In this document: positions 1 through 59,464 of the stretch, in pieces
Position numbering within the stretch: position 1 is the stretch's first letter
Layout of the letters: each line of letters starts with the position of its first letter
Source: a virus
DNA length: 59,464 bases
Direction: 5' to 3' (one strand)
IMG/VR virus record: IMGVR_UViG_3300010883_025974
Coordinates: 1 to 59,464 of that record
Position numbers and translations under genes: made by a program
The notes under the pieces: generated by a model
What the model was told of the DNA's origin: nothing
What the model saw: the letters and a program-made list of their open reading frames with translations, nothing else
Databases searched by the model: none

Positions 1-2
1 AC

Positions 3-122
3 GTGGAAGGACTCCGCGAGAACACTCGGAAGAGCCTCCTCCGCATCGCTAAGCGACGCAACATCATCGGCCGTCACGCTCTGACCAAAGAAGAACTGGT
101 CAATGTCCTAAGCGTTGACTAA
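3..122 (+). CDS. C-terminal fragment of a protein with a SAP/Rho-N-like helix-extended-helix end
   Basis: The window opens inside this reading frame, so only the last 39 codons are visible and the true start lies to the left. The visible tail has the pattern L..IAK...IIGR..LTKEELVNVL, which resembles the short nucleic-acid-binding SAP / Rho-N fold (two helices joined by a turn, often at protein ends). It stops 9 bases before the next small gene and shares its direction. The resemblance is short, so the fold is a suggestion only and the function of the whole protein cannot be seen. Confidence 0.45.
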   Translation: MEGLRENTRKSLLRIAKRRNIIGRHALTKEELVNVLSVD

Positions 123-131
123 GCTCTGACA

Positions 132-278
132 ATGCAGATGCTCGAACCCTTGCTGATACCCTTGAGCTGCATCCTACTGGGTGCGGCTTTAGGCTATAGC
201 ATCGACTGGCTCGAGGTCAAATACGAAGACCAACGTCGACGATGCAAGTACGACTCCGGGAAGGACAAGAACAAATGA
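132..278 (+). CDS. small single-pass membrane protein (48 aa)
   Basis: I read this gene directly from the bases. It encodes 48 residues: a hydrophobic stretch at about residues 4-21 (LEPLLIPLSCILLGAALGYS) and then a highly charged, Arg/Lys-rich tail ending KDKNK. This is the layout of a small one-pass inner-membrane protein with a cytoplasmic basic tail. Its stop overlaps the start of the next small gene in an ATGA junction, so the two are probably translationally coupled. I do not recognise a family; roles such as lysis accessory or superinfection immunity are possible but not shown. Confidence 0.45.
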   Translation: MQMLEPLLIPLSCILLGAALGYSIDWLEVKYEDQRRRCKYDSGKDKNK

Positions 279-406
279 GAAAGACCTTAGCGATGATTCT
301 ATTCTTTCTAGCACGAGTGTTCCTCAGTAGGGGGATGCGAGTGGGTCAGTGGTGTCAGAACAAGGCCATACTCGTGCTCACGGGTGTAAGATCGCACCGC
401 GAGTGA
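275..406 (+). CDS. small hypothetical protein (43 aa)
   Basis: A 43-codon frame opens with an ATG that overlaps the previous stop (ATGA). The N-terminus has a short hydrophobic run (LAMILFFLARVFL) after two basic residues, like a signal anchor, followed by a basic, polar tail. The coupling with the upstream small membrane protein supports it being real. Nothing identifies a function. Such tiny overlapping membrane genes are common in phage accessory regions. Confidence 0.35.
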   Translation: MRKTLAMILFFLARVFLSRGMRVGQWCQNKAILVLTGVRSHRE

Positions 407-435
407 TATAATGAACATGAGATAAGGGGGGAATC

Positions 436-624
436 ATGGAAGCAGGTATCTTTTGCATCGTCATGTTTGTAGTGGGTTTCATCGCGGTCAAGGTCCTGGA
501 CGGACTTGCCGGCTTCGTGTGGAAGAACACGGTTCGGGTGCTTGGTATCCTGGTGGGCATGGGCGGAGCGGCCGTACTCATTGCCGGCTCGGTGGCAGTT
601 ACCGTTTTTATCATCCTAGCTTAA
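436..624 (+). CDS. small two-segment membrane protein (62 aa)
   Basis: This gene is preceded by a strong purine-rich ribosome site (aaggggggaa) about 6 bases before the ATG. The 62-residue product is almost wholly hydrophobic: residues 4-20 and 36-62 form two likely membrane spans joined by a short loop (VWKNTVR). Holins and small phage membrane proteins look like this, but there is no diagnostic motif. It lies just before a G-run-rich non-coding tract. A frame-shifted overlapping frame (453-650) lacks a ribosome site and looks like a shadow. Confidence 0.5.
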   Translation: MEAGIFCIVMFVVGFIAVKVLDGLAGFVWKNTVRVLGILVGMGGAAVLIAGSVAVTVFIILA

Positions 625-922
625 CTCCCCTAAGCGGGGGGGGGACGTAGGGCGCCTAGGACGTAGGGCGCTGGGGGGCGCGGGGCTCTAGGGGGCCTAG
701 CGCAGGGGGCCCCCGCAAACTGTGTGGGGGGTACCCAGGGCAGGGTGGGCCTAAGGTTGAACTCTCGCTGCTCCTGAAATTTCCCAAAAAGCTTTTTTTT
801 AGTTTTTAGCCCATTTTCACAAATATCTCTTCCCGAAAAATTCCAAAAACTTTTCCATATTTTCTACGCGACGAACAGCACTGTAAGATAAAGATACTAA
901 TACTCCCGGAGTCCTATCAATC
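625..922. other. non-coding tract with long G runs, then A/T-rich leader
   Basis: No gene is visible here. Bases 627-760 are strongly G-rich on this strand. They contain several runs of 5-9 G, a direct repeat ACGTAGGGCGC (645-655 and 661-671), a perfect palindrome GGGGGCCCCC (705-714) and repeated CTAGG boxes. A CCCC-taagc-GGGG hairpin (627-640) follows the previous stop and could end transcription. From about 780 the sequence flips to A/T-rich with a T8 run, leading to the next gene. The G runs could form quadruplexes, mark a genome end or recombination joint, or be an assembly seam; the sequence does not decide between them. Confidence 0.5.
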
Positions 923-1675
923 ATGCCGCTTAAGAAACCCGACGGTACCGGTCGCTTCACCTCAGTGGACGAAGCCATGCGTCACGCCCGATGGGCGTTC
1001 CAGCAAGCTAAGCGCGAGGAGAGCAGCATCCCGGTGGATCCCGAGCAGATAGGGAACGAGCTACTTATTATTCACGGCATGTCCGGATACATGTACCGAC
1101 ACTTGCTCAATAACTTATGTGCTAGACAAGGAATCACTTACGGGGAGGTAGGCACATGGAACGGCAGCACATTTCTCTCAGCAGTCTTCAATAACTCACA
1201 TATCAAAGCATGGACATGCGATAACTGGACCGAATTCGGTGGGCCACGCTCCGACTTCTTCCGGAATTATAAGTGTGTCCATTCATGGGAGAATCAGGCG
1301 GAGGTCTTTGAAAGCTCGCAGCACTCTGTGCATGAGTCAGACTTTCGCGAGCTAGATTTCGGCGCCGGCGGGCCGATCGACATCTACTTCTTCGATGGAC
1401 CACATAGCCGAGTCGATCAGTGCGACGGCATCACGCTAGCGTTCCCCGCCTTAGCCCCTATCTCCATCATCCTAGTGGATGACTGGAACCTGCAAAAGGC
1501 CCAGAACGGTACATTTGATGCCCTGCAACAGTCAGGAGCACAGATTCACATGCACACCGAGGTTTTCACACCCCCAGAGGGCTGGATCGCATGCGATAGA
1601 ACAAAGCAGACCAAAACGCGTTTCGAAACATCTGAGTGGCATAACGGTGTCGCCATGTTCGTAGTCACAAAGTAG
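923..1675 (+). CDS. class I SAM-dependent methyltransferase (Methyltransf_24-like)
   Basis: The 250-residue product carries the signature of small Rossmann-fold methyltransferases that act on sugars or small molecules. Motif I is near residues 73-83 (YGEVGTWNGSTF). There is an acidic strand end with DIYFFDGPHSR near 153-163 and a final IILVDDWN strand near 180-190. The FDGxH and VDDW motifs match the Methyltransf_24 group, often found in polysaccharide clusters. The substrate is unknown. The gene sits far from the main glycan cluster and its codons are visibly G+C-richer than those of genes after 2500. It converges with the minus-strand gene, and the two 3' ends overlap by 11 bases. Confidence 0.7.
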   Translation: MPLKKPDGTGRFTSVDEAMRHARWAFQQAKREESSIPVDPEQIGNELLIIHGMSGYMYRHLLNNLCARQGITYGEVGTWNGSTFLSAVFNNSHIKAWTCDNWTEFGGPRSDFFRNYKCVHSWENQAEVFESSQHSVHESDFRELDFGAGGPIDIYFFDGPHSRVDQCDGITLAFPALAPISIILVDDWNLQKAQNGTFDALQQSGAQIHMHTEVFTPPEGWIACDRTKQTKTRFETSEWHNGVAMFVVTK

Positions 1676-2264
1676 CGCAGAAACCAAAACACAAGATAAA
1701 GACCGCGAGGAGGGCTCCCCTAGCCAGCGTCTCCTCAGTGCGCTTCCTTAGACGACGGTATCTGCGTTGCACTGCTTTCCGTTTCACTCTAGTGCTCACC
1801 TCTACCAACCAGCAGAACAGCTGCCACAGTCCGGACGTAGCCCTGTAAGCAGCGCTGCATAGCCGATCCACTAAAACCATCATCCCGTGCTTAAACGTCT
1901 CCACATAGCGAGGGTCTATTGTGCGCATGCGACTCATAATCTCCTCGGGATTGGTCTCAAACCACTCTTTACCCGGAACCCCTATGATGTGCTTACCCTT
2001 CAGAGAAACATGCAACTGACGCTCTAATAGGGCAGCATTCTCGCATGATATTTCCAATAGGAGGACGGGTATCTCTGCGTTAGACGCCCCGAGCTGCTGC
2101 AAGATCCGTTTCTCCGCGCTGCCTTGCCGAGTCATCCCTATCTTGATCGGATATCGAGTCCCGCGATTTTGATACGAGAAAAATGTGTAAGCGTATACTC
2201 GCTCGTCTCCCGTGCCCATGCATTTAGTGCCCTTCGTAATGATCCTGCGGTTTCTTTTTTTCAT
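1665..2264 (-). CDS. GIY-YIG-like (T5orf172/MUG113-type) nuclease-fold protein with C-terminal membrane segment
   Basis: The core reads YPIKIGMT, then a basic Arg in AEKRI, then ALLERQLH and GKEWFET. This order (KIGxT, catalytic-type Arg, Glu followed by H, WF) is typical of the T5orf172 / MUG113 branch of the GIY-YIG superfamily. Members cut DNA or act as uncharacterised phage accessory proteins. Residues 180-199 form a hydrophobic C-terminal segment (LAVFILCFGFCATL), unusual for a nuclease, suggesting membrane attachment. A second possible start at 2219 (MGTGDERV) has a better spaced AAGG site. It is one of only two minus-strand genes seen in the window. Confidence 0.6.
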   Translation of the reverse strand: MKKRNRRIITKGTKCMGTGDERVYAYTFFSYQNRGTRYPIKIGMTRQGSAEKRILQQLGASNAEIPVLLLEISCENAALLERQLHVSLKGKHIIGVPGKEWFETNPEEIMSRMRTIDPRYVETFKHGMMVLVDRLCSAAYRATSGLWQLFCWLVEVSTRVKRKAVQRRYRRLRKRTEETLARGALLAVFILCFGFCATL

Positions 2265-2549
2265 CTGTTCATTTTATCGTGCAAGGTGTGGGTTGTTTTA
2301 GACTGAGAAGTGGTCTGGGGGTACTGAGGTTTATGCGTGGATGATTTAGTCTGGCGACTTGGGTGAATATGCAGACCCGGTAAAAACTGTCTCTGTAGAC
2401 CACCTGGCGAGGTCATCATAAGATTTGACAAAATCTTTGGGAACTCACTGGTTTCATGATCTTCTTAAAGATTGTATAATAATAGTAGCGAAAAGTCATA
2501 TTTAACATTAGCCAAACACATACGTGCGCATGCATAAGAGGTAAATTCC
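2265..2549. promoter_or_regulatory. divergent intergenic region with candidate promoter
   Basis: This gap separates the minus-strand GIY-YIG-like gene from the rightward structural operon and marks a change in base composition (G+C-rich to the left, A/T-rich to the right). A sigma-70-type -10 box TATAAT lies at 2475-2480, about 70 bases before the first rightward start. A perfect TTGACA occurs at 2425-2430 but is too far upstream to pair with it. No open frame with a ribosome site was found. A rightward promoter is likely here; its class (early, middle or late) is undecided. Confidence 0.45.
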
Positions 2550-3512
2550 ATGAAAATCACCGAAGCCGATCTCCGCCGAATCATCGAAGAAGAGCTAAAA
2601 ACCATAGCAAACTCGAAACATCCTTCGGATGTTGAGATGATAGAAGATCCCAATGTTGGCGGTATCCTTTCTGACCCCTTCGAACATGTTCCTGCAGACG
2701 TTCCCGCCGTTGTTGACAAACCGCAGGCGCGCGTCCAGCACCTTACGCCAATAGTTAAAGAGCGTCGATATAGTCTCCGTGCCCTATTAGAACAAGATTC
2801 TCCCAAACTCTCAGCCGAACAGATGAAAGATATTAAGGCGTGGGCAAATTGGCTTAAAGGTAAAGGCGTTAGCATCGACAATGACGTTGCAACCGACGTT
2901 AATGATAATCCTCAAAAGCCAGAAGTTGTTAGGCAAAAATTCCTTCTTCGAATGGCTGAGAAGCTTGGTGACCCTAATGAAGCTACTAATATGGGTCGCA
3001 ACGTCGATATGGTGGCCGAGTTGGAACTGGAGGTGGGGAACCAGCGTGAAAATAATACAGGTTATAACATAAGCGCTCTCATCGACAAATTAACAGACCT
3101 TCCAGCAGAGCGCGCCTATCGCAAAACTACTAAGGTAGATTTCTCAGACGATGCAGTTGGTGGTAGAGATCCTGCGGCAGGTGAAGTAGATATTAATGAG
3201 GCACGTTTTGTCGGTGGATTCGGCTTCGGCGCGCCTCCTTCACCTACTCTCTCAGAAGTTGAAGATCTAGATGAGTGCGGTTGTGATAATGTAGATATGC
3301 CTTCTCCGCATCTGCGCTCCGCTCATGATGATCACGAAGGCTCCATGGCTCGCTCTCAGCTTCGCCAAGCCGCTAAATACTCACAGAAGCTTGGTCACAT
3401 GATTAATGAGTCTGACAACTTACCCGAGTGGGTTGAAGCTAAGATTACAAAAGCTTCTGACTATCTCAGTTCTGTTTACGAATACATCGACAACGAGCTT
3501 AACGGGAAGTAA
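2550..3512 (+). CDS. putative virion/head-internal protein with capsid-targeting-like N-terminus
   Basis: This 320-residue acidic protein has no recognised domain. Its first 16 residues, MKITEADLRRIIEEEL, form a short amphipathic charged helix. I see a related start in the protein at 6569, and it resembles the cleaved capsid-targeting segments of T4 internal head proteins. Family knowledge: T4 protease gp21 cuts after (L/I)xE, and IxE-type triplets occur here (IIE, IEE). The rest is polar and low in aromatics, with a helical C-terminal third (residues 262-320). It heads a four-gene run (2550-6934) with gaps of a few bases. A role as an internal or ejected virion protein is inference. Confidence 0.4.
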   Translation: MKITEADLRRIIEEELKTIANSKHPSDVEMIEDPNVGGILSDPFEHVPADVPAVVDKPQARVQHLTPIVKERRYSLRALLEQDSPKLSAEQMKDIKAWANWLKGKGVSIDNDVATDVNDNPQKPEVVRQKFLLRMAEKLGDPNEATNMGRNVDMVAELELEVGNQRENNTGYNISALIDKLTDLPAERAYRKTTKVDFSDDAVGGRDPAAGEVDINEARFVGGFGFGAPPSPTLSEVEDLDECGCDNVDMPSPHLRSAHDDHEGSMARSQLRQAAKYSQKLGHMINESDNLPEWVEAKITKASDYLSSVYEYIDNELNGK

Positions 3513-3515
3513 GAT

Positions 3516-4736
3516 ATGCGGGTATCCCTTAGCTCCATAGAATCCCTACTAGAGCAATCCTCAAAAAAAGTTGTTCTGTCTGCAGATCGAGGTGATTATC
3601 AGGACGTCATGAGAGGCGATCCCTTTGACTATGAGCTCGATGTTGAAGAAGATATCTTTACAGTTACAGGCCTTAATAGCAAGCGTGAAAGACTAAGTGA
3701 TAAAAAAGTAGATCAATTGGAAAAAGGTATCGGATCTAAGTTTGACTCTGGTACTAGCCCCTATAAAGTGCTTAAGAAAAGAATGGCTGACGCTAATCTT
3801 TCTCCGGAGAAGGCTTTGAAAGATCCTGCTGCTCCCCAGAAACTTGATAAAGGAATTAAGCTTTCTCTTGAATACCTTAAGACATCGTCCGTCAACGGCA
3901 AGAAGATAAATGGACCAATGGTTGCATTAGCGCTCGCTGCTATATCAGAGTCAGATCTCAAAAAGTTGGTCGCCGCCTCTGATGATGTCAATAAGTACTC
4001 TTCTGCCGTTCAAGGTGTCGCCAAAAGAATGTATGGTATATACAATGAGCTTATAGGAGGCATGGATATTGGCCTCGCCACCTTGGATGCAGGGTCTTTG
4101 GCTGTGATCGGATTAGGAGGTACTAGTATTCCCTATATAGGTGCTACTGCTACTACTCTAGCTTCTTGGCCTGTTGCTGTAGTTTTGGGTCTAGTTGCTA
4201 CTGCTGGAAGCTTACATGCTGCTGGTATATTAGACGATATGGAGGAGAGCCAGCTTGAAGTTGTCCTTATGGATATTCGTCCTATGCTGGCATCCGTGAA
4301 ACCAAAAAATCTAAATGGATTTGCGAGTGCACTTCAAACTCTAAAAACTGCTGATCCTGAATTTATGGAAGTTCTTCCTTACCACGGTCTTTATAAGGCT
4401 CTTCTCCCAGACATGTGGTATGGGTTAGGTTGGGCCGGGGTCCAGTGGGATGATTTTGAAGATGAGGACAGAGCTAGAGTCATCATTGAGAAGTCACTTA
4501 AGGATGGAACAGCCCAGCAGCTTTACGATGGCTTCATGAAAGAGATGAGAGCGAAATCAGAAAAGCCTAAAGATCTGGTAGATATTCTTTCGACCAAGGG
4601 TGGTGGTTTAGAAGACCTTGCAAAGAAGGTTGAGAAAGCTATTACTAAGAAGAAATCTAGCAAGGATGACAGCCTTTTAACGCCGAAAGAAATAGAGGCG
4701 ATTTTAGCTATCGTACCACCCGAAAATAGAGCTTAG
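3516..4736 (+). CDS. putative membrane-inserting virion protein (406 aa) with central hydrophobic hairpin
   Basis: No family is recognised. The N-terminus (MRVSLSSIESLLEQ) is a short amphipathic segment like those of its neighbours. The first half is charged and helical. Residues about 187-238 form a long hydrophobic, Gly/Ala-rich hairpin (SLAVIGLGGTSIPYIG, then WPVAVVLGLVATAGSLHAAG), and the C-terminal part is Lys/Glu-rich. A soluble protein with one buried hydrophobic hairpin is the layout of pore-forming or membrane-inserting proteins, including ejected phage core proteins. It starts 3 bases after the previous stop. The pore idea is inference from the profile alone. Confidence 0.4.
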   Translation: MRVSLSSIESLLEQSSKKVVLSADRGDYQDVMRGDPFDYELDVEEDIFTVTGLNSKRERLSDKKVDQLEKGIGSKFDSGTSPYKVLKKRMADANLSPEKALKDPAAPQKLDKGIKLSLEYLKTSSVNGKKINGPMVALALAAISESDLKKLVAASDDVNKYSSAVQGVAKRMYGIYNELIGGMDIGLATLDAGSLAVIGLGGTSIPYIGATATTLASWPVAVVLGLVATAGSLHAAGILDDMEESQLEVVLMDIRPMLASVKPKNLNGFASALQTLKTADPEFMEVLPYHGLYKALLPDMWYGLGWAGVQWDDFEDEDRARVIIEKSLKDGTAQQLYDGFMKEMRAKSEKPKDLVDILSTKGGGLEDLAKKVEKAITKKKSSKDDSLLTPKEIEAILAIVPPENRA

Positions 4737-4745
4737 GAGAAGAGA

Positions 4746-6572
4746 ATGAAGTTCAAGGTAAGACTCACAGAACTTGAAAAACAAAATTCCGACAAGGAAG
4801 TTTTAAAAGAATGGATAGCTGATGGACTTGGAGCTCTGATTAAATTGGGTTCCGGTAGCTCCATGCTTAGAAATGCAGGGAGGTTTTTTAAAGCAGTGCC
4901 TCTCTCATCGAAGGCAGTAGGGACTGTTGCTACTCTGATAGATACTCTTCCGCGAAAATTCGTAAAGCAAATCGCAGATGCAGGAGTGGGAGCTGCAAAC
5001 AAAGCCGCAGAAACTGGTGAGGCTGTGATCTTTCAATTAAAGGTAGGATCGAACTCAGACGGATTAGATGTCTGGCTGGCATTCACCGCAGGCCCAGACG
5101 GTATTCGTGGAGTGGAGTCTGTTCTAGGACTTCCTCATACTCGGCCAATGATGTCATCATATGGCAGAGCAGCGGATGATGCCATTAAAGCTAGCACAGA
5201 TGCGGCCGGCGGCGGTGCTGCTGCTGTCGCCCGTTCTGGAGATGAGGCTATTGAAGCAGGTGAGGAAGCAGGTAAGGCTGCAGATGATGCAGCACGGGCC
5301 GGCAGAGAAGCTGGAGAAGCGTTAGCAGACGCTAGGCTGGGATCATATGATAATCCGTATGTCGCTGCCGGAGGTAAAACAGGAAGAGCGATCGCCGAAG
5401 CAGCAATCGAAGGCTGGCATGGATTTGATAAGTGGTTCGAGCAGGGAAGAAGGCTTTCTAGAAAGTATAAGGATTTTGAATTCCCGGTTCGCATGAATGG
5501 CGCAGATAAATTTGTATTTGTCAAAGATGCAGATGGCACGGTGCATGCAATGGTTTGGAAAAATAGCGAGCTTGTTATGCGAGAAGGCACAGCAGTCGCC
5601 GGACAGACTGCTGCCAAACTCGAAAATTTAATTGATAAATGGAAAAACTCAGCAGGTAAATTGTCTATTGCGAGAGCTCTTGGAGCCGGCGGCAGAGAGC
5701 TGCATTATTTGAGAGATGTATACTTCCCTGCAGGGCAGTTAACTTCAAAGCTGCGATGGATGAATAACCTGGTTGATTTGGGCGGTATGACATGGATGAG
5801 ACTTTTTACAGAGCCTATGCGATTTGTATTAAGAGAAGCTGGTGTACTTAGCGAGGTGAACGCCATCAGCGCCGGCAAGTTACTTAGGTTTGGTAGATTA
5901 GTCTTAGCATATGGTTCGCTAATATTATACACAATGGATAAAACGGTTAAGCTGTGGAATTTTGGAATGGGCGCGCCCGATAGACTAATGTTGCAAACTC
6001 TAAGAGCGAATTATAAAAGATCTAAAGATCCGCAAGACTTAGCAGAACTACAAGAATATGAAAGACACTATGTTGATATAGCAAAAAAAGTAGCTAAGAA
6101 ATGGGAACATGATCCGGATAAGATAAAGACGGCAGATGATGCAGTTAAGTACTATAAAGATTGGAAATCGGGTGCGGCAGAAGCTAAGGAAAAACTTTGG
6201 TGGGTCAGTTGGTGGTTACCAGAAGATACACTAGCTACGGCAATAGCTGAGAGACAAAACATGTTTGGAGATATGGATACGGGGATCGATAACTACGATG
6301 TAGCGGACAAGACGTTTAATAATTTAGTCGGAGACGTGAAAGATAGATTTGTCAAAGGCGGAAGAAATCCTAAGCAAGATATCGAACTTGAGCCGGCAGA
6401 AGATATCCCACACATTAAAGCTACCCAGCGCAAGCGTGAAAGAGGTCCGGATAGCTTGAAAGGTTTTGGTAGCGCTCTTGATGAGGCACTTAATACTAGC
6501 AACGTCATAGTTAATAAAGCTGATCATTCCTCCCCCAAGATGAAGATCAAGCTCAAGGAGAACAAGTCATGA
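4746..6572 (+). CDS. large Ala-rich helical putative virion/ejection protein (608 aa)
   Basis: This long protein has no recognised family. It starts after an AGGAGA ribosome site. Residues about 140-200 are an alanine-rich, heptad-like helical segment with repeated AADDA / EAGEA units, probably a coiled coil. Residues about 379-397 (LLRFGRLVLAYGSLILYTM) form one likely membrane span, followed by a Trp-rich region (WWVSWWLPEDT near 485-495). The last 70 residues are basic and polar. The last codons overlap the next start (ATGA). Size, helical repeats and a membrane segment fit an ejected core protein, but an ordinary structural protein is equally possible. Confidence 0.4.
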   Translation: MKFKVRLTELEKQNSDKEVLKEWIADGLGALIKLGSGSSMLRNAGRFFKAVPLSSKAVGTVATLIDTLPRKFVKQIADAGVGAANKAAETGEAVIFQLKVGSNSDGLDVWLAFTAGPDGIRGVESVLGLPHTRPMMSSYGRAADDAIKASTDAAGGGAAAVARSGDEAIEAGEEAGKAADDAARAGREAGEALADARLGSYDNPYVAAGGKTGRAIAEAAIEGWHGFDKWFEQGRRLSRKYKDFEFPVRMNGADKFVFVKDADGTVHAMVWKNSELVMREGTAVAGQTAAKLENLIDKWKNSAGKLSIARALGAGGRELHYLRDVYFPAGQLTSKLRWMNNLVDLGGMTWMRLFTEPMRFVLREAGVLSEVNAISAGKLLRFGRLVLAYGSLILYTMDKTVKLWNFGMGAPDRLMLQTLRANYKRSKDPQDLAELQEYERHYVDIAKKVAKKWEHDPDKIKTADDAVKYYKDWKSGAAEAKEKLWWVSWWLPEDTLATAIAERQNMFGDMDTGIDNYDVADKTFNNLVGDVKDRFVKGGRNPKQDIELEPAEDIPHIKATQRKRERGPDSLKGFGSALDEALNTSNVIVNKADHSSPKMKIKLKENKS

Positions 6573-6934
6573 AGATCAATGGCACACAACTGAGAAAGAT
6601 GATCCTACAAGAGATGCACGATATGCGGAGCGCTGAAGAGGAACGTGGTCATGGTCACGGTGAACTTCTATCCGTAGTTATGGATGCTGCAGGTGGTTGC
6701 CCAGTTAAGGCAAGAGGTATGCTTCAGGGTATGCTACAACAAGTAGGACCAGCTGCTGAGGACAAGGAAGTTAGCTTACAGCAAGTGGACGAACCTAATC
6801 CTGCTACCTCCGGAATAATACCGCAGGACATGGAATTAGAGTTAGGTGACAGAGCTTATATGGAACAAAAGAAACCTACAGGAGTAAGAGGCCCAGGTGG
6901 CACTATAGGGATCTTTGGGCCTGGTTTTAGATAA
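6569..6934 (+). CDS. small putative virion protein with the same MKI..LR..I..E N-terminus
   Basis: The 121-residue protein opens MKINGTQLRKMILQEM, closely matching in pattern the start of the protein at 2550 (MKI, then LR, then I, then E). The middle is rich in Gly/Met/Gln (KARGMLQGMLQQVG) and the C-terminus is glycine-rich (GVRGPGGTIGIFGPGF), probably flexible. The start overlaps the previous stop by four bases, so it belongs to the same transcript. No domain is recognised. The shared N-terminus suggests the same destination, such as the capsid interior, as the first gene of the run. Confidence 0.4.
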   Translation: MKINGTQLRKMILQEMHDMRSAEEERGHGHGELLSVVMDAAGGCPVKARGMLQGMLQQVGPAAEDKEVSLQQVDEPNPATSGIIPQDMELELGDRAYMEQKKPTGVRGPGGTIGIFGPGFR

Positions 6935-6966
6935 AAAATTATACGTTCTCGCTTTTCTATGTAATT

Positions 6967-6974
6967 TATATAAT
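6967..6974 (+). promoter_or_regulatory. candidate promoter -10/late box TATATAAT
   Basis: In the 55-base A/T-rich gap after the structural run, TATATAAT (holding TATAAT at 6969-6974) lies 16 bases before the TTG start of the next gene. The spacing is the same as for the TATAAATA box at 42669 relative to its gene. No good -35 box is visible, which would fit a phage sigma factor that reads only a -10-type box. Confidence 0.35.
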
Positions 6975-6989
6975 AAGAGAGAATGAGCC

Positions 6990-7307
6990 TTGAGCATAAA
7001 AACATCCTCATCATTATCATCACATCACAAAAAACAATCTAAGATTCTTAAGAAAAAGAAAAAAGATAAAGCAAGACAAAAGAGCGCTAAGGAACAGAGA
7101 GATATCCAGAAAGAGATAGCTAAGAAAATGCATGCTATCGAAGAGATGATCTCTAGAATTCCTTCCTCATGTAATGTCTGTGATGCCGAATTCGACAACA
7201 AAGATCATGCACACTTAGATAAGTGGAACATGTCTGTCACTGAATCTCATATGATTTTAACTTGCGAGAATTGCATGGCAACCCAAGATGACTCAACCGA
7301 GAATTAG
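6990..7307 (+). CDS. Lys-rich protein with C-terminal zinc-binding Cys motif
   Basis: The gene uses a TTG start preceded by a GAGAGA ribosome site. The first 50 residues are extremely lysine-rich (KKKKKDKARQKSAKEQRD), fit for nucleic-acid binding, and continue into a helix. Residues about 60-96 hold CNVCDAEFDNKDHAHLDKW and later CENC, giving a C-x2-C / C-x2-C zinc-knuckle or treble-clef pattern. This suggests a small nucleic-acid-binding protein. The next gene starts inside its last codons. No family name can be assigned. Confidence 0.5.
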   Translation: MSIKTSSSLSSHHKKQSKILKKKKKDKARQKSAKEQRDIQKEIAKKMHAIEEMISRIPSSCNVCDAEFDNKDHAHLDKWNMSVTESHMILTCENCMATQDDSTEN

Positions 7308-7551
7308 AGTAGATCCTAAGAAGTTAGCAGCTGATATGGAAGTTGTTAAGTCTGAGCTAGATCATTTAAAGAATGAAGATATTGCTCTCAGAAGTAAGTC
7401 TGATTATCTCACTAAGCATCTAGCTAAGATCCTGAAAAGATTTATCAGGGTACAGCATGCATCCCTTGCACGTCAAAAAAAAGTTAACATGTTGCTCTGG
7501 GCGCTTTCAGGTTCGTCTTTAGTAAATTTATTACTTTATTTTTGGCGATAA
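7288..7551 (+). CDS. small coiled-coil protein with C-terminal membrane anchor
   Basis: The 87-residue product begins 20 bases inside the previous gene. Residues 10-60 form a charged coiled coil (leucines and isoleucines in heptad spacing) and residues about 67-87 a membrane segment (NMLLWALSGSSLVNLLLYFWR). With the next gene it makes a pair of coiled-coil, tail-anchored proteins. Such a plan is seen in XhlA-like lysis accessory proteins and in small phage membrane scaffolds. No motif fixes the role. Confidence 0.45.
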   Translation: MTQPRIRVDPKKLAADMEVVKSELDHLKNEDIALRSKSDYLTKHLAKILKRFIRVQHASLARQKKVNMLLWALSGSSLVNLLLYFWR

Positions 7552-7630
7552 TAGTAGGCTAGATGACTCATGGGTTGATAATTACTGATCTCTTCCCTGC
7601 GCGTAGTTATCTAGAAAACTCTTATATCTC

Positions 7631-7639
7631 TAATATTTA
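7631..7639 (+). promoter_or_regulatory. shared 9-mer TAATATTTA upstream of a start codon
   Basis: TAATATTTA occurs here 21 bases before the GTG start at 7660, and again at 14898-14906, 22 bases before the ATG at 14928. The same word at the same distance from two genes that each follow a small gap suggests a promoter box or other control element. Two copies in A/T-rich DNA is weak evidence. Confidence 0.3.
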
Positions 7640-7659
7640 TTTTGATTAGGGAGAACGAC

Positions 7660-8115
7660 GTGCATGATACCACAAACTCAGTTCTAGAAAAATTAAGCCA
7701 GATTGAGGCTAAGCTCAATTCTTCTCATGTTTTAAACGGTGGCTTTGAAAAGCTGGTTTTAGATGTTCGTCATACTAATGAGCAGATATCTGAGATGAAG
7801 ATTTCGCTGGAACAAATGAATACTACAATCAACGATCCCGAAGAGGGAGTAAGGTCTAGAGTCAGGGATCTAGAGGCAGAATCTCATAGAAGATGGGATT
7901 TTGTCCAGGAAGCCAAGACTAAGATAGATGAATTTGATGATTTGCTTTCTTGGAAGAAAGATATCGAAGAAAAGATCAGTCTTGTCGACCAGCATAATTT
8001 AGATCTAGATCGTCTTAAGATATGGCAGGCAAACCTGAGTAAGATACAGTGGCTTTTTGGAAGCACCATATTAGTTCTTATAATAAAGACTGTTTTAGGT
8101 GTAGAATTACCCTGA
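7660..8115 (+). CDS. coiled-coil protein with C-terminal membrane anchor (XhlA-like layout)
   Basis: I place the start at the GTG 7660, about 7 bases after AGGGAG, rather than at an upstream in-frame TTG (7642), which would have no ribosome site. The product (about 151 aa) is a long acidic coiled coil (residues about 5-125, with repeated LEQM/LEAE-type heptads). It ends in a membrane helix (IQWLFGSTILVLIIKTVLGV). The WLFG..I...I pattern at the end of a coiled coil resembles haemolysin XhlA, a partner of holins. A structural scaffold is an alternative. It lies 6 bases before the YeaH gene and is probably on the same transcript. Confidence 0.45.
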   Translation: MHDTTNSVLEKLSQIEAKLNSSHVLNGGFEKLVLDVRHTNEQISEMKISLEQMNTTINDPEEGVRSRVRDLEAESHRRWDFVQEAKTKIDEFDDLLSWKKDIEEKISLVDQHNLDLDRLKIWQANLSKIQWLFGSTILVLIIKTVLGVELP

Positions 8116-8121
8116 GAACAC

Positions 8122-9291
8122 ATGAGCACGTTTAGAAAACACAAATCCATCGCTGATAGATCTGCAACAGATCGTGCTAGGCACAAGCAAAAGATAGACA
8201 AAGCTCTTAAAGAGGGCATTCGCGATATCGTCGCCGAAGAATCTATTATCGGTCAAGATGGTAAGAAAAAAATTCGAATTCCCGTGAAGGGAATCAAAGA
8301 GTATCAATTTGTCTACGGGGATAATTCTAAGAAGGTTGGTTCGGCTCCTGGAAAAGATATTCACCGCGGTCAAAAGATCGCTGAGGATTCCGAAGATAAA
8401 AATTCAGGTGGTAAGCCAGGTGATAAGCCCGGCGAAGAGTTCTATGACGTTGAGATTACCCTAGAAGAGCTAGCCCAGTATTTGTTTAGCGATCTGGAGC
8501 TTCCAGATCTAGATAAAAAGAAGTTCAAGTTTCTATCAGCAGACACCTTTAAGAGAAAGGGTTTCCGGACTAAAGGAATACGGCCTCGCCTCTCGAAGAA
8601 AGAATCGATTAAGCAAAAGATTCGTCGCAAGAAGATGGCTGTTAAGGTTGGAACATTTAACGAAGAAGAGGATGAAAGATTTCCTTTTCACGATGCCGAT
8701 CTACGATATAAGCATTTCAAAGTGAAAGAGACAGAAATCTCTTCTGCCGCGATCTTTTTTATCATGGATATATCAGGCTCAATGAGCACAGCAAAGAAAT
8801 ACATTGCACGAAGCTTCTTCTTTCTATTGTATCAGTTTCTTCATCACAAGTATGACAATGTAGAAGTTGTATTTATCGCTCACACCACCGAGGCCAAAGA
8901 AGTCAATGAGAAGGATTTCTTCTCTTTAGCACCTTCCGGTGGAACTTTAATTTCTCCTGCTATTGACTTGACTCTAGATGTTATTGAGAAAAGATATCAT
9001 CCAAGTAACTGGAATATATACACTTTTCACTGTAGCGATGGAGATAACTGGTCTGAAGATGAAGAAAAAGCTTTAAAGTCATCACAGCAACTTAAGCAAA
9101 TATCACAGCTCTATGCATTCTGTGAAATCGATCCTGACTCAGAGTCTTCACAGTGGAGGCAGACTGATAATTCTAGAATGTATGACTTATACCAGGCGAT
9201 AATCGATAAGAAGTTTAAGTTAATTAGAATGACAAGCCCAAAAGAGATTTGGCCTGCTTTTAAGAAGCTTTTCGGCGGGAGGCTAGAGTAA
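8122..9291 (+). CDS. yeaH: DUF444 / YeaH family protein with von Willebrand A domain
   Basis: The 389-residue product matches the YeaH (DUF444) family. It has a basic N-terminus, the GGKPGDKPGEEFYDVEITLEEL region, the KKESIKQKIRRK segment, and a C-terminal von Willebrand A domain. The metal site (MIDAS) has DISGSMS at about 216-222, the GGT threonine near 275 and SDGDNW near 305-310. In bacteria YeaH is made together with the PrkA kinase (YeaG) and SpoVR (YcgB) under starvation, and is thought to act with the kinase. Here it is followed by SpoVR (overlap of one base) and PrkA. It is slightly shorter than the E. coli protein but looks intact. Confidence 0.88.
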   Translation: MSTFRKHKSIADRSATDRARHKQKIDKALKEGIRDIVAEESIIGQDGKKKIRIPVKGIKEYQFVYGDNSKKVGSAPGKDIHRGQKIAEDSEDKNSGGKPGDKPGEEFYDVEITLEELAQYLFSDLELPDLDKKKFKFLSADTFKRKGFRTKGIRPRLSKKESIKQKIRRKKMAVKVGTFNEEEDERFPFHDADLRYKHFKVKETEISSAAIFFIMDISGSMSTAKKYIARSFFFLLYQFLHHKYDNVEVVFIAHTTEAKEVNEKDFFSLAPSGGTLISPAIDLTLDVIEKRYHPSNWNIYTFHCSDGDNWSEDEEKALKSSQQLKQISQLYAFCEIDPDSESSQWRQTDNSRMYDLYQAIIDKKFKLIRMTSPKEIWPAFKKLFGGRLE

Positions 9292-10598
9292 TGGAATGGA
9301 CTTTTGAAGATTTGCAAGTCTGGGATGAGAAGATCGTCAAGCATGCTAAGTCTTATAATCTAGACTGGTATCCTATTGACTATGAAGTTTGTGATTATCA
9401 TGACATGATCGGATACATGTCATACATCGGCATGCCAACACACTATCAGCATTGGTCGTATGGCAAGTCCTTTGAGCGAACACACACCATGTATAACCTC
9501 GGCATGGAGGGGTTACCCTACGAGATGATCATCAATAGTGATCCATCGATTTCCTACCTCATGTCTGAAAATCCGATGCCGCTACAGATTCTGATCATGG
9601 CCCATTGCGTGGGACATTCAGATTTTTTTAAGAATAATCGAATGTTTAAGCACACAGATGCGCCGAACGTGATCAGTCGATTTCGAAATGGTGCTAAAAG
9701 GATCAAGAAGTATATTGATAATCCCAATATAGGCATTGATGCTGTTGAGAAAATTATTGATTCCTGTCATGCACTAAAGTATCATAATTATCGTGAGTTT
9801 GGAATCAATCGTCCTACACATAAAGAAGTCAAGCAGAAGTATATTGATCTTCTAAATTTCGATTCTAAGCTGGTTCCCGATTCTATCGATATAAATCGTA
9901 TTCCTATCGAGCCGGATTACGACATTTTAGCATTTATCGCAGAGCATTCTAGAAACCTAGAAGACTGGCAAAGAGACATCATTCATATAATTCGTGATGA
10001 ATCACGTTACTTTATGCCGCAGGCAATGACTAAAATTATGAATGAGGGGTGGGCATCTTTTTGGCATTATAAAATCATGTCAGAACTTGATCTCCCTCAA
10101 GAATTTCATCTAGCTTTTTTAAAAAGTCACAATCAGGTGCTTCGACCCACAGTCGGCCAGATCAACCCTTATCACCTAGGATTTACGATCTTTAAGTGGA
10201 TTCATGAAAACAAGGGCCTCGATGAGTGCTTTATCGCCAGGGAAGTTCATAATGATGAGTCCTTTATACGAACGTATCTTAATCGAGATATCTGTGAAGA
10301 GCTTAATCTCTTTTCGTATTCTAAAAAGAAAAAAGAATGGACAATAGATGATATCTCTGATGAAGATGGCTGGAAACAGATCCGGGAAGATCTGATTAAA
10401 AATGTAGGTCTTAACTCGATGCCAAATATTTATATTAAAGAGTTACAGAAAGATTTCACGCTCATTTTAGAGCATGAACATGACGGTAGAGATTTAGACT
10501 TAGACTATGCACATAATGTCTGTGAGCACATTATAGATTTATGGGGCGACGAGTTTAAACTATACACTGTTATTGAAGATGAGCCTTTCGAAATTTAA
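9291..10598 (+). CDS. spoVR: SpoVR / YcgB family protein
   Basis: This 435-residue protein is recognisable as SpoVR/YcgB. Family-typical stretches near the N-terminus include DWYPIDYEVCDYHDMIGYMS, GMPTHYQHWSYGKSFE and NPMPLQILIMAHCVGHSDFF. The middle has MNEGWASFWHYKIM and HNQVLRPTVGQINPYHLGF. The conserved His and acidic residues are kept. Family knowledge: SpoVR is needed for spore cortex formation in Bacillus, and its relatives are co-expressed with PrkA and YeaH; the biochemical role is unknown. The start codon overlaps the YeaH stop, indicating coupling. It lacks some C-terminal sequence compared with the roughly 510-residue E. coli YcgB. Confidence 0.9.
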   Translation: MEWTFEDLQVWDEKIVKHAKSYNLDWYPIDYEVCDYHDMIGYMSYIGMPTHYQHWSYGKSFERTHTMYNLGMEGLPYEMIINSDPSISYLMSENPMPLQILIMAHCVGHSDFFKNNRMFKHTDAPNVISRFRNGAKRIKKYIDNPNIGIDAVEKIIDSCHALKYHNYREFGINRPTHKEVKQKYIDLLNFDSKLVPDSIDINRIPIEPDYDILAFIAEHSRNLEDWQRDIIHIIRDESRYFMPQAMTKIMNEGWASFWHYKIMSELDLPQEFHLAFLKSHNQVLRPTVGQINPYHLGFTIFKWIHENKGLDECFIAREVHNDESFIRTYLNRDICEELNLFSYSKKKKEWTIDDISDEDGWKQIREDLIKNVGLNSMPNIYIKELQKDFTLILEHEHDGRDLDLDYAHNVCEHIIDLWGDEFKLYTVIEDEPFEI

Positions 10599-10645
10599 AC
10601 TCCTATTTACGATTAGCGTATTATTCCTAGCGTGGAGCAGAACGA

Positions 10646-12577
10646 ATGACAAGTTCAAAGTTCGCTGATCTAATCAGCAATCAAAGAAAAGAAAAGAAGG
10701 TAAAATATTTTAAGGGTACGTTCTTAGAATATCTTCATGAAGTTGAGACCAATCCAAAAATTGCTGAGCTAGCTCATCGTCGTCTTTACGATGCACTTGC
10801 TCGTCAGGGTACTGACACCTTGGATGAGAAAGATCCAAGATGCCGCCGTCTTTTTGATGGTGAAAAGCTAAAGCTCTACAAGTATTTCCAGCCTCACTTC
10901 TTCGGAATGGAAAGATCTCTTGCTAAAATCATGAGCTTTCTAAGCGCTGCTGCAATGAAGGGTGAAGAAAGCCGTCAGGTTCTACTGCTTCTCGGGCCAG
11001 TCGGCGCCGGAAAATCGGCGCTTATTGAGCACATTAAGCGTGCCCTTGAACAAGTTGATCACATCTATCACTTAGAGGGCTGTCCTATTCGTGAAGAACC
11101 TCTTCATCTTCTTCCTCGCTCTCTTCGTTCAAAATTTGAAGAATTGCTTGGTGCAAAGATTGAAGGTGATCTCTGCCCAGTATGTCGTCATCGTCTGTTA
11201 GAAGAATTTGATGGAAAATATGAAGATTTTCCAGTTAAGCAATCTTCTTTTTCAGTTCGCGGCAGAAGAGGAATCGGTGTTGTTCCGCCTGTTGATGCAA
11301 ATACGCAGGACACGTCAATACTAATAGGATCAGAGGACATTTCGAAGTTGGATCTGTATCCCGAGGATGATCCCAGAGTGCTTTCCTTGAACGGGGCCTT
11401 TAATGTCGGTAACAGAGGCATCGTTGAGTTCGTAGAGGTCTTTAAAAATGAGATCGAATTCCTCCATACTATGATTACAGCAACCCAGGAGAAGGCAGTT
11501 CCTTCACCGGGCAAAGGCGCGATGATCTACTTCGATGGGGTAATTCTTGCGCACTGTAATGAAGCGGAGTGGAACAGATTTAAATCCACGCATACAAACG
11601 AAGCTATCCTTGATCGAATTGTTAAAGTTAATGTTCCTTACTGCCTAGAACTTGACGAGGAAGTAAAGATTTACCAGAAGATGCTGGAGATGTCTGACTT
11701 CGATGCCCACATTGCACCGCACACCCTTGAGGTTGCATCGATGTTTGCTGTGATGTCTCGCCTTAAACCTTCTGGTAAGGTTGATCCCTTGGTTAAAATG
11801 AAGATCTATAACGGCGAGGACATCATCGAGAAGGGCCGCGTCAAGAAGGTTGATATTAAAGATCTTCGTGAGGAGTCCCGAGATGAAGGCATGACCGGTA
11901 TTTCAACACGCTTCATCACCAAAGCGATCGATTCAGCTCTAACAGATTCAGATAAAAATATGGTAACTCCCATCTCTGTAAGGAATTCCCTGATTAAACA
12001 GGTGAAGGATCAGATTATAGATGAAGAAGCTCGCGTGCGTTACCTTGAGTATCTCCAGAAAACACTGCATGAGGAATATCTGAGAATCCTAGAGAAGGAA
12101 ATTACAAAAGCCTTTGTTAGCGCTTATGAAGAGCAGGCTGAAACACTTTTTGATAATTACTTGGATCATGCTGAAGCCTATGTTAATAAGACGCGAGTTA
12201 AAGATAATATTACACGGGAAGAAATGGAACCTGATGAGAATTTCATGAAGTCTATTGAGGAAAATATAGGCATCATAGGATCGGCTCGTGACGGATTCCG
12301 GGCTGATGTTACTTCTTATATGTTTACGCTTTTGCGAGCCAAGAAGAAGATTGACTGGAAGGCATACGGACCCCTCAAGGAAGCCATCGAGAACAAATTA
12401 ATGGCGTCTGTGAAGGATATGTCTCGTATTGTTACAAAGTCTAAGTCAAGAGACAATAAGCAGCAAAAGAAATACGGCGGAATGCTCGCAACACTTATTG
12501 AAGACTATGGTTACAATGAAGATTCTGCAGAAGAAGTTATTAAGTTTGCTGCAAATAATCTTTGGCGAGATGGCTAG
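10646..12577 (+). CDS. prkA: PrkA / YeaG family serine protein kinase
   Basis: At 643 residues this is the usual length of PrkA. It shows the N-terminal YFKGTFLEYLHEVETNPKIA-type region, HFFGMERSLAKI, and a Walker A GPVGAGKS at 117-124. It also has CPVC near 177-180, a family-typical DTSILIGSEDISKLD near 226-240, an acidic Walker B-like YFDGVILAHCNEAEW near 293-307, and the C-terminal KYGGMLATLIEDYGY with EEVIKFAANNLW. PrkA couples an AAA+ ATPase core to a kinase-like C-terminal domain and drives a stress programme in bacteria. With YeaH and SpoVR upstream, the full trio is present. The ribosome site is GTGGAG. A 47-base gap separates it from SpoVR. Confidence 0.92.
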   Translation: MTSSKFADLISNQRKEKKVKYFKGTFLEYLHEVETNPKIAELAHRRLYDALARQGTDTLDEKDPRCRRLFDGEKLKLYKYFQPHFFGMERSLAKIMSFLSAAAMKGEESRQVLLLLGPVGAGKSALIEHIKRALEQVDHIYHLEGCPIREEPLHLLPRSLRSKFEELLGAKIEGDLCPVCRHRLLEEFDGKYEDFPVKQSSFSVRGRRGIGVVPPVDANTQDTSILIGSEDISKLDLYPEDDPRVLSLNGAFNVGNRGIVEFVEVFKNEIEFLHTMITATQEKAVPSPGKGAMIYFDGVILAHCNEAEWNRFKSTHTNEAILDRIVKVNVPYCLELDEEVKIYQKMLEMSDFDAHIAPHTLEVASMFAVMSRLKPSGKVDPLVKMKIYNGEDIIEKGRVKKVDIKDLREESRDEGMTGISTRFITKAIDSALTDSDKNMVTPISVRNSLIKQVKDQIIDEEARVRYLEYLQKTLHEEYLRILEKEITKAFVSAYEEQAETLFDNYLDHAEAYVNKTRVKDNITREEMEPDENFMKSIEENIGIIGSARDGFRADVTSYMFTLLRAKKKIDWKAYGPLKEAIENKLMASVKDMSRIVTKSKSRDNKQQKKYGGMLATLIEDYGYNEDSAEEVIKFAANNLWRDG

Positions 12578-12593
12578 CCATCAGTAGGGTAAG

Positions 12594-13919
12594 ATGAGAT
12601 CTCGCGTAGAGAGTAAAGCACTAGCTTATAACCTCAAAGACTTCCTGGCAAATCTAGAAAAACTAATAAGAGTTCAGGAACAAGACTCTAAAGTAGCATT
12701 TTTAATGTCAAATGTTCCTAGAACTTCTAGTAGTCATTTTTTGTCTCTCATGTCATACAGACCGCAAAATAGAACAGAGAATATTTTTAAGCAAATAATA
12801 TTAGAATATATGCTTCAGGCAGAAAAGACATCTGCTTTGTCGTCCGGTATTATGATTAGAATGCTCATAGATCTTTGCAGAAGAAATGATAAGCTCAAGA
12901 GTATTCAAGAAAAAAAAGCTTCTATCCGATTAGAGGAAGAAGTGGAAAATATCTTAAGTGGCGTGCAAGAACTTATGAGCAGGCCCAATCTTCCAGTCTT
13001 AGAAAATTTTCTTCACAAGAATTTTCATACCTCAGTATCCTCACTGGTCTTGGAATCTTTGAAAATCGCAGGACCTGCTGGAAAAATAACATTTGATCAC
13101 AGTAATGTGCCGCAGCCAATAATCGAAGCAGACACTAGCTATGTATTCGACATAATACCTGACCAAAACCTTTTAATTCTTAACAATTTTGAGTGGAAAA
13201 AGTCTGATGTTTCGATCTTATGCATTGAAGGGTTTATCGAAAAAGTATCAGAGATAGATTCGATACTCACGACATTAGCAGAACAAAAAAAGTCAGCTGT
13301 CATTATTTGTTTAGGATACTCTGATGAGGTCATTTCTACTGTAATAGCTAATAATAGACGCGGAATTTTTGATGTGATGTTATGCAAGCCTGAAGAAGGT
13401 GCAAGCGCTATGAACGATCTTTTTGACATAGCAGCAGCCTCAGGTTCTTGTTTTTATGGATTTCAAACCGGGACTGTGTCGATTGCTTTTAAAGCATCAG
13501 ATCTAGAGCGAGCAAGTGAGGAAGTTGTGATTTCTAGTGATAAGCTAAGAATCAAAAACTCTTTTTCTCAAAGGGCTGCTAATGATCGCGCCCAAAAAAT
13601 TAAAAAACAGCTAGGGGAAAGTGACCTCAAGGATGATTATCTAAAAAGAAGAATAACATCCTTGACATCTAATCATGTAAAGATTATTTTACCAGAGAGC
13701 ACAGCCCAGGATAAATTTAGTCAAATTGAAGCAATAGATTCTGCTCTAAGGTGCTCTAATGCTATTACAAGATACGGTGTCATCGATGTCCCTAAAGATA
13801 GCATTATTCCCTGTGAGGGACGCCAGATAGCATCTTCGATTTACATCGGATGCAAATTTGGTTATGAATTATTTAAGAAAATATCTTCTATTAGTCACGC
13901 GATAGTGCTAGAAGATTAA
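12594..13919 (+). CDS. degenerate GroEL-like chaperonin lacking the ATP-site motif
   Basis: Read against the GroEL family from memory, several blocks align in order. Residues 61-97 fall where GroEL has GDGTTTATVLAQAII. Residues 152-170 (VLESLKIAGPAGKITFDHS) match the intermediate-domain ..VGKEGVITVEDG region. Residues 206-270 match the apical region (SILCIEGFIEKVSEIDSIL, then IANNRRGIFDVMLCKPEEG, where GroEL has [20 protein letters not shown]). Residues 311-327 (ASDLERASEEVVISSDK), 342-377 (RAQKIKKQLGESDLKDDYLK..) and 390-407 match the return to the equatorial domain. The GDGTTT nucleotide motif is replaced by SALSSG and the later GGG loop is lost. At 441 residues it is about 100 shorter than GroEL. 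It is probably a non-hydrolysing chaperonin relative acting as a decoy, adaptor or scaffold. It follows PrkA by 16 bases. Confidence 0.62.
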   Translation: MRSRVESKALAYNLKDFLANLEKLIRVQEQDSKVAFLMSNVPRTSSSHFLSLMSYRPQNRTENIFKQIILEYMLQAEKTSALSSGIMIRMLIDLCRRNDKLKSIQEKKASIRLEEEVENILSGVQELMSRPNLPVLENFLHKNFHTSVSSLVLESLKIAGPAGKITFDHSNVPQPIIEADTSYVFDIIPDQNLLILNNFEWKKSDVSILCIEGFIEKVSEIDSILTTLAEQKKSAVIICLGYSDEVISTVIANNRRGIFDVMLCKPEEGASAMNDLFDIAAASGSCFYGFQTGTVSIAFKASDLERASEEVVISSDKLRIKNSFSQRAANDRAQKIKKQLGESDLKDDYLKRRITSLTSNHVKIILPESTAQDKFSQIEAIDSALRCSNAITRYGVIDVPKDSIIPCEGRQIASSIYIGCKFGYELFKKISSISHAIVLED

Positions 13920-13931
13920 GGAGGAGTAGAA

Positions 13932-14156
13932 ATGAGTTTACAGAGAGATATCACTTATAGCGTTAAGCAGCTAACCCAAGAGATAAAAGTGCAAATTGAG
14001 AGAAATTTAGTCATGGCTGTTGCTAGTAAAATGCTAACAATTGACCAGGAAAAAATTCCGGGAATTTGTAAGCTAGCTAATGATTCTATTGATCAAGCAT
14101 TGATGGAAAAATCTGACTTGCTTGTCAACACAATAAAAGCATATAGCAAGAAGTAG
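13932..14156 (+). CDS. small helical protein downstream of the chaperonin-like gene
   Basis: The 74-residue gene has a near-perfect AGGAGG ribosome site. The product is predicted all-helical and amphipathic (VKQLTQEIKVQIERNLVMAV..), with no Cys, no membrane span and no recognised motif. It lies 12 bases after the GroEL-like gene and 4 bases before the zinc-ribbon gene. A role as a partner of the upstream protein is possible from position, but it does not look like a GroES-type co-chaperone (no mobile-loop or beta-rich pattern). Confidence 0.5.
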   Translation: MSLQRDITYSVKQLTQEIKVQIERNLVMAVASKMLTIDQEKIPGICKLANDSIDQALMEKSDLLVNTIKAYSKK

Positions 14157-14160
14157 AATA

Positions 14161-14643
14161 ATGAGACAGGGTGCAAAGCATCTAATACAGTGTCATTGTA
14201 TTCTTCCGCAGTATAGAGATCATCCTAGCCCAACTTTTCATAAGTTTCCAGTTTTTTCTATTCTAGAAGATGACAGGGTTATTGAAAAATTGTCGCAGTG
14301 TCCAAACTGTGGTGTTATTCACAAGATAACAGATTTATGCAAAAGTGAAATTGCATCTGGGCGAGATGAGTCTAAGGGCATATTAGAAATAAAAGATATC
14401 AAGATAAGTCTTCCTGTGAGGTTGATAGAATTACTTGAATCTTATAGCTGTGATCTTTCTACATGGGAGCATGCCCAGTTTATCGTCGAGGAAAAGAACT
14501 GGGGAGAAAAGGTAAGAGTTGCATACGAAGACAGCGAAGATGATATTCTTGCTAAGTTTCTTGTCTTTATGGATGAAGATAAATACAGAATATCGACAGA
14601 GATGGGTCAAAGTTTTTTAGGAAATGAAAATGAGCAAAGTTAA
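14161..14643 (+). CDS. zinc-ribbon protein (160 aa)
   Basis: The N-terminal half carries HLIQCHCILPQYR (C-x-C) and, about 35 residues later, CPNCGVIHKITDLC (C-x2-C), a four-cysteine zinc ribbon as seen in small nucleic-acid-binding or assembly proteins. The C-terminal half (residues about 75-160) is acidic with aromatics (DLSTWEHAQFIVEEKNWGEK) and no known fold. The next gene starts inside its last codons. The function is unknown; the metal site is the only solid inference. Confidence 0.5.
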   Translation: MRQGAKHLIQCHCILPQYRDHPSPTFHKFPVFSILEDDRVIEKLSQCPNCGVIHKITDLCKSEIASGRDESKGILEIKDIKISLPVRLIELLESYSCDLSTWEHAQFIVEEKNWGEKVRVAYEDSEDDILAKFLVFMDEDKYRISTEMGQSFLGNENEQS

Positions 14644-14884
14644 GAAATACGGCGAGACAAATACAGATAAATGGGTCAAAGAGATGTCTCGATCGAGAGA
14701 CATCGTAGCAGAGATTCTTAATTTTGGCGCAAGTCAAACTCAAATCAATCAAATTATCGGCCTATTAGCACTAGAAATAGAGAATCGTGAGCACATGATG
14801 GCGTATCGAAATGCATTTAAGATATCCCAAAGCGAAAAGATAGAAGGTATCCAAAGCACATCAAAAATAATTCTAGATAGCTAA
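14630..14884 (+). CDS. small helical hypothetical protein (84 aa)
   Basis: I chose the second ATG (14630, MSKVKKYGE) because the TAGGAA ribosome site at 14618-14623 is correctly spaced from it, whereas the first ATG (14624) abuts the site. The protein is charged and helical (WVKEMSRSRDIVAEILNFGA, then IIGLLALEIENREHMMAYR) without recognised motifs. It overlaps the zinc-ribbon gene by 14 bases, so it is probably made from the same message. Confidence 0.5.
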   Translation: MSKVKKYGETNTDKWVKEMSRSRDIVAEILNFGASQTQINQIIGLLALEIENREHMMAYRNAFKISQSEKIEGIQSTSKIILDS

Positions 14885-14897
14885 AAACTACGCTTTT

Positions 14898-14906
14898 TAA
14901 TATTTA
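14898..14906 (+). promoter_or_regulatory. shared 9-mer TAATATTTA (second copy)
   Basis: This word is identical to 7631-7639 and lies 22 bases before the ATG at 14928, in the only sizeable gap between 12577 and 15641. It is a candidate promoter box recognised by a phage or host factor. Confidence 0.3.
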
Positions 14907-14927
14907 CTGTGTGATGAGGTATACCAG

Positions 14928-15641
14928 ATGACCAGAGTAAGTAAGCTTCTGAATGAAGATATATGGGATACAGTTTGCGATGATCATTCGTGTGGTGATT
15001 TTAGAGTAGAGATAAAGCCCGAAATAAGAAAAGCCCTTTTGCGCATTGCGTATGATTTTTTAAATTTCCTAGACGTAAAAATATCATTCAGTGATATTAC
15101 ACTTACAGGTTCTATGGCAAACTACAATTACACAGATCAAAGTGACCTAGATCTTCATGTTCTTTTTAATTTTAATTCACTACCTCCGGGAGAGGTCGCG
15201 ATGATAAAGGATCTTTTTAGTGCGCGCCGGCGCATCTGGAATGATGAGCATGATATAAAGATCAAAGATCACGACGTTGAACTCTACACACAAGATATTG
15301 ATGAGCCCCACCATTCTACAGGAGTTTTCTCTGTTTTAAGAAATAAGTGGCTTGTGAACCCTCTCAGAACCAATCCTGTGATTGACGAGGAAACAATACT
15401 TAAGAAGTCCCAAGATATGATGAACAGGATCGAATACCTAGAGGCAATCGAAGATAAGACAGATTCCCTGAAGCGCCTGAAAGACAAGATCATGAAAATG
15501 AGAAAAACAGGCCTTGAGAGAGAGGGTGAGTTTGCCGAAGAAAATTTAGTCTTTAAGGCCCTGAGGAACTCAGGATACATCGGAAAGTTAAACGACGTCA
15601 TACGTAATGAATATGATCGTTCTGTATCGCTACATCAATAA
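14928..15641 (+). CDS. nucleotidyltransferase-fold protein (237 aa)
   Basis: The active-site signature of the pol-beta-like nucleotidyltransferase superfamily is clear. GSMANYNYTDQSDLDLHVLF at about residues 64-83 (G-S, then D-x-D) is followed by a third acidic residue in DVELYTQD near 121-128. Such proteins add nucleotides to RNA, proteins or small molecules; some are toxins or tRNA-modifying enzymes. The C-terminal part is helical and charged. The N-terminus (MTRVSKLLNEDIWD) is again a short amphipathic piece. It precedes the histone-like gene and the tmRNA. The target is unknown. Confidence 0.7.
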   Translation: MTRVSKLLNEDIWDTVCDDHSCGDFRVEIKPEIRKALLRIAYDFLNFLDVKISFSDITLTGSMANYNYTDQSDLDLHVLFNFNSLPPGEVAMIKDLFSARRRIWNDEHDIKIKDHDVELYTQDIDEPHHSTGVFSVLRNKWLVNPLRTNPVIDEETILKKSQDMMNRIEYLEAIEDKTDSLKRLKDKIMKMRKTGLEREGEFAEENLVFKALRNSGYIGKLNDVIRNEYDRSVSLHQ

Positions 15642-15663
15642 AAATCCAAGAAAGGAAGTAGAT

Positions 15664-15846
15664 ATGAGCAAAATACTTGACAAATGGGAAGAGCTAAAGG
15701 TTCTAGTTGAAAGTTTAGAACTCGACGTTCACAAGAATGCTCGAGGTAACAAGAGTGCGGGAACTCGAGCACGCAAGGGATTGCGCCTTCTCAAGAATGC
15801 AGCGGGAGAGCTTGTTAAGACTTCTCTAGACGTGGGTAAGGATTAA
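15664..15846 (+). CDS. histone H1-like (Hc1-type) small basic protein
   Basis: I start the gene at the ATG 15664, with AAGGAAG about 8 bases upstream; a longer upstream in-frame start at 15607 would lie inside the previous gene and lacks a ribosome site. The 60-residue product matches the bacterial histone H1-like Hc1 pattern: MSKILDKWEELKVLVESLE, then HKNARGNKSAGTRARKGLRL, then LKNAAGELVK. GNKSAGTRARKGL is the diagnostic part. Hc1 proteins bind and compact DNA. Its stop lies only 7 bases before the tmRNA. Confidence 0.65.
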   Translation: MSKILDKWEELKVLVESLELDVHKNARGNKSAGTRARKGLRLLKNAAGELVKTSLDVGKD

Positions 15847-15849
15847 ACT
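15822..15849 (+). promoter_or_regulatory. possible tmRNA promoter
   Basis: TTGTTA (15822-15827) and TAAACT (15844-15849) are 16 bases apart, and transcription would begin close to the first base of the tmRNA. Both boxes are imperfect and overlap the end of the histone-like gene. The tmRNA could equally be processed from the upstream message by RNase P. Confidence 0.3.
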
Positions 15850-15853
15850 ATGC

Positions 15854-16200
15854 GGGGCCGATCGGTATCGACGTGACTGGATGTCTAGGAGATGCAAGTC
15901 CCAGAGGTGCCTGGCTGGGTTAACAAGGCACAAAATAATAATCGCAAACGACGATTTTAATCAAATAGCACTCGCAGCTTAAAAACCTGTAGATGCTTGA
16001 GGTGGCAGCAACCAATAAACAGAAAGTTGCATTTGAGATAAAAAATGGCTCCCTGGTAACAGGTGGGTTTCCAAGACCACATAGGAAACGGGAAAATTTG
16101 TGGATATTTTGCTAGCTCAAGAAAGAACTAGATAAACTTGTGAATGAATCCCTATGATTGAAGATTACGGACGCGGGTTCGATTCCCGCCGGCTCCACCA
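15854..16200 (+). ncRNA. ssrA: transfer-messenger RNA (tmRNA)
   Basis: The 347-base gene begins GGGGCCGATCGGTATCGACG and ends with the T-arm GCGGG-TTCGATT-CCCGC and CGGCTCC plus encoded ACCA. The 5' GGGGCCG pairs with 3' CGGCTCC (one G-U) as the acceptor stem. Pseudoknot 1 is visible just before the tag: CCCAG (15900-15904) pairs with CTGGG (15915-15919), and GTGCCT (15907-15912) with AGGCAC (15926-15931). The tag frame starts at GCA 15944. tmRNA rescues stalled ribosomes, gives the truncated protein an AlaAla degradation tag and releases the mRNA. It sits between a histone-like gene and a convergent sigma-like gene. Confidence 0.93.
15944..15982 (+). other. tmRNA tag reading frame (ANDDFNQIALAA, stop TAA)
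   Basis: This is the 12-codon frame inside the tmRNA, from the GCA resume codon to TAA. It begins AND like most proteobacterial tags and ends in the hydrophobic ALAA that ClpXP and related proteases recognise. The intact frame, correct spacing from pseudoknot 1 and intact end suggest a working tag rather than a decayed copy. Confidence 0.88.
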
Positions 16201-16213
16201 GCAATTGCTAGAT

Positions 16214-16235
16214 GTAAGTAGAAGTTACTGCTTAC
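16214..16235. terminator. hairpin between convergent tmRNA and sigma-like gene
   Basis: GTAAGTAG (16214-16221) pairs with CTGCTTAC (16228-16235), eight pairs including one G-U, around a 6-base loop. It lies just after the tmRNA and covers the stop codon of the minus-strand gene. A palindrome AGCAATTGCT (16200-16209) also follows the tmRNA end. There is no T run on the plus strand, so it may be a weak bidirectional terminator or an RNA-stabilising end. Confidence 0.4.
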
Positions 16236-16474
16236 TCAGGAAGGGAAGATCTAAGTTTGCCTAGAATACTTTTCTCTATCTGGCAGATTCTCATTCTTGT
16301 TAAATTGAATACTTCTCCAATTTCTTGGAGGGTTTTCGGGCCTTCTTTAGCACTGATTAGAACACAGTTTAGGCCACTTTCACAATTGATCCAATTCTTA
16401 CACGCCTTTTTCTTGCAAGGGACATTTTTGATAGCGTGTGCATCAAAACATGTCTGGTCTAAAAAATTACTCAT
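16232..16474 (-). CDS. sigma-70 region 4-like helix-turn-helix protein with Cys cluster (80 aa)
   Basis: The C-terminal half (about residues 43-78) reads GPKTLQEIGEVFNLTRMRIC followed by QIEKSILGKLRSSL. This is the region-4 helix-turn-helix of sigma-70 factors, which contacts the -35 box (compare TLEEVG..F.VTRERIRQIE..AL.KLR in RpoD). The N-terminal half is cysteine-rich (CFDAHAIKNVPCKKKACKNW, then CESGLNC), suggesting metal binding. No region 2 is present. It could redirect host RNA polymerase, act as an anti-sigma mimic, or be a stand-alone regulator. It is on the opposite strand to its neighbours, converging on the tmRNA and diverging from PhoH with a 20-base gap. Confidence 0.72.
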   Translation of the reverse strand: MSNFLDQTCFDAHAIKNVPCKKKACKNWINCESGLNCVLISAKEGPKTLQEIGEVFNLTRMRICQIEKSILGKLRSSLPE

Positions 16475-16494
16475 AAAATAATACCGGAGACAAT

Positions 16495-17808
16495 GTGAAA
16501 AAGACTTTTATCCTTGACACCAATGTTCTGCTCTACGATGCAGATTGCCTACTATCCTTTGATGATAATAATATAATCATTCCACTAATTGTTTTAGAAG
16601 AACTAGACGAACACAAGCGCAGGCCTGATGAAGTAGGCAAAAATGCCCGTCGATCAGTAAGAATGTTAGATAAGTTCAGAGAGAAAGGATCACTTGACAA
16701 AGGGATTCAATTAGATAACGGTGGCACGCTAACTATTCTAGGCAGTGACAAGATAACATCCCCGTTCCCGCAAGACTTAGATATGTCAACAGTTGACAAT
16801 ATGATTCTGGCAATGTCTAAGCACCTCCAGGCGGCGCGAAAAGAAAAAGTAGTCTTAGTCACTAAGGATATTAATGTCAGAGTTAAGTGTGACGCGCTAG
16901 GCATTAATTGTGAGGATTTTAATAAGCACAGAATAATCGACAAGTCTGAGGGGCTCTATTCGGGTGTAAGAAGAGCTGACGTTTCTCAAGAGCTTATTGA
17001 TGAAATTTACTTGAAAAAAGAAATACCTCTCCCTCGTGATATTTTAGTAGACAAGGTCTATCCAAATGAGTTTTTAGTCCTAAAGGACCAGACGTCAGGA
17101 CAAGGCTCAGCAATAGTTCGATACATTAAAAGTCAAGATGTTCTTCGACTCATACCTGAAATCAAAAACTCATGGGGGCTAATACCGAGGAATAAAGAGC
17201 AAAAGTTTTCATTTGACATCTTGTTCGATGATGATATTAAGCTTGTTACCCTAGTGGGAAAAGCAGGAACTGGAAAAACACTGTTGGCAGCAGCTGCTGC
17301 TCTTGAACAATCTTTTTCCAAGAATGCTAAGTATAAAAAGGTTGTAATATCACGCCCGATTCAAACTGTGGGAAAAGATATTGGATATCTTCCGGGCGAC
17401 ATTTACGATAAAATGGCACCCTGGATTGCACCAATCAGGGATAATCTCCGATACCTTTTTGGGGATGACAAAGATACGCTGGACATGTACGTAGAAAGCG
17501 GCAAGATAGAAATCGAAGCTATAACTTATATTAGAGGCCGATCCATATCTGATGCTATCATTATTATCGATGAAGCACAAAACCTGACAACACATGAGCT
17601 TAAGACGATTATTACGCGCGTTGGTGAAAATACGAAGATAATTCTAACAGGTGATATCGACCAGATTGACAACACTTACCTTGATTCCACTTCAAACGGC
17701 TTAAGCTACACAGTTGAGAAATTTAAAGATTACGATATCTCTGCGCACGTGACTCTACTTAAGGGCGAAAGGTCAGAATTGGCTACCCTCGGTGCAGAAA
17801 TCTTATAA
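16495..17808 (+). CDS. phoH: PIN domain-PhoH ATPase fusion
   Basis: The GTG start follows an ACCGGAGACAA ribosome site. Residues 1-150 form a PIN nuclease domain (FILDTNVLLYD with Asp8, a Glu near 36, DNMILAM with Asp near 101, TKDINVRVK with Asp near 125). Residues about 230-437 are a PhoH ATPase (VGKAGTGKT at 254-262, VISRPIQTVGKDIGYLPG, Walker B AIIIIDEAQN, and LTGDIDQID). This is the PhoH2/YlaK arrangement, which in bacteria acts as a helicase-coupled RNase. Many phages carry PhoH alone; the intact PIN part points to RNA turnover. It heads the rightward run toward the glycan cluster. Confidence 0.9.
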   Translation: MKKTFILDTNVLLYDADCLLSFDDNNIIIPLIVLEELDEHKRRPDEVGKNARRSVRMLDKFREKGSLDKGIQLDNGGTLTILGSDKITSPFPQDLDMSTVDNMILAMSKHLQAARKEKVVLVTKDINVRVKCDALGINCEDFNKHRIIDKSEGLYSGVRRADVSQELIDEIYLKKEIPLPRDILVDKVYPNEFLVLKDQTSGQGSAIVRYIKSQDVLRLIPEIKNSWGLIPRNKEQKFSFDILFDDDIKLVTLVGKAGTGKTLLAAAAALEQSFSKNAKYKKVVISRPIQTVGKDIGYLPGDIYDKMAPWIAPIRDNLRYLFGDDKDTLDMYVESGKIEIEAITYIRGRSISDAIIIIDEAQNLTTHELKTIITRVGENTKIILTGDIDQIDNTYLDSTSNGLSYTVEKFKDYDISAHVTLLKGERSELATLGAEIL

Positions 17809-17825
17809 TTACATAAACTTTGGGT

Positions 17826-17831
17826 TATAAT
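17826..17831 (+). promoter_or_regulatory. candidate promoter before the glycan cluster
   Basis: A perfect TATAAT lies 29 bases before the first glycan-gene start, which has its own GGGAGA site at 17845-17850. A second TATAAT overlaps the end of PhoH (17804-17809). The -35 region is poor. This is the likeliest promoter for the long cluster that follows. Confidence 0.45.
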
Positions 17832-17859
17832 ACTCCTAGTATATGGGAGATGTGTATAC

Positions 17860-19785
17860 ATGCAATTCAATAACCTTGATCTTTTTAGTGGCCCGCCGGA
17901 GGTAAAAATCCCGCCGGAAGCACAAGTAGTGTTTGTCTCAGACATGTTTGTCGAAGACTACGTTGGCGGCGCAGAACTAACGTCTGAGGCCCTAATTCAA
18001 TCTTCACCCTTCATGGTGTGCAAGTTACACTCTAAAGACGTGTCAATGAAAGCTCTTGAGGCCGGCCATGATAAATTTTGGATCTTTGGTAATTTTTCAT
18101 CAATAGATCACAAGCTTATTCCGTCAATTGTTGCTAATATGCAATACGGAATTTTAGAATATGATTATAAGTTTTGCCGCTATCGATCCCCCGAAAAGCA
18201 TCTTGAGATTGAAAAGAAAGAATGTGATTGTCAGGAACACATGCATGGAAAGTTAGTCTCTGCACTTTTTCAGGGCGCAAAATCCCTGTGGTGGATGTCA
18301 GAAAAACAAATGGAACTCCAGCATAATAGATTTCCATTTCTAAGAGAAAAACCAAACACTGTACTGTCTTCAGTATTTGACGAAGACTTTTTCTTAACTG
18401 TTAAAGCCCTCCGAAACAAATATCTGTCTGATAAGAATGACAAGTGGATCATCATGGGATCTACCTCTTGGATTAAAGGAGTTGATGATGCCAAAGATTA
18501 CTGTGAGAAGAACCAGCTTGAGTATGAGGTCATCTGGAACATGCCCTACGGCGAATGTTTAGAAAAAATAGCTAGCAGCAAAGGGCTGGTCTTCTTGCCA
18601 AAGGGATCAGACACATGCCCTAGATTAGTTATCGAGGCAAAACTCTTGGGATGCGAGTTGATCCTAAATGAAAATGTCCAGCATAAGGACGAAGAATGGT
18701 TTGCATCTGATGATCTTCTAGACACAGAGTCATACTTGTATGCCACGAGAGATAGATTTTGGAACGGAATCAAAAGCGATATGAATTTTAGCGCCTCACT
18801 TAGCGGCTACACTACGACTAAAGACTGTATAGAACAAAATTATCCGTGGCGAGAGTGCATCTCTTCTTTGCTTGGGTTTTGCAATGAAGTTGTAGTGGTA
18901 GACGGAGGTTCCACAGACGGAACGTGGGAAGAGCTGGTCGAATGGGCCGAAAAAGAAGAAAAGCTTCTTATTCATCAAGAATCTAGAGACTGGACACATA
19001 GCAGGTTCGCAGTTTTTGATGGTTTGCAGAAAGCTGTTGCCAGATCTCTATGCCGCAGTGATTTCTGCTGGCAGATGGATTGCGATGAAGTAGTTCATGA
19101 GGAAGATTATGAGAAGATTGCAGGTATGTGCAAGAACTTTCCTCACCGCATGGATCTTATTGCACTTCCAGTAATTGAGTTCTGGGGAGGTCGCGACAAA
19201 GTTCGTGCAGACATTTTCCCCTGGAAGTGGAGAATAAGCCGGAACAAGCCTTACATCACGCACGGAATCCCGGCCCATCTTAGAAAGTTTGATGAGGACG
19301 GCCATGTATATTCAGCTCCAGGATCAGACGGATGCGATTACATTAGGTCTGACAATTTCCAGATTGTTCCCTGTGGTAATTTTTATACCCAGGATGTGGA
19401 TAATGTAAGACGAGAAGCTAACGTTAACCCAGAAGCACGCCAGGCATATCAGGGATGGTTTAATCAAGTGATCGATTCATTTCCCACTGTATATCACTTT
19501 TCTTGGTGGGACCTAGAGCGCAAGATTAAGACCTACCGGGATTATTGGGGCAAACACTGGAAGTCTCTTTACAATGAAAGCAAAGAAGATACGGCAGAAA
19601 ACAACATGATGTTTGATTGCCCGTGGAAAGATGTGACTGAAGAGATGATATCTAAAAGAGCGGCTCTGATGAAGGATAAGCTTGGTGGCTGGGTATGGCA
19701 TACTAAGTGGAATGGTGAGGATGAGACCGCACATATCGTATGTGAAAAAAATCTGCCTGAGGTTATAAAGCATTGGGCACAATAA
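17860..19785 (+). CDS. two-domain glycosyltransferase (GT-B-like plus GT2)
   Basis: The 641-residue protein joins two enzymes. Residues 1-300 look like a GT-B fold (GGAELTSEALIQSS near 31-44, MGSTSWIKGVDDA near 204-216, and FLPKGSDTCPRLVIEAKLLG near 245-265, where GT4 enzymes have their E-x7-E donor site). Residues about 305-641 are a GT2 domain (VVVDGGSTDGTWEEL near 346-360, WQMDCDEVVHEEDY with the D-x-D near 404). Such fusions can build two linkages or polymerise. It opens the glycan cluster behind a TATAAT box. The donor and acceptor sugars cannot be read. Confidence 0.75.
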   Translation: MQFNNLDLFSGPPEVKIPPEAQVVFVSDMFVEDYVGGAELTSEALIQSSPFMVCKLHSKDVSMKALEAGHDKFWIFGNFSSIDHKLIPSIVANMQYGILEYDYKFCRYRSPEKHLEIEKKECDCQEHMHGKLVSALFQGAKSLWWMSEKQMELQHNRFPFLREKPNTVLSSVFDEDFFLTVKALRNKYLSDKNDKWIIMGSTSWIKGVDDAKDYCEKNQLEYEVIWNMPYGECLEKIASSKGLVFLPKGSDTCPRLVIEAKLLGCELILNENVQHKDEEWFASDDLLDTESYLYATRDRFWNGIKSDMNFSASLSGYTTTKDCIEQNYPWRECISSLLGFCNEVVVVDGGSTDGTWEELVEWAEKEEKLLIHQESRDWTHSRFAVFDGLQKAVARSLCRSDFCWQMDCDEVVHEEDYEKIAGMCKNFPHRMDLIALPVIEFWGGRDKVRADIFPWKWRISRNKPYITHGIPAHLRKFDEDGHVYSAPGSDGCDYIRSDNFQIVPCGNFYTQDVDNVRREANVNPEARQAYQGWFNQVIDSFPTVYHFSWWDLERKIKTYRDYWGKHWKSLYNESKEDTAENNMMFDCPWKDVTEEMISKRAALMKDKLGGWVWHTKWNGEDETAHIVCEKNLPEVIKHWAQ

Positions 19786-20492
19786 AAGTAGTCTTCATAG
19801 TCCCGTCATTTAATATTGAGACAAATATTAATAGCTTAATTACGTCGATCGAAAATCAGCAAAATACTAACTGGAAATGCATCATTATTGATGATATTTC
19901 TACCGACGCCACGTGGGAACACTTATCTGCGAGGCTCGGAGAAGATGCACGATTTCAACTGATTAAAAATACCCAGAAGAAATACGCCCTTAGAAACATA
20001 GTTGAGAATGCGAGAATCCTACAGGATGATGAAGATGTTGTCATTGCTGTTGTGGACGGAGATGATTCTTTGTGCAATCCTGCAACAGTGGATATTCTCA
20101 CTGCTGCATATGCGAGGGGCAATCAAGTGGTCTGGACCGCACACCGATGGGACACCAACGGAATGAACATCTCAGGAACTGTTCCTCATCACATTAATCC
20201 TTATTTCTGGCCGTGGAAGTCTTCACACCTTAGAACTTTTAAGTCTTCGCTTCTTTCCCGAGTAAGCGATAAAAACTTTAAGAATTTTAAGGGCGAGTGG
20301 TTTAAAAGAGGATATGACCAAGCTCTTATGCTACCGCTAATGTATACTTCTGATAGATTTGAATATGTCCCTGAAGTTTGCTATCTCTATAACATAGACT
20401 CTTCATCAATTCCAGCTGAAGAACGCAACTGGTGTGAGAGAGATCAGATATCCACAATTAATTTTGTTAGGGCCCGAGGCTTTATTAAGTGA
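19773..20492 (+). CDS. family 2 glycosyltransferase
   Basis: The TTG start lies inside the last codons of the fusion enzyme. The 239-residue product is a typical GT-A domain: VVFIVPSFNIETNINSLITS, then CIIIDDISTDATWE near 36-49, and VVIAVVDGDDSLCNPATV with the metal-binding D-x-D near 93-96. Its length is that of a catalytic domain without extra modules. It overlaps the next gene by 4 bases (GTGA). The acceptor is unknown. Confidence 0.8.
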   Translation: MGTIKVVFIVPSFNIETNINSLITSIENQQNTNWKCIIIDDISTDATWEHLSARLGEDARFQLIKNTQKKYALRNIVENARILQDDEDVVIAVVDGDDSLCNPATVDILTAAYARGNQVVWTAHRWDTNGMNISGTVPHHINPYFWPWKSSHLRTFKSSLLSRVSDKNFKNFKGEWFKRGYDQALMLPLMYTSDRFEYVPEVCYLYNIDSSSIPAEERNWCERDQISTINFVRARGFIK

Positions 20493-21382
20493 GATTTCTA
20501 TTCGATAACATAGATTTCAATTCTAGTTCTGGCCCGAATAGCTTTGGAAGAAAACTAGCGCTCTCTTTGATAAAAAGCGGACACAGCATCAATAGCACAG
20601 ATGAGGTAGATATCCAGCTATCATTTATTCAATCAACGCAAAAAATTGCACCGCTCATCCAGCGATTAGATGGAATATATTTTAACTCTGATCAAGACTG
20701 GAAAAAACTAAATGAGTCTATTAAGCAAACATATGACGCGGCAGACGGAGTAGTCTACCAGTCTAATTTTAACAAGATACTGACTGAGAAATATTTTGGC
20801 TCCAAGGAAGTCAGCACAGTTATCCATAATGGTACAAGCTTCAGCGATATAGAGCTTATAGCACCGCTGAAAAATTCAGCCATTGATAATTTTGATAACG
20901 TGTGGTGTTGCGCATCTTCTTGGCGCCCGCATAAAAGACTTTCTGAGAATATTAGATATTTTCTAGAGCATGCCCCGGAGAATGACTGCCTAGTAATCGC
21001 CGGAGATAATGCAAAGCTTAAAGTTAATCATGACCGTGTTTTCTTTTGCGGAAACCTGGAATGGGATCAGCTTATCGCGCTCTATAAGAGGTCAAAATAT
21101 TTCCTTCATTTAGCATTAATGGATCACTGTCCAAATGTAGTTATTGATGCTCGAGCATCTGGATGTCATATCATCTGTGCAAGCTCTGGAGGAACTAGCG
21201 AAATAGCCGGATTAGATTCCACAGTAGTTCAAGATATAGAATGGGATTACTTACCGTTTAAGCTTTACTCGCCTCCGGCTTTGGACTTTTCCCTGACGAC
21301 ACCCGGCAGCATAGCATCGAATTTAGATATAAATTACTGTGCAGATCAATATATTCAATTTGCGGAGTCAATAGCTTTATGA
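20489..21382 (+). CDS. GT4-like glycosyltransferase (297 aa)
   Basis: A GTG start overlaps the previous stop. The protein looks like a compact GT-B enzyme: SSSGPNSFGRKLALSL near 11-26, VIHNGTSF near 111, VWCCASSWRPHKRLSENIRY near 131-150, VFFCGNLEWDQLIALYKRSK near 177-197, and HCPNVVIDARASGCHIICASSGG near 209-231. The last part is the usual donor-binding region (E replaced by D at the first acidic position). It is shorter than a full GT4 (about 350-400), as are several neighbours. It overlaps the next gene (ATGA). Confidence 0.7.
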   Translation: MRFLFDNIDFNSSSGPNSFGRKLALSLIKSGHSINSTDEVDIQLSFIQSTQKIAPLIQRLDGIYFNSDQDWKKLNESIKQTYDAADGVVYQSNFNKILTEKYFGSKEVSTVIHNGTSFSDIELIAPLKNSAIDNFDNVWCCASSWRPHKRLSENIRYFLEHAPENDCLVIAGDNAKLKVNHDRVFFCGNLEWDQLIALYKRSKYFLHLALMDHCPNVVIDARASGCHIICASSGGTSEIAGLDSTVVQDIEWDYLPFKLYSPPALDFSLTTPGSIASNLDINYCADQYIQFAESIAL

Positions 21383-22296
21383 AGATTTTTGTATTAGCAC
21401 CAAGAGAGAACTGGATTTGTGATCGAATAGCTGACGAATGGAAGAGACATACTAGCGACTTTTCTACTGACGAAATAGTAGAAGCAGATATTATCTGGCT
21501 GCTTGCAGGGTGGTGCTGGAATCAGGTACCCCAGCATTTACTAGAGTCTAAGAAGGTAGTTTTAACTGTTCATCATATTGTTCCTGAAAAATTTACCCAG
21601 CAAAAACATCAAGAATTTGCTTTTAGAGACCAGTTTATTGATGCTTATCATGTGCCTAATCGAAAAACAGCAGCGCTGGTAAATCAAATGACAAGCAAGC
21701 CTATTTTTGTTGCATGTTACTGGTATGATCCGGTATCGTGGCAAGCAATGCCTCGAGAAGAATGCAAGAAGTCCCTGGGCTTACCTTCGGGAAAGTTCAT
21801 CGTTGGGTCTTTTCAGCGGGATACTGAAGGCGGCACCCGAAACCCTAAGCTGGAAAAAGGACCCGATCTCTTCTGCGACTATTTATCTAGCTTAAAAAAG
21901 GAAAAAGATCTTCATGTTCTACTAGGGGGCTGGAGAAGAGAATACGTTATTGATCGATTAGAAGCAGAAAAAATACCCTACACTTTTATTGAGAAAGCAT
22001 CCTTAGAAATGCTGGCAACCATGTATAACGCATGTGATCTTTACATTGTTGCATCTCGATATGAAGGCGGGCCACAGGCAATTCTTGAAGCAGCATCAAC
22101 TAAAACTCCCATAATTTCACGAGATGTGGGAATTGCCATCGATGTTCTTGATCCTTACTGTATTGTTGATATCCCGCATCAGTCCTGGATTCCTCATCAA
22201 GAAAGTGTTGAGAGAAATTATAAAAATGTTCAAAAATTCAATATAGTGGAACATAAGAACAACTACCTACGAATGTTTGAGAGCATTAATAAATGA
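21379..22296 (+). CDS. GT4 family glycosyltransferase (305 aa)
   Basis: This is a compact GT-B enzyme. FIVGSFQRDTEGGTRNPKLE with KGPDLFCDYL sits near residues 143-170, and VASRYEGGPQAILEAASTKT near 225-245 gives the E-x7-E donor-sugar motif with the following PIISRDVGIA loop. The N-terminal part binds the acceptor (LLAGWCWNQVP, VHHIVPEKF). It overlaps both neighbours by four bases. The sugar specificity cannot be read from the sequence. Confidence 0.78.
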   Translation: MKIFVLAPRENWICDRIADEWKRHTSDFSTDEIVEADIIWLLAGWCWNQVPQHLLESKKVVLTVHHIVPEKFTQQKHQEFAFRDQFIDAYHVPNRKTAALVNQMTSKPIFVACYWYDPVSWQAMPREECKKSLGLPSGKFIVGSFQRDTEGGTRNPKLEKGPDLFCDYLSSLKKEKDLHVLLGGWRREYVIDRLEAEKIPYTFIEKASLEMLATMYNACDLYIVASRYEGGPQAILEAASTKTPIISRDVGIAIDVLDPYCIVDIPHQSWIPHQESVERNYKNVQKFNIVEHKNNYLRMFESINK

Positions 22297-23264
22297 ATAA
22301 GCGAGCACTAATTACCGGAATCAACGGGATGGATGGCAGTCACTTAGCTGATCTTTTGCTTGATAAGGGCTACGAAGTTTTTGGTATGGAGAGAAGATCT
22401 TCATCTAAGAACAGGACAAACACACAGCATCTTGAGGGAAATATTTCTTTTATAAGCGGAGATCTGACCGATCAAAACTCCCTTATAAGGGTTTTGAAAG
22501 ATTGCAATCCTGATGAAATCTATAATCTAGGAGCACAATCTTTCGTCGGTGAAAGCTGGAATACCCCGGAACACACATCAAATGTCACAGGATTAGGCGT
22601 TTTGCGAATGCTTGAGGCAATTAGAGAGACTGATAAGAATATCAAGTTCTATCAAGCCAGCAGTTCAGAGATGTTTGGGAGGATGGTTGAAAACCCAGCT
22701 AAAGAAACAACACCGTTTTATCCTCGAAGTCCTTATGGGGTTGCTAAGCTTTACGGTCACTGGATTACCAAGAATTATCGAGAATCGTATAAGCTGTTTG
22801 CCTGCTCTGGGATTCTGTTTAATCACGAGTCAGAACGTCGGGGTCATGAATTTGTAACTAGAAAGATATCAGACGGTGTTGCTAAGATTCATCTAGGCTT
22901 AGCTGATCATATCACTCTCGGAACACTTGATTCCAAGCGGGACTGGGGGTACGCTCCTGACTATGTAGAGGCAATGTGGTTAATGATGCAGCGTGTTAAT
23001 CCAGAAGATTTTGTTATCTCAACTGGAGAGACTCACTCCATAAGAGAGTTTTTAGATGTAGCATTTGATTGCGTCGGGATTACTGACTGGAAAGATTACA
23101 TTAAGCAGGATCCTAGATTCATGCGACCCGCTGAAATTGACGTGCTTAGAGGAGATTCTTCTCAAGCCTTACATAAGCTAGACTGGAAGCCGAAGACAAC
23201 ATTTAAAGAACTCGTCGAAAAAATGGTCCGCCATGACATTAAACTCTTAGGAGGCTCTTCATGA
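22293..23264 (+). CDS. gmd: GDP-mannose 4,6-dehydratase
   Basis: The 323-residue short-chain dehydrogenase has the NAD(P)-binding ALITGINGMDGSHLADLL at 5-22, the RRSSSKNRTNTQHL stretch typical of Gmd near 34-47, and YNLGAQSFVGESW near 87-99. It also has the catalytic SSSEMFG near 122-128, the Y-x3-K of SPYGVAKLYGHW near 145-156, and GILFNHESERRGHEFVTRKI near 169-190. Gmd makes GDP-4-keto-6-deoxymannose, precursor of fucose, rhamnose or perosamine. No obvious fucose synthase or perosamine aminotransferase is seen beside it, so the host may supply the next step, or the 41662 epimerase may do so. Confidence 0.93.
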   Translation: MNKRALITGINGMDGSHLADLLLDKGYEVFGMERRSSSKNRTNTQHLEGNISFISGDLTDQNSLIRVLKDCNPDEIYNLGAQSFVGESWNTPEHTSNVTGLGVLRMLEAIRETDKNIKFYQASSSEMFGRMVENPAKETTPFYPRSPYGVAKLYGHWITKNYRESYKLFACSGILFNHESERRGHEFVTRKISDGVAKIHLGLADHITLGTLDSKRDWGYAPDYVEAMWLMMQRVNPEDFVISTGETHSIREFLDVAFDCVGITDWKDYIKQDPRFMRPAEIDVLRGDSSQALHKLDWKPKTTFKELVEKMVRHDIKLLGGSS

Positions 23265-24040
23265 ACAAGGCTAATATTATAGATTTTTCTAATCTCACTC
23301 CGCCATCACAAGAATTGATTGTACCAGAAAGAACTGGAAACATCAAAAAAGTGATGATTCATGAAAAGCTTAAATCGCTTGGGATATCGGTAGAAGATTT
23401 AAATCTCGGAGATTTTGATCAGATCGGTGAAGTGACTGCTAAAAAAAAGAGGGATCCAAGTTCCGATCTTTATAAATCAGTTGGAGCTTTTTTTAGACCC
23501 AACTATGAACGCGGAATTTTAATTTACTCTCTTATCAAGCACTACAATGTCAAGTCTTTTCTAGAGATAGGCTTCGGAAGAGGATATGGTACTATGTGTG
23601 CTGCTTTAGCCATGTCCGAAAACGGCGGGGGGAAGATAGCATCTATCGACCCTAACTTTGACCAAGATTTTCTGAATCATTTAGGGAAGATCTTCCCTCA
23701 AGCGTGGTTTGAAACGATTCAGTTTATCCAGGGTAAATCGCAAGATTATCTTCCTACTACTGAAGAAAAATTTGATTTCATCTATATTGATGGAGATCAC
23801 ACATATGCTGCAACAAAAAGAGATTGGGAGCTTTGCAAGGATCGATACAATAAGCTTCTCCTCTTTGATGACTACCACCTTCCCGGAAAAGTGCAAAAAG
23901 ACATTGAGTGCTCAAATCTTATTGATCAAATTGAGGATGATTCCAAAGAGTTGATCATCCAAGATAGAAGAATATTCCTTGATGATAGAGGCTATACTGA
24001 TGATCAAATTGATTACGGCCAGGTTCTTTTAACAAAATAG
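23261..24040 (+). CDS. class I SAM-dependent methyltransferase
   Basis: The 259-residue protein has motif I FLEIGFGRGYGTM near 98-110, an acidic end IASIDPNFD near 125-133, FDFIYIDGDHTYAAT near 167-181 and LLLFDDYH near 195-202. This FIDGDH / DDYH arrangement belongs to the Methyltransf_24 type, often used to O-methylate sugars. The extra 80 residues at the N-terminus are not recognised. It overlaps the Gmd stop by four bases, so both should be made together, and the 6-deoxy sugar is a plausible substrate. Confidence 0.78.
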   Translation: MNKANIIDFSNLTPPSQELIVPERTGNIKKVMIHEKLKSLGISVEDLNLGDFDQIGEVTAKKKRDPSSDLYKSVGAFFRPNYERGILIYSLIKHYNVKSFLEIGFGRGYGTMCAALAMSENGGGKIASIDPNFDQDFLNHLGKIFPQAWFETIQFIQGKSQDYLPTTEEKFDFIYIDGDHTYAATKRDWELCKDRYNKLLLFDDYHLPGKVQKDIECSNLIDQIEDDSKELIIQDRRIFLDDRGYTDDQIDYGQVLLTK

Positions 24041-24044
24041 ACGT

Positions 24045-24941
24045 ATGAAAATCCTAATCAATAGAAAACCAGTGCTAGGTCCGTGGGGAGGAGGCAACTT
24101 ATTCGTCTCCTCCTTTTGTGACTTTATGCGGTCAAAAGGTCATGATGTTGTTCATGATTTTTCGGAAGATTTAGATCTTATTTTTATGCAAGATCCTCGT
24201 TATAGCGATCTGGGAATCTCAATTAATGAAATTTCTGCGTTTAAGCAGTCCCATCCATCTGTCAAAGTCGTTCATCGCATAAATGAGTGTGATGCCCGAA
24301 AAGGTACTAGTGGCGTGGATGCGATGCTTAGCGAGTGTAGCAAGATTACTGATCATACCGTTTTTGTTTCCAGCTGGATGAGAGATTATCATCTTGAAAA
24401 AGGGTGGAATTGCAATGAAACTTCTGTCGTTTATAACGGCACTAACAAGGATCATTTTAAGCCCGGTAAAAAGCTAGAAAATGGAAAAATTAATCTTGTC
24501 ACGCACCACTGGTCAGACAATCCCTTGAAAGGAGCTGACGTCTACGATGCGTTAGATGCCTGGGTGGGTGTTAACACCGATTTCACTTTTACTTACATTG
24601 GGCGTTATTCTAGACCTCTCTGTAACACGGTATTGATACCACCGCTGTCAGGAAAAGATTTGGGTCATGAGCTTTCTAGGTATGACATTTATATTAGCGG
24701 TTCTCGATTTGACCCGGGACCCAATCATGTAATAGAGAGCATCGCTGCAGGACTTCCTACATTGGTTCATTTTGAGGGCGGCGGTGCTGCTGAGTTCGCA
24801 GGAAAACACTATGCCTTTAGAACCTTCGAAGAACTGACCAGCTTAATCAAGAATCTACCTGATCAAAAGAATGATCTTGTACCCTCTTCATGGGAAGAAT
24901 GCATGTCCAATATTTTAAATGTGCTAGAGACTACAGCATGA
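24045..24941 (+). CDS. GT4-like glycosyltransferase (298 aa)
   Basis: The protein begins MKILINRKPVLGPWGGGNLF, the acceptor-side glycine loop of GT-B enzymes. It has VVHRINECDARKG near 78, VFVSSWMRDY near 106 and SVVYNGTNKDHFKPG near 128-142. The donor side reads YISGSRFDPGPNHVIESIAA followed by GLPTLVHFEGGGAAEFAG near 221-258. It overlaps the following GDPD-like gene (ATGA at 24938). This is typical of sugar-chain assembly, donor unknown. Confidence 0.78.
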   Translation: MKILINRKPVLGPWGGGNLFVSSFCDFMRSKGHDVVHDFSEDLDLIFMQDPRYSDLGISINEISAFKQSHPSVKVVHRINECDARKGTSGVDAMLSECSKITDHTVFVSSWMRDYHLEKGWNCNETSVVYNGTNKDHFKPGKKLENGKINLVTHHWSDNPLKGADVYDALDAWVGVNTDFTFTYIGRYSRPLCNTVLIPPLSGKDLGHELSRYDIYISGSRFDPGPNHVIESIAAGLPTLVHFEGGGAAEFAGKHYAFRTFEELTSLIKNLPDQKNDLVPSSWEECMSNILNVLETTA

Positions 24942-25381
24942 TTCTTATCTCTCACCGCGGCAATTTAATGGGTCGCGATCCCGAAACAGAGAATAGTCCA
25001 CAGCAAATAAAGAAAGCACTGTCGCTAGGATTTGAAGTTGAAGTGGATGTATGGAATGTCGATGGCGAGTGGTTTTTGGGTCACGATGAACCGCAATATC
25101 CGATACAACCCATTTTCCTCCAGAATACTTCACTGTGGTGTCATGCCAAAAACTTGGAAGCTTTACATCAAATGGCTAGAATGGGAGTACACTGTTTTTG
25201 GCACCAGACTGATGATTTCACACTCACCTCCTCTGCGTTTTTATGGACCTATCCTGGCAAGTCTTATACTTCTCGCTCTATTGCAGTTATGCCTCCCATG
25301 ATTACCGAAAATGAAAAAATGTGTTATGGTGTTTGTAGTGACTGGGTAATGAAATTCCGGGAGGAGTTACAAAATGATTAA
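24938..25381 (+). CDS. truncated glycerophosphodiester phosphodiesterase-like protein
   Basis: I start at the ATG overlapping the previous stop, giving 147 residues from MILISHRGNLMG. The N-terminal half of the GDPD active site is clear: HRG near 6-8, a Glu-Asn pair ENSPQQIKKALSLG near 18-31, EVEVDVW near 33-39 (E-x-D metal pair), and WFLGHDEP near 44-51 (general acid His). The family is usually 230-300 residues, so the second half of the barrel is reduced, though WCHAKNLEALHQM and CFWHQTDDF are kept. It may act on a glycan with a glycerol-phosphate link, or bind it without cutting. Confidence 0.65.
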   Translation: MILISHRGNLMGRDPETENSPQQIKKALSLGFEVEVDVWNVDGEWFLGHDEPQYPIQPIFLQNTSLWCHAKNLEALHQMARMGVHCFWHQTDDFTLTSSAFLWTYPGKSYTSRSIAVMPPMITENEKMCYGVCSDWVMKFREELQND

Positions 25382-26009
25382 GTGTGTGTTATTTGACTTG
25401 GATGGAGTTCTTGTTGATGCTTGCGAGTGGCATTATCAAGCGCTAAATGGTGCACTTCAAGAAATTGCTGAAACAACAATAAGCCGTCAAGAACATGAGA
25501 CAACTTTCAATGGCCTTCCTACAAAGACGAAGCTTAGTATTCTCACCGAACAGGGCAGGCTTAATGAAAGTGATCATGACGTTGTTTGGAATCGAAAGCA
25601 AGATCTTACAGAAGAAGTAATAAAAAGCAAGTGTTTTCACGCAGGTGCTGATGAGATCAAGATGGAGCTTCATGGTTACCTGAAGCAAGCAGGGATAAGG
25701 ATAGGGTGCGTTACCAATAGCATAAGAAGGACTGCGATCCTTATGCTTAGGGGCACAAATCAATTAGCAGAAGTAATCGAGTACTTAGTAACAAATGAGG
25801 ACGTAACTAATCCTAAGCCTGACCCGGAAGGTTACCTAGCAGCAATGGAATATTTTGAGCGTGAACCTTCTGAAACGCTTATCGTAGAAGACTCAGACAA
25901 GGGATTTCAGGCTGCAACAGATTCAGGAGCCCATGTCATGAGAGTTGCGAATGCTACAGAAGTAACAAAAGAATCAGTGAAGCTACACATAGAAAGCTTA
26001 GAATCATGA
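25374..26009 (+). CDS. HAD-family phosphatase / phosphomutase-like enzyme
   Basis: The 211-residue protein has HAD motif I CVLFDLDGVLVDA at 4-16 (nucleophile Asp and acid Asp), motif II IGCVTNS near 104-110, and motifs III and IV around NPKPDPEGYLAAM near 144-156 and TLIVEDSDKGFQAA near 166-179. The helical cap after motif I resembles beta-phosphoglucomutase-like members. In glycan clusters such enzymes dephosphorylate sugar phosphates before nucleotide activation. It overlaps the next gene, a sugar nucleotidyltransferase, supporting a shared pathway. Confidence 0.82.
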   Translation: MIKCVLFDLDGVLVDACEWHYQALNGALQEIAETTISRQEHETTFNGLPTKTKLSILTEQGRLNESDHDVVWNRKQDLTEEVIKSKCFHAGADEIKMELHGYLKQAGIRIGCVTNSIRRTAILMLRGTNQLAEVIEYLVTNEDVTNPKPDPEGYLAAMEYFEREPSETLIVEDSDKGFQAATDSGAHVMRVANATEVTKESVKLHIESLES

Positions 26010-26719
26010 ACATACTAATTCCAATGGCGGGTGAGGGATCTCGCTTCAAGGCAGAAGGTTACACTTTTCCTAAGCCGCTAATTGACGTGAATGGTAAGCC
26101 TATGATCCAGTGTGTGGTAGAAAACCTGGATTTCGATGCTCACTATATTTTCCTCGTTAGAAAAGAGCACCTCGAGAAGTATGAGATGACCGGATTACTT
26201 GATGTGGTTACAAACGGAAGAGCATCTATCGTAGTAGTAGATGAACTTACAGAGGGTGCAGCATGCACAGCTCTCTTAGCTGAGAAGTACATTGACAACG
26301 ATGAAGAATTACTAATTGCAAATTCAGATCAGATTATCGAATACAGCAAAGAAAACTTTGATATGCTAAGGCGGTTTGGTTCTATTGATGCTCTAGTTTA
26401 TTCTTTCCGTGCTGTCCATCCGAAATGGAGTTTTGTAAAGGTTAATTCTCGAGGAGTAGCAACTGAAGTGGCAGAGAAAAATCCAATCTCAGATATTGCT
26501 ACATGCGGAATTTACTATTATAGAAAAGGTTCTGATTTTGTTCGGTATGCTAAGCAAATGATAGAGAAAGATATCAGGGTAAATAATGAATTTTATATCT
26601 GTCCTGTGTATAATGAGCTGATACAGGATAATAAGACACTAATTCCTTTTTTCGTTCATAGGATGCACGGTCTCGGAACCCCTGAGGACTTGCAGAAATA
26701 TCTTGCTAATCATTCTTAA
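26006..26719 (+). CDS. sugar-phosphate nucleotidyltransferase
   Basis: The N-terminus MNILIPMAGEGSRFKAEGYT is the G-x-G-x-R-like nucleotide loop of RmlA/GlmU-type enzymes, followed by FPKPLIDVNGKPMIQCVVEN (the PKP metal and phosphate motif). ELLIANSDQII near 106-116 holds the metal-binding Asp. At 237 residues it is only the catalytic domain. It probably activates a sugar phosphate made in this cluster to an NDP sugar. It overlaps the HAD gene by four bases; the next gene follows an ACCGGAGACAA ribosome site. Confidence 0.82.
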   Translation: MNILIPMAGEGSRFKAEGYTFPKPLIDVNGKPMIQCVVENLDFDAHYIFLVRKEHLEKYEMTGLLDVVTNGRASIVVVDELTEGAACTALLAEKYIDNDEELLIANSDQIIEYSKENFDMLRRFGSIDALVYSFRAVHPKWSFVKVNSRGVATEVAEKNPISDIATCGIYYYRKGSDFVRYAKQMIEKDIRVNNEFYICPVYNELIQDNKTLIPFFVHRMHGLGTPEDLQKYLANHS

Positions 26720-26734
26720 TACCGGAGACAAGAA

Positions 26735-27565
26735 ATGAAAAAGGCATGTACTTTTTTATTGCAAAGAAACCTACCTGATGTGACAAATAAGTTCGCAGAG
26801 AATCTTCTGAAATACAATTCAGATTTAACAGATTTTTATGTCGTTGAAAGCGGATCTGATGACGATAATTTAACTGCACACAATACGTTGCATGCCGATT
26901 GGGATGATGCTCGTGTGAATGGTTTGCGCGTAGGTAGGGGCTTTAATTTTACTGCAAAAGAAATAATTGAAAGAAACCTAGATTACGAATTTGTCATGAT
27001 GACCACAGGAGATGCACATCTCCCGGAAGAGCCCGTGATTGAAATTTTACTCGAGGAGATGGAGAAAAATCCAAAAATAGGGATCATCTCACCGATCACT
27101 TGGAATTGGGGTGAAAGAGTATCCAGTTTTTCAGGTCAGCAAATTACAAAAGCGATGAATATTCCCATTCCTCATATCTGCTGGATGTTTAGAAGAGAAT
27201 GCATCGATGATATAGTTTCAGGAAAAGAACCCTCTGTCTATGAAGATTTTCTTTATGATGGAACAAATTTTAGAGGCTACGGTATCGATACTGAGCTTAT
27301 GATGAAAGCTTTTTCTAATGATTGGGCATTTACTGTTACATCTAAAACTTCACATCAAGAAGAGTATAACCTAACAGACAAGAACTATGTCGCTATGAAG
27401 ACAGATTCGCACAATACCCATCGTGCACTAATGTGGCAGGAAGGTCTTAAGTGGTTTAAGTCTAAGTACGGGTTTAATGATAAGTACGGGCTTACCAGAA
27501 TGTTACAAGAAGAATATAAAAAATTCTTTGAAAGAAATCCTGACATGTCAGATTTGATTTACTAA
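26735..27565 (+). CDS. GT-A fold glycosyltransferase (GT2-like)
   Basis: The 276-residue protein shows a GT-A layout: an N-terminal strand (ACTFLLQRNLPDVTNKFAEN), DFYVVESGSDDDN near 33-45, and FVMMTTGDAHLPEEP with the acidic metal site near 88-102. Further on it has GIISPITWNWGERVSSF and ICWMFRRECIDDIV. Its ribosome site is strong. The acceptor and donor are unknown. It sits between the nucleotidyltransferase and the carbamoyltransferase and may use the sugar that the former activates. Confidence 0.6.
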   Translation: MKKACTFLLQRNLPDVTNKFAENLLKYNSDLTDFYVVESGSDDDNLTAHNTLHADWDDARVNGLRVGRGFNFTAKEIIERNLDYEFVMMTTGDAHLPEEPVIEILLEEMEKNPKIGIISPITWNWGERVSSFSGQQITKAMNIPIPHICWMFRRECIDDIVSGKEPSVYEDFLYDGTNFRGYGIDTELMMKAFSNDWAFTVTSKTSHQEEYNLTDKNYVAMKTDSHNTHRALMWQEGLKWFKSKYGFNDKYGLTRMLQEEYKKFFERNPDMSDLIY

Positions 27566-27592
27566 GTTTAAGAAAAGATAAGAGGATTAAAG

Positions 27593-29296
27593 ATGTTGAT
27601 TTTAGGACTACCGTCGCAACACCACAGTGGGTGGGGGTTGGTAAAAGATGGAAAACCTCTTCGTGCAATTCAAGAAGAGAGACTGAATAGAATAAAACAC
27701 TATCCTTATTACACAGACAGAATTCAACATCCCATGGAGCTAGGTCTAGAATATCTTTTTCGAGGATTTGATTTTGATGTGCCGGACTGTGATGCAGCTA
27801 CAATTACTATGATGCCGCTCGGCGACGAACTAAAAGATCGGGACATGTATGTTGTAGAGTCTGTGGATGAAGTAATAGAGAGAAATCTTAAGCCCGATTA
27901 TAATACGCTTCTGACATTTATTCAAGGGCAGGGATTCAAGGGAAAAATCGTATTTGTAAATCACCAGCTTTCCCACGCTGCATATGCTTATAATCTCTCA
28001 GGATATGATTCATGTGATATTTTATCCTATGATGGTGCAGGATGCGGATTTCCACCCGAGGTAGTCGTGGGATATCGTGTTGATAATCATAAGTACACTC
28101 GAATGTTCTCCTACCGAGTCCCCCACAGTTTAGGGCATGTCTACTCCAATACTACGAATAGAATCTTTGGAGATAGATCAGATGGGTGTGAAGGAAAAGT
28201 AATGGGATTAGCACCCTACGGTATTCCGAGAGAGAATCTTCGAATGTTGATACAGAAGGATGACATGTATGCTGCAACATATCAGAATACTAATAAGGTG
28301 GTCTATACTGGGCTTGAACCTTATGCCAGCTTGTTCGGTACTAAGCAATCCAGTATTATGCAGCGAGCGCCGAAGAAGAAGTGGGATTTTACTGATGACC
28401 AAGATCGATTTTATACTGATTTAGCGGCAAGCGCGCAACAGTCTGTGGAAGATGCAGGACTACATTATGTGAAAAGATTGCAATCAGAAACATCCGGCGA
28501 TAATTTATGTCTTACAGGAGGCGTTGCACTTAATAGCTGTTTAAACGGCCTTATTAGAAGATCCGGAGTTTATAAGTCTACTTTTGCTCCTCCCGCCTGT
28601 CATGATGGGGGACACGGTCTAGGGGGGCCGCTTTATTATAGTAATACTGTTGACCCACATACCCAGGATCGTATTAAAAATGACTTTCTTGGTTATCCGT
28701 ATTCTACTGATGACTGCATCAAGGCAGCAAATGAACTCGGTATCAAATATGAGCAGTTCTCCGACATTGATACTCTGGGCAGGGATATAGCAGAGACAGT
28801 TGCTGACCAACAGATCATAGCAATTTTTAATGAAGGATCGGAGTTCGGACCAAGAGCTCTGGGGCATCGAAGTATTGTCGTGGACCCTCGTACAGCAGAA
28901 ATGAAAGATGTTCTCAATGCAAGAGTTAAGTTTAGAGAAGCTTATCGGCCTTTTGCACCTATAGTTTTGAGTGAGCATGCCCTTGAATTTTTTGAATTTG
29001 ATGAAAGCGATTTTATGCTATTTGTAGCGAAGGGAACTGATCGAGCCAAGAAAGAAGTGCCTGCTGTTATTCATGTAGACGGCACGGCAAGAATGCAAAC
29101 AGTGACAGAGTACAACCAGCCTTTCCATAGTATGCTGACTCATTTCCATCGCCTTACAGGAACACCCGTACTTTTAAATACCAGTTTCAACGTCGCCGGC
29201 CAACCTATCGTAGAAACCCCGGCTGATGCAATTAAATGTTTTCTAGGTACTTCTATTGATGTGCTTTATCTCAACTTGATAAAGATAACAAAGTAG
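27593..29296 (+). CDS. NodU/CmcH-family O-carbamoyltransferase
   Basis: At 567 residues this is a full carbamoyltransferase. The N-terminal kinase-like fold shows AIQEERLNRIKHYPYY near 26-41, FVNHQLSHAAYAYNLSGYDS near 122-141 (metal-binding His pair), and ILSYDGAGCGFPPEV. It continues with EGKVMGLAPYG near 199, CLTGGVALNSCLNG near 304-317 and FGPRALGHRSIVVDPR near 418-433. The C-terminal part has GTPVLLNTSFNVAGQPIVET near 523-542. The family uses carbamoyl phosphate and ATP to add a carbamoyl group to a hydroxyl, as on Nod-factor sugars or antibiotics. Here a glycan decoration is the natural inference. Confidence 0.9.
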   Translation: MLILGLPSQHHSGWGLVKDGKPLRAIQEERLNRIKHYPYYTDRIQHPMELGLEYLFRGFDFDVPDCDAATITMMPLGDELKDRDMYVVESVDEVIERNLKPDYNTLLTFIQGQGFKGKIVFVNHQLSHAAYAYNLSGYDSCDILSYDGAGCGFPPEVVVGYRVDNHKYTRMFSYRVPHSLGHVYSNTTNRIFGDRSDGCEGKVMGLAPYGIPRENLRMLIQKDDMYAATYQNTNKVVYTGLEPYASLFGTKQSSIMQRAPKKKWDFTDDQDRFYTDLAASAQQSVEDAGLHYVKRLQSETSGDNLCLTGGVALNSCLNGLIRRSGVYKSTFAPPACHDGGHGLGGPLYYSNTVDPHTQDRIKNDFLGYPYSTDDCIKAANELGIKYEQFSDIDTLGRDIAETVADQQIIAIFNEGSEFGPRALGHRSIVVDPRTAEMKDVLNARVKFREAYRPFAPIVLSEHALEFFEFDESDFMLFVAKGTDRAKKEVPAVIHVDGTARMQTVTEYNQPFHSMLTHFHRLTGTPVLLNTSFNVAGQPIVETPADAIKCFLGTSIDVLYLNLIKITK

Positions 29297-29310
29297 AATT
29301 GCTGTTGTGC

Positions 29311-29316
29311 TATGAT
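29311..29316 (+). promoter_or_regulatory. candidate extended -10 promoter inside the glycan cluster
   Basis: TG-c-TATGAT (29308-29316) fits the extended -10 form and lies in a 32-base gap, one of the larger breaks in the cluster. The predicted first base would be only a few bases before the ATG at 29329, so the leader would be very short. Confidence 0.3.
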
Positions 29317-29328
29317 GATTAGGGCAGT

Positions 29329-30162
29329 ATGTTCAATATTAAAGGACACTCAGGATGTAAGCTTATTGTTTTTGCCGAGGAGGAGAGAACTCTTGTTAAG
29401 AAGTCTTCTCCTGGAAAGCATTACGATCAAAGACTGAGATTGCAAGCAGAAAAGCAAAATAGATTCAGCGATAGATTATCCGGCTTTTCTGAGCTAGTTA
29501 TTCCAGAAGTAGTATCTATTGATAAGAAATTCTTCACTATGGATTTTTTCCACGGTGAAGACGCTATTACTTTTTTTGATAACTGTGATATCCGCCAGAT
29601 TGATACTCTTGTGGATTCTCTTATATGTTTTTTAAATCATTCTATTTTTAATAGTCGTCTTGAAGTATTTGACAAGCCTAGATTCTTAGAAAAGCTTAAC
29701 AGTGTTGAGAAAAAGATCACAAATGATCCAGTGGATTTCACTCTCATACGTCGATATTTTTCAAATCTTCCAGAAATTGTGATTCCCGTGGGTGTTTGCC
29801 ACGGTGATCTCACTTTTTCTAACATGTTATTTGACAAATCGAATCGTGTCTGCTTTATTGACTTTCTAGATACATTTTATGAAACACCTCTGCAAGATAT
29901 GGTAAAAATAAGACAGGATACGCTGTATAATTGGACAGCGTTGATGTGTAGACAGTCATATGATGTCACCCGATACAGGATGTTAATGAGATATTTAGAT
30001 AGAAAGCTTGTTGAGTACTTTGAAAAACATGATTTTTATGAAGCTTACTATGAAGCTTTCCAGGTTATGAACTATCTTCGAATTCTACCGTATGCTAAGC
30101 AAAAGCCCATTAAGGCGAATGTGACCCAAAAATTAAAGGAAATGACGTCACAATGGACTTAA
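29329..30162 (+). CDS. aminoglycoside-phosphotransferase / choline kinase-like kinase
   Basis: The 277-residue protein has the protein-kinase-like small-molecule phosphotransferase fold. The catalytic loop GVCHGDLTFSNMLFD near 159-173 (Brenner motif H-G-D-x4-N) and FIDFLDTFYETPLQDMVKI near 179-197 (metal-binding Asp) are intact. An N-terminal lobe with LVKKSSPGKHYDQR supplies the nucleotide Lys. Related enzymes phosphorylate choline, ethanolamine, sugars or antibiotics. The next gene, overlapping by 10 bases, is a nucleotidyltransferase-HAD fusion. The pair resembles LicA (choline kinase) with LicC (cytidylyltransferase) in layout, so activation of an amino-alcohol or unusual sugar is plausible. 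Confidence 0.75.
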   Translation: MFNIKGHSGCKLIVFAEEERTLVKKSSPGKHYDQRLRLQAEKQNRFSDRLSGFSELVIPEVVSIDKKFFTMDFFHGEDAITFFDNCDIRQIDTLVDSLICFLNHSIFNSRLEVFDKPRFLEKLNSVEKKITNDPVDFTLIRRYFSNLPEIVIPVGVCHGDLTFSNMLFDKSNRVCFIDFLDTFYETPLQDMVKIRQDTLYNWTALMCRQSYDVTRYRMLMRYLDRKLVEYFEKHDFYEAYYEAFQVMNYLRILPYAKQKPIKANVTQKLKEMTSQWT

Positions 30163-31214
30163 TAATTCCAGCAGCAGGTAGATCCAGCCGATTTCCTAAC
30201 ATGAGACCCAAGTGGTTGCTTACTCAACCTGATGGCAGCCTTATGGTAATTTCTGCTATTCGAGGCTTACCTCTTGAAAAGTTTGATAAAATACATCTCA
30301 TAGTATTGCAGGAGCATTTGGAAAAATACAATTGCACCGATGGAATTAAAGCGGCCTTCAAGGAAGAAAATCTTCTTCATAAGCTTAACTTAGTAGTTTT
30401 AGATACACCCACGTCCAGTCAGCCAGAGACAGTCTATGTGACTCTCAAATCTGAAGGAATCAGTGGCCCCTTCTACATAAAAGACTCGGACAATTATTTT
30501 GAAGCCAACGTAGATGATCAAAATTCTGTGACCACGTTCAATCTTAAAGATATGGATAACGTAAATCCTGGAAATAAAAGCTATGTGTCTAAGAATGAGA
30601 AAGGAATTGTCACAAACATTATTGAGAAGAAGATTATTTCTTCTGAGTTCTGCTGTGGTGGGTACACCTTCCGATCATCGAGCGACTTCATAGATGCATA
30701 TGACAACTTAAAGGACAACAAGTCTCTTTATCTTTCACATCTTATTTTTTATCTAACGCTACAGGGAAAGTTTTTTGTAACACACGAATCCCAAAACTAT
30801 ATTGACTGGGGAACACTTAAGGATTGGAATAGCTATAAATCCTCCTTTGCAACCATATTCCTGGATATTGACGGGGTACTAGTAAAGAATTCCGGAAAGT
30901 ATTTTTCCCCCAAGTGGGGGGAGACTGGTGCATTAATTCCAAATAAGAATGTTATTAATGAGCTATATGATTCGGGTAATGTAGAAATAATTCTAACCAC
31001 ATCACGAGGGCAAGAATTTGAGAAAACAACAAAAGATCAACTACATCGAAGCGGTGTCAAATATCATCGTTTGATTATGGGGCTTATGCACTGCAGAAGA
31101 ATCATTGTTAATGATTTTGCGGATTCTAATCCTTATCCGGCATGCAGTTCCGTAAACATTAAGAGAAACGACAAGGATCATCTAAGAAAGATGATCGAAT
31201 CAATTATGAATTAA
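30153..31214 (+). CDS. nucleotidyltransferase-HAD phosphatase fusion
   Basis: There are two domains in 353 residues. Residues 1-230 are a sugar/choline-phosphate nucleotidyltransferase (LIIPAAGRSSRFPNMRPKWL at 3-22 and YIKDSDNYFEANV near 109-121, with the Asp pair). Residues about 235-353 are a small HAD domain (FATIFLDIDGVLVKNSG near 233-249 with D-x-D, IILTTSRGQEFEKTT near 276-290 and IIVNDFADSNPY near 317-328). Such fusions occur in capsule clusters that make NDP-linked unusual residues. It overlaps the kinase gene, so kinase, nucleotidyl transfer and phosphatase steps look linked in one pathway. Confidence 0.78.
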   Translation: MDLIIPAAGRSSRFPNMRPKWLLTQPDGSLMVISAIRGLPLEKFDKIHLIVLQEHLEKYNCTDGIKAAFKEENLLHKLNLVVLDTPTSSQPETVYVTLKSEGISGPFYIKDSDNYFEANVDDQNSVTTFNLKDMDNVNPGNKSYVSKNEKGIVTNIIEKKIISSEFCCGGYTFRSSSDFIDAYDNLKDNKSLYLSHLIFYLTLQGKFFVTHESQNYIDWGTLKDWNSYKSSFATIFLDIDGVLVKNSGKYFSPKWGETGALIPNKNVINELYDSGNVEIILTTSRGQEFEKTTKDQLHRSGVKYHRLIMGLMHCRRIIVNDFADSNPYPACSSVNIKRNDKDHLRKMIESIMN

Positions 31215-31225
31215 TCAAGGTTGAC

Positions 31226-32020
31226 ATGACATACAAAATAGGAATAGCGATATCAGTTTATAATAAAGGCGCATTTGTTGCGACTAATCTCAATGTTTTT
31301 AAGCATCTCTGGAAGAAGATAAAGCCCTACGTTGCGGTTTCTTGTAACGATCCTGAGACTTTTGAAAAACTAAGCAAGCTTAACATTGATAATCTAGTCG
31401 CCGGATGGGATATTCCAGTGACGGGAAAGCCGGCACTGCGTCTACGACAGTATGATACTATAAAGAAGTCAGTAACTGCTGCTGCAGAAAAGTCTGACTA
31501 TGTTATTCACTGGCATGGTGATGCCTTTGCCCTAGATCCGGAAAGTATCTTGACGATAATCGACCACATGGATCAAAACGATTATCTGTTTGCAGCACGA
31601 GGATTCTGGAAAGATTACTGCGGTGCAAAGGTACCAGATGGCGACCTTGACGATCACTTTTTCGTCATAAATTCTCAACATGTCAGGGAGTCGCAAATGT
31701 ATTCAGATGATGATGAACAGCTAAAGTATGTCCAGGGTCTCGTGGCACTCGGATTGTGCTCTGAGGGCATACTTTCTAATCTGGTTCAAAAAGTTACCCC
31801 AGAAGATAAAGTTTACATCTACTCAGACATGAAAGAGTGTGAGGTCTTACCCACTGATAGAAAAGATGATAGATATGAAGACAAAATTCCCCATCGAACG
31901 CTCCCATCAGTGAACTTCGATCCTGGGAGAAAATTTCTTCACTGCGACGACATGTCCCATCTTGAGAGAATTTTTGTGGAACAAGGTATAGATACTAATT
32001 TGATTGTGAAAGAGCTGTGA
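31226..32020 (+). CDS. putative GT-A-like glycosyltransferase
   Basis: The 264-residue protein begins KIGIAISVYNKGAFVATNLN, like the first strand of GT2 enzymes (..VSVYNKE..). It has YVIHWHGDAFALDPESI near 91-107 in the place of the metal-binding D-x-D strand, and DHFFVINSQHVRES near 142-155. The match is partial and a classical acceptor loop is not obvious, so the fold is probable and the activity less so. It stands 11 bases after the fusion gene and 27 before a methyltransferase. Confidence 0.5.
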   Translation: MTYKIGIAISVYNKGAFVATNLNVFKHLWKKIKPYVAVSCNDPETFEKLSKLNIDNLVAGWDIPVTGKPALRLRQYDTIKKSVTAAAEKSDYVIHWHGDAFALDPESILTIIDHMDQNDYLFAARGFWKDYCGAKVPDGDLDDHFFVINSQHVRESQMYSDDDEQLKYVQGLVALGLCSEGILSNLVQKVTPEDKVYIYSDMKECEVLPTDRKDDRYEDKIPHRTLPSVNFDPGRKFLHCDDMSHLERIFVEQGIDTNLIVKEL

Positions 32021-32047
32021 AAGCTCAGATAAAATGGAGACAAAGAT

Positions 32048-32728
32048 ATGTTTAATGCGCCCTTAGCTTTTAAAATGTTTGGCGTTGACACGGAAGAAGC
32101 CCTTCGTGCTAAGCTAGCCGGAACTCGTACAGATCTCACGCCTGATGAGACTGCTTCGATCTTGGCATGCTTGAATGAATTTGATAGCCCGCGCTATTGT
32201 GAGATCGGGGTGTATTTTGGAGGCAACTTTAATCTTATAAATGAGTGGCTTAGAGACAACAAGAAGGATTTTCATATGTTCGGCATTGATCTTTTTGAAG
32301 ACTTAGAAGGAGAGCCACAGACTGAGCAGACCCATGATCTTTATAACAAGTGGAATATTTTAAATGTGGCTTCCAAAGAAGGCCTGGAAGCGTCACTGAA
32401 TGATATGGGAGCCATAAAATACAGTCTTCACAAAGGTCGATCTGATGAAATACCACAGACACTTCCTGAGAAGTGTGACGTATTCTTTATTGATGGAAAC
32501 CACTCTTATGCGCAGGCATTAGCTGATGCCAACGCGTGCCTATTAAATGCCAAAAAAGGGTCATACTTAGTGTTTCATAATGCTTCAAATAACATAGAGC
32601 CAGATCCCCAGTATGTTGCACGTGATGGTGGTCCCTGGGCAGTCTGTGAACTTTTAAGTCAGAGAGAGAATCTTAGCTATGTGAGGCTAGTAGATAGATG
32701 TGGAATACTTCGAGTAGATGATGTCTGA
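32048..32728 (+). CDS. class I SAM-dependent methyltransferase
   Basis: A 226-residue Methyltransf_24-type enzyme: YCEIGVYFGGNFNLINEWL near 52-70 (motif I), FHMFGIDLFEDLEG near 76-89, CDVFFIDGNHSYAQAL near 141-156 and GSYLVFHNASN near 170-180. The FIDGNH motif is diagnostic and the last acidic strand has changed to HNAS. It is the third such enzyme in the window. It overlaps the next GT2 gene by 11 bases. Sugar O-methylation is likely. Confidence 0.75.
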   Translation: MFNAPLAFKMFGVDTEEALRAKLAGTRTDLTPDETASILACLNEFDSPRYCEIGVYFGGNFNLINEWLRDNKKDFHMFGIDLFEDLEGEPQTEQTHDLYNKWNILNVASKEGLEASLNDMGAIKYSLHKGRSDEIPQTLPEKCDVFFIDGNHSYAQALADANACLLNAKKGSYLVFHNASNNIEPDPQYVARDGGPWAVCELLSQRENLSYVRLVDRCGILRVDDV

Positions 32729-33515
32729 AATTGAAGTCACCTTACATGTTACCTCTTACAATAGGCCGAAACGCCTTCGTGCATGCATTGACTCATTTTT
32801 TCAATCCTCCACTTACGATATGTCTAAGCTAGAGTTGATCATCGTAGATAATGGATCTACTGACCTCGAAGTTAAAGATTACATCCAAAATCTTGAGCCG
32901 CCATGTCAAAATTACCGCTACATTTTAAATCCAGAAAACGACTATCCCAGCTGCCTTAGGTTTGCAAAAATTCAAGCCAGAGAAATAGCGTTAGGAAATT
33001 ATTTTATAGATTGCCCTGATGACCATCTGTTCTTAGTGAGATCAGACTGGGTTGAAAAAAGTATTGCACATTTGGATAGCGATAAGTCTGCCGGATGTGT
33101 GGTGCATTTTGCTCAACCTGCATACAGATTTTTTAAGGAAAACAATAGGATGTCTCTACACGAGGATAATCCAGAAATTTTTCGTTCCTATCACAAAGGA
33201 TATGCCGACTATCATGTGATGCGAAGAGATGTTTACGAAAGCTTAGGTCCATATGATTATAAGAGGGGCAGACAAGCAGAAGATGAGTACATGGATAGGG
33301 CACTTGATGCGGGATATTACAGAAATTTAATGAAATATCCCGTTGCGTTTATCAATGACGATAGCCTCCACGTTAATCGTTTGCTATCGCAAGAGGAATA
33401 TGAGACCTTTTTCCTAGAAGCAGCAGGCGGAAAAGAACAAGAGCTTCCAGTTTCAAACGAGCAGATGATCTCGCTTGGGACCAAATTAGGTATTTTAGAA
33501 AAATCCCAACCATGA
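32718..33515 (+). CDS. family 2 glycosyltransferase
   Basis: The 265-residue protein is a textbook GT2: VTLHVTSYNRPKRLRACIDS at 7-26, LELIIVDNGSTDLEVKDYI near 37-55, FIDCPDDHLFLVRSDWVEK near 95-113 (D-D metal site) and RGRQAEDEYMDRALDAGYY near 180-200 (the E-D catalytic base motif). The second Met (32721) is an alternative start. Its stop overlaps the next gene by four bases. Confidence 0.85.
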   Translation: MMSEIEVTLHVTSYNRPKRLRACIDSFFQSSTYDMSKLELIIVDNGSTDLEVKDYIQNLEPPCQNYRYILNPENDYPSCLRFAKIQAREIALGNYFIDCPDDHLFLVRSDWVEKSIAHLDSDKSAGCVVHFAQPAYRFFKENNRMSLHEDNPEIFRSYHKGYADYHVMRRDVYESLGPYDYKRGRQAEDEYMDRALDAGYYRNLMKYPVAFINDDSLHVNRLLSQEEYETFFLEAAGGKEQELPVSNEQMISLGTKLGILEKSQP

Positions 33516-34624
33516 GATTAGCAATAATCATTGATAAAGAGCAGACTTTCCAGTTAATTGCTGGGATTCTATATGAGTCTTTATCCCGCGGACATGAGTG
33601 TTCACTTTTCTGCAATTTTAATCCTGAAAACTTAGGTGAGCTTTTAGAGGTCGAACCAAAGCTAGCTCAATTTTCGAATCTACAATGGGTGCAAGATCCT
33701 AACAAGTCCAATCTTATCCAGCGGGTTGCGAAAAACCGGGATCTTTATGATGCTGTGATCGGAATAAATCTTTTCAACTCAGGGTGGAGACAGCTTTACC
33801 AGAACAGTGAAAAATTAAATTACAGCTTAGAGTACTGCTGGAATGAGATCTATAACCAAGTAAAAGACTTCAAAAGTGGCGCGACACTATTTTGTAACAC
33901 TGGCTATTCGAAGGAGATCATTTCTAACTTATCTTCTTTTCCCAATCTGATATGCGCGGGAAGCCCTTGGTTCGAATTTCTTACAAGTTTTTCAGATTTT
34001 ACTGACCATTCTAAAAAGATCACTTTTTTGGCACCTCACAACAGTCTATACATCAAGCAACCTTCCCTTGCTAAGAATGTAGAAGTTATACTTTTCAAGC
34101 TTCGAGAATGGTGTAATCAAAATGGTTACGAACTTGTTTTAAAATCACGACAGAAATATCATCGGGATTTTAAGAAGTCTGTAAGCTTTGATAAAGTAGT
34201 CAGCGATACTGATGTATTAAGCCACATCCTCTTATATGCCAGCTCTCAGACTGTTATTCATTTTTGCTCGTCAGCCGTTAATGAGCTTGCATTTTTACAG
34301 ACGCCCTATTTGTGCCTAGCACCTGACTTTCAAAAGCAGCTTCATACTGACAGGATACACGCACCTGGAATCCAGAAGCTTCACGATCTTTATTACAGCG
34401 GTGATATTTTTGATGGAAGGCACTGTGATGTATTGCAGTCCGATGAGATGGATACCGACGCCCTCGTTCAAAAACTTGAGGGATTGCTGAGCACTAAAAA
34501 AGATTGGAAAAAGTTCCAGGAAAATTATTTTCCAGGCAAGCACGAAGGTGCAGCAGCCAGGATCTTAGATTTGATAGAGACGGATCATGCCAAGACTCAC
34601 GAAGTTACAAACGACAAGAAATAG
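33512..34624 (+). CDS. putative GT-B / glycerophosphotransferase-like enzyme (370 aa)
   Basis: The protein has a two-domain GT-B feel: an N-terminal acceptor domain (RLAIIIDKEQTFQLIAGILY, then DAVIGINLFNSGWRQLY). The C-terminal domain has ITFLAPHNSLYIKQPSLAKN near 169-188, LVLKSRQKYHRDF near 209 and TVIHFCSSAVNELAFLQTPY near 249-268. The last motif (S-S-x-x-x-E, P) resembles CDP-glycerol glycerophosphotransferases and some sialyl/Kdo transferases. No family is certain. It overlaps the next gene by 38 bases, more than any other pair here. Confidence 0.5.
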   Translation: MRLAIIIDKEQTFQLIAGILYESLSRGHECSLFCNFNPENLGELLEVEPKLAQFSNLQWVQDPNKSNLIQRVAKNRDLYDAVIGINLFNSGWRQLYQNSEKLNYSLEYCWNEIYNQVKDFKSGATLFCNTGYSKEIISNLSSFPNLICAGSPWFEFLTSFSDFTDHSKKITFLAPHNSLYIKQPSLAKNVEVILFKLREWCNQNGYELVLKSRQKYHRDFKKSVSFDKVVSDTDVLSHILLYASSQTVIHFCSSAVNELAFLQTPYLCLAPDFQKQLHTDRIHAPGIQKLHDLYYSGDIFDGRHCDVLQSDEMDTDALVQKLEGLLSTKKDWKKFQENYFPGKHEGAAARILDLIETDHAKTHEVTNDKK

Positions 34625-35576
34625 TCTTTTAAACTGGTTGTTCCAGGATAAAGATCCCAGTCTTAAAGACAATCCCGGGTTCATCTTTGACATGTTTGTA
34701 GACCATCTCGAGGCATCTTATAGTGAATGGAAAGTAGAAGGCAAAAGTCAGGATATCACTTTGCAGTTATTCAAGGCGCCGGATTATGACACCCCTCTTT
34801 TAAGACCTATCATTGACATGAAAAGAGAGCTTGAACTATCTGATGTTTTCTCTCATTTTCTAATACATGGTAGCTGTGCTGACCTTAATATCGTTGAGGG
34901 GTGGAGTGACTTTGATTCAATAGCTGTTCTCAAGGCATCTTCTCTGCAAAAAGAAAATAGACAAAAAACTTACAGGCTATGTTTAAAGCTGGGCCAAATG
35001 ATGAGACTTTTGGATCCCTACCAGCACCATGGGATTCACTTCATCCACCAGAAGGAGCTGTTATCTTTCCCCAATCTTTATTTGCCCGTGAATCTCCTGG
35101 GAGATAGTAAGTGCTTGCTGGGAAGTCAAATACTACCGATCGGGAAGTGCAATTCTTCAGCAGAGGAGCGCGCTCGTTTTCACGGGATAGTATCGACATT
35201 GTCGGATGGAGGACAATCGGGCATCTTTAAACATCATGCGAAAGATGGAAAATATCTCCTCGAAAACTATAAAGATAACCAGGCAATGTACCAGCTCAAG
35301 TACTTTTTATGTGTGATTATGCTTCTTCCGACACTGTGGTTTAATCTTAGGGGAGATTACTGCAGGAAGGAAGACTCTTATGAAAAGATAAGGTCACACT
35401 TCAGCGTCGAGCAATTGGAGATCTTAGAATCATCCTCAAGGGTCAGATCATCGTGGAAAAGTAGTTACTTTAATGGTGATACAATCCCCGACGAAGTGAG
35501 AAATATATTAGGTATGAATTACTTAGCCCGGGGATCAAGGTTCGCCAAGATGCTGGAGGATCACCTTGACACTTGA
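34587..35576 (+). CDS. nucleotidyltransferase-fold protein (329 aa)
   Basis: Residues about 92-113 read HGSCADLNIVEGWSDFDSIA, the G-S...D-x-D signature of the pol-beta nucleotidyltransferase superfamily. This is followed by a helix and a likely third acidic site. The rest is helical and unrecognised, with LPVNLLGDSKCLLGSQ near 169-184 and LKYFLCVIMLLPTLWFNLRG near 231-250. In glycan clusters such proteins may transfer phosphoryl-nucleotides or be inactive partners. It begins 38 bases inside the previous gene and overlaps the next, which shows a related motif. Confidence 0.55.
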   Translation: MPRLTKLQTTRNSLLNWLFQDKDPSLKDNPGFIFDMFVDHLEASYSEWKVEGKSQDITLQLFKAPDYDTPLLRPIIDMKRELELSDVFSHFLIHGSCADLNIVEGWSDFDSIAVLKASSLQKENRQKTYRLCLKLGQMMRLLDPYQHHGIHFIHQKELLSFPNLYLPVNLLGDSKCLLGSQILPIGKCNSSAEERARFHGIVSTLSDGGQSGIFKHHAKDGKYLLENYKDNQAMYQLKYFLCVIMLLPTLWFNLRGDYCRKEDSYEKIRSHFSVEQLEILESSSRVRSSWKSSYFNGDTIPDEVRNILGMNYLARGSRFAKMLEDHLDT

Positions 35577-36432
35577 GGGAAAAACTCAGAAAGATTATGA
35601 GGACGCGAAAGATAAGTTTTGTCGCGATAATCCTGATCTCACAATTTTCTTAGCAGGTGAGGTAAGTCATCCTGGTATATCTGACTTAGACTTTGTAGTA
35701 GTCGATGACATACCCTACATAAGCCCAGATACTGAAGAATTTTTGATGGGCGGTAATGTAATTGTTATGCCTCGAAAAGTAATGCCTCAAATTCGACTCA
35801 TCGAGAATTTTAGCCTCCATTTTTTGCAGGGTGAAAATATTGAGATCAGCGAAAATAACGAGCAATACTTTGACTTAGTCGAGGTGATCGAATGGCTTCC
35901 GGAGAGAATCCTTTTACTTGAAAGCTTAGATATAAAGAGCATCGCTCCCCAGCAACTTCTTTTATACTTAAAATCTGCAGATCGATCGATTAAAAATGTG
36001 GAGAAACTTACAGGCTATGAGTTTAGCAGAATAAGCACTGAGGATCTTCGCGCAAATTACAAGAACATTGACCTTGATCAAGTAGCAAAGAATTACATGT
36101 CAGCTTGCATTTTAGCTTGGGAAGCATTTTCCGAAACGTGTGTAGTCTGTATTCCTAATATTAGTGGCAAAGCTAGCATTTCTGATTACTATAGCTTTGA
36201 TCACGTGAGATTTCCTTTGTTACTTAGCTACTTGAATGTTCTTGCATCCGCCGGATCCGATTTATCTATTGTGCTCAAGGAAAGATTGGAAATAAACAGG
36301 TTTGAGTGTAAATTTGATTCTAAGTTCTTACAATTCATAAAGAAGAGATTTTCTTTAATAGATGACGTGTATGAGTTTCACGTTTCTAAGGGAAGTAAAA
36401 GAGGGATGATCAAGTATGGCTGGCTTCTCTGA
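35566..36432 (+). CDS. possible second nucleotidyltransferase-fold protein (288 aa)
   Basis: A TTG start follows a GGAGGA site. Near residues 27-45 the protein reads FLAGEVSHPGISDLDFVVVD, similar in layout to the G-S/D-x-D site of its neighbour, although the Gly-Ser pair is changed to G-E-x-S. A helical C-terminal region follows (LLLYLKSADRSIKNVEKLTG and beyond). The two genes overlap by 11 bases and may form a heteromer, one active and one modified. The function is unknown; the family call is tentative. Confidence 0.4.
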   Translation: MTLEGKTQKDYEDAKDKFCRDNPDLTIFLAGEVSHPGISDLDFVVVDDIPYISPDTEEFLMGGNVIVMPRKVMPQIRLIENFSLHFLQGENIEISENNEQYFDLVEVIEWLPERILLLESLDIKSIAPQQLLLYLKSADRSIKNVEKLTGYEFSRISTEDLRANYKNIDLDQVAKNYMSACILAWEAFSETCVVCIPNISGKASISDYYSFDHVRFPLLLSYLNVLASAGSDLSIVLKERLEINRFECKFDSKFLQFIKKRFSLIDDVYEFHVSKGSKRGMIKYGWLL

Positions 36433-37576
36433 ACAAGGTCAAGTCCTTGTAGTTCATTGTATTGATACTGAAGGTCCCATAGGAGGTGATGTTCGATGTC
36501 GTCCTGATGGCTCTAAGGAATTCATGGACAACTGGGCAGATATCAAAGCATCTCTTCATGAGCTCACCTGTGATGACTTTAGAAATAAGAACACAGATTC
36601 TTCGGGAAACCCTTACGTTTATAATTGGTTTATCATGGATTTCATGGGTTTCAAAACCAATCCTAAAAATAGAATCCAGAAATTTCATGACACCTATGAC
36701 AACATTAAATCCCTGAACACCTCTTATGATTTCTTTCACTGGCACTACCACCAACCTCCTAAAAGCGGCATCGGCGATCAGTGGAGTGATGATTGGGAAA
36801 ATTCAGATATTCACTATGAGATTCTGGGGCGGAGAGCCCTAGAGCGAAATGACTTTCCCGAGGTCTTTAGGGCGGGAGGAACTATTGAAGATAATAGTTG
36901 CTCTCTCTGGCTTGAGAAGAATCTTATGTTTGATTTTTCCAATAGGGTTTCTCATAGGTCTGTCCCCACCACGAATATCTTTGATTTCAATTGGTATGGG
37001 GCTCCTTCTCACTGGGGATATTATCACCCGCACGTAGATGACCTAACTCAGCCAGGGAACATGAAAAGAATGATAGGCAGATCAGTTGATCTAGAGTCAA
37101 GATTGCATCGGTTGGAGCAGTGGCAAGTCGATGAGGCATTTTCTTATGCTAAATCTTTTGACAAGCCCGTGCTTTTGTCATATTTCAGCCACGATCACAG
37201 AGACATGAGACCTGAAACACATCGTGTTATTGAAATGATAGAAAAGTCTTCTCAGAAATTCAACATTCCTTTTTCTTATTGCGATGCTAAATCTGCTCTG
37301 CAAGACGTAGCTCAAATTACTTCGGAAAAGATAGAAGTTGGCTATGAGTTAAATCCTGGGAAAGCCATCTTTAGCTTCTCATCTCGCCCTTACCAGCAAA
37401 ACCTTTTTGTTTTCACGCTCACGAATACAGGAGAGTTCCAGTACATTCCCGGCGACATAAAACAAGAGGGTGAAAATTTCACGTGCAAGATCGGCATAGA
37501 AGAAAATACTGCCATGATCGCCGCGGCAGGTCACTCACAGGCCGGAGATAAGTTTGTGAAGGTGATAGAGCTTTGA
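36416..37576 (+). CDS. polysaccharide deacetylase-like (NodB/CE4-type) protein
   Basis: The 386-residue protein starts with VLVVHCIDTEGPIGG near 10-24, in the place of the first metal-binding Asp of CE4 deacetylases. It continues with FFHWHYHQPPKSG near 102-114 (His residues), FPEVFRAGGTIEDNS near 146-160 (the R-x-G motif) and LLSYFSHDHRDMRPE near 251-265 (the late His). The C-terminal 90 residues are beta-rich and may bind sugar. This order supports a carbohydrate esterase fold, with removal of acetyl groups from a glycan as the likely role. The next gene overlaps its stop. Confidence 0.6.
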   Translation: MAGFSEQGQVLVVHCIDTEGPIGGDVRCRPDGSKEFMDNWADIKASLHELTCDDFRNKNTDSSGNPYVYNWFIMDFMGFKTNPKNRIQKFHDTYDNIKSLNTSYDFFHWHYHQPPKSGIGDQWSDDWENSDIHYEILGRRALERNDFPEVFRAGGTIEDNSCSLWLEKNLMFDFSNRVSHRSVPTTNIFDFNWYGAPSHWGYYHPHVDDLTQPGNMKRMIGRSVDLESRLHRLEQWQVDEAFSYAKSFDKPVLLSYFSHDHRDMRPETHRVIEMIEKSSQKFNIPFSYCDAKSALQDVAQITSEKIEVGYELNPGKAIFSFSSRPYQQNLFVFTLTNTGEFQYIPGDIKQEGENFTCKIGIEENTAMIAAAGHSQAGDKFVKVIEL

Positions 37577-38148
37577 AGATACTTGTAGTCATCCCAGCCC
37601 GGGGAGGCAGTAAGCGACTGCCTCGAAAAAACATCTATCCTCTCTTCGGTCGTCCTCTGATTAGCTACGCTATTGAGGCTTGTAAGAATAGCAAGGTCAT
37701 CAATGCAGATAACATTTATGTTTCAACTGAAGATGATGAGATAGCACGAGTCTCGCTCGAGTATGGGGCAAAAATCATTGACAGACCTCCTGCATTAGCA
37801 GAAGATCACGCTTGGACACAAGATGTGCTCTCACATGCTCTAGAATGGTCTGAGAGTGAAACGGGAAATGAGTTTGATGTGTTGATAAGAGTGCAAGCAA
37901 ACTCCCCGCAGGTGACATCTGAGAAGATTGATGAGTGCATACAAAAATTGCAGGATCACAACCTTTGGGAAGTTTTCACTGTTGATGAGGAAGGTATCGA
38001 AGATGCCGCAATACACGTGATGCTTAGAAAGTGTGTAAACCAAAAAGCACTCTCAGTATATAAAGGAGTTGTGTCAACAAACTATCTTGATGTGCATACA
38101 ATAGACGATATAAGAGTCATTGAGGCTAAGATGATGAGAAAAGCATAA
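37573..38148 (+). CDS. neuA: CMP-nonulosonate (CMP-sialic acid/Kdo-type) cytidylyltransferase
   Basis: A TTG start overlaps the previous stop. The 191-residue protein begins ILVVIPARGGSKRLPRKNIY, the nucleotide-binding signature of NeuA/KdsB/PseF enzymes (IPARGGSK), followed by NIYVSTEDDEIARVSLEYGA near 52-72 and LIRVQANSPQVTSEKIDECI near 107-126 (Q-x-N-S-P, where most have QPTSP). It is about 30 residues shorter than the usual 220-250 but keeps the C-terminal VHTIDDIRVIEA motif. With NeuB at 39705 it supports nonulosonic acid activation. Confidence 0.82.
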   Translation: MKILVVIPARGGSKRLPRKNIYPLFGRPLISYAIEACKNSKVINADNIYVSTEDDEIARVSLEYGAKIIDRPPALAEDHAWTQDVLSHALEWSESETGNEFDVLIRVQANSPQVTSEKIDECIQKLQDHNLWEVFTVDEEGIEDAAIHVMLRKCVNQKALSVYKGVVSTNYLDVHTIDDIRVIEAKMMRKA

Positions 38149-38149
38149 G

Positions 38150-38839
38150 ATGGAAAAGAGCCCCGATGTGCTAGTCAGTGTAATCATTACTTGTTATAAC
38201 CTCGAAAAATACATTAGTCGAGCAATCAACAGCTGCATCAATCAAACTCTTCCAGACGATAGGTATGAAATTATCGTAGTAGATGACTGTTCCACCGACG
38301 GATCTTGGGATGTCATATCACAGTTCTCAGGATTGATTACCGCTATCAAGTCCGAAAAGAATGGTGGTGTATCTGCAGCATCTAATAAGGGAATATCTGC
38401 TTCTAGCGGAAAGTATGTAGTTCGTGTTGACGGAGATGATTACATCAATAAGAATTTCTTGCACACTATGGGAGAGCTATTAGAGTGGAATGACGATATC
38501 GGGTTTGTTTACTGTGACCAGATTGTTGTTGAGAAAGATTTGAGTCGTAAGCAAGAAATTAATACACTTGATAAGCTTCTTGATCACGGTGCCGGAGTGA
38601 TGTTTAGGCGAAGGTACCTAGACGCAGTCGGTTTTTACGATGAGACACTCAGAAACAGAGAAGACTATGATCTCATTCTGCGTTATATTAAAAACTTTGA
38701 TGGTCACCGATTAAGATTACCTTATTACAGGTATTGTAAGCGCCAAGGTTCCCTTTCATCCCACGCAGAGCAACGTCAATTGTTAAAGAATGAAATCGAT
38801 AAAAAACTTAAGCCTCGGGAAGAGATAAAAGATGAGTGA
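38150..38839 (+). CDS. family 2 glycosyltransferase
   Basis: A 229-residue GT2: VLVSVIITCYNLEKYISRAI at 6-25, YEIIVVDDCSTDGSWDVISQ near 38-57, YVVRVDGDDYINKNF near 84-98 (D-G-D-D metal site) and LRNREDYDLILRYIKNF near 165-181 (R-E-D-Y base motif). All expected motifs are present and the length is that of a single catalytic domain. It overlaps the following methyltransferase by eight bases. Confidence 0.88.
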   Translation: MEKSPDVLVSVIITCYNLEKYISRAINSCINQTLPDDRYEIIVVDDCSTDGSWDVISQFSGLITAIKSEKNGGVSAASNKGISASSGKYVVRVDGDDYINKNFLHTMGELLEWNDDIGFVYCDQIVVEKDLSRKQEINTLDKLLDHGAGVMFRRRYLDAVGFYDETLRNREDYDLILRYIKNFDGHRLRLPYYRYCKRQGSLSSHAEQRQLLKNEIDKKLKPREEIKDE

Positions 38840-39695
38840 ATTAGAAGATATCCCGGACCACGGACTATCAAGAAAAGAAATTCTGGACATCCGGGCTCAA
38901 ATGAATGCTTTTTTAGACAACCATGAGGGGCGCCTTATAAGTTATATTCTCCATGGGCGACAGCTTAGCAACATTTCGATTGAAAATTTTCTTTTTAGTC
39001 GGTGGTCAATGAGCACTGATTTGGCAGCAAGATGGGATGTAGTGTGGGAGAGTTCAAAAAGATTGAGAGAGCTGCTTGTCGAAAGCCACGCTGGAAAAAA
39101 AGATATTAGCGTTCTTGATATCGGGTGTGGTCACTGTGCATATTGGCCAATTCTAAACAAGTATAATGTCACAAAATTCACAGGAATAGATTTGTTTGAC
39201 TTGGCTACTTCAGCTAGAGCCGCTGAAGGTCTATTCGGGCTGCTCTCCGCGACCACCTTGAAGCCGGCTGCAGACATTGTGTTTTCTAGAGAGGGTATGT
39301 ATAAGTGGAGTTTAACTGAAGTCTTCGACAAAAATCTTCTAATTCCTGCAAGCGTAGAATTTTCCAATTTCTTCGCCGGAGTGCTAATGACATGCCTGCT
39401 CAGCGCCGCCGCCATGCAGAAATCAGATAACTTAAACCTTACTCATAAGATGATCAAAAATATTTTACCTGACGCTAACGCTCGTCTTTTAATGGCGAAG
39501 GCTGAGAATTTTGAGGTTATACTAGCAGAAGATGAAAAATTTGATATCATCATGTGCATCGGCGCAACGCCATTGAAAGCTGGCGATCTTAATACTGCCG
39601 GCAAAAACATAGGAGTGCCGCAAGATCTTCTTGATAAGATAGCAGCAAAGCACTTAGCCACCGGAGGTGCAGTAGTCCATGTACCCCACGTTTAG
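38832..39695 (+). CDS. SAM-dependent methyltransferase-like protein (287 aa)
   Basis: Motif I is clear (ISVLDIGCGHCAYWPILNKY near 94-113, followed by FTGIDLFD near 118-125). A second acidic/hydrophobic strand is DIIMCIGATPLKAGD near 238-252 and the last is GGAVVHVPHV. The long middle insertion (residues 130-235) is unlike the other methyltransferases of the window, and the N-terminal 80 residues are helical. It stands between a GT2 gene and NeuB. The substrate is unknown. Confidence 0.65.
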   Translation: MSELEDIPDHGLSRKEILDIRAQMNAFLDNHEGRLISYILHGRQLSNISIENFLFSRWSMSTDLAARWDVVWESSKRLRELLVESHAGKKDISVLDIGCGHCAYWPILNKYNVTKFTGIDLFDLATSARAAEGLFGLLSATTLKPAADIVFSREGMYKWSLTEVFDKNLLIPASVEFSNFFAGVLMTCLLSAAAMQKSDNLNLTHKMIKNILPDANARLLMAKAENFEVILAEDEKFDIIMCIGATPLKAGDLNTAGKNIGVPQDLLDKIAAKHLATGGAVVHVPHV

Positions 39696-39704
39696 GATAA
39701 ATTA

Positions 39705-40805
39705 ATGAGAGAACAAAGTAAGGCAAGCATGTCTCAAGTTGACAACCTGTGGAAGTCGCTCCGGTCAGGAGAACCTTTTTTCATCGCTGAAGCTGGTGTG
39801 AATCACCTGGGTTCACTTGAGCTCGGAGAGCGGCTTATTAGAGAGGCTGCAGAAGCAGGTGCTCACGCTATAAAGTTTCAGTCCTACAAAGCAGCCAACC
39901 TCTGCACTAAAGATGCTCCAAGATTTTGGGACTGGGAGGGAGAGCTTGAGGAAGAGGGATCGCAGTTTGACTCTTATTCCCACCTTGATTCTTTCGGTGA
40001 AGATGAGCACGCAGAACTTAAGCGGATGTGTGATCACTACAGTATTGAGTTCATGTCTACCCCGTTTGACAACGACGCAGCAGATTATCTAGACAGGGTA
40101 GGAATTAATGCCTATAAGATCGCTTCCTGTGATGTGACTAACATACCGCTGCTACGACGAGTAGGATCAAAGGGAAAGATCGTCATGCTCTCAACAGGAG
40201 CAGCTTCTCTAGAGGAGATCCAAGAGGCAGTAAGTGCGTTAGAAGATGCAGGTACTGACAAGATCGTGATTATGCACTGCAACCTTAAGTACCCAACAGA
40301 TACTGACCAGATCAATCTCGCCATGATAAGATCAATTACAGAGAGGTTCGGTAAAAAGTATGCGTATGGTCTATCAGATCACACTAGGGAAGTGGAGACA
40401 CCATCTTTTGCACTGATGCTCGGTGCCAATGTTGTAGAGAAGCATTATACTGTGGATAAGACACTAGAAAAGAGCGCAGATCATTGGCTGTCAGTAGATC
40501 CATCTGAAGTCAGAGAGGTAGTCAGCCTGATGAAGCTCGCTTACACCTTGTTGGGCACTACTGAAGTAAAGAAGTGCACAGAGAGTGAAGAGCGCGCTAG
40601 AATGTATGCAAGAAGGAGCATTGTCTCTCTTCGTCTTATTAAAAAAGGAGAGGTGTTCACTGAAGACAACATCGGGTGTAAGCGCCCGGGAACAGGGATT
40701 TCACCAAAGCATTATGAACAGATCCTAGGGACGCACGCCACTCAGGATATACCAGATGACATCGTTCTAACAGAGGAAGATCTTATTCCGGGAGCATTTT
40801 TATGA
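39705..40805 (+). CDS. neuB: nonulosonic acid (N-acetylneuraminate-type) synthase
   Basis: The 366-residue protein is a NeuB-type TIM-barrel synthase with a C-terminal antifreeze-like (SAF) domain. Motifs are FFIAEAGVNHLGSLELGERL near 25-44, AHAIKFQSYKAANLCTKDAP near 55-74, FMSTPFDNDAADYLDRVGIN near 110-129, YKIASCDVTNIPLL near 131, VMLSTGAAS near 152, GLSDHT near 220 and VVEKHYTVDKTLEKSADHWL near 240-259. SAF follows (RRSIVSLRLIKKGEVFTEDN). Synthases of this class join phosphoenolpyruvate to a hexosamine derivative. Whether the product is sialic, legionaminic or pseudaminic acid cannot be told. No NeuC-like gene is present. Confidence 0.9.
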   Translation: MREQSKASMSQVDNLWKSLRSGEPFFIAEAGVNHLGSLELGERLIREAAEAGAHAIKFQSYKAANLCTKDAPRFWDWEGELEEEGSQFDSYSHLDSFGEDEHAELKRMCDHYSIEFMSTPFDNDAADYLDRVGINAYKIASCDVTNIPLLRRVGSKGKIVMLSTGAASLEEIQEAVSALEDAGTDKIVIMHCNLKYPTDTDQINLAMIRSITERFGKKYAYGLSDHTREVETPSFALMLGANVVEKHYTVDKTLEKSADHWLSVDPSEVREVVSLMKLAYTLLGTTEVKKCTESEERARMYARRSIVSLRLIKKGEVFTEDNIGCKRPGTGISPKHYEQILGTHATQDIPDDIVLTEEDLIPGAFL

Positions 40806-41662
40806 ATATTGGAATCGTTGGGCAAGGGTTCGTAGGCAGTGCTATCCGAGAAGGACTGAGAAGCTTTTATGCTTTGCACACTTTTGACATTGCCAAAGCA
40901 GAAGATTTCGCTACAGATACGATAGATGAGCTTGTGAAAAACTCTGACATTATCTTTGTATGCTTACCGACCCCTATGCGACCGTCTGGAGAGTGTGATA
41001 CTCGTATTTTAGAAAAAGCTGTTTTGGAAATCGACGACTTATCGAACAGGATAAATTCTGGAAAAAAGATTATCATTATCAAATCAACAGTTCCCCCTGG
41101 CACAACGCACAATCTAGACACTGAAACGTCACAGAACTGCGATGTGATATTCAGTCCTGAATTTCTCACGGAGGCTAATGCTTTTGATGATTTTAAGAAT
41201 CAGAATAGAATCATCCTGGGAGGAAGCCGACCTGCGACCTCGACTGTAAAGTCAATGTTTAGCAAAGCTTTTCCTAGAGCCTCTATTATTAAGACGGGAT
41301 CTCGTACTGCTGAGATGGTAAAGTATTTTATCAACTGCTTTTTAGCAACTAAGGTCAGCTTTGCAAATGAGGTCAAGCAAGTATGCGACTCTATGGATAT
41401 AGATTATGACAAGGTGGTCGAATACGCATTGTATGACGACCGGATTGGGAGGTCGCACTTATCATCTCCCGGCCCTGACGGTTCTTGCGGGTTCGGAGGG
41501 CACTGCTTTCCAAAGGACATTAATGCACTTATGTTTCTAGCAAGAGAAAATGACGTAGATCCTGCAGTTCTAAAAGCAGTGTGGAAGAAGAATCTAGAAG
41601 TAAGAGAGGCCAGACATCGCGACTGGGAAAAGATGCCCGGAAGAGCAGTGTCGGAGGATTAA
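40802..41662 (+). CDS. short UDP-sugar / nucleotide-sugar dehydrogenase
   Basis: The protein begins MNIGIVGQGFVGSAIREGLR (NAD-binding), has VCLPTPMRPSGECDTRILEK near 57-76, KSTVPPGTTH near 98-107 and FSPEFLTEANAFDDF near 119-133. The catalytic cysteine lies in GSCGFGGHCFPKDINALMFL near 221-240. This is the UDP-glucose/GDP-mannose dehydrogenase family, but at 286 residues it lacks most of the C-terminal UDP-binding domain of the usual 390-450. Such short forms occur in phages and clusters; activity is plausible. It would make a uronic acid. Confidence 0.85.
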   Translation: MNIGIVGQGFVGSAIREGLRSFYALHTFDIAKAEDFATDTIDELVKNSDIIFVCLPTPMRPSGECDTRILEKAVLEIDDLSNRINSGKKIIIIKSTVPPGTTHNLDTETSQNCDVIFSPEFLTEANAFDDFKNQNRIILGGSRPATSTVKSMFSKAFPRASIIKTGSRTAEMVKYFINCFLATKVSFANEVKQVCDSMDIDYDKVVEYALYDDRIGRSHLSSPGPDGSCGFGGHCFPKDINALMFLARENDVDPAVLKAVWKKNLEVREARHRDWEKMPGRAVSED

Positions 41663-42543
41663 TGAGAGCATTAGTCACTGGAGGATGCGGATTTATTGGT
41701 TCGCACATTGTTGAAGAACTTTTGTTGCAAGGCGCTGAAGTAATTGTCATCGATAATGAGACTGCTAACGAGAATGATGAGTTCTATAAGTTTGATTATG
41801 CAACTTATCATAAGCTTGATATTTGTGATGACTCGACTTCATCTCTCTACGACGGAGTTGATATTGTCTTTCATTTAGCTGCCCGCTCTAGAATACAACC
41901 GACTATCGAAGATCCGTCAGGTACATTTGATGTCAATGTGCACGGAACCAGCAAAGTTCTCAGTCACGCCAAAAACAGCGGGGTGAAAAAAGTCATCTAT
42001 TCTAGTAGCTCTTCTTGCTATGGTCATAAGAATAAACCTCCCCACCACGAGGATATGGTACCTGATTGCCTGACCCCGTATTCTCTTTCTAAGAAGCAGG
42101 GTGAAGAGCTGTGCAAGATGTTCTCAGATCTATACGGATTAAGCACAATCACATTACGCTACTTTAATGTGTATGGTCCAAGGGAACCACTTAAAGGCCA
42201 GTACGCACCAGTTGTGGGACTCTTTAAGCGGATGAAAGAGTCAGGAGAGGCTCTGACTATCGTGGGGGATGGGGAACAGCGCAGAGACTTCACTTATATC
42301 AAGGACGTCGTCCGCGCAAATCTTATGGCTGCAGAATCAAAGGTGTATCACGGGCTCTTTAATATTGGGACAGGTAGAAACTATTCCATAAATCAGGTTG
42401 CAGATTTAGTAGGTGGAAAAAAGGCCTACATATTGTCACGATCCGGTGAAGCCCGAGAGACTATGGCTGATATCTCTAAGGCAACGCAGATTCTAGGCTG
42501 GTCACCCAGCTACCGCCTTGAGGATGCAATTAGCATCTACTAA
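41662..42543 (+). CDS. NAD-dependent sugar epimerase/dehydratase
   Basis: I start at the ATG overlapping the previous stop (TAATG); an upstream in-frame Met lies inside the previous gene. The 293-residue product has MRALVTGGCGFIGSHIVEEL at 1-20, VFHLAARSRIQPTIEDP near 72-88, VIYSSSSSCYGHKN near 111-124, the catalytic Y-x3-K in TPYSLSKKQGEELC near 136-149 and LRYFNVYGPREP near 161-172. It is a GalE/WbpP-like short-chain dehydrogenase; it could epimerise the uronic acid or 6-deoxy sugar made by neighbours. It ends the main glycan cluster. Confidence 0.87.
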   Translation: MRALVTGGCGFIGSHIVEELLLQGAEVIVIDNETANENDEFYKFDYATYHKLDICDDSTSSLYDGVDIVFHLAARSRIQPTIEDPSGTFDVNVHGTSKVLSHAKNSGVKKVIYSSSSSCYGHKNKPPHHEDMVPDCLTPYSLSKKQGEELCKMFSDLYGLSTITLRYFNVYGPREPLKGQYAPVVGLFKRMKESGEALTIVGDGEQRRDFTYIKDVVRANLMAAESKVYHGLFNIGTGRNYSINQVADLVGGKKAYILSRSGEARETMADISKATQILGWSPSYRLEDAISIY

Positions 42544-42691
42544 AAGAGCCTCTTGATCCTGCACTCACCCCTCACTAGACATTAATATCAATCGACCCGC
42601 AAAATACTGCATTGATGATCATTGATATCATTCTAGAAAGTAGAATGTAAATTCCTGGCCGCGGGTGTTATAAATAATCACCGGAGAAAAA
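42544..42691. promoter_or_regulatory. regulatory gap: hairpin, inverted repeat and late promoter box
   Basis: This is one of the few sizeable non-coding gaps after 17860. A perfect 7-bp hairpin CATTCTA-GAAAG-TAGAATG lies at 42629-42647; ATATCAAT (42585-42592) and ATTGATAT (42621-42628) form an inverted repeat. An exact T4-type late promoter box TATAAATA sits at 42669-42676, 16 bases before the next start and just before a CCGGAG ribosome site. The hairpin has no T run, so it may end the glycan transcript weakly or bind a regulator. With a gp55-like sigma encoded downstream, late control is a natural reading. Confidence 0.55.
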
Positions 42692-42781
42692 ATGTCCAGA
42701 AGAGCAATGCTTATCGAGAGCCGACAACCTTTTGGTAGCAATGCACATGTGCCTCCGCCCCTGACAGAATTATGTCAGTAA
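42692..42781 (+). CDS. tiny open reading frame (29 aa) behind the late promoter box
   Basis: The start has a CCGGAG site 4-9 bases upstream. The product MSRRAMLIESRQPFGSNAHV.. is short, basic then Pro-rich and matches nothing I know. It is the first frame after the TATAAATA box. It could be a small protein or a leader; the ribosome site is the only support. Confidence 0.35.
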   Translation: MSRRAMLIESRQPFGSNAHVPPPLTELCQ

Positions 42782-42804
42782 CTTCAATTCGACAAAGGAT
42801 CCTC

Positions 42805-42879
42805 ATGGGTGATGATTCTCGGAAGCATAACGTTGATGCAAAGATTCACTTTTTAGTAGAGAAGTACTTGAACACATGA
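42805..42879 (+). CDS. tiny open reading frame (24 aa) overlapping the nuclease start
   Basis: A 24-codon frame (MGDDSRKHNVDAKIHFLVEK..) starts after AAAGGATCCTC. Its stop overlaps the nuclease ATG in an ATGA junction, the same coupling used by many genes here. It may encode a small acidic-then-basic peptide, or serve to load ribosomes on the nuclease gene. Confidence 0.35.
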   Translation: MGDDSRKHNVDAKIHFLVEKYLNT

Positions 42880-43700
42880 TATTTCCCACAGGCAAACCTC
42901 ACATCTCTTTTTCTGAGATTTTCGCTTGGAAAGAATGCCCCTATCGGCATAAGCTTATTCACATTGATAAGCTTGGTTCTTTTGAAGCTTCACCCTATCT
43001 TGGATTCGGCACCGGTGTTCATGCATCATGCGAGGATTACATTGACAATAGAGAGATGGATAAATCTTTTGCATTCAAAGAGATTGATGATTACTGGGAT
43101 GCGAATCAAGAAGCGATCACAGCCTATACTGAGGCTAATGGCTTCTGCAAGTATTCACCCGAACGCGAACAGTGGAAACAGATAGCCTCTGACATACTCG
43201 AGGATGTCCCCAGATTCTTAGATGAGACTTTCCCTGGGTGGAAAGGTGTCCGTTCCGAGGAAGACCTCTACGAATCCATCCAGGATGATGAGATGCTGTT
43301 TAAGGGTTTTATTGATGCAGTTATTATCAATAAGAACAAGAGCGGCAAGCCAAAGGTATGGCTTCTTGACTGGAAGACAGCCGGCTGGGGATGGAGACCG
43401 CAAAAGAAGCAGGATTTCAATTACCAGATGCAACTCTTACTTTATAAGAATTTTTGGGCGGAAAAACACAACATAGATCCTGTGGATGTAAAGATAGGAT
43501 TTGTTCTCCTGAAGCGTGATGGAAAGAATGGGAAGCGCTGCGAACTGGTAGAAGTGTCAGGATCACCTGCGAATGTTGAAAAAGCCAAAAAGGTTGTAAG
43601 GTCCATGCTAGCAGCAGTTAGAAAAGGATTTTTCCCTAAAAACTTTTCGGCATGCCGCTGGTGTGAGTTTAAAGGCACAGATCGCTGCACCGGTTCCTGA
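42876..43700 (+). CDS. PD-(D/E)XK nuclease with 4Cys iron-sulfur pattern (Cas4/RecB-like)
   Basis: The 274-residue protein has HISFSEIFAWKECPYRHKLI near 8-27 with the first cysteine. The PD-(D/E)XK core is FKGFIDAVII near 142-151 (Asp), VWLLDWKTAGWG near 161-172 (D-x-K) and YQMQLLLYKNFW near 183-194. The last three cysteines are in SACRWCEFKGTDRCTG near 260-273. One N-terminal and three C-terminal Cys is the 4Fe-4S pattern of Cas4, AddB and Dna2. No cas genes or repeats are near, so a recombination or replication exonuclease is far likelier than CRISPR adaptation. Confidence 0.85.
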   Translation: MIFPTGKPHISFSEIFAWKECPYRHKLIHIDKLGSFEASPYLGFGTGVHASCEDYIDNREMDKSFAFKEIDDYWDANQEAITAYTEANGFCKYSPEREQWKQIASDILEDVPRFLDETFPGWKGVRSEEDLYESIQDDEMLFKGFIDAVIINKNKSGKPKVWLLDWKTAGWGWRPQKKQDFNYQMQLLLYKNFWAEKHNIDPVDVKIGFVLLKRDGKNGKRCELVEVSGSPANVEKAKKVVRSMLAAVRKGFFPKNFSACRWCEFKGTDRCTGS

Positions 43701-43726
43701 TTTTTTATAAAACATTTATGTTTGTG

Positions 43727-43732
43727 TATGAT
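43727..43732 (+). promoter_or_regulatory. candidate promoter TATGAT before the glycosyltransferase pair
   Basis: TATGAT lies in the 54-base gap after the nuclease. Transcription would begin near 43739-43741, leaving a short leader with the GAGGA site at 43746-43750 before the ATG 43755. The -35 region is A/T-rich without a clear box. Confidence 0.3.
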
Positions 43733-43754
43733 GACATGCAAATCTGAGGATCCT

Positions 43755-45020
43755 ATGCAAAAAAAGAAAATTCTAATGCTGAGCGATCATATGCTCAGTA
43801 CGTCAGGGGTTGGTTGCCAATCTAGATTTTTGGCGCTAGGCCTAGCTAATAAAGGGACGTGGACTATTAGGCAGCTTGGAGCTGCCATTAAACATGAGAG
43901 CTACGATATATCATCACCCCACACAGAAATTGTGATTAAGCCCGTAGATGGCTTTGGGGACAGGGATACACTTAGACAACTTTTGGCAGTGGAGAAACCT
44001 GATGTTTTGCTTCTATTTACTGATCCCCGATTTTTTGTCTGGGTCTGGCAGATGGAAGATGAAATACATCAGGTATGTCCAATAGCTTACTGGCATGTCT
44101 GGGATAATGATCCATACCCAGAATTTAATAGTGTATTTTACCAGTCAACAGATTTAATCAATTGTCACTCTTATAAGACGTATGAGCTGGTGAGCAATCG
44201 ATATCCTGGAAAAACTAACTTCATTCCCCACTCTCTACCAGAAGATGTCTTCTTTCCGCTAGAGGAATCTGCTATTAAAATGCACAAGAAACAACTACTA
44301 GGGGAAGACAGAGTAGATCATTTTACTGGAATCTGGATCAATAGAAATGCCAAGAGAAAGAGACCTAATGATCTTCTTGTCTCATGGAAATTATTCCTAG
44401 ATGAGCTAGAGAAGAAGCATGGCCATAAGAAGGCAACCCTGATAATGCACACAGATCCTAACGATATAGAAGGACCTAATCTTTATACCACAATGGAATT
44501 GCTTGGGATACAGGATAATGTGTTCATATCATCTCAGCGAATTGAGTTTGAGCATATGAATATTTTGCACAATATTTCTGATTTTTGCATCAATATATCG
44601 CTTAATGAGGGCTTTGGATTGTCTACTCTTGAATCGATGCAGTGCGGGAACCCGATCATTGCACTCAAGACCGGCGGATTGACTAGACAGGTAGTAGATC
44701 ACCGAGATGGATCAGAGAATGGATTTGCTTTAGAACCTGATTGCAGGTCTCTAGTTGGAAGCCAGATGGTTCCTTATATTTATGAGGATTACTGCACAAA
44801 CGAAAATACAGCAGCGGCTCTAATGAAGATGTATGAAGAAGGCCCTGAAGGAAGACAAAAATTGGGACAAAAATCCCGGGAATATGTTAAGTCTGAGTTT
44901 TCACTTGGTACTACGATTGATCTTTGGGATGAATCTCTAACGAAACTCATTGATGACTGGAAAAACAATAGAGAAAAAATCTATACACCGTGGAGAATGA
45001 AAGAGATGAGGGGCACATGA
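43755..45020 (+). CDS. GT4 family glycosyltransferase (421 aa)
   Basis: I use the ATG 43755 (MQKKKILMLSDHMLSTSGVG), which has GAGGA 4-8 bases upstream; the longer frame from 43722 lacks a ribosome site. The full-length GT-B enzyme shows ILMLSDHMLSTSGVGCQSRF near 5-24 (acceptor glycine loop), WHVWDNDPYPEFN near 116, NFIPHSLPEDVFFP near 156, TGIWINRNAKRKRPNDLL near 189-206 and INISLNEGFGLSTLESMQCG near 279-299 (E-x7-E). It overlaps the next GT4 by four bases. The pair is set apart from the main cluster by the nuclease. Confidence 0.85.
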   Translation: MQKKKILMLSDHMLSTSGVGCQSRFLALGLANKGTWTIRQLGAAIKHESYDISSPHTEIVIKPVDGFGDRDTLRQLLAVEKPDVLLLFTDPRFFVWVWQMEDEIHQVCPIAYWHVWDNDPYPEFNSVFYQSTDLINCHSYKTYELVSNRYPGKTNFIPHSLPEDVFFPLEESAIKMHKKQLLGEDRVDHFTGIWINRNAKRKRPNDLLVSWKLFLDELEKKHGHKKATLIMHTDPNDIEGPNLYTTMELLGIQDNVFISSQRIEFEHMNILHNISDFCINISLNEGFGLSTLESMQCGNPIIALKTGGLTRQVVDHRDGSENGFALEPDCRSLVGSQMVPYIYEDYCTNENTAAALMKMYEEGPEGRQKLGQKSREYVKSEFSLGTTIDLWDESLTKLIDDWKNNREKIYTPWRMKEMRGT

Positions 45021-46183
45021 AAAAAGTTATCTTAAGAGCTCCTGCCCTCACGCAGAGCGGTTATGGAGTTCACAGTAGACAAGTTGCTCGATGGCTCATT
45101 GATCTTGCTGACGAAAAAAAGATTGATCTAACCATCCAGTGTGTTCCGTGGGGTGATACGACGTGGTTCGTGAACGGCGACGCGCAAGATGGCCTGATAC
45201 AAAAAATATTTAAGTATTCAGGGGGAGAAATTCCTAATGCAGACGTCTCCTTCCAGGTTATTCTCCCCAATGAGTGGGCTAATCTCGCTAAGCATAACGT
45301 AGGGATAACAGCAGCAATAGAGACTGATCGCTGCAACCCACAATGGGTGACGGCCGCAAATCAGATGAACTCCGTAGTTGTCCCCTCTGCGCATGCCAAA
45401 AAATCCCTTACTAACACGGGTAAACCCAATAAAGAAATCATAGTAATACCCGAATCTTTTCCGGATGCTTTGACAGGCACTCCCGATCTTTCAAAGTTTG
45501 ATTTTGATACAGATTTTAATTTTTTAGTTTTTGGTCAATTGACAGCTGCGCATATTGAAGATGATCGCAAGAATATTTTCAACACCCTTAAAGTTTTGAT
45601 TAACACGTTTAAGGGAAAAGAAGATGTAGGCATTATTTTGAAATCTAATGTGGGTCGCTCTACCATAATGGACTTTAAGCACATCCAGGGATTTTTAACA
45701 TCAGCACTGACTGCAATAGGACACAAAGGGAGCCCAAAGCTGTACCTGCTTCACGGAAACATGGAGGACGAGGACTTAAGGGACCTTTATTATCACCCCA
45801 AGGTAAAGGGGTTAGTGACACTCACCCGAGGCGAAGGTTTCGGGTTGCCAATCTTAGAAGCTGCAGCTTGCGGAGTGCCCGTAGTGGCTACAAAATGGTC
45901 AGCACATACTGATTACATGACACGGGATTCTTATTTAGGCGTGAAGTACGATCTTGCTGAAATCAAAGATTCTCGCGTGGATGGTGAGCTTTTTATCAAG
46001 GGCATGAAGTGGGCAGAAGCAAGTGAGAAATCTGCCGCAGAAGAGCTTGAAAAACTTTACAAGTATCATTCTATATTTAACAAGAGAGCTAAGAACCACC
46101 AGGAATCTATCTTAGAAAGTCATAGCTTTGAGTCTATAAGGTCCCAGTATACAGAACAATTTAAAGAGCTGCTATGTTTATAG
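45017..46183 (+). CDS. GT4 family glycosyltransferase (388 aa)
   Basis: The start is the ATGA overlap at 45017 (MKKVILRAPALTQSGYGVHS). The enzyme has SGYGVHSRQVARWLID near 14-29, ITAAIETDRCNPQWVTAANQ near 96-116 and VVVPSAHAKKSLTNTGK near 120. The donor-side motif TLTRGEGFGLPILEAAACG near 271-289 is followed by VPVVATKWSAHTDYM. This is a complete GT4. Its last codons overlap a small membrane protein gene. Together with the previous gene it may glucosylate virion parts or DNA, or serve the glycan cluster; the context alone does not decide. Confidence 0.84.
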   Translation: MKKVILRAPALTQSGYGVHSRQVARWLIDLADEKKIDLTIQCVPWGDTTWFVNGDAQDGLIQKIFKYSGGEIPNADVSFQVILPNEWANLAKHNVGITAAIETDRCNPQWVTAANQMNSVVVPSAHAKKSLTNTGKPNKEIIVIPESFPDALTGTPDLSKFDFDTDFNFLVFGQLTAAHIEDDRKNIFNTLKVLINTFKGKEDVGIILKSNVGRSTIMDFKHIQGFLTSALTAIGHKGSPKLYLLHGNMEDEDLRDLYYHPKVKGLVTLTRGEGFGLPILEAAACGVPVVATKWSAHTDYMTRDSYLGVKYDLAEIKDSRVDGELFIKGMKWAEASEKSAAEELEKLYKYHSIFNKRAKNHQESILESHSFESIRSQYTEQFKELLCL

Positions 46184-46458
46184 GGTTAGTTAGTGTTTCT
46201 TTTATCTGTGCTGTGCAGGCATTTTTTCTTGTCCGGCTAGCTCGCACAGTATTTAGTTTTGAAGATAAGATAGAAGTTGCTTTAGATAAAATTGATGAAT
46301 CTTACGGGGTAATAGGAGAGATCTTAGAGCGCCCACTTTTTTATGATAGTCCTGAAGTCAGGGAAGTTCATAATCAGATTGGCACTATCAATGCCTATCT
46401 ATTAAGCGTCGCAAGTGATCTTGCGGTAGTTAAAACTGAACATGAAGAAGGGGAATGA
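46174..46458 (+). CDS. small membrane-anchored protein (94 aa)
   Basis: Residues 1-26 form one membrane span (MFIGLVSVSFICAVQAFFLV). The rest is an acidic helical domain (VALDKIDESYGVIGEILERP, then LLSVASDLAVVKTEHEEGE). It overlaps the GT4 stop by 10 bases and precedes the sigma-like gene by 3. There is no lipobox and no known family; a membrane-bound adaptor is possible. Confidence 0.5.
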   Translation: MFIGLVSVSFICAVQAFFLVRLARTVFSFEDKIEVALDKIDESYGVIGEILERPLFYDSPEVREVHNQIGTINAYLLSVASDLAVVKTEHEEGE

Positions 46459-46461
46459 AAC

Positions 46462-47220
46462 TTGGCACCTCCGAGAAAAGGTAAGCGTAAAAGAAATTCT
46501 GATCCTAAGGTAGCACAGAAGAAAAAACAGATTAAGCTGTATTTCAATGAAGGCACTCAAAAAGCGATTGAGGATTTCCAGAAAGCTTCAACTGATGAAG
46601 AAAAGAACAAGATCTATACAGAGTCGATTCTTTCTGCTTTTGAAAAACTTTCTGAAAATCTAATATTTATTCATAAGTTTACGGCGCTTCATGAGAATTA
46701 TGAAACGCTTAAAAATGACTGCGTAACGTTTCTTTATGAAACGCTCTATAAGTTTGACCCTTCACGAGGGTCGAAAGCTTTCTCTTATTTTAACGTAGTA
46801 GCTAAAAACTTTCTAATCATTAAGTCGAAACAAAAAACTGCCTTCTTAAGGCGAAGCGTCAGCACTGAAGATGAAAGAATGTTTTCTTCTACAGAAAAAA
46901 ATTCCTACGCTGAGAAGAATCTCGTAGATAGCCCGGCCACCGCGATGGTCAACGCAGCTGAACTTAAAATGATATTTGGGATGATAACACACCTTCAGAG
47001 TGAAGCACGAACTGATAATGAAAAATCATGCATCGCAGCTGTCAAGACACTTTTTGAAAACGCACATAATCTAGAGTTTTTAAATAAACGTGCGGTATTT
47101 GTCTATCTAAGAGAGATGAGCGGCCTTTCTCCCAAGCAACTTACTACCACTATCTCTAATCTTAAGAAGAAATACCGTGCCCTGAAGGAAAACGATGAGT
47201 TCAGAATCTTCTTCGAATGA
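46462..47220 (+). CDS. late-transcription sigma factor-like protein (T4 gp55-like)
   Basis: A TTG start opens a 252-residue protein with a basic N-terminus (MAPPRKGKRKRN). Residues about 88-125 read LYETLYKFDPSRGSKAFSYF followed by NVVAKNFLIIKSKQK, the region-2 signature of gp55-type late sigma factors (compare ..FDP.KG.AFSYF..VAKN..). The C-terminal region (VFVYLREMSGLSPKQLTTTI) looks like a helix-turn-helix. In T4, gp55 directs RNA polymerase to TATAAATA boxes; such a box is present upstream at 42669. It overlaps the next gene by 26 bases. Confidence 0.72.
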   Translation: MAPPRKGKRKRNSDPKVAQKKKQIKLYFNEGTQKAIEDFQKASTDEEKNKIYTESILSAFEKLSENLIFIHKFTALHENYETLKNDCVTFLYETLYKFDPSRGSKAFSYFNVVAKNFLIIKSKQKTAFLRRSVSTEDERMFSSTEKNSYAEKNLVDSPATAMVNAAELKMIFGMITHLQSEARTDNEKSCIAAVKTLFENAHNLEFLNKRAVFVYLREMSGLSPKQLTTTISNLKKKYRALKENDEFRIFFE

Positions 47221-47518
47221 CCCGAAGTCCAAAGAGGAAATTTGGGCAGAGATCTACCAAAATGCTTTCCAGGATAGAGAGAAAGCAAGCATGCTTGTCA
47301 CAAATCTATGGAAAGAAATAACAGCAGATCCAGAAAAGCACGCTCTTTATGGCATAACTATAACCAAGTATCTTGAGCGAATGTCAAAGTCTAATGACCA
47401 GCTTGTTAAACTGGCAGAGCTTATGCAAAAATCCGGTGAAAGCGTAGAAGATGAGAGCTTAGACTTAGATGACGTTTATAGCAAGATAGACAGCGTTAAA
47501 ATAAAGGCATCAGAGTAA
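47195..47518 (+). CDS. acidic helical protein next to the late sigma (107 aa)
   Basis: The protein is acidic and helical (EEIWAEIYQNAFQDREKASM, then YLERMSKSNDQLVKLAELMQ), ending in an acidic stretch (EDESLDLDDVY). It starts inside the sigma gene, so the two are coupled. In T4 the late coactivator gp33 is a protein of similar size working with gp55. Position and size allow that idea, but I see no sequence proof. Alternatives are a baseplate or head chaperone. Confidence 0.4.
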   Translation: MSSESSSNDPKSKEEIWAEIYQNAFQDREKASMLVTNLWKEITADPEKHALYGITITKYLERMSKSNDQLVKLAELMQKSGESVEDESLDLDDVYSKIDSVKIKASE

Positions 47519-47522
47519 CAAT

Positions 47523-49232
47523 ATGGCTCATGATCAATTTCATACTGATGTTATTCCTATAACGAATGAAAATGCTACTGTTATTAAGCAAGCAGTTGTC
47601 TTAGAGATCGTAGGAAATCCTGTCCTGTTTAAGGACGATAAGTTTTTAGATCAGTTTTTCAAGAAGCTTAAAAATTCCTCTACACCCTACTTTGATGCAA
47701 CCACGACCCCGGCGCTGCGCAAGCAACTAAAGATGGCACCTCGAAATACTGTAATAGCAGTCTTAATAGGGGACGCAACAACAGGAGGAGGAACTCCGCA
47801 AGTTTTCTATCCGCTTTTTTCACAGCACTTATGCCTCCCAGTTAAACCAGGTGAGAACGTTTGGATCATTTCCGAGGGACTACAAAATTCATTCAGTGTG
47901 ACGCAGCAAGATACATCTAACAAAGGTGATTCCGCTTCTACGGGTGAATTAATATGTAGCGGTTATTGGATGTCCAGGGTTGTAGCTCCTGATTATGCTG
48001 AGGATGTTAATTTTACTCATGCTGATCGTGCTAGAAGTCAAGATTACGTAGATCAACAAAAGGGACAGCAAGGCACCCTTCCTCCTCCTCATTTTCATAA
48101 CGGCATCTATCTAAATAGTGAGGAAAACTTAGGATTACCGAACACTTACACGCTTCCTAAAGCAAATGATTATACGAGAATCTATAAGGATTCGTTGTCA
48201 AATAGGCTTACAACTAGGGAACCAATTCCAGAGTTTACCAAGCGCCCAGGTGACATAGTCATCCAGGGCTCTAATAATGCGTTAATATGCATTGGTGAAG
48301 ATAGGCCTAACCCTGGAGATGGGGCTTCCAATGTCGACTATAAGGTTGAGGAGGCCTTAACTAAGCCGCGGCTCGATGCTAAGGCAGGAACGATTGACAT
48401 GGTGACCGGCCGGGTTCTCGTAAGACAAGAACAGTCATTTGTGCTTGATCCTGAGAAGATAACAACAGTTCCCAATTCTAGAGAAGGGGAGACAGAGAAG
48501 GAAAAGAGACCATGGGCGCTTGTGGAGGGAAAACCTTCACTGAAACTCAATGAGGGAGATATCAGCTTTCTTGGAGATCTATCTAGAGTTTACATCTCTA
48601 TGAAGACTGACGGTGACAAGAACATGGGGTATGAAGAGCCTAAGTTGCTTCCCAAGAGAGGTGAGGAATTTCCTTCGGTTCCGGTGGACAGTTCTGCCTA
48701 TGTTATTACGAGATCCAAAGAAATTAGAATCATCGCCAGTCAAGAGCGCGATCAGGAAGGTGCTTTTTCCGAGGATGTAGCAACAGCCGGCAGCATAAGA
48801 ATTATCAAGGAAGGTAAGCGAGATGAGGAGGGGCACTCAATCGACCAGGGAATCATTCAGCTTAATCCTGATGGAACTTTAATCATCGACAGCCCTTCTA
48901 TGATAATAGGGTCAGGTAAAGAAGGTGAAAATGGCGCCGGAACCCAGGTCTACATCGGAAATAATGCCACTGAACCCCTAGTTCTTGGAAATGAACTAAA
49001 GGAACTTCTCGATAAGCATTTTGACGATCTAAAGGCCCAAATGGGCGATCTGAAGTCTTTCCTCCAGACAGGCTATGGCACGCATGTCCATCCTACCGGA
49101 GTAGGTCCTTCAGGCCCTCCAGTGGTACCAGCGGTTGCCCATGAAACGGCGATAACTCAATTCGAGGCCGCAATAGATGCATCAAAAGGAAATACTAGCA
49201 AGATCTTAAGCAAGAATGCGAAGACCAAGTAA
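47523..49232 (+). CDS. baseplate hub/spike-like protein (gp5/gpV-type OB region and stem)
   Basis: The 569-residue protein starts five bases after the previous stop. TKRPGDIVIQGSNNALICIG near 238-258 fits the OB-fold spike-base region of gp5/gpV. Short repetitive beta segments follow (IIQLNPDGTLIIDSPSMIIG near 438-457). The end holds GYGTHVHPTGVGPSGPPV near 517-534, a His-Pro-Gly pattern common at the stem of baseplate assembly proteins. No lysozyme motif is seen. It sits just upstream of gp25-like and gp6-like genes, where a hub or central spike protein is expected. Confidence 0.55.
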   Translation: MAHDQFHTDVIPITNENATVIKQAVVLEIVGNPVLFKDDKFLDQFFKKLKNSSTPYFDATTTPALRKQLKMAPRNTVIAVLIGDATTGGGTPQVFYPLFSQHLCLPVKPGENVWIISEGLQNSFSVTQQDTSNKGDSASTGELICSGYWMSRVVAPDYAEDVNFTHADRARSQDYVDQQKGQQGTLPPPHFHNGIYLNSEENLGLPNTYTLPKANDYTRIYKDSLSNRLTTREPIPEFTKRPGDIVIQGSNNALICIGEDRPNPGDGASNVDYKVEEALTKPRLDAKAGTIDMVTGRVLVRQEQSFVLDPEKITTVPNSREGETEKEKRPWALVEGKPSLKLNEGDISFLGDLSRVYISMKTDGDKNMGYEEPKLLPKRGEEFPSVPVDSSAYVITRSKEIRIIASQERDQEGAFSEDVATAGSIRIIKEGKRDEEGHSIDQGIIQLNPDGTLIIDSPSMIIGSGKEGENGAGTQVYIGNNATEPLVLGNELKELLDKHFDDLKAQMGDLKSFLQTGYGTHVHPTGVGPSGPPVVPAVAHETAITQFEAAIDASKGNTSKILSKNAKTK

Positions 49233-49711
49233 TGCCTCTTTCATCGTCTGTTCTATCACAAGAGCTTAGCAAATTTATGGACCCCGAGTCTGCTTCCTTT
49301 GCGGCCGCACCAAAAAACGGCGCAGAATTTGCTCAAAAATTTAGCAGTGCCATTAATACATACGCATCTTCCCTGGCCCCGCCCTCAGCTACGCTCAGTG
49401 TTGCTCAAGCAGCTTTGCAGGGTAGTTTGATGACGGTCGGCCCACCACCAGGAATGCCTTTCCCAGTGGCAATTACTACAGGAATGACTGCATATGCTGT
49501 AGCACTACTTCCAGGAATGCTGCCTGCCTTTGCTGGAGTGCCACCAATCCCACCCATAGGGCCATTGATCTTAGCAGCTGTAATGCCCTTGGGAATGTCA
49601 GGGGCTCCTGCTGCCACATGTGTCGCTGCTTTAGCATCAGCTATTGATGGGTGGTTCAGGACAGGCCTCGCCGTAAACACAGTATCAGGCGTAACTATTC
49701 CGTGGGCTTAG
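49232..49711 (+). CDS. hydrophobic Pro/Ala/Gly-rich virion protein (159 aa)
   Basis: The start overlaps the previous stop (TAATG). The N-terminal 55 residues are polar; from about residue 58 the chain is rich in Ala, Gly, Pro and Met (VGPPPGMPFPVAITTGM, then GVPPIPPIGPLILAAVMPLG). It is not a normal set of membrane helices. It may coat or plug a baseplate tube, or form a membrane-piercing tip. No family is recognised. It is encoded between the spike-like gene and gp25. Confidence 0.5.
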   Translation: MPLSSSVLSQELSKFMDPESASFAAAPKNGAEFAQKFSSAINTYASSLAPPSATLSVAQAALQGSLMTVGPPPGMPFPVAITTGMTAYAVALLPGMLPAFAGVPPIPPIGPLILAAVMPLGMSGAPAATCVAALASAIDGWFRTGLAVNTVSGVTIPWA

Positions 49712-49735
49712 AAGGACAAGTAGTCAGTATATTGA

Positions 49736-49795
49736 CGTAGTTCATATTTAACTGTTGTAGGCTTACGTAGTGCATATTTAACTGTTGTAGGCTCA
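49736..49795 (+). repeat. tandem 30-bp direct repeat (two copies, 28 of 30 identical)
   Basis: Copy one is 49736-49765 and copy two 49766-49795; both follow CGTAG(T/G)(T/G)CATATTTAACTG-type sequence and differ at two positions. They lie in the 139-base gap before the gp25-like gene. AGATA-TTAAT-TATCT (49819-49833) is a short inverted repeat closer to the start. The repeats could bind a regulator, or be a recent duplication. They are not CRISPR: there is no spacer between them. Confidence 0.75.
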
Positions 49796-49850
49796 ATTAC
49801 GAATAATAAAGTTAGTATAGATATTAATTATCTACAGGGTTGTATAGAAA

Positions 49851-50324
49851 ATGGCAGCTATAAGCTTCAAAAGCGTAGGTGAAAAACTCGACGAATATCA
49901 GAATCGTCAATCGGATATATCGCCAACTCCGATTGGTTTAGCTACACCTTTGCGCTTAAGTACGACTCAAAATGATATCTTTGAGATGCATTATAATCTC
50001 CAGGATCAAATTGGAGACAATCTTAGAAATTTGATTCTTACAAATCACGGTGAAAGGTTGGGGCTTTACGACTTTGGTGCCAACCTCCAGCCGATACTTT
50101 TTTCTTTAAATGGAGCTAGCTTTGAAATGGAGTGCATGAGAAGAATTAAGGCAACAGCTAGAAAGTATCTACCCTTTATAGAGTTAGAAACTTTTGAGGT
50201 TGCATACGATAATAGAGGCTCTAAGCCAAGCCTTGCCACATTAGTCATAATGATCGCTTACGGAATACCGACAATCGGAGTCACAGGGAAGAAAATGCAA
50301 GTCATGATAGCAGCAGGAGGGTAA
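49851..50324 (+). CDS. baseplate wedge protein, gp25-like
   Basis: The 157-residue protein matches the GPW/gp25 family. TPIGLATPLRLSTTQNDIFE near 26-45 leads into DQIGDNLRNLILTNHGERLG near 53-72, then LYDFGANLQPILFSLNG near 73-89. The I..NL.NLL.T..GER and FG..L motifs are diagnostic. gp25 clamps the wedge around the hub and begins sheath polymerisation in contractile tails. It lies directly upstream of the gp6-like gene, as in many such phages. The start is ATG with a weak ribosome site. Confidence 0.87.
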   Translation: MAAISFKSVGEKLDEYQNRQSDISPTPIGLATPLRLSTTQNDIFEMHYNLQDQIGDNLRNLILTNHGERLGLYDFGANLQPILFSLNGASFEMECMRRIKATARKYLPFIELETFEVAYDNRGSKPSLATLVIMIAYGIPTIGVTGKKMQVMIAAGG

Positions 50325-50327
50325 TAG

Positions 50328-52172
50328 TTGACTAAGGATACAAAAAATAGACTGTCTGCGATCAGGAACAGATCTTTTTTAAACAAAGATTTTGGGGAAT
50401 TTAGGTCACAGCTCCTAGACTATGCCCAGACTTATTTTCCCGATAGGATACAAGACTTTTCGGAGGCCTCTTTAGGGGGCTTATTTCTGGACATGGCGGC
50501 TTATGTAGGCGACGTCACTGCATTCTATCTTGATCACCAGTTTAGAGAGCTCGATCCTGAAACAGCTGTAGAGCGAGACAATATTGAACGCTTAGCGAGA
50601 AATGCAGGCGTAGAAATTCGAGGAGCATCACCTGCAGTCGCTGAAGTTGTCTTTACTATAAAAGTAGCGTCCCAAAAAATAGGAACTATATACCAGCCAG
50701 CCGAATATTCGCTACCGATTATCAATCCTGGGACTACCGTTTCTGCGGATAACGGAATTATTTTTGAATTGACTGAAAAGATAGACTTTGCGCAGCGAGA
50801 CGAACTTAACCAGCTCATGGCAGAAATATCAGTTAATGAATTTAACTCAGACGGTACCCCCAAAGATTACTTTGTATCTCGTTCGGCGACGTGCGTTTCT
50901 GGGCAAAGAACTACTGAGAATTTTTCTATCACGAATGACCACGTGCCGTTTAGGACAATCGGTCTAGGGAATACAAACGTTAGTGATATTCTAGATGTAC
51001 GTGATGACGACGGCAACCCTTACTATGAAGTTAGCTCTCTTACACAAGACACTGTCTTTGAAGCCATTCCTAACTTAGGGGAAGACAAAAAGATAGTAAA
51101 TGATTACATAGCAGTAAAGTCAGCCCCTCGTCGATTTGTAAAAGAAACTACTACGACCACGGGAATAACTTCATTGCGCTTTGGGTCTGGTAACGCAGGA
51201 ACACTAGACGGGGATCTTATACCCGACCCCTCCGAATTAGCACTTCCCCTCTTTGGGAAAAAGATATTTTCAAAATTTACTATTGATCCCAATAATCTTT
51301 TAAAAACTAGAACCCTGGGGATCGCTCCTCGCAATACTACATTGACAGTTCAGTACCGATCCGGCGGAGGTCTTGATCACAATGTCTCAGCAAGAGCAAT
51401 TAGCTCAGTTGACGGCTTGGTTATGATTTTTCCGAAGTCACCTACTGCAGCGGATGCAGGAGTTGTTAGAGGCTCCCTGGTAGTTTCTAATCCTGCTGAA
51501 GCTGCTGGTGGAGAGGATCCCCTCACTCTCGAAGAAATACGAGGATTAATATCAGCTTCTCGAAACGCTCAGAATAGAATTGTAAGTAAGCAAGATCTAA
51601 TATCACGTATCTACACGATGCCTTCTACATTTGGAAGGGTTTTTAGAACTGGTGTCTCTCCTAACCCTCGGAATCCTTTGGCAACAACGCTTTATATTGT
51701 TAACCGCAATGCCGCCGGCCAGCTTACTCTTTCACCGGATGCTCTCAAAAAGAACTTAGTAACTTATCTGAATGAATTTAGACTGATATCAGATGCTATT
51801 GATATTCTTGATGCGCGCATCGTTAACGTAGGCATAGAATTCCAGATTTCGATCGACCCGAATTTCAACCCCGAGGCAGTACTTAGAAACTGTATTGGCA
51901 AGCTTATTAATTACACTAGAGTAGAAAACTTTCAAATAGGCGAACCCATTAGAAGTTCAGACCTAGTAAATCTTGCGTATAATACTCCGGGAGTGTTAGC
52001 AATTATTGATCTAAGGGTTATCAATAAAACTGGCCCCGTAGGATTAAGAAATTATTCTGAGGTAGTTCATAACATTCCTGTGCACACCAGTAAGGGATTA
52101 ATATTTCCTCCCGTAGGCGGCATTTTTGAGGTTAAATTCGCTGATTTAGATATTAAAGGTGCGATAGTTTGA
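50328..52172 (+). CDS. baseplate wedge protein, gp6/gpJ-like
   Basis: A TTG start three bases after gp25. The first 120 residues (FRSQLLDYAQTYFPDRIQDF, then SLGGLFLDMAAYVGDVTAFY, then LDHQFRELDPETAVERDNIE and RLARNAGVEIRGASPAVAEV) are typical of the T4 gp6 / J-like baseplate family. The C-terminal domain has ALKKNLVTYLNEFRLISDAI near 467-486 and LVNLAYNTPGVLAIIDLRV near 543-561. At 614 residues it is close to T4 gp6. gp6 forms the inner ring of the baseplate. Confidence 0.88.
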   Translation: MTKDTKNRLSAIRNRSFLNKDFGEFRSQLLDYAQTYFPDRIQDFSEASLGGLFLDMAAYVGDVTAFYLDHQFRELDPETAVERDNIERLARNAGVEIRGASPAVAEVVFTIKVASQKIGTIYQPAEYSLPIINPGTTVSADNGIIFELTEKIDFAQRDELNQLMAEISVNEFNSDGTPKDYFVSRSATCVSGQRTTENFSITNDHVPFRTIGLGNTNVSDILDVRDDDGNPYYEVSSLTQDTVFEAIPNLGEDKKIVNDYIAVKSAPRRFVKETTTTTGITSLRFGSGNAGTLDGDLIPDPSELALPLFGKKIFSKFTIDPNNLLKTRTLGIAPRNTTLTVQYRSGGGLDHNVSARAISSVDGLVMIFPKSPTAADAGVVRGSLVVSNPAEAAGGEDPLTLEEIRGLISASRNAQNRIVSKQDLISRIYTMPSTFGRVFRTGVSPNPRNPLATTLYIVNRNAAGQLTLSPDALKKNLVTYLNEFRLISDAIDILDARIVNVGIEFQISIDPNFNPEAVLRNCIGKLINYTRVENFQIGEPIRSSDLVNLAYNTPGVLAIIDLRVINKTGPVGLRNYSEVVHNIPVHTSKGLIFPPVGGIFEVKFADLDIKGAIV

Positions 52173-52181
52173 GGTATATAA

Positions 52182-53738
52182 ATGTATAGACGACTTAAAG
52201 CCAGTAAAGACACGTATATCACCAACAAGATCGTCAGGAATAGTTTCCGTGCTACTGATGCTAATACTGGTGAAGGAGCAACACTTGATTTATTCAAGCT
52301 TTACAATGAGAGCAAAATCTCAGGGGATGACACACCCATAGAGCTTACTCGAATTTTAATAAAGTTCGATCTTAATCCGCTTCGAGCTCTTACGGGAAGC
52401 ATTCTAGATATCGCTAGTGACTCTTTTAGATGTGATCTTAAACTGTTTGACGTATTTGGTGGGCAAACACTACCCTCCAATTTCAAGGTCTCAGTTTTCC
52501 CGCTTTCCCGATCCTTTGATGAAGGGGTGGGACGAGATGTTGTAAAGTTCCAAGATATAGATGCAGCCAATTTTATTACGTCATCAGTGACAAATGATTC
52601 GCCGACAACGTGGCACCTTACAGGTGCTAATAAGCAGGGTCTCTTAGGTTCCGATGATCTGGATATAATATCTTCCGGTAACTTGAGCGATGGCAACGGG
52701 GTTGTAGATCTCTTTAGAACCCAGACATTCTTAAATGGAACTGAAGATCTAGCGGTGAATATAACTACTCTGGTTTCTGCCACTCTCGCCAACCAGATTC
52801 CAGACTATGGATTTAGAATATCATTTTCTGGCACGCAGGAAACGGATACAAAAACTCGTTTCGTGAAGAGATTCGCATCTCGGCATAACAGCAATACTAG
52901 GAAGCGTCCCTCTCTAGACGTAAGATATTCTGATGCCATCCAAGATTACCATAAGGCTTTCTTCTTTGATTTGAGTGGCTCCATTTTCCTTAATAATTTT
53001 GAAAGAGGGCATGCAGCAAACATTATTTCAGGATCAGCGCGAACTGCTATAGCAGGGAATAATTGCATGGTATTGAAGCTGCAGACAGGTTCCTACCAGA
53101 AGATAGTTACTGCATCGCAGCATTCCTATCCAGGCGGAAATTTATTTAGCACGGGCGTATATTCTGCATCATTTGCCATTGACGGCTTTGGATCTTCATC
53201 TTTGGGTGCTAATGTTTCCAATACCCTACAGGATTATATTCGGGATAGCGGCTCTGTTACCTTTACAACTTTCTGGCAATCTCTTGATGAGACAGTCGGG
53301 TATCACACAGGAAGCCTCCAGATAGATGCCCCTAATAGGACATCCTTTGATAACGATCCGACCAGGTATACACTAAATATTACTAACCTAAAAGACGCCT
53401 ATAAGTCTGGTCAAACAGTTAGGTTAAGAGTAGTTGCATACAATGCAGATGAACAAGTAAAATCAGTTAAGCTTCCATTGTATCGCTCAAGCATTGTTTT
53501 GACGAAATGTTTTTACAGGATCAGAGATGCTTACTCTGACGATGTAGTTATTCCCTTTGACGATGATGATGACTATGACGGTACGCTCATGTCTACAGAC
53601 TCAAAAGGAATGTATTTTGATATCTTTACCGACGATTTAAACATGGGAAGAGTTTTCGCCATTGACATAAAAATAAAAAGAGATAACTCAACGCAGGTAT
53701 TTAAAAACGTCGGAGGAACTTTTAGGATCGATCCTTAA
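52182..53738 (+). CDS. tail/baseplate structural protein (518 aa), DNRLRE-like N-terminus
   Basis: The N-terminus (LKASKDTYITNKIVRNSFRA, later ELTRILIKFDLNPLRALTGS) resembles the DNRLRE beta-sandwich pattern (..DTYI..., then a fixed-distance I.FDL). The rest is beta-rich, Ser/Thr/Asp-rich, with DYGFRISFSGTQETDTKTRF near 206-225 and a final immunoglobulin-like region (IRDAYSDDVVIPFDDDDDYD near 446-465). It is placed between gp6-like and the giant LamG protein, so a wedge or tail-fibre attachment role is expected. The family call is tentative. Confidence 0.55.
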   Translation: MYRRLKASKDTYITNKIVRNSFRATDANTGEGATLDLFKLYNESKISGDDTPIELTRILIKFDLNPLRALTGSILDIASDSFRCDLKLFDVFGGQTLPSNFKVSVFPLSRSFDEGVGRDVVKFQDIDAANFITSSVTNDSPTTWHLTGANKQGLLGSDDLDIISSGNLSDGNGVVDLFRTQTFLNGTEDLAVNITTLVSATLANQIPDYGFRISFSGTQETDTKTRFVKRFASRHNSNTRKRPSLDVRYSDAIQDYHKAFFFDLSGSIFLNNFERGHAANIISGSARTAIAGNNCMVLKLQTGSYQKIVTASQHSYPGGNLFSTGVYSASFAIDGFGSSSLGANVSNTLQDYIRDSGSVTFTTFWQSLDETVGYHTGSLQIDAPNRTSFDNDPTRYTLNITNLKDAYKSGQTVRLRVVAYNADEQVKSVKLPLYRSSIVLTKCFYRIRDAYSDDVVIPFDDDDDYDGTLMSTDSKGMYFDIFTDDLNMGRVFAIDIKIKRDNSTQVFKNVGGTFRIDP

Positions 53739-56700
53739 TGTCTTCAAAAGAAAGATTACAGAGTCAAAGACCCGGGGTCTTTAAGCCGTCTATCGTAAGA
53801 GATGAAGGCGGAAGCTCTGAGGCTGTCCGGTTTATTTCCAAGCAAGACTTGGATGCCGGAATCTCTTACGATGAATATTTTGTCTACAATCAAGAAGGTA
53901 CAGGGATAAAGTCCACCCAGCAGATCCCGCTAGACTTTAGTAAGTTTCAAAATCATACCTTTTTTAATTCTGCACAAGCCAATGTTAATGTTGCATTTAA
54001 CAATCTAATCAATCACTATCCTTTTGATGGATCCCGACAAGATCTAGAAAAGTTCTTGAATGGCCTGACGGGATTTGAAAACTATGTCCTCAAAAGTTTT
54101 CCGACCAATTTGGGCGCCCTGGTTTTCTCGGGTTCAACGTCAGGCGCCCCGGATTCTGGAACGTTTATAGAAGTCAAAGATTTCTCCGGCGCAGATTTTG
54201 TAGATTTCTCCTCTGACAGATCCGGCAAAAGCGTCTTAGCGCTTGATGAGAAAAGCTACACCATAGAAGCTCAACTATTTCCTGCACCGCTAGCTAACGG
54301 CAATGAGATACTTTTCCAGAAAGTGTCGGGTAGTATTAATGGCTACACCATGGCTATGAAGTCTAACGTTTCAACCACAACAGCCGAAGTAATGTTCGCG
54401 ATCAGATCGGGTTCTAACAGCCTGGTGGTGTCCGGAGCGGTGGAAAAGAATCAATTTAATCACGTAGCAGCAGTCTATGATCGCGGCATGGACGACGGAA
54501 GATTAAAGCTATACGTAGATTCAAAACTTGTAGGAACATCTTCTACCACCGCGCTTTTTGGTCCGATTGATTTTAATAATTCTTCTCTGTTTATTGGAAC
54601 CGGAAGCACACATCAGGGAATACTTCATGATAGCGCTGATTTTGCCCCAACACGTACGCTCTCAGGATCTTTAGACGAGATCAGAATCTTTCAAGAAGCT
54701 CGGACAAAGCACATGCTAGAGTCCAATCAAGAGAGAAATATTTTTGGATCTGATCCCCTCCGCCTCTATTACAAGTTCAACGAGCCATCAGCGAGCTTTG
54801 GTGACAATTCAATAGTACTTGATAGCAGCGGAAAATCTCTCCACTCTAAGATCACTAACTACTCTGTTTATAATCGTGTTACTTCTAGCTATCCTCGAGC
54901 ACTTTCTTCAGAAGAAAGAAAATTTAATCCGGTGCTTTTCCCGCAGTTTGGGAAAGTCATCGATTTGAATGAGAATCTCTTAGCAAGCGCCAGCACTTAC
55001 GATAATCAGAATCCTAATCTCATCACGCGATTGATCCCGGCCCATTATTTTGATGAAGGCAAGAATTACTTTGCCATGAACTCTATAGATGGAGATATAA
55101 TACTCCCTTATAGCGGAACTTCAATGCCAGGCTCAGGTGATCTGGGCAGCTCACAGATTCTCACGGCAATGATGTTTGTGTGGGCTAAGTTTTTCGATGA
55201 GCTCAAAATATCTACTGATCAATTTTCAAAGGTGCTCGATCCAGCCTACACCAGCGATGAAGGAATCTCAGATTCGTTTATTACTTTTCTTATAAATCAC
55301 TATGGTTTTGAGCCGCCACCCATTCTTACCAAAGCTTCCCCTCAACAATATTTTCACGGAGAGAATGTAAGGTCAACTTATACCGATATTGATGAAAGCT
55401 TGCAATCTATTAGAAATCAAATCCTGCGACGGTTCCTAGTAAATATTCGGGATATCATCACGTCGAAGGGTACAATTCACAGTGTCAAAGCAGCCTTAAG
55501 AGCGACCGGCCTAGATCCGGATATTTTAGTTCGGATCAAAGAATACGGCGGACCTAAGAAGTTTAGTTTTGCTCAAATGAGAGCTACTCGTGCCACAATC
55601 CAGTCTTCGCTAGACTTCAGTGGCAGCATGTCTAATCGCGATAACGGGTCCATAGATGCCCAGGGATTTACTACTGCATCTCCTTACTTAGTCTCATCTT
55701 TTTTGACTGGCTCCAGAAAAGAAGTAGGTTTTCCAGCACCGGCGGGCGCATTTGTCCAGGCTAATACATCGTTCGGCGGGTATCACGGGGTGAGTAGTGA
55801 TCTCTCCGACGGTCTCTTTACCTCTGGGTCGTGGACTTATGAAGGCCTTTATCGCTTCCCGACGTCAGGAAGCTTTGTATTAACGCAGTCAGCAGCAAGA
55901 ATTCACATCACAGGAACTACTGCTCCCGCTACTAAGCATGGCGTAGCGGCCAACTTGCTTGTCATGTCCGGTGCTGATACTAGTGTCAAGCTCTTCGTAA
56001 GGGCGACCACTGACGCTTATACAGCTGCAGTTAAGCCCCCGTTGGAGATGATTCTTACAGGCGCCAATGTCATGGACGGCGGAAAGTGGAATATCTCGTT
56101 TGGTAGAACCAGAAGTGATGAAGCAAATGCACTCTCCTCGTCGTACTTCTTAAGATGTGCGAAACAAGAGGGGGGAAGAATATTTGAAAGCTATACTACG
56201 TCTTCGTATTACAAAGAAGATCCAGCAGGCAATGCGTCCAAAGACGTCTTCCAGAAGTCAGGATCACTAAATACATCCGGTTCCTTTATTGTCATCGGAT
56301 CTCAGTCGCTAGATACGTCTGCGAATATCTTTTTAAATGGTCCTGATATCGATGATCAAGCACAGATAACAAATTTCAGCGGAGAGATCGCCCAGGTGAG
56401 GTTCTGGTCTAAAGCTTTGACACATGCAGAGTGGGGTGAACACGTGAGGAATCCTACCTCTGTCGGTGTAGAAGATCCCCGGAAGAACTTTAACTTTAAC
56501 ACAGTGATAACGGGTGCTTTCCAGCGGTTACGGATGGATCTGTCAATCGACCAGCCAATATCAGCTTCAGATACAAGCGGCCAGATTATTCTTACAGATT
56601 TCTCACAAAATGGAATGTATGGAACGGGCTCTGCTTTTGAGACATCCAAGACTGTATTCAACTTTGAGAAAGTTATTTATACTTCCTTGCCCCCGTCATT

Positions 56701-57250
56701 TGATGATTTAGAGAACTCGAATAAGATTCGTCCGAGAAGTTTTGTTAGTTCATCAAATATAACATACTATGATGCCTCCAAAGCGCCGCTGTTTGAGATC
56801 GAACCCAATGATCAACCGCAAGATGATCCAAGATTTTCCATTGATTTCTCTGTCGCATCAGCGCTCAATGAAGATATCATCACGATGTTTGGCACTCTGG
56901 ATGAGATCGATGAGGCTTTGGGTGCTGCTAACCTACAATTCTCGCCAGATTATCCCCAGCTACAAGTATTGAGGGATAATTACTTTCATAAATTAGAGAA
57001 AAAGGTAAGCTTTAAGGAATTCCTAGAATTCTTTAGGTGGTTTGATACATCTATTGGGACTATGATTGAGCAGCTTGTTCCAAAGAAGACTAATTTCCTT
57101 GGTGTTAATTTTGTCATAGAGCCGCACAGTTTAGAGAGAGCCAAAGTGCAGTATCAATATAACGGTCAATATATCGGCGAAGATTTTAGAACTGACCTAA
57201 AGGGCCAGTATCTTTTGCAACTGATCGAAGGAAGAGCGAGTAAGTTCTAA
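53738..57250 (+). CDS. giant baseplate/tail protein with two LamG-like domains (1170 aa)
   Basis: The start abuts the previous stop. A first concanavalin-like (LamG) jelly roll covers about residues 172-328 (YTIEAQLFPAPLANGNEILF, then FNHVAAVYDRGMDDGRLKLY, then LSGSLDEIRIFQEARTKHML). A second covers about 698-898 (WTYEGLYRFPTSGSF, then FSGEIAQVRFWSKALTHAEW). The middle (residues 480-625) is helical with RNQILRRFLVNIRDIITSKG. The final part has HKLEKKVSFKEFLEFFRWFD. Size and position recall gp7-type wedge proteins; the LamG domains could bind glycans. Confidence 0.65.
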   Translation: MSSKERLQSQRPGVFKPSIVRDEGGSSEAVRFISKQDLDAGISYDEYFVYNQEGTGIKSTQQIPLDFSKFQNHTFFNSAQANVNVAFNNLINHYPFDGSRQDLEKFLNGLTGFENYVLKSFPTNLGALVFSGSTSGAPDSGTFIEVKDFSGADFVDFSSDRSGKSVLALDEKSYTIEAQLFPAPLANGNEILFQKVSGSINGYTMAMKSNVSTTTAEVMFAIRSGSNSLVVSGAVEKNQFNHVAAVYDRGMDDGRLKLYVDSKLVGTSSTTALFGPIDFNNSSLFIGTGSTHQGILHDSADFAPTRTLSGSLDEIRIFQEARTKHMLESNQERNIFGSDPLRLYYKFNEPSASFGDNSIVLDSSGKSLHSKITNYSVYNRVTSSYPRALSSEERKFNPVLFPQFGKVIDLNENLLASASTYDNQNPNLITRLIPAHYFDEGKNYFAMNSIDGDIILPYSGTSMPGSGDLGSSQILTAMMFVWAKFFDELKISTDQFSKVLDPAYTSDEGISDSFITFLINHYGFEPPPILTKASPQQYFHGENVRSTYTDIDESLQSIRNQILRRFLVNIRDIITSKGTIHSVKAALRATGLDPDILVRIKEYGGPKKFSFAQMRATRATIQSSLDFSGSMSNRDNGSIDAQGFTTASPYLVSSFLTGSRKEVGFPAPAGAFVQANTSFGGYHGVSSDLSDGLFTSGSWTYEGLYRFPTSGSFVLTQSAARIHITGTTAPATKHGVAANLLVMSGADTSVKLFVRATTDAYTAAVKPPLEMILTGANVMDGGKWNISFGRTRSDEANALSSSYFLRCAKQEGGRIFESYTTSSYYKEDPAGNASKDVFQKSGSLNTSGSFIVIGSQSLDTSANIFLNGPDIDDQAQITNFSGEIAQVRFWSKALTHAEWGEHVRNPTSVGVEDPRKNFNFNTVITGAFQRLRMDLSIDQPISASDTSGQIILTDFSQNGMYGTGSAFETSKTVFNFEKVIYTSLPPSFDDLENSNKIRPRSFVSSSNITYYDASKAPLFEIEPNDQPQDDPRFSIDFSVASALNEDIITMFGTLDEIDEALGAANLQFSPDYPQLQVLRDNYFHKLEKKVSFKEFLEFFRWFDTSIGTMIEQLVPKKTNFLGVNFVIEPHSLERAKVQYQYNGQYIGEDFRTDLKGQYLLQLIEGRASKF

Positions 57251-58299
57251 TGAAGACAGGTAAAGATACAGCAAGATTCCAGTACGTCGCCAGGGAATCA
57301 CAGATGACAGGATCTCATGCTGAGTTTCCTGTGCGTACAGCGCTTAGTAATCAGCAGTACAATCCGCACTCCGACTCTTATGTGGTCGGAGGAGGATCCG
57401 GTAGCTTCACAGCCCAGATTGATCCTTATCGACAAGGTGTTTCTGTGCTTACCGACACTCAGCGCGCAAGATCTGCCCTGCCTACGTTTGATCCTCATAA
57501 TGCAGGTGTAGATCAAGAATATATTTTTGGAATGCCAAGTCTATCAGAATTTTCCTGGCCTTTTGCTGACAAACCCAATATGGAAAATATCGGAGCCACA
57601 GAGGGGCTTTTTGCTTTTGCACAGGGGAGCATTCCTACATCATCTTTTGTACCACTCAAATATGAAGTGATTCAAGCAGATAAGCGGTATGTGTTATCAG
57701 ATCTTTTTAACGGTACTGCAGAGGCATTTCCTCGAATCTTAAAAGGTTTTCTTCCTAAGCTCTTCTCCCGGTCTTTGAATCCTCTTGGAGATGATTCGAC
57801 CGCCGGCATTAAGGCCCACATCATGCAAGGTAATGAGGCTTATAAGAAAGGCACTAGCCTTATTAAGCCCCTCATCCCAATGCAGGTATTTGGAACGTCA
57901 CCTTTTGTGGATCGAGGTGGCAAGGCAGCTATCTCACCGTCCGGAAATGGAGCTGGGCTAACAGGGATTATAGCGGGATCCGGCTCTGGATCAATGCCTG
58001 CACTAGTAACAACACCTGACCGACGTCACGGAATAGGAAAGATCCTCACTTTCGATGCTGTTTACGGACCAGAACCTTTTGACGAAGCAAGTTTTGATAG
58101 TCGAATGTTCACAAAAGCACAGATCAACAGCTTGAACCTAGATGATGATTTTAAGTTCACCCTTCTATCCAACATCTCCGGCTCGACAGAAAACATGATT
58201 CCAGAAGGGTTTAAGTCTGCACGAACAGGATTTATATTTACTAACAATGGACTAAATGTAGACTCCATCGCGTTCGGAGGCCTGAGAAGAGATGCCTAA
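57250..58299 (+). CDS. tail/baseplate structural protein (349 aa)
   Basis: The ATG overlaps the previous stop (TAATG). The product is rich in Gly, Ser, Phe and Pro and looks beta-structured: SYVVGGGSGSFTAQIDPYRQ near 43-62, IFGMPSLSEFSWPFADKPNM near 91-110, and GLTGIIAGSGSGSMP near 236-250. No family is recognised. It is translated between two LamG-bearing proteins and overlaps the last gene by eight bases, so a tail-fibre or wedge connector role is likely. Confidence 0.5.
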   Translation: MKTGKDTARFQYVARESQMTGSHAEFPVRTALSNQQYNPHSDSYVVGGGSGSFTAQIDPYRQGVSVLTDTQRARSALPTFDPHNAGVDQEYIFGMPSLSEFSWPFADKPNMENIGATEGLFAFAQGSIPTSSFVPLKYEVIQADKRYVLSDLFNGTAEAFPRILKGFLPKLFSRSLNPLGDDSTAGIKAHIMQGNEAYKKGTSLIKPLIPMQVFGTSPFVDRGGKAAISPSGNGAGLTGIIAGSGSGSMPALVTTPDRRHGIGKILTFDAVYGPEPFDEASFDSRMFTKAQINSLNLDDDFKFTLLSNISGSTENMIPEGFKSARTGFIFTNNGLNVDSIAFGGLRRDA

Positions 58300-59464
58300 A
58301 AAAAGACCGTTTAGATTATTCAAGTACGATCTAAAGAAAAAATTTACTACAACAAGCGGGAGTGTCTATTACTCTAGCGGTGATCCGACGGACAACTTGA
58401 TCTTGTGGGCACGTGCTGCCACGCAGGGCCCAAGGCCTACGTCTGCTGAAGATGCTTCCGGAGTGGGTCACACTGTGGTGTTCCAAGATTCTGCCGGCTC
58501 CGCCGGCGGCGCACAAAACCTGCCGGCCCTCACTACGCCTTTCTCTTCTCTTAATCTTGCTAATGTTAAGTCAGCGGTTCGTTTTCCAAAAACGACAACA
58601 GCATATGTCCAAGTTACTGAGACTGATGATCTCTCCTTCGGCGACGGCTCGTCTGATAGCTCGTTTAGTCTAGCAGCGTGGATGTTGATAACTAGCGCAT
58701 CGACAACAACTAATATTTTTGAAAAAGGAACCGTATCCGCCGGATCCCAGGAGTATGTGCTTCTCTATCATGATGGAGACCTCACAGGATCCATGGTAGA
58801 TGCATCAGCTAGTGCGGCATTAAATTTCAAAACCTCAACTGGCACTGACTTTAATATCAATGACTGGCATCACATCGCTTTCACCTACAGTGCTGCCCTC
58901 ACTAAAACTGGCAGAGGAAAGTTTTATCTTGACGGTAAGTTCATGTCAGGTACATGTACTGAAGCTGGAACTTATGTGGCGATGGAGCCGCTGGAGGCAA
59001 ACCTTCTAATAGCAGATAATGACAATAATCAGGCCGTCGAGTTCCAAGAGGCAGCTATCTGGTCAGGGAAAGTCCTGGCGGCAGAAGATATCAATGCACT
59101 TTACAATGCCTCGAAGGGCATCAAGGGCGTGTATAAAGAGAGAGTATACATCAGCTCCACTGGTATCACCTCCCTGCCTGTGCGACCTTACTTGCAGTCG
59201 ATTGACAATGCTACAGGATCCTACCCATCAACTTACCGACTAGGGGATTCTAGAACCGGACACTACTCATCCTCTTTCGATGAGACAAAGGCAATCAGGT
59301 TTCAGAAAGCGGGGACAAACACAGGCCTAAGTGCTCAAGTAACCCTAGGGCAGCAACTTAGACAGGGAAGTCAGTACTCTGGATCTCTGGTGGTTGCCCC
59401 TAATTCACTACCTGATCTAGCGCTAACTAGTTCTGCTACTAGTGTGATACCAGGTGTCTCTGAC
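58292..59464 (+). CDS. LamG-domain tail protein, cut by the window edge
   Basis: I translated this frame directly: it is open from the ATG 58292 to the last base (391 codons, no stop), so the C-terminus is outside. It starts MPKKRPFRLFKYDLKKKFTT. A LamG jelly roll spans about residues 124-276 (FSLAAWMLITSASTTTNIFE, then INDWHHIAFTYSAAL, then GKFYLDGKFMSGTC, then AAIWSGKVLAAEDINALYNA). The rest is Ser/Thr-rich. It is the third LamG domain in a row of tail genes, suggesting a glycan-binding fibre or baseplate spike. Confidence 0.72.
   Translation, partial: MPKKRPFRLFKYDLKKKFTTTSGSVYYSSGDPTDNLILWARAATQGPRPTSAEDASGVGHTVVFQDSAGSAGGAQNLPALTTPFSSLNLANVKSAVRFPKTTTAYVQVTETDDLSFGDGSSDSSFSLAAWMLITSASTTTNIFEKGTVSAGSQEYVLLYHDGDLTGSMVDASASAALNFKTSTGTDFNINDWHHIAFTYSAALTKTGRGKFYLDGKFMSGTCTEAGTYVAMEPLEANLLIADNDNNQAVEFQEAAIWSGKVLAAEDINALYNASKGIKGVYKERVYISSTGITSLPVRPYLQSIDNATGSYPSTYRLGDSRTGHYSSSFDETKAIRFQKAGTNTGLSAQVTLGQQLRQGSQYSGSLVVAPNSLPDLALTSSATSVIPGVSD

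Follow-up and report, generated by a model that had tools for sequence, protein, structure and literature searches.

A yeaH-spoVR-prkA gene trio from bacterial stress-protein families conserved in a clade of large marine phages

The window, meaning the whole stretch of DNA analysed, is a linear IMG/VR virus record of 59,464 bases attributed to a marine virus of bacteria. Three consecutive genes lie on its plus strand. The first (8122-9291; 389 aa) is a yeaH/yhbH homologue with a VWA domain (DUF444, PF04285; Pfam 3e-111), the second (9291-10598; 435 aa) a spoVR homologue (PF04293 and PF24755; Pfam 5e-127, with SpoVR_C at 1e-7), and the third (10646-12577; 643 aa) a prkA homologue, composed of the AAA+ domain AAA_PrkA (PF08298, 1e-143) and the PrkA C-terminal domain (PF06798, 4e-81). 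Scores of this order exclude a chance match for all three, and the family names that a first-pass annotation had proposed from the sequence were confirmed by Pfam. All three proteins also fell into viral families of the PHROGs collection, to which no function is assigned.

The three reading frames displayed no internal stops and, as the same annotation had claimed, the set is complete, ordered yeaH-spoVR-prkA and packed in an operon-like manner; its functional motifs are intact. As read from the sequence, yeaH and spoVR have a single base in common, situated within a TAATG stop-start overlap (9289-9293, plus strand) consistent with translational coupling, and 47 bases separate spoVR from prkA. 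Overlaps or near-zero spacings between yeaH and spoVR recurred in related loci, where gene starts were those of the longest ORF and overlap sizes are upper bounds.

PrkA displayed an intact Walker A motif (GPVGAGKS, lysine K123), and the solved PrkA 9xip matched the alignment profile at 4e-188. YeaH displayed a complete MIDAS (D216-x-S218-x-S220, T275 and D306), the residues of which did not vary among 25 aligned phage sequences and are also present in E. coli YeaH; a PDB sequence search with YeaH gave no credible match. NorD, which partners the AAA+ protein NorQ as its VWA protein, has been described with the same residue set. Like the putative PrkA-YeaH pair, NorQ-NorD and RavA-ViaA associate an ATPase ring with a VWA protein carrying a DxSxS-T-D MIDAS, and it is well established that an AAA+ protein and its VWA partner can act on a metalloprotein (PMC13036017). 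PrkA differs in that its sequence similarity to RavA is only weak (the PrkA profile gave weak matches to RavA and to Lon); others have assigned it to AAA+ clade III and not to the MoxR clade (PMC13001217).

SpoVR matched its Pfam profile over nearly the full length (1-405 of 407) and displayed an invariant H105xxxH109 together with E252 in an (N/H)EG motif, all conserved across 38 sequences from phages and bacteria. A PDB sequence search with SpoVR gave no credible match, leaving it with no solved relative by sequence, and a Foldseek search of PDB with its AF2 model (pLDDT 85) returned nothing significant. With VIA-align, peptidases of the M1, M3, M32, M4 and ACE families made up most of the rows obtained for this model, at Z values of up to 9.8 and alignments of about 170-200 residues, whereas the model of a neighbouring gene, submitted to the same structural comparison as a control, retrieved chaperonins instead. 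A profile comparison of SpoVR with M32 peptidases gave no signal (probability 0.2 percent), and the catalytic Glu of HExxH was missing in all aligned SpoVR sequences, which displayed HCVGH, HVYGH, HAAYGH or similar motifs. SpoVR is probably a metal-binding protein, and its model resembles zincin-type metallopeptidases; it may represent a degenerate zincin-fold metalloprotein, and we infer an effector of zincin-like fold devoid of classical peptidase chemistry. No report of a zincin-fold SpoVR was found in a literature search. In the SpoVR of giant phage LR756504 (L087:14531-16435), the conserved NEG motif is directly followed by an inserted stretch of ~130 residues that resembles an intein (CLVEGSLISTEDG...HN-C).

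Relatives of PrkA were matched in 143 viral contigs, the best 80 of which were analysed. Among these, all 77 uncut IMG/VR loci harbored the full trio in the order yeaH-spoVR-prkA, with yeaH two genes upstream of prkA in every case, while prkA of the other three began 75-1312 bases from the contig end and its upstream genes were cut off; these counts refer to contigs and not to independent phages. That the three genes are always found together in these marine phages supports their being one unit. A single copy of spoVR was present in each of the 20 records searched. The downstream neighbours of prkA varied by sub-clade and comprised a chaperonin gene, PhoH, giant LamG proteins, or a PLP-dependent enzyme together with a phosphomannomutase-like gene, so the trio behaves as a self-contained module. 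Scans for promoters, terminators and T4 late promoters stayed at chance level and yielded no expression timing.

The window itself is a 59-kb fragment with a baseplate-wedge-like gene at 50328 and a PhoH-PIN gene (Pfam), and related contigs reached up to 293 kb. A T4-type gp23 capsid gene on the same contig as the trio was found in 11 out of 17 related records searched, and a large terminase gene together with the trio likewise in 11 out of these 17. The phage origin supposed in the first-pass annotation was borne out by the baseplate-wedge-like gene and by relatives of 114-293 kb that carried trio, gp23 capsid and terminase genes.

In the bacteria nearest to the window protein, the gene order was prkA-yeaH-spoVR in 75 out of 75 complete loci, and more distant bacterial loci, on plasmid records, displayed this bacterial order too. 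Two contigs assigned to MAGs of Methylococcaceae TMED69 and of Halobacteriovorax (L090 and L091) were set apart from this count. They were rejected as bacterial loci on account of their phage gene order, their phage downstream block and their placement within the phage clade, and are, judging by these features, phage contigs binned into bacterial MAGs.

Trees were built from 52 rows for PrkA, 49 for SpoVR and 50 for YeaH; they were of a quick kind, and the fine placement of the long-branched rows (Thermus phages and LR756511) is unsure. Marine phages formed one clade in all three, with supports of 100 (PrkA), 100 (SpoVR) and 94 (YeaH); the three marine phage proteins were inherited together, as one unit. 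In the PrkA tree, this clade adjoined a bacterial group composed largely of Bacillota, and the Thermus phage proteins formed a clade of their own near PrkA from Thermomicrobium and Paenibacillus. A single phage origin of marine and Thermus PrkA was rejected (log-likelihood 79 lower, AU p 3e-7). The SpoVR and YeaH trees likewise separated the Thermus phages, but on long branches, and the weight rests on PrkA. Of four giant metagenomic phages, three grouped with PrkA of the E. coli type and one stood alone. A single clade of phage copies, which the first-pass annotation had proposed to check with trees, was recovered for marine phages, while the Thermus and giant phages were separate.

A second viral scan, launched from the giant-phage lineage, gave 121 contigs; among the best 80, which were analysed, 65 harbored the full trio in bacterial order and several larger ones included a terminase gene. 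The survey of viral contigs suggested by the first-pass annotation thereby yielded 77 complete loci in the first lineage (best 80 of 143) and 65 in the second. Since the marine, Thermus and giant-phage lineages fall apart in the trees, the trio appears to have been taken up by phages at least three separate times. Both the marine and the Thermus lineage display the permuted order yeaH-spoVR-prkA, which may have arisen there by convergence or by gene replacement.

That phages carry the trio is already known as data. The first-pass annotation knew of no characterised phage using this system, yet the genes occur in the isolated Thermus phages phiYS40, TMA, phiLo, MN1 and Lalka8, and apparently in Ralstonia phage RsoM2USA; no functional study of the trio in these phages was found in the literature. 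The Thermus phages display the same permuted order as the marine clade, but their PrkA is only about 34 % identical and was acquired separately (one clade rejected, p 3e-7), and phiYS40 differs further by an extra gene between spoVR and prkA. On the published map of RsoM2USA, an isolated jumbo phage, SpoVR (ORF28) and PrkA (ORF30) lie two genes apart and flank one gene of YeaH size, and the matches named in that paper are bacterial (PMC8504454); from its position and size, ORF29 would be yeaH. The giant metagenomic phages LR745206, LR756502, LR756504 and LR756511, together with the 65 further IMG/VR loci, are phage or phage-like contigs with these genes, several of them with terminase. They differ from marine phages by their bacterial gene order, by E. 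coli-type PrkA in three of the four and by an independent acquisition, and in LR756502 spoVR is far from prkA-yeaH. Bacterial prkA-yeaH-spoVR operons (Bacillota, Myxococcota, Pseudomonadota and others) belong to the same families, with PrkA up to about 62 % identical to that of the window, but differ in gene order and lie outside phage genomes. The record of Enterobacter 'phage' LAU1 ends in yea genes of the E. coli yeaGH type; these were rejected as phage-borne, being probably flanking host DNA.

In viral sequences from an oxygen minimum zone, spoVR was reported as the most abundant sporulation-type gene and was read as possibly inducing sporulation (PMC8940887). No paper treating the trio as a single phage module was found in a literature search. 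New here are its strict conservation and permuted order across the marine phage clade, the finding that it was acquired more than once, how strongly it is selected, and the SpoVR lead.

Comparison of the window with its two nearest relatives (L002 and L005) gave pN/pS values of 0.09-0.13 for the three genes and, where synonymous sites were unsaturated and dS could be estimated, dN/dS of about 0.03-0.04. PrkA was the slowest-changing of nine neighbourhood genes compared, and the chaperonin directly downstream changed several times faster. These low ratios indicate that the trio of marine phages is under strong purifying selection and clearly functional in phages. It is probably a working tool used on hosts, and not a stray bacterial fragment.

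The stress proteins PrkA, YeaH and SpoVR are widespread and have mostly been studied singly in E. coli and Bacillus. Their repeated uptake by phages, always side by side in the marine clade, suggests one functional unit aiding infection, and this clade ties the module to large T4-capsid phages living in the sea, an environment in which starvation of hosts is common. The reading preferred here, to which we give an even chance, is that phages maintain a working copy of the bacterial PrkA-YeaH-SpoVR stress module and impose with it a starvation-like state on the host; that phages carry the module and maintain it is shown by the sequences, and its effect in the host is extrapolated from bacteria. 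PrkA would form an AAA+ ATPase ring with YeaH as its VWA adaptor, and the pair, driven by ATP, would remodel or load SpoVR, in a way similar to that by which nitric oxide reductase receives its iron from NorQ/NorD. The module might then push the infected host into, or hold it in, a quiescent and starvation-adapted state, so that a lengthy infection cycle could be completed in nutrient-poor water. Joint action of YeaG and YeaH is known from nitrogen-starved E. coli, in which the pair was described as a metabolic brake (PMC10954441). By analogy, these data point to quiescence being imposed or managed, rather than to a host kept productive as the first-pass annotation had supposed. No spoVR homologue adjoins yeaGH in E. 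coli (L174), so the trio need not be linked. The question can be tested directly in the isolated Thermus phages that carry the trio.

A role in virion assembly, with PrkA-YeaH as an AAA+/VWA chaperone remodelling a phage structural protein, SpoVR as co-factor and host physiology not the target, was considered rather unlikely. It would fit the position of the trio between minor head and terminase genes in Lalka8 and near terminase in phiYS40, the distance of about 5 kb to the capsid gene in two marine contigs (G005 and G012), and the chaperonin gene that follows prkA in one sub-clade. However, nine other marine contigs with both displayed the trio roughly 65-112 kb away from the capsid gene, its downstream neighbours differ between sub-clades, and the bacterial counterparts work without any phage. 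An extended form of the host-quiescence reading, quite doubtful in our estimation, holds that phages built the permuted operon at least twice independently as a viral hibernation switch, in which an AAA+/VWA machine would load metal into SpoVR, then an undescribed metalloenzyme of zincin fold, which would quiet host metabolism during a slow cycle in starved cells.

The first-pass annotation had named the trio a stress-kinase set, and the protein kinase activity of PrkA is contested. E. coli YeaG was reported to display kinase activity in vitro (PMC4664914); both its K426 and its Walker lysine are needed (PMC4664914, PMC10954441), and the window PrkA has both. Purified B. anthracis PrkA, on the other hand, displayed negligible kinase and protease activity and is without a kinase P-loop (PMC13001217). 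The PrkA of Thermus phages and of some bacteria moreover lacks the K426-equivalent lysine, whose role is therefore not a universal one. The 'kinase' part of the designation is doubtful, and a reprogramming of the host through phosphorylation of its proteins by PrkA, with YeaH and SpoVR as regulators, is distinctly unlikely.

The module might also repress or disarm host toxin-antitoxin systems that would abort infection, given that E. coli yeaG is needed for repression of mqsR/mqsA and dinJ/yafQ in nitrogen starvation (PMC4664914). That effect, however, is transcriptional and appears late in starvation, and no link to defence genes was seen in the window; counter-defence was accordingly given little credence. 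Misassembly of bacterial DNA into a phage contig, or its passive carriage, for which the bacterial origin of the three families could speak and which the first-pass annotation had itself named as a danger, was rejected as having a negligible chance in view of 77 syntenic phage loci (best 80 of 143) with a phage-specific order, one phage clade, purifying selection, and the 114-293 kb relatives harboring trio, gp23 and terminase genes on the same contigs.

Several other genes of the window and its relatives deserve description. A compact and diverged gene of GroEL fold (12594-13919, plus strand; 441 aa; phrog_5725, 5e-16) follows prkA directly in one sub-clade (A6 rows, e.g. L002, L045 and L066) and was not counted in the module. 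Its AF2 model matched GroEL (Foldseek 3.5e-24; Z 27 over 439 residues). GDGT is part of the ATP-site motif of GroEL, and since it was found in only one out of 30 members, this chaperonin may be ATPase-dead, as far as the motif can tell. Proteins of 1300-2030 aa were encoded immediately downstream of prkA in L008, L024 and L031, and LamG domains were detected in those of L008 and L024, the two scanned with Pfam; the L031 contig displayed a capsid gene about 5 kb from spoVR. A phage tmRNA gene (15854-16200; Rfam 122 bits; tag ANDDFNQIALAA) was identified in the window, and at least 13 related loci likewise had a tmRNA gene downstream of prkA, with differing tags. Finally, a long run of genes at 17860-46200, in which the genes scanned included several glycosyltransferases and a carbamoyltransferase (27593-29296), suggests large-scale glycan building by the phage.

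Follow-up and report, generated by a model that had tools for sequence, protein, structure and literature searches.

A complete one-piece tmRNA gene beside a PIN-PhoH gene in a marine myovirus fragment and its relatives

Introduction

tmRNA releases stuck ribosomes and labels the incomplete proteins for destruction. How widely is it carried by phages? Phage tmRNAs reported in 2014 came from the mycobacteriophages Bxz1, Cali, Catera, Wildcat, and others, as well as from Bacillus phage G (PMC4131195); tmRNAs of huge phages followed in 2020 (PMC7162821), and by 2022 they were known from 402 of 18,146 phage genomes (PMC9004378). That literature offers proposals on how a phage might profit from carrying a ribosome-rescue RNA, but we found no experiment in it.

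Here, we describe a tmRNA encoded on a metagenome-derived fragment, an IMG/VR virus contig of 59,464 bases (hereafter the window, meaning the whole stretch of DNA analyzed). It shares with the bacterial one-piece tmRNA (RF00023) a tRNA-like domain containing the G3-U pair, the CCA end, pseudoknots 1 and 2 (PK1 and PK2), the U and A before the GCA resume codon, a tag that starts with AND and ends in a hydrophobic residue followed by AA, and the UAA stop. It differs in being phage-borne with smpB unfound, in its apparently weak helix 5, and in that its clade (clade 1) has no recognized promoter or terminator of its own. The tmRNAs of Bxz1, Cali, Catera, Wildcat, phage G, and the huge phages are likewise complete and lie in large phage genomes, but the tag and the lineage of the window's tmRNA differ from theirs, and SmpB, which is reported among huge phages, was not found in the window's group. 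Closer in setting is the marine methylophage Melnitz, likewise a marine myophage with its own ssrA and no integrase found (PMC9004378); its tmRNA, however, is two-piece and permuted, with a glutamine riboswitch, whereas the window's is one-piece.

A Complete One-Piece tmRNA

ARAGORN and Infernal with RF00023 place a one-piece tmRNA (ssrA) of 347 nt at identical coordinates, 15854–16200 on the plus strand, and ARAGORN finds no other tRNA-like gene in the window. The RF00023 match spans the whole model (positions 1–374, untruncated) and scores 122.2 bits against a gathering threshold of 47 (E = 2.7e-47). A sequence-only reading of the window had proposed a complete phage-encoded tmRNA with its own tag at this place, naming an acceptor stem, T-arm, encoded CCA, PK1, and an uninterrupted tag frame; all of these are found, and the core is intact. 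The parts of the gene are as follows.

15854–15860 (+): acceptor stem, 5′ strand GGGGCCG; gene positions 1–7 pair with 337–343 and include G3 of the G3-U alanine identity pair
15894–15899 (+): inner part of helix 2, 5′ strand; partner at 16136–16141, 100% paired
15900–15931 (+): PK1, CCCAG/CUGGG and GUGCC/GGCAC; two-sided changes at 7 of 10 pairs
15939–15943 (+): UAAUC element before the resume codon (UAGUC in E. coli); the equivalents of U85 and A86 are kept
15944–15982 (+): tag reading frame GCA...UAA, ANDDFNQIALAA and stop, from ARAGORN and the alignment
16001–16030 (+): PK2 (gene positions 148–177), GGU/ACC and GCAGC/GUUGC, with covarying pairs
16067–16103 (+): probable third pseudoknot (gene positions 214–250), GUUUCC/GGAAAC and CCACA/UGUGG, seen by eye and common to the window and contig L015 only
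16173–16189 (+): T-arm, GCGGGUUCGAUUCCCGC, five pairs, from pairing and alignment
16190–16200 (+): acceptor stem, 3′ strand, and encoded ACCA end, from sequence and pairing

The acceptor stem has seven pairs (GGGGCCG/CGGCUCC), G3-U among them. The helix 5 region, at the end of the tag frame, fits RF00023 poorly, and a three-pair stem is all that is visible there by eye; helix 5 looks reduced or absent.

Neighboring Genes and Relatives

Three genes flank the tmRNA.

15664–15846 (+): Hc1 histone-like gene (Pfam Hc1, 2.5e-12), given in the 60-aa form of its relatives; the longest ORF starts at 15607
16232–16474 (−): gene for a small sigma-70 region 4 protein, in convergent orientation to the tmRNA (Pfam Sigma70_r4, 5.1e-10, and synteny)
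16495–17808 (+): PIN-PhoH protein gene, downstream (Pfam PIN_4 and PhoH); a neighbor shared by the tmRNAs of two phage clades

The sigma-70 region 4 protein (80 aa) consists of that region alone and is conserved in clade 1 and in contigs L009–L011; a transcript of its gene could run antisense to the tmRNA. Farther downstream, a lengthy series of genes (17860–46183) separates PhoH from the baseplate genes and includes glycosyltransferases (two ORFs tested).

The virus is an unclassified marine myovirus, of which the window covers a fragment. That the tmRNA is phage-encoded, as the sequence-only reading had claimed, is borne out by the virus record itself, by the window's baseplate genes, by the terminase, portal, and major head (capsid) protein genes of a 235-kb relative (G005), by the intact gene kept in relatives, and by the adjoining PIN-PhoH gene. 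The first 20 kb of G005 (L070; G005:1–20000) have a G+C of 53%, against 40–49% in the remaining contig; this part may have been acquired, or the contig end may be chimeric. G005 also encodes a phosphoenolpyruvate synthase (L080:7740–10229).

How far does this arrangement extend? With the PIN-PhoH protein as query, we recovered 15 virus loci. A tmRNA sits at the same position in five sister contigs (L002, L003, L004, L007, and L015), and the three compared gene by gene (L002, L004, and L015) all run from the Hc1-like gene through the tmRNA and the convergent sigma-70 region 4 gene to PhoH. The exact tag pattern had no match in IMG/VR, and blastn of the window's tmRNA against 50,697 phage records had none either; further relatives came from looser tag patterns, which brought in eight more contigs (G010–G017, clade 2). 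Their PhoH proteins are 51–53% identical to the window's, and their tmRNA lies directly upstream of PhoH; because these contigs were found via their tag, the frequency of carriage among them is uninformative. In a tree of 56 one-piece tmRNAs—a small sample, and a kind of tree that is weak—clades 1 and 2 fall together with support of 0.97, apart from the sampled bacterial and other virus-contig sequences. The tmRNA is maintained over two phage clades.

Not every relative carries it. Contigs L009–L011 keep the Hc1, sigma-70 region 4, and PhoH genes without a tmRNA, which makes the tmRNA dispensable. In L009, the tmRNA position is a 326-base gap (L009:9331–9656) with a small repeat-containing ORF and no hidden tmRNA; the tmRNA and the ORF thus substitute for each other in an otherwise similar cassette. 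The adjoining PIN-PhoH gene, to which the sequence-only reading had drawn attention, is a genuine syntenic neighbor in two clades, but PhoH cassettes without a tmRNA occur as well. Contig L005 has a different tmRNA (tag ANTDTYSEYALAA) elsewhere on the contig, which groups with other virus-contig tmRNAs.

Fold and Tag Are Kept Among Relatives

Across 11 distinct phage tmRNAs, the 36 named pairs of the acceptor stem, T-arm, helix 2, and the two pseudoknots are formed in 99.2% of cells, a figure mildly biased toward pairing by a structure drawn from the window sequence. Changes on both sides, which come from the other rows, are found at 17 of the 36 pairs, in the acceptor stem, T-arm, PK1, and PK2. 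For example, acceptor pairs 5–7 swap CCG/CGG for GUA/UAC, and the PK1 and PK2 stems are rewritten among relatives, while G3-U is invariant (11/11). When partners were slid as a control, pairing fell to 36–46% and covariation dropped from 0.48 to below 0.1.

The tag frame comprises 12 codons and a stop (GCA AAC GAC GAU UUU AAU CAA AUA GCA CUC GCA GCU UAA). The upstream U and A, the GCA resume codon, and the open tag frame are kept in all 15 aligned sequences; A86 is an essential base upstream of the resume codon (PMC2481249). The encoded tags are ANDDFNQIALAA in the window, ANDDFNQIAIAA in L015, ANDDFDIYAIAA in L004 and L007, and ANDDFNMEMAA in L002, L003, and clade 2. Their endings differ within the virus group (IALAA, IAIAA, YAIAA, and MEMAA), with L, I, or M as the third residue from the end, and among the ANDDFNMEMAA forms, the tag differences are synonymous only. 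The tag frame and its stop are held open, in a pattern that the aligned sequences mark as purifying constraint. The RNA-side requirements for trans-translation are all present.

Are such tag endings unusual? A scan of IMG/VR for the conserved tmRNA 3′ end yielded at least 120 stretches, in which ARAGORN recognized at least 100 tmRNAs, at least 37 of them one-piece. Among the matches listed, some of which may be prophage or host DNA, tags end in LAA (70), MAA (8), VAA (8), and IAA (4). MAA and IAA endings thus account for 12 of 100 virus-contig tmRNAs among the matches listed, and we rejected the idea that they are a peculiarity of this group.

Does the tag point to the lineage of the host, as had been suggested from the sequence alone? 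The patterns used gave no bacterial match to the window's tag, and tags differ within the same virus group. A first tag pattern found nothing in 84,980 species genomes. A second found 24 stretches in the same set; of the 18 checked with ARAGORN, a tmRNA with an ANDDFN start was present only in Vibrio tetraodonis, and the remaining six are all from a single Endozoicomonas genome, in which such matches recur many times. Both patterns fix the codons and the stop, so that other codings would escape them. The Vibrio tetraodonis tmRNA (L052; tag ANDDFNGSVRLAA) has the same first six tag residues as the window's, but it is a host gene beside smpB and groups with gammaproteobacterial tmRNAs, not with these phages. 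Against 369 gammaproteobacterial genomes, the best blast matches of the window's tmRNA span its last ~36 bases only (the conserved T-arm and CCA) and therefore allow no lineage call. The tag is unusable as a host marker here.

Expression and Proposed Function

Clade 1 and clade 2 differ in how their tmRNAs are set into the genome. In clade 1, the tmRNA starts 6–14 bases after the Hc1-like gene (7 nt in the window), and no promoter or terminator placed to serve it was recognized, either at the window locus (consensus scan) or elsewhere in the clade. Read-through from upstream followed by processing is therefore the likely route, with the Hc1 gene as a possible transcription partner. In clade 2, by contrast, the tmRNA of G012 is a self-contained unit: a sigma-70-like TTGACA-17-TATAGT ends 11 bases upstream of it, and an intrinsic terminator (a GC-rich hairpin and T run) begins at the last base of the CCA. 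In the further clade-2 flanks that were inspected, motifs resembling both can be seen.

We consider it very probable, judging from these sequence features, that 15854–16200 is a functional phage ssrA gene for an ordinary tmRNA that uses host partners. Ten contigs, which include the 235 kb of G005 and may be fragments, gave no match to SmpB (PF01668); host SmpB is thus presumably used. The window's tmRNA would probably be co-transcribed with the upstream Hc1-like gene, and host nucleases would then trim its 5′ and 3′ ends. In trans-translation as described (PMC8012679 and PMC2481249), host AlaRS would charge it with alanine via the G3-U pair, and host SmpB and EF-Tu would bring it to ribosomes stalled on broken mRNA. 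Translation would then move to the GCA resume codon, append ANDDFNQIALAA, and end at UAA, releasing the ribosome and leaving a tagged fragment for host Clp-type proteases to degrade. The benefit to the phage would be that ribosomes and amino acids recirculate while mRNAs are cut. Help of this kind during host mRNA degradation, as the sequence-only reading supposed, is plausible, and the imposing of a phage tag, which it also proposed, is hypothetical; a related role, the maintenance of hijacked machinery, has been proposed for the Melnitz tmRNA (PMC9004378).

Could the tmRNA belong to a protein-quality-control kit of this virus group, with MAA and IAA tag ends adapted to a protease complex in which a phage ClpP-like subunit takes part? 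G005 encodes a ClpB-like disaggregase (L079:16562–19168), a full GroEL (L080:1938–3533), and a ClpP-like protein, and clade-2 G012 has both the tmRNA and a ClpP-like gene. The ClpP-like proteins (L077:15888–16490 and L230:1438–2040) occur in two tmRNA-bearing phage clades. They keep the catalytic Ser and His, but the Asp has apparently become Asn (Ser-His-Asn), and their activity is therefore uncertain. The ClpB-like protein was dropped as a partner for ClpP: its best fit is to ClpB (below the model cut-off), and no ClpP-docking IGF/IGL loop is seen in its D2 domain. A role of the phage ClpP as prohead protease was likewise set aside, as its gene adjoins ribonucleotide reductase rather than head genes. 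The GroEL, ClpB-like, and ClpP-like genes of G005, together with the DUF444, SpoVR, and PrkA genes of the window, suggest a protein-quality-rich virus group, to which a link of the tmRNA is hypothetical; we regard such a tuned kit as unlikely.

Two further observations concern the window. At 8122–12577, adjoining DUF444 (YeaH-like), SpoVR, and PrkA genes form a bacterial stress operon within a phage; the best annotated-phage matches of PrkA are in Thermus phages (~34% identity). A 441-aa protein encoded at 12594–13919 matches GroEL weakly and in its middle only (~145–410), with no recognized equatorial ATPase part.

In another reading, the phage RNA is a competitor whose main effect would be to titrate SmpB or to displace the tmRNA of the host; trans-translation in the host would then be weakened, or its tag would give way to one that proteases read differently. 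Precedent comes from the tagless tmRNA-like domain of mycobacteriophage DS6A, discussed as a possible tmRNA inhibitor that perhaps titrates SmpB (PMC4131195), and the varying third-from-end tag residue and the unfound phage SmpB would both fit. A pure decoy, however, has no need of an open, constrained tag frame and stop, and the MAA and IAA endings also occur among other virus-contig tmRNAs; we give this reading little chance. It is very improbable that the gene is an attachment-site remnant, a host ssrA captured by an integrating element and without a role of its own. ssrA is indeed a common site of prophage integration (PMC9004378 and PMC12656738), but no tyrosine integrase (PF00589) was found in five contigs, 235 kb from the closest large relative included, and the tmRNA is full length, syntenic in sister contigs, and covarying across deep divergence. 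In clade 2, moreover, the tmRNA stands alone between a promoter and a terminator of its own, which speaks for maintenance by the phages rather than chance capture. Host contamination or misassembly, which the metagenomic origin of the window might suggest, has a negligible probability given the same neighbors in contigs of other metagenome records, no smpB next door, and no matching tmRNA found in the bacterial genomes searched.

Significance

The window's tmRNA, taken as a functional gene that works through host partners, is sound but ordinary: a few percent of phages are already known to have such a gene, and on its own it leaves that picture unchanged. Together with its relatives, it extends the known phage tmRNAs by a well-supported and deeply diverged lineage that has been kept beside PIN-PhoH in two phage clades. 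The group also supplies matched sets—contigs with and without the tmRNA, and tags with L, I, or M near the end—with which to probe what a phage gains from ribosome rescue of its own.
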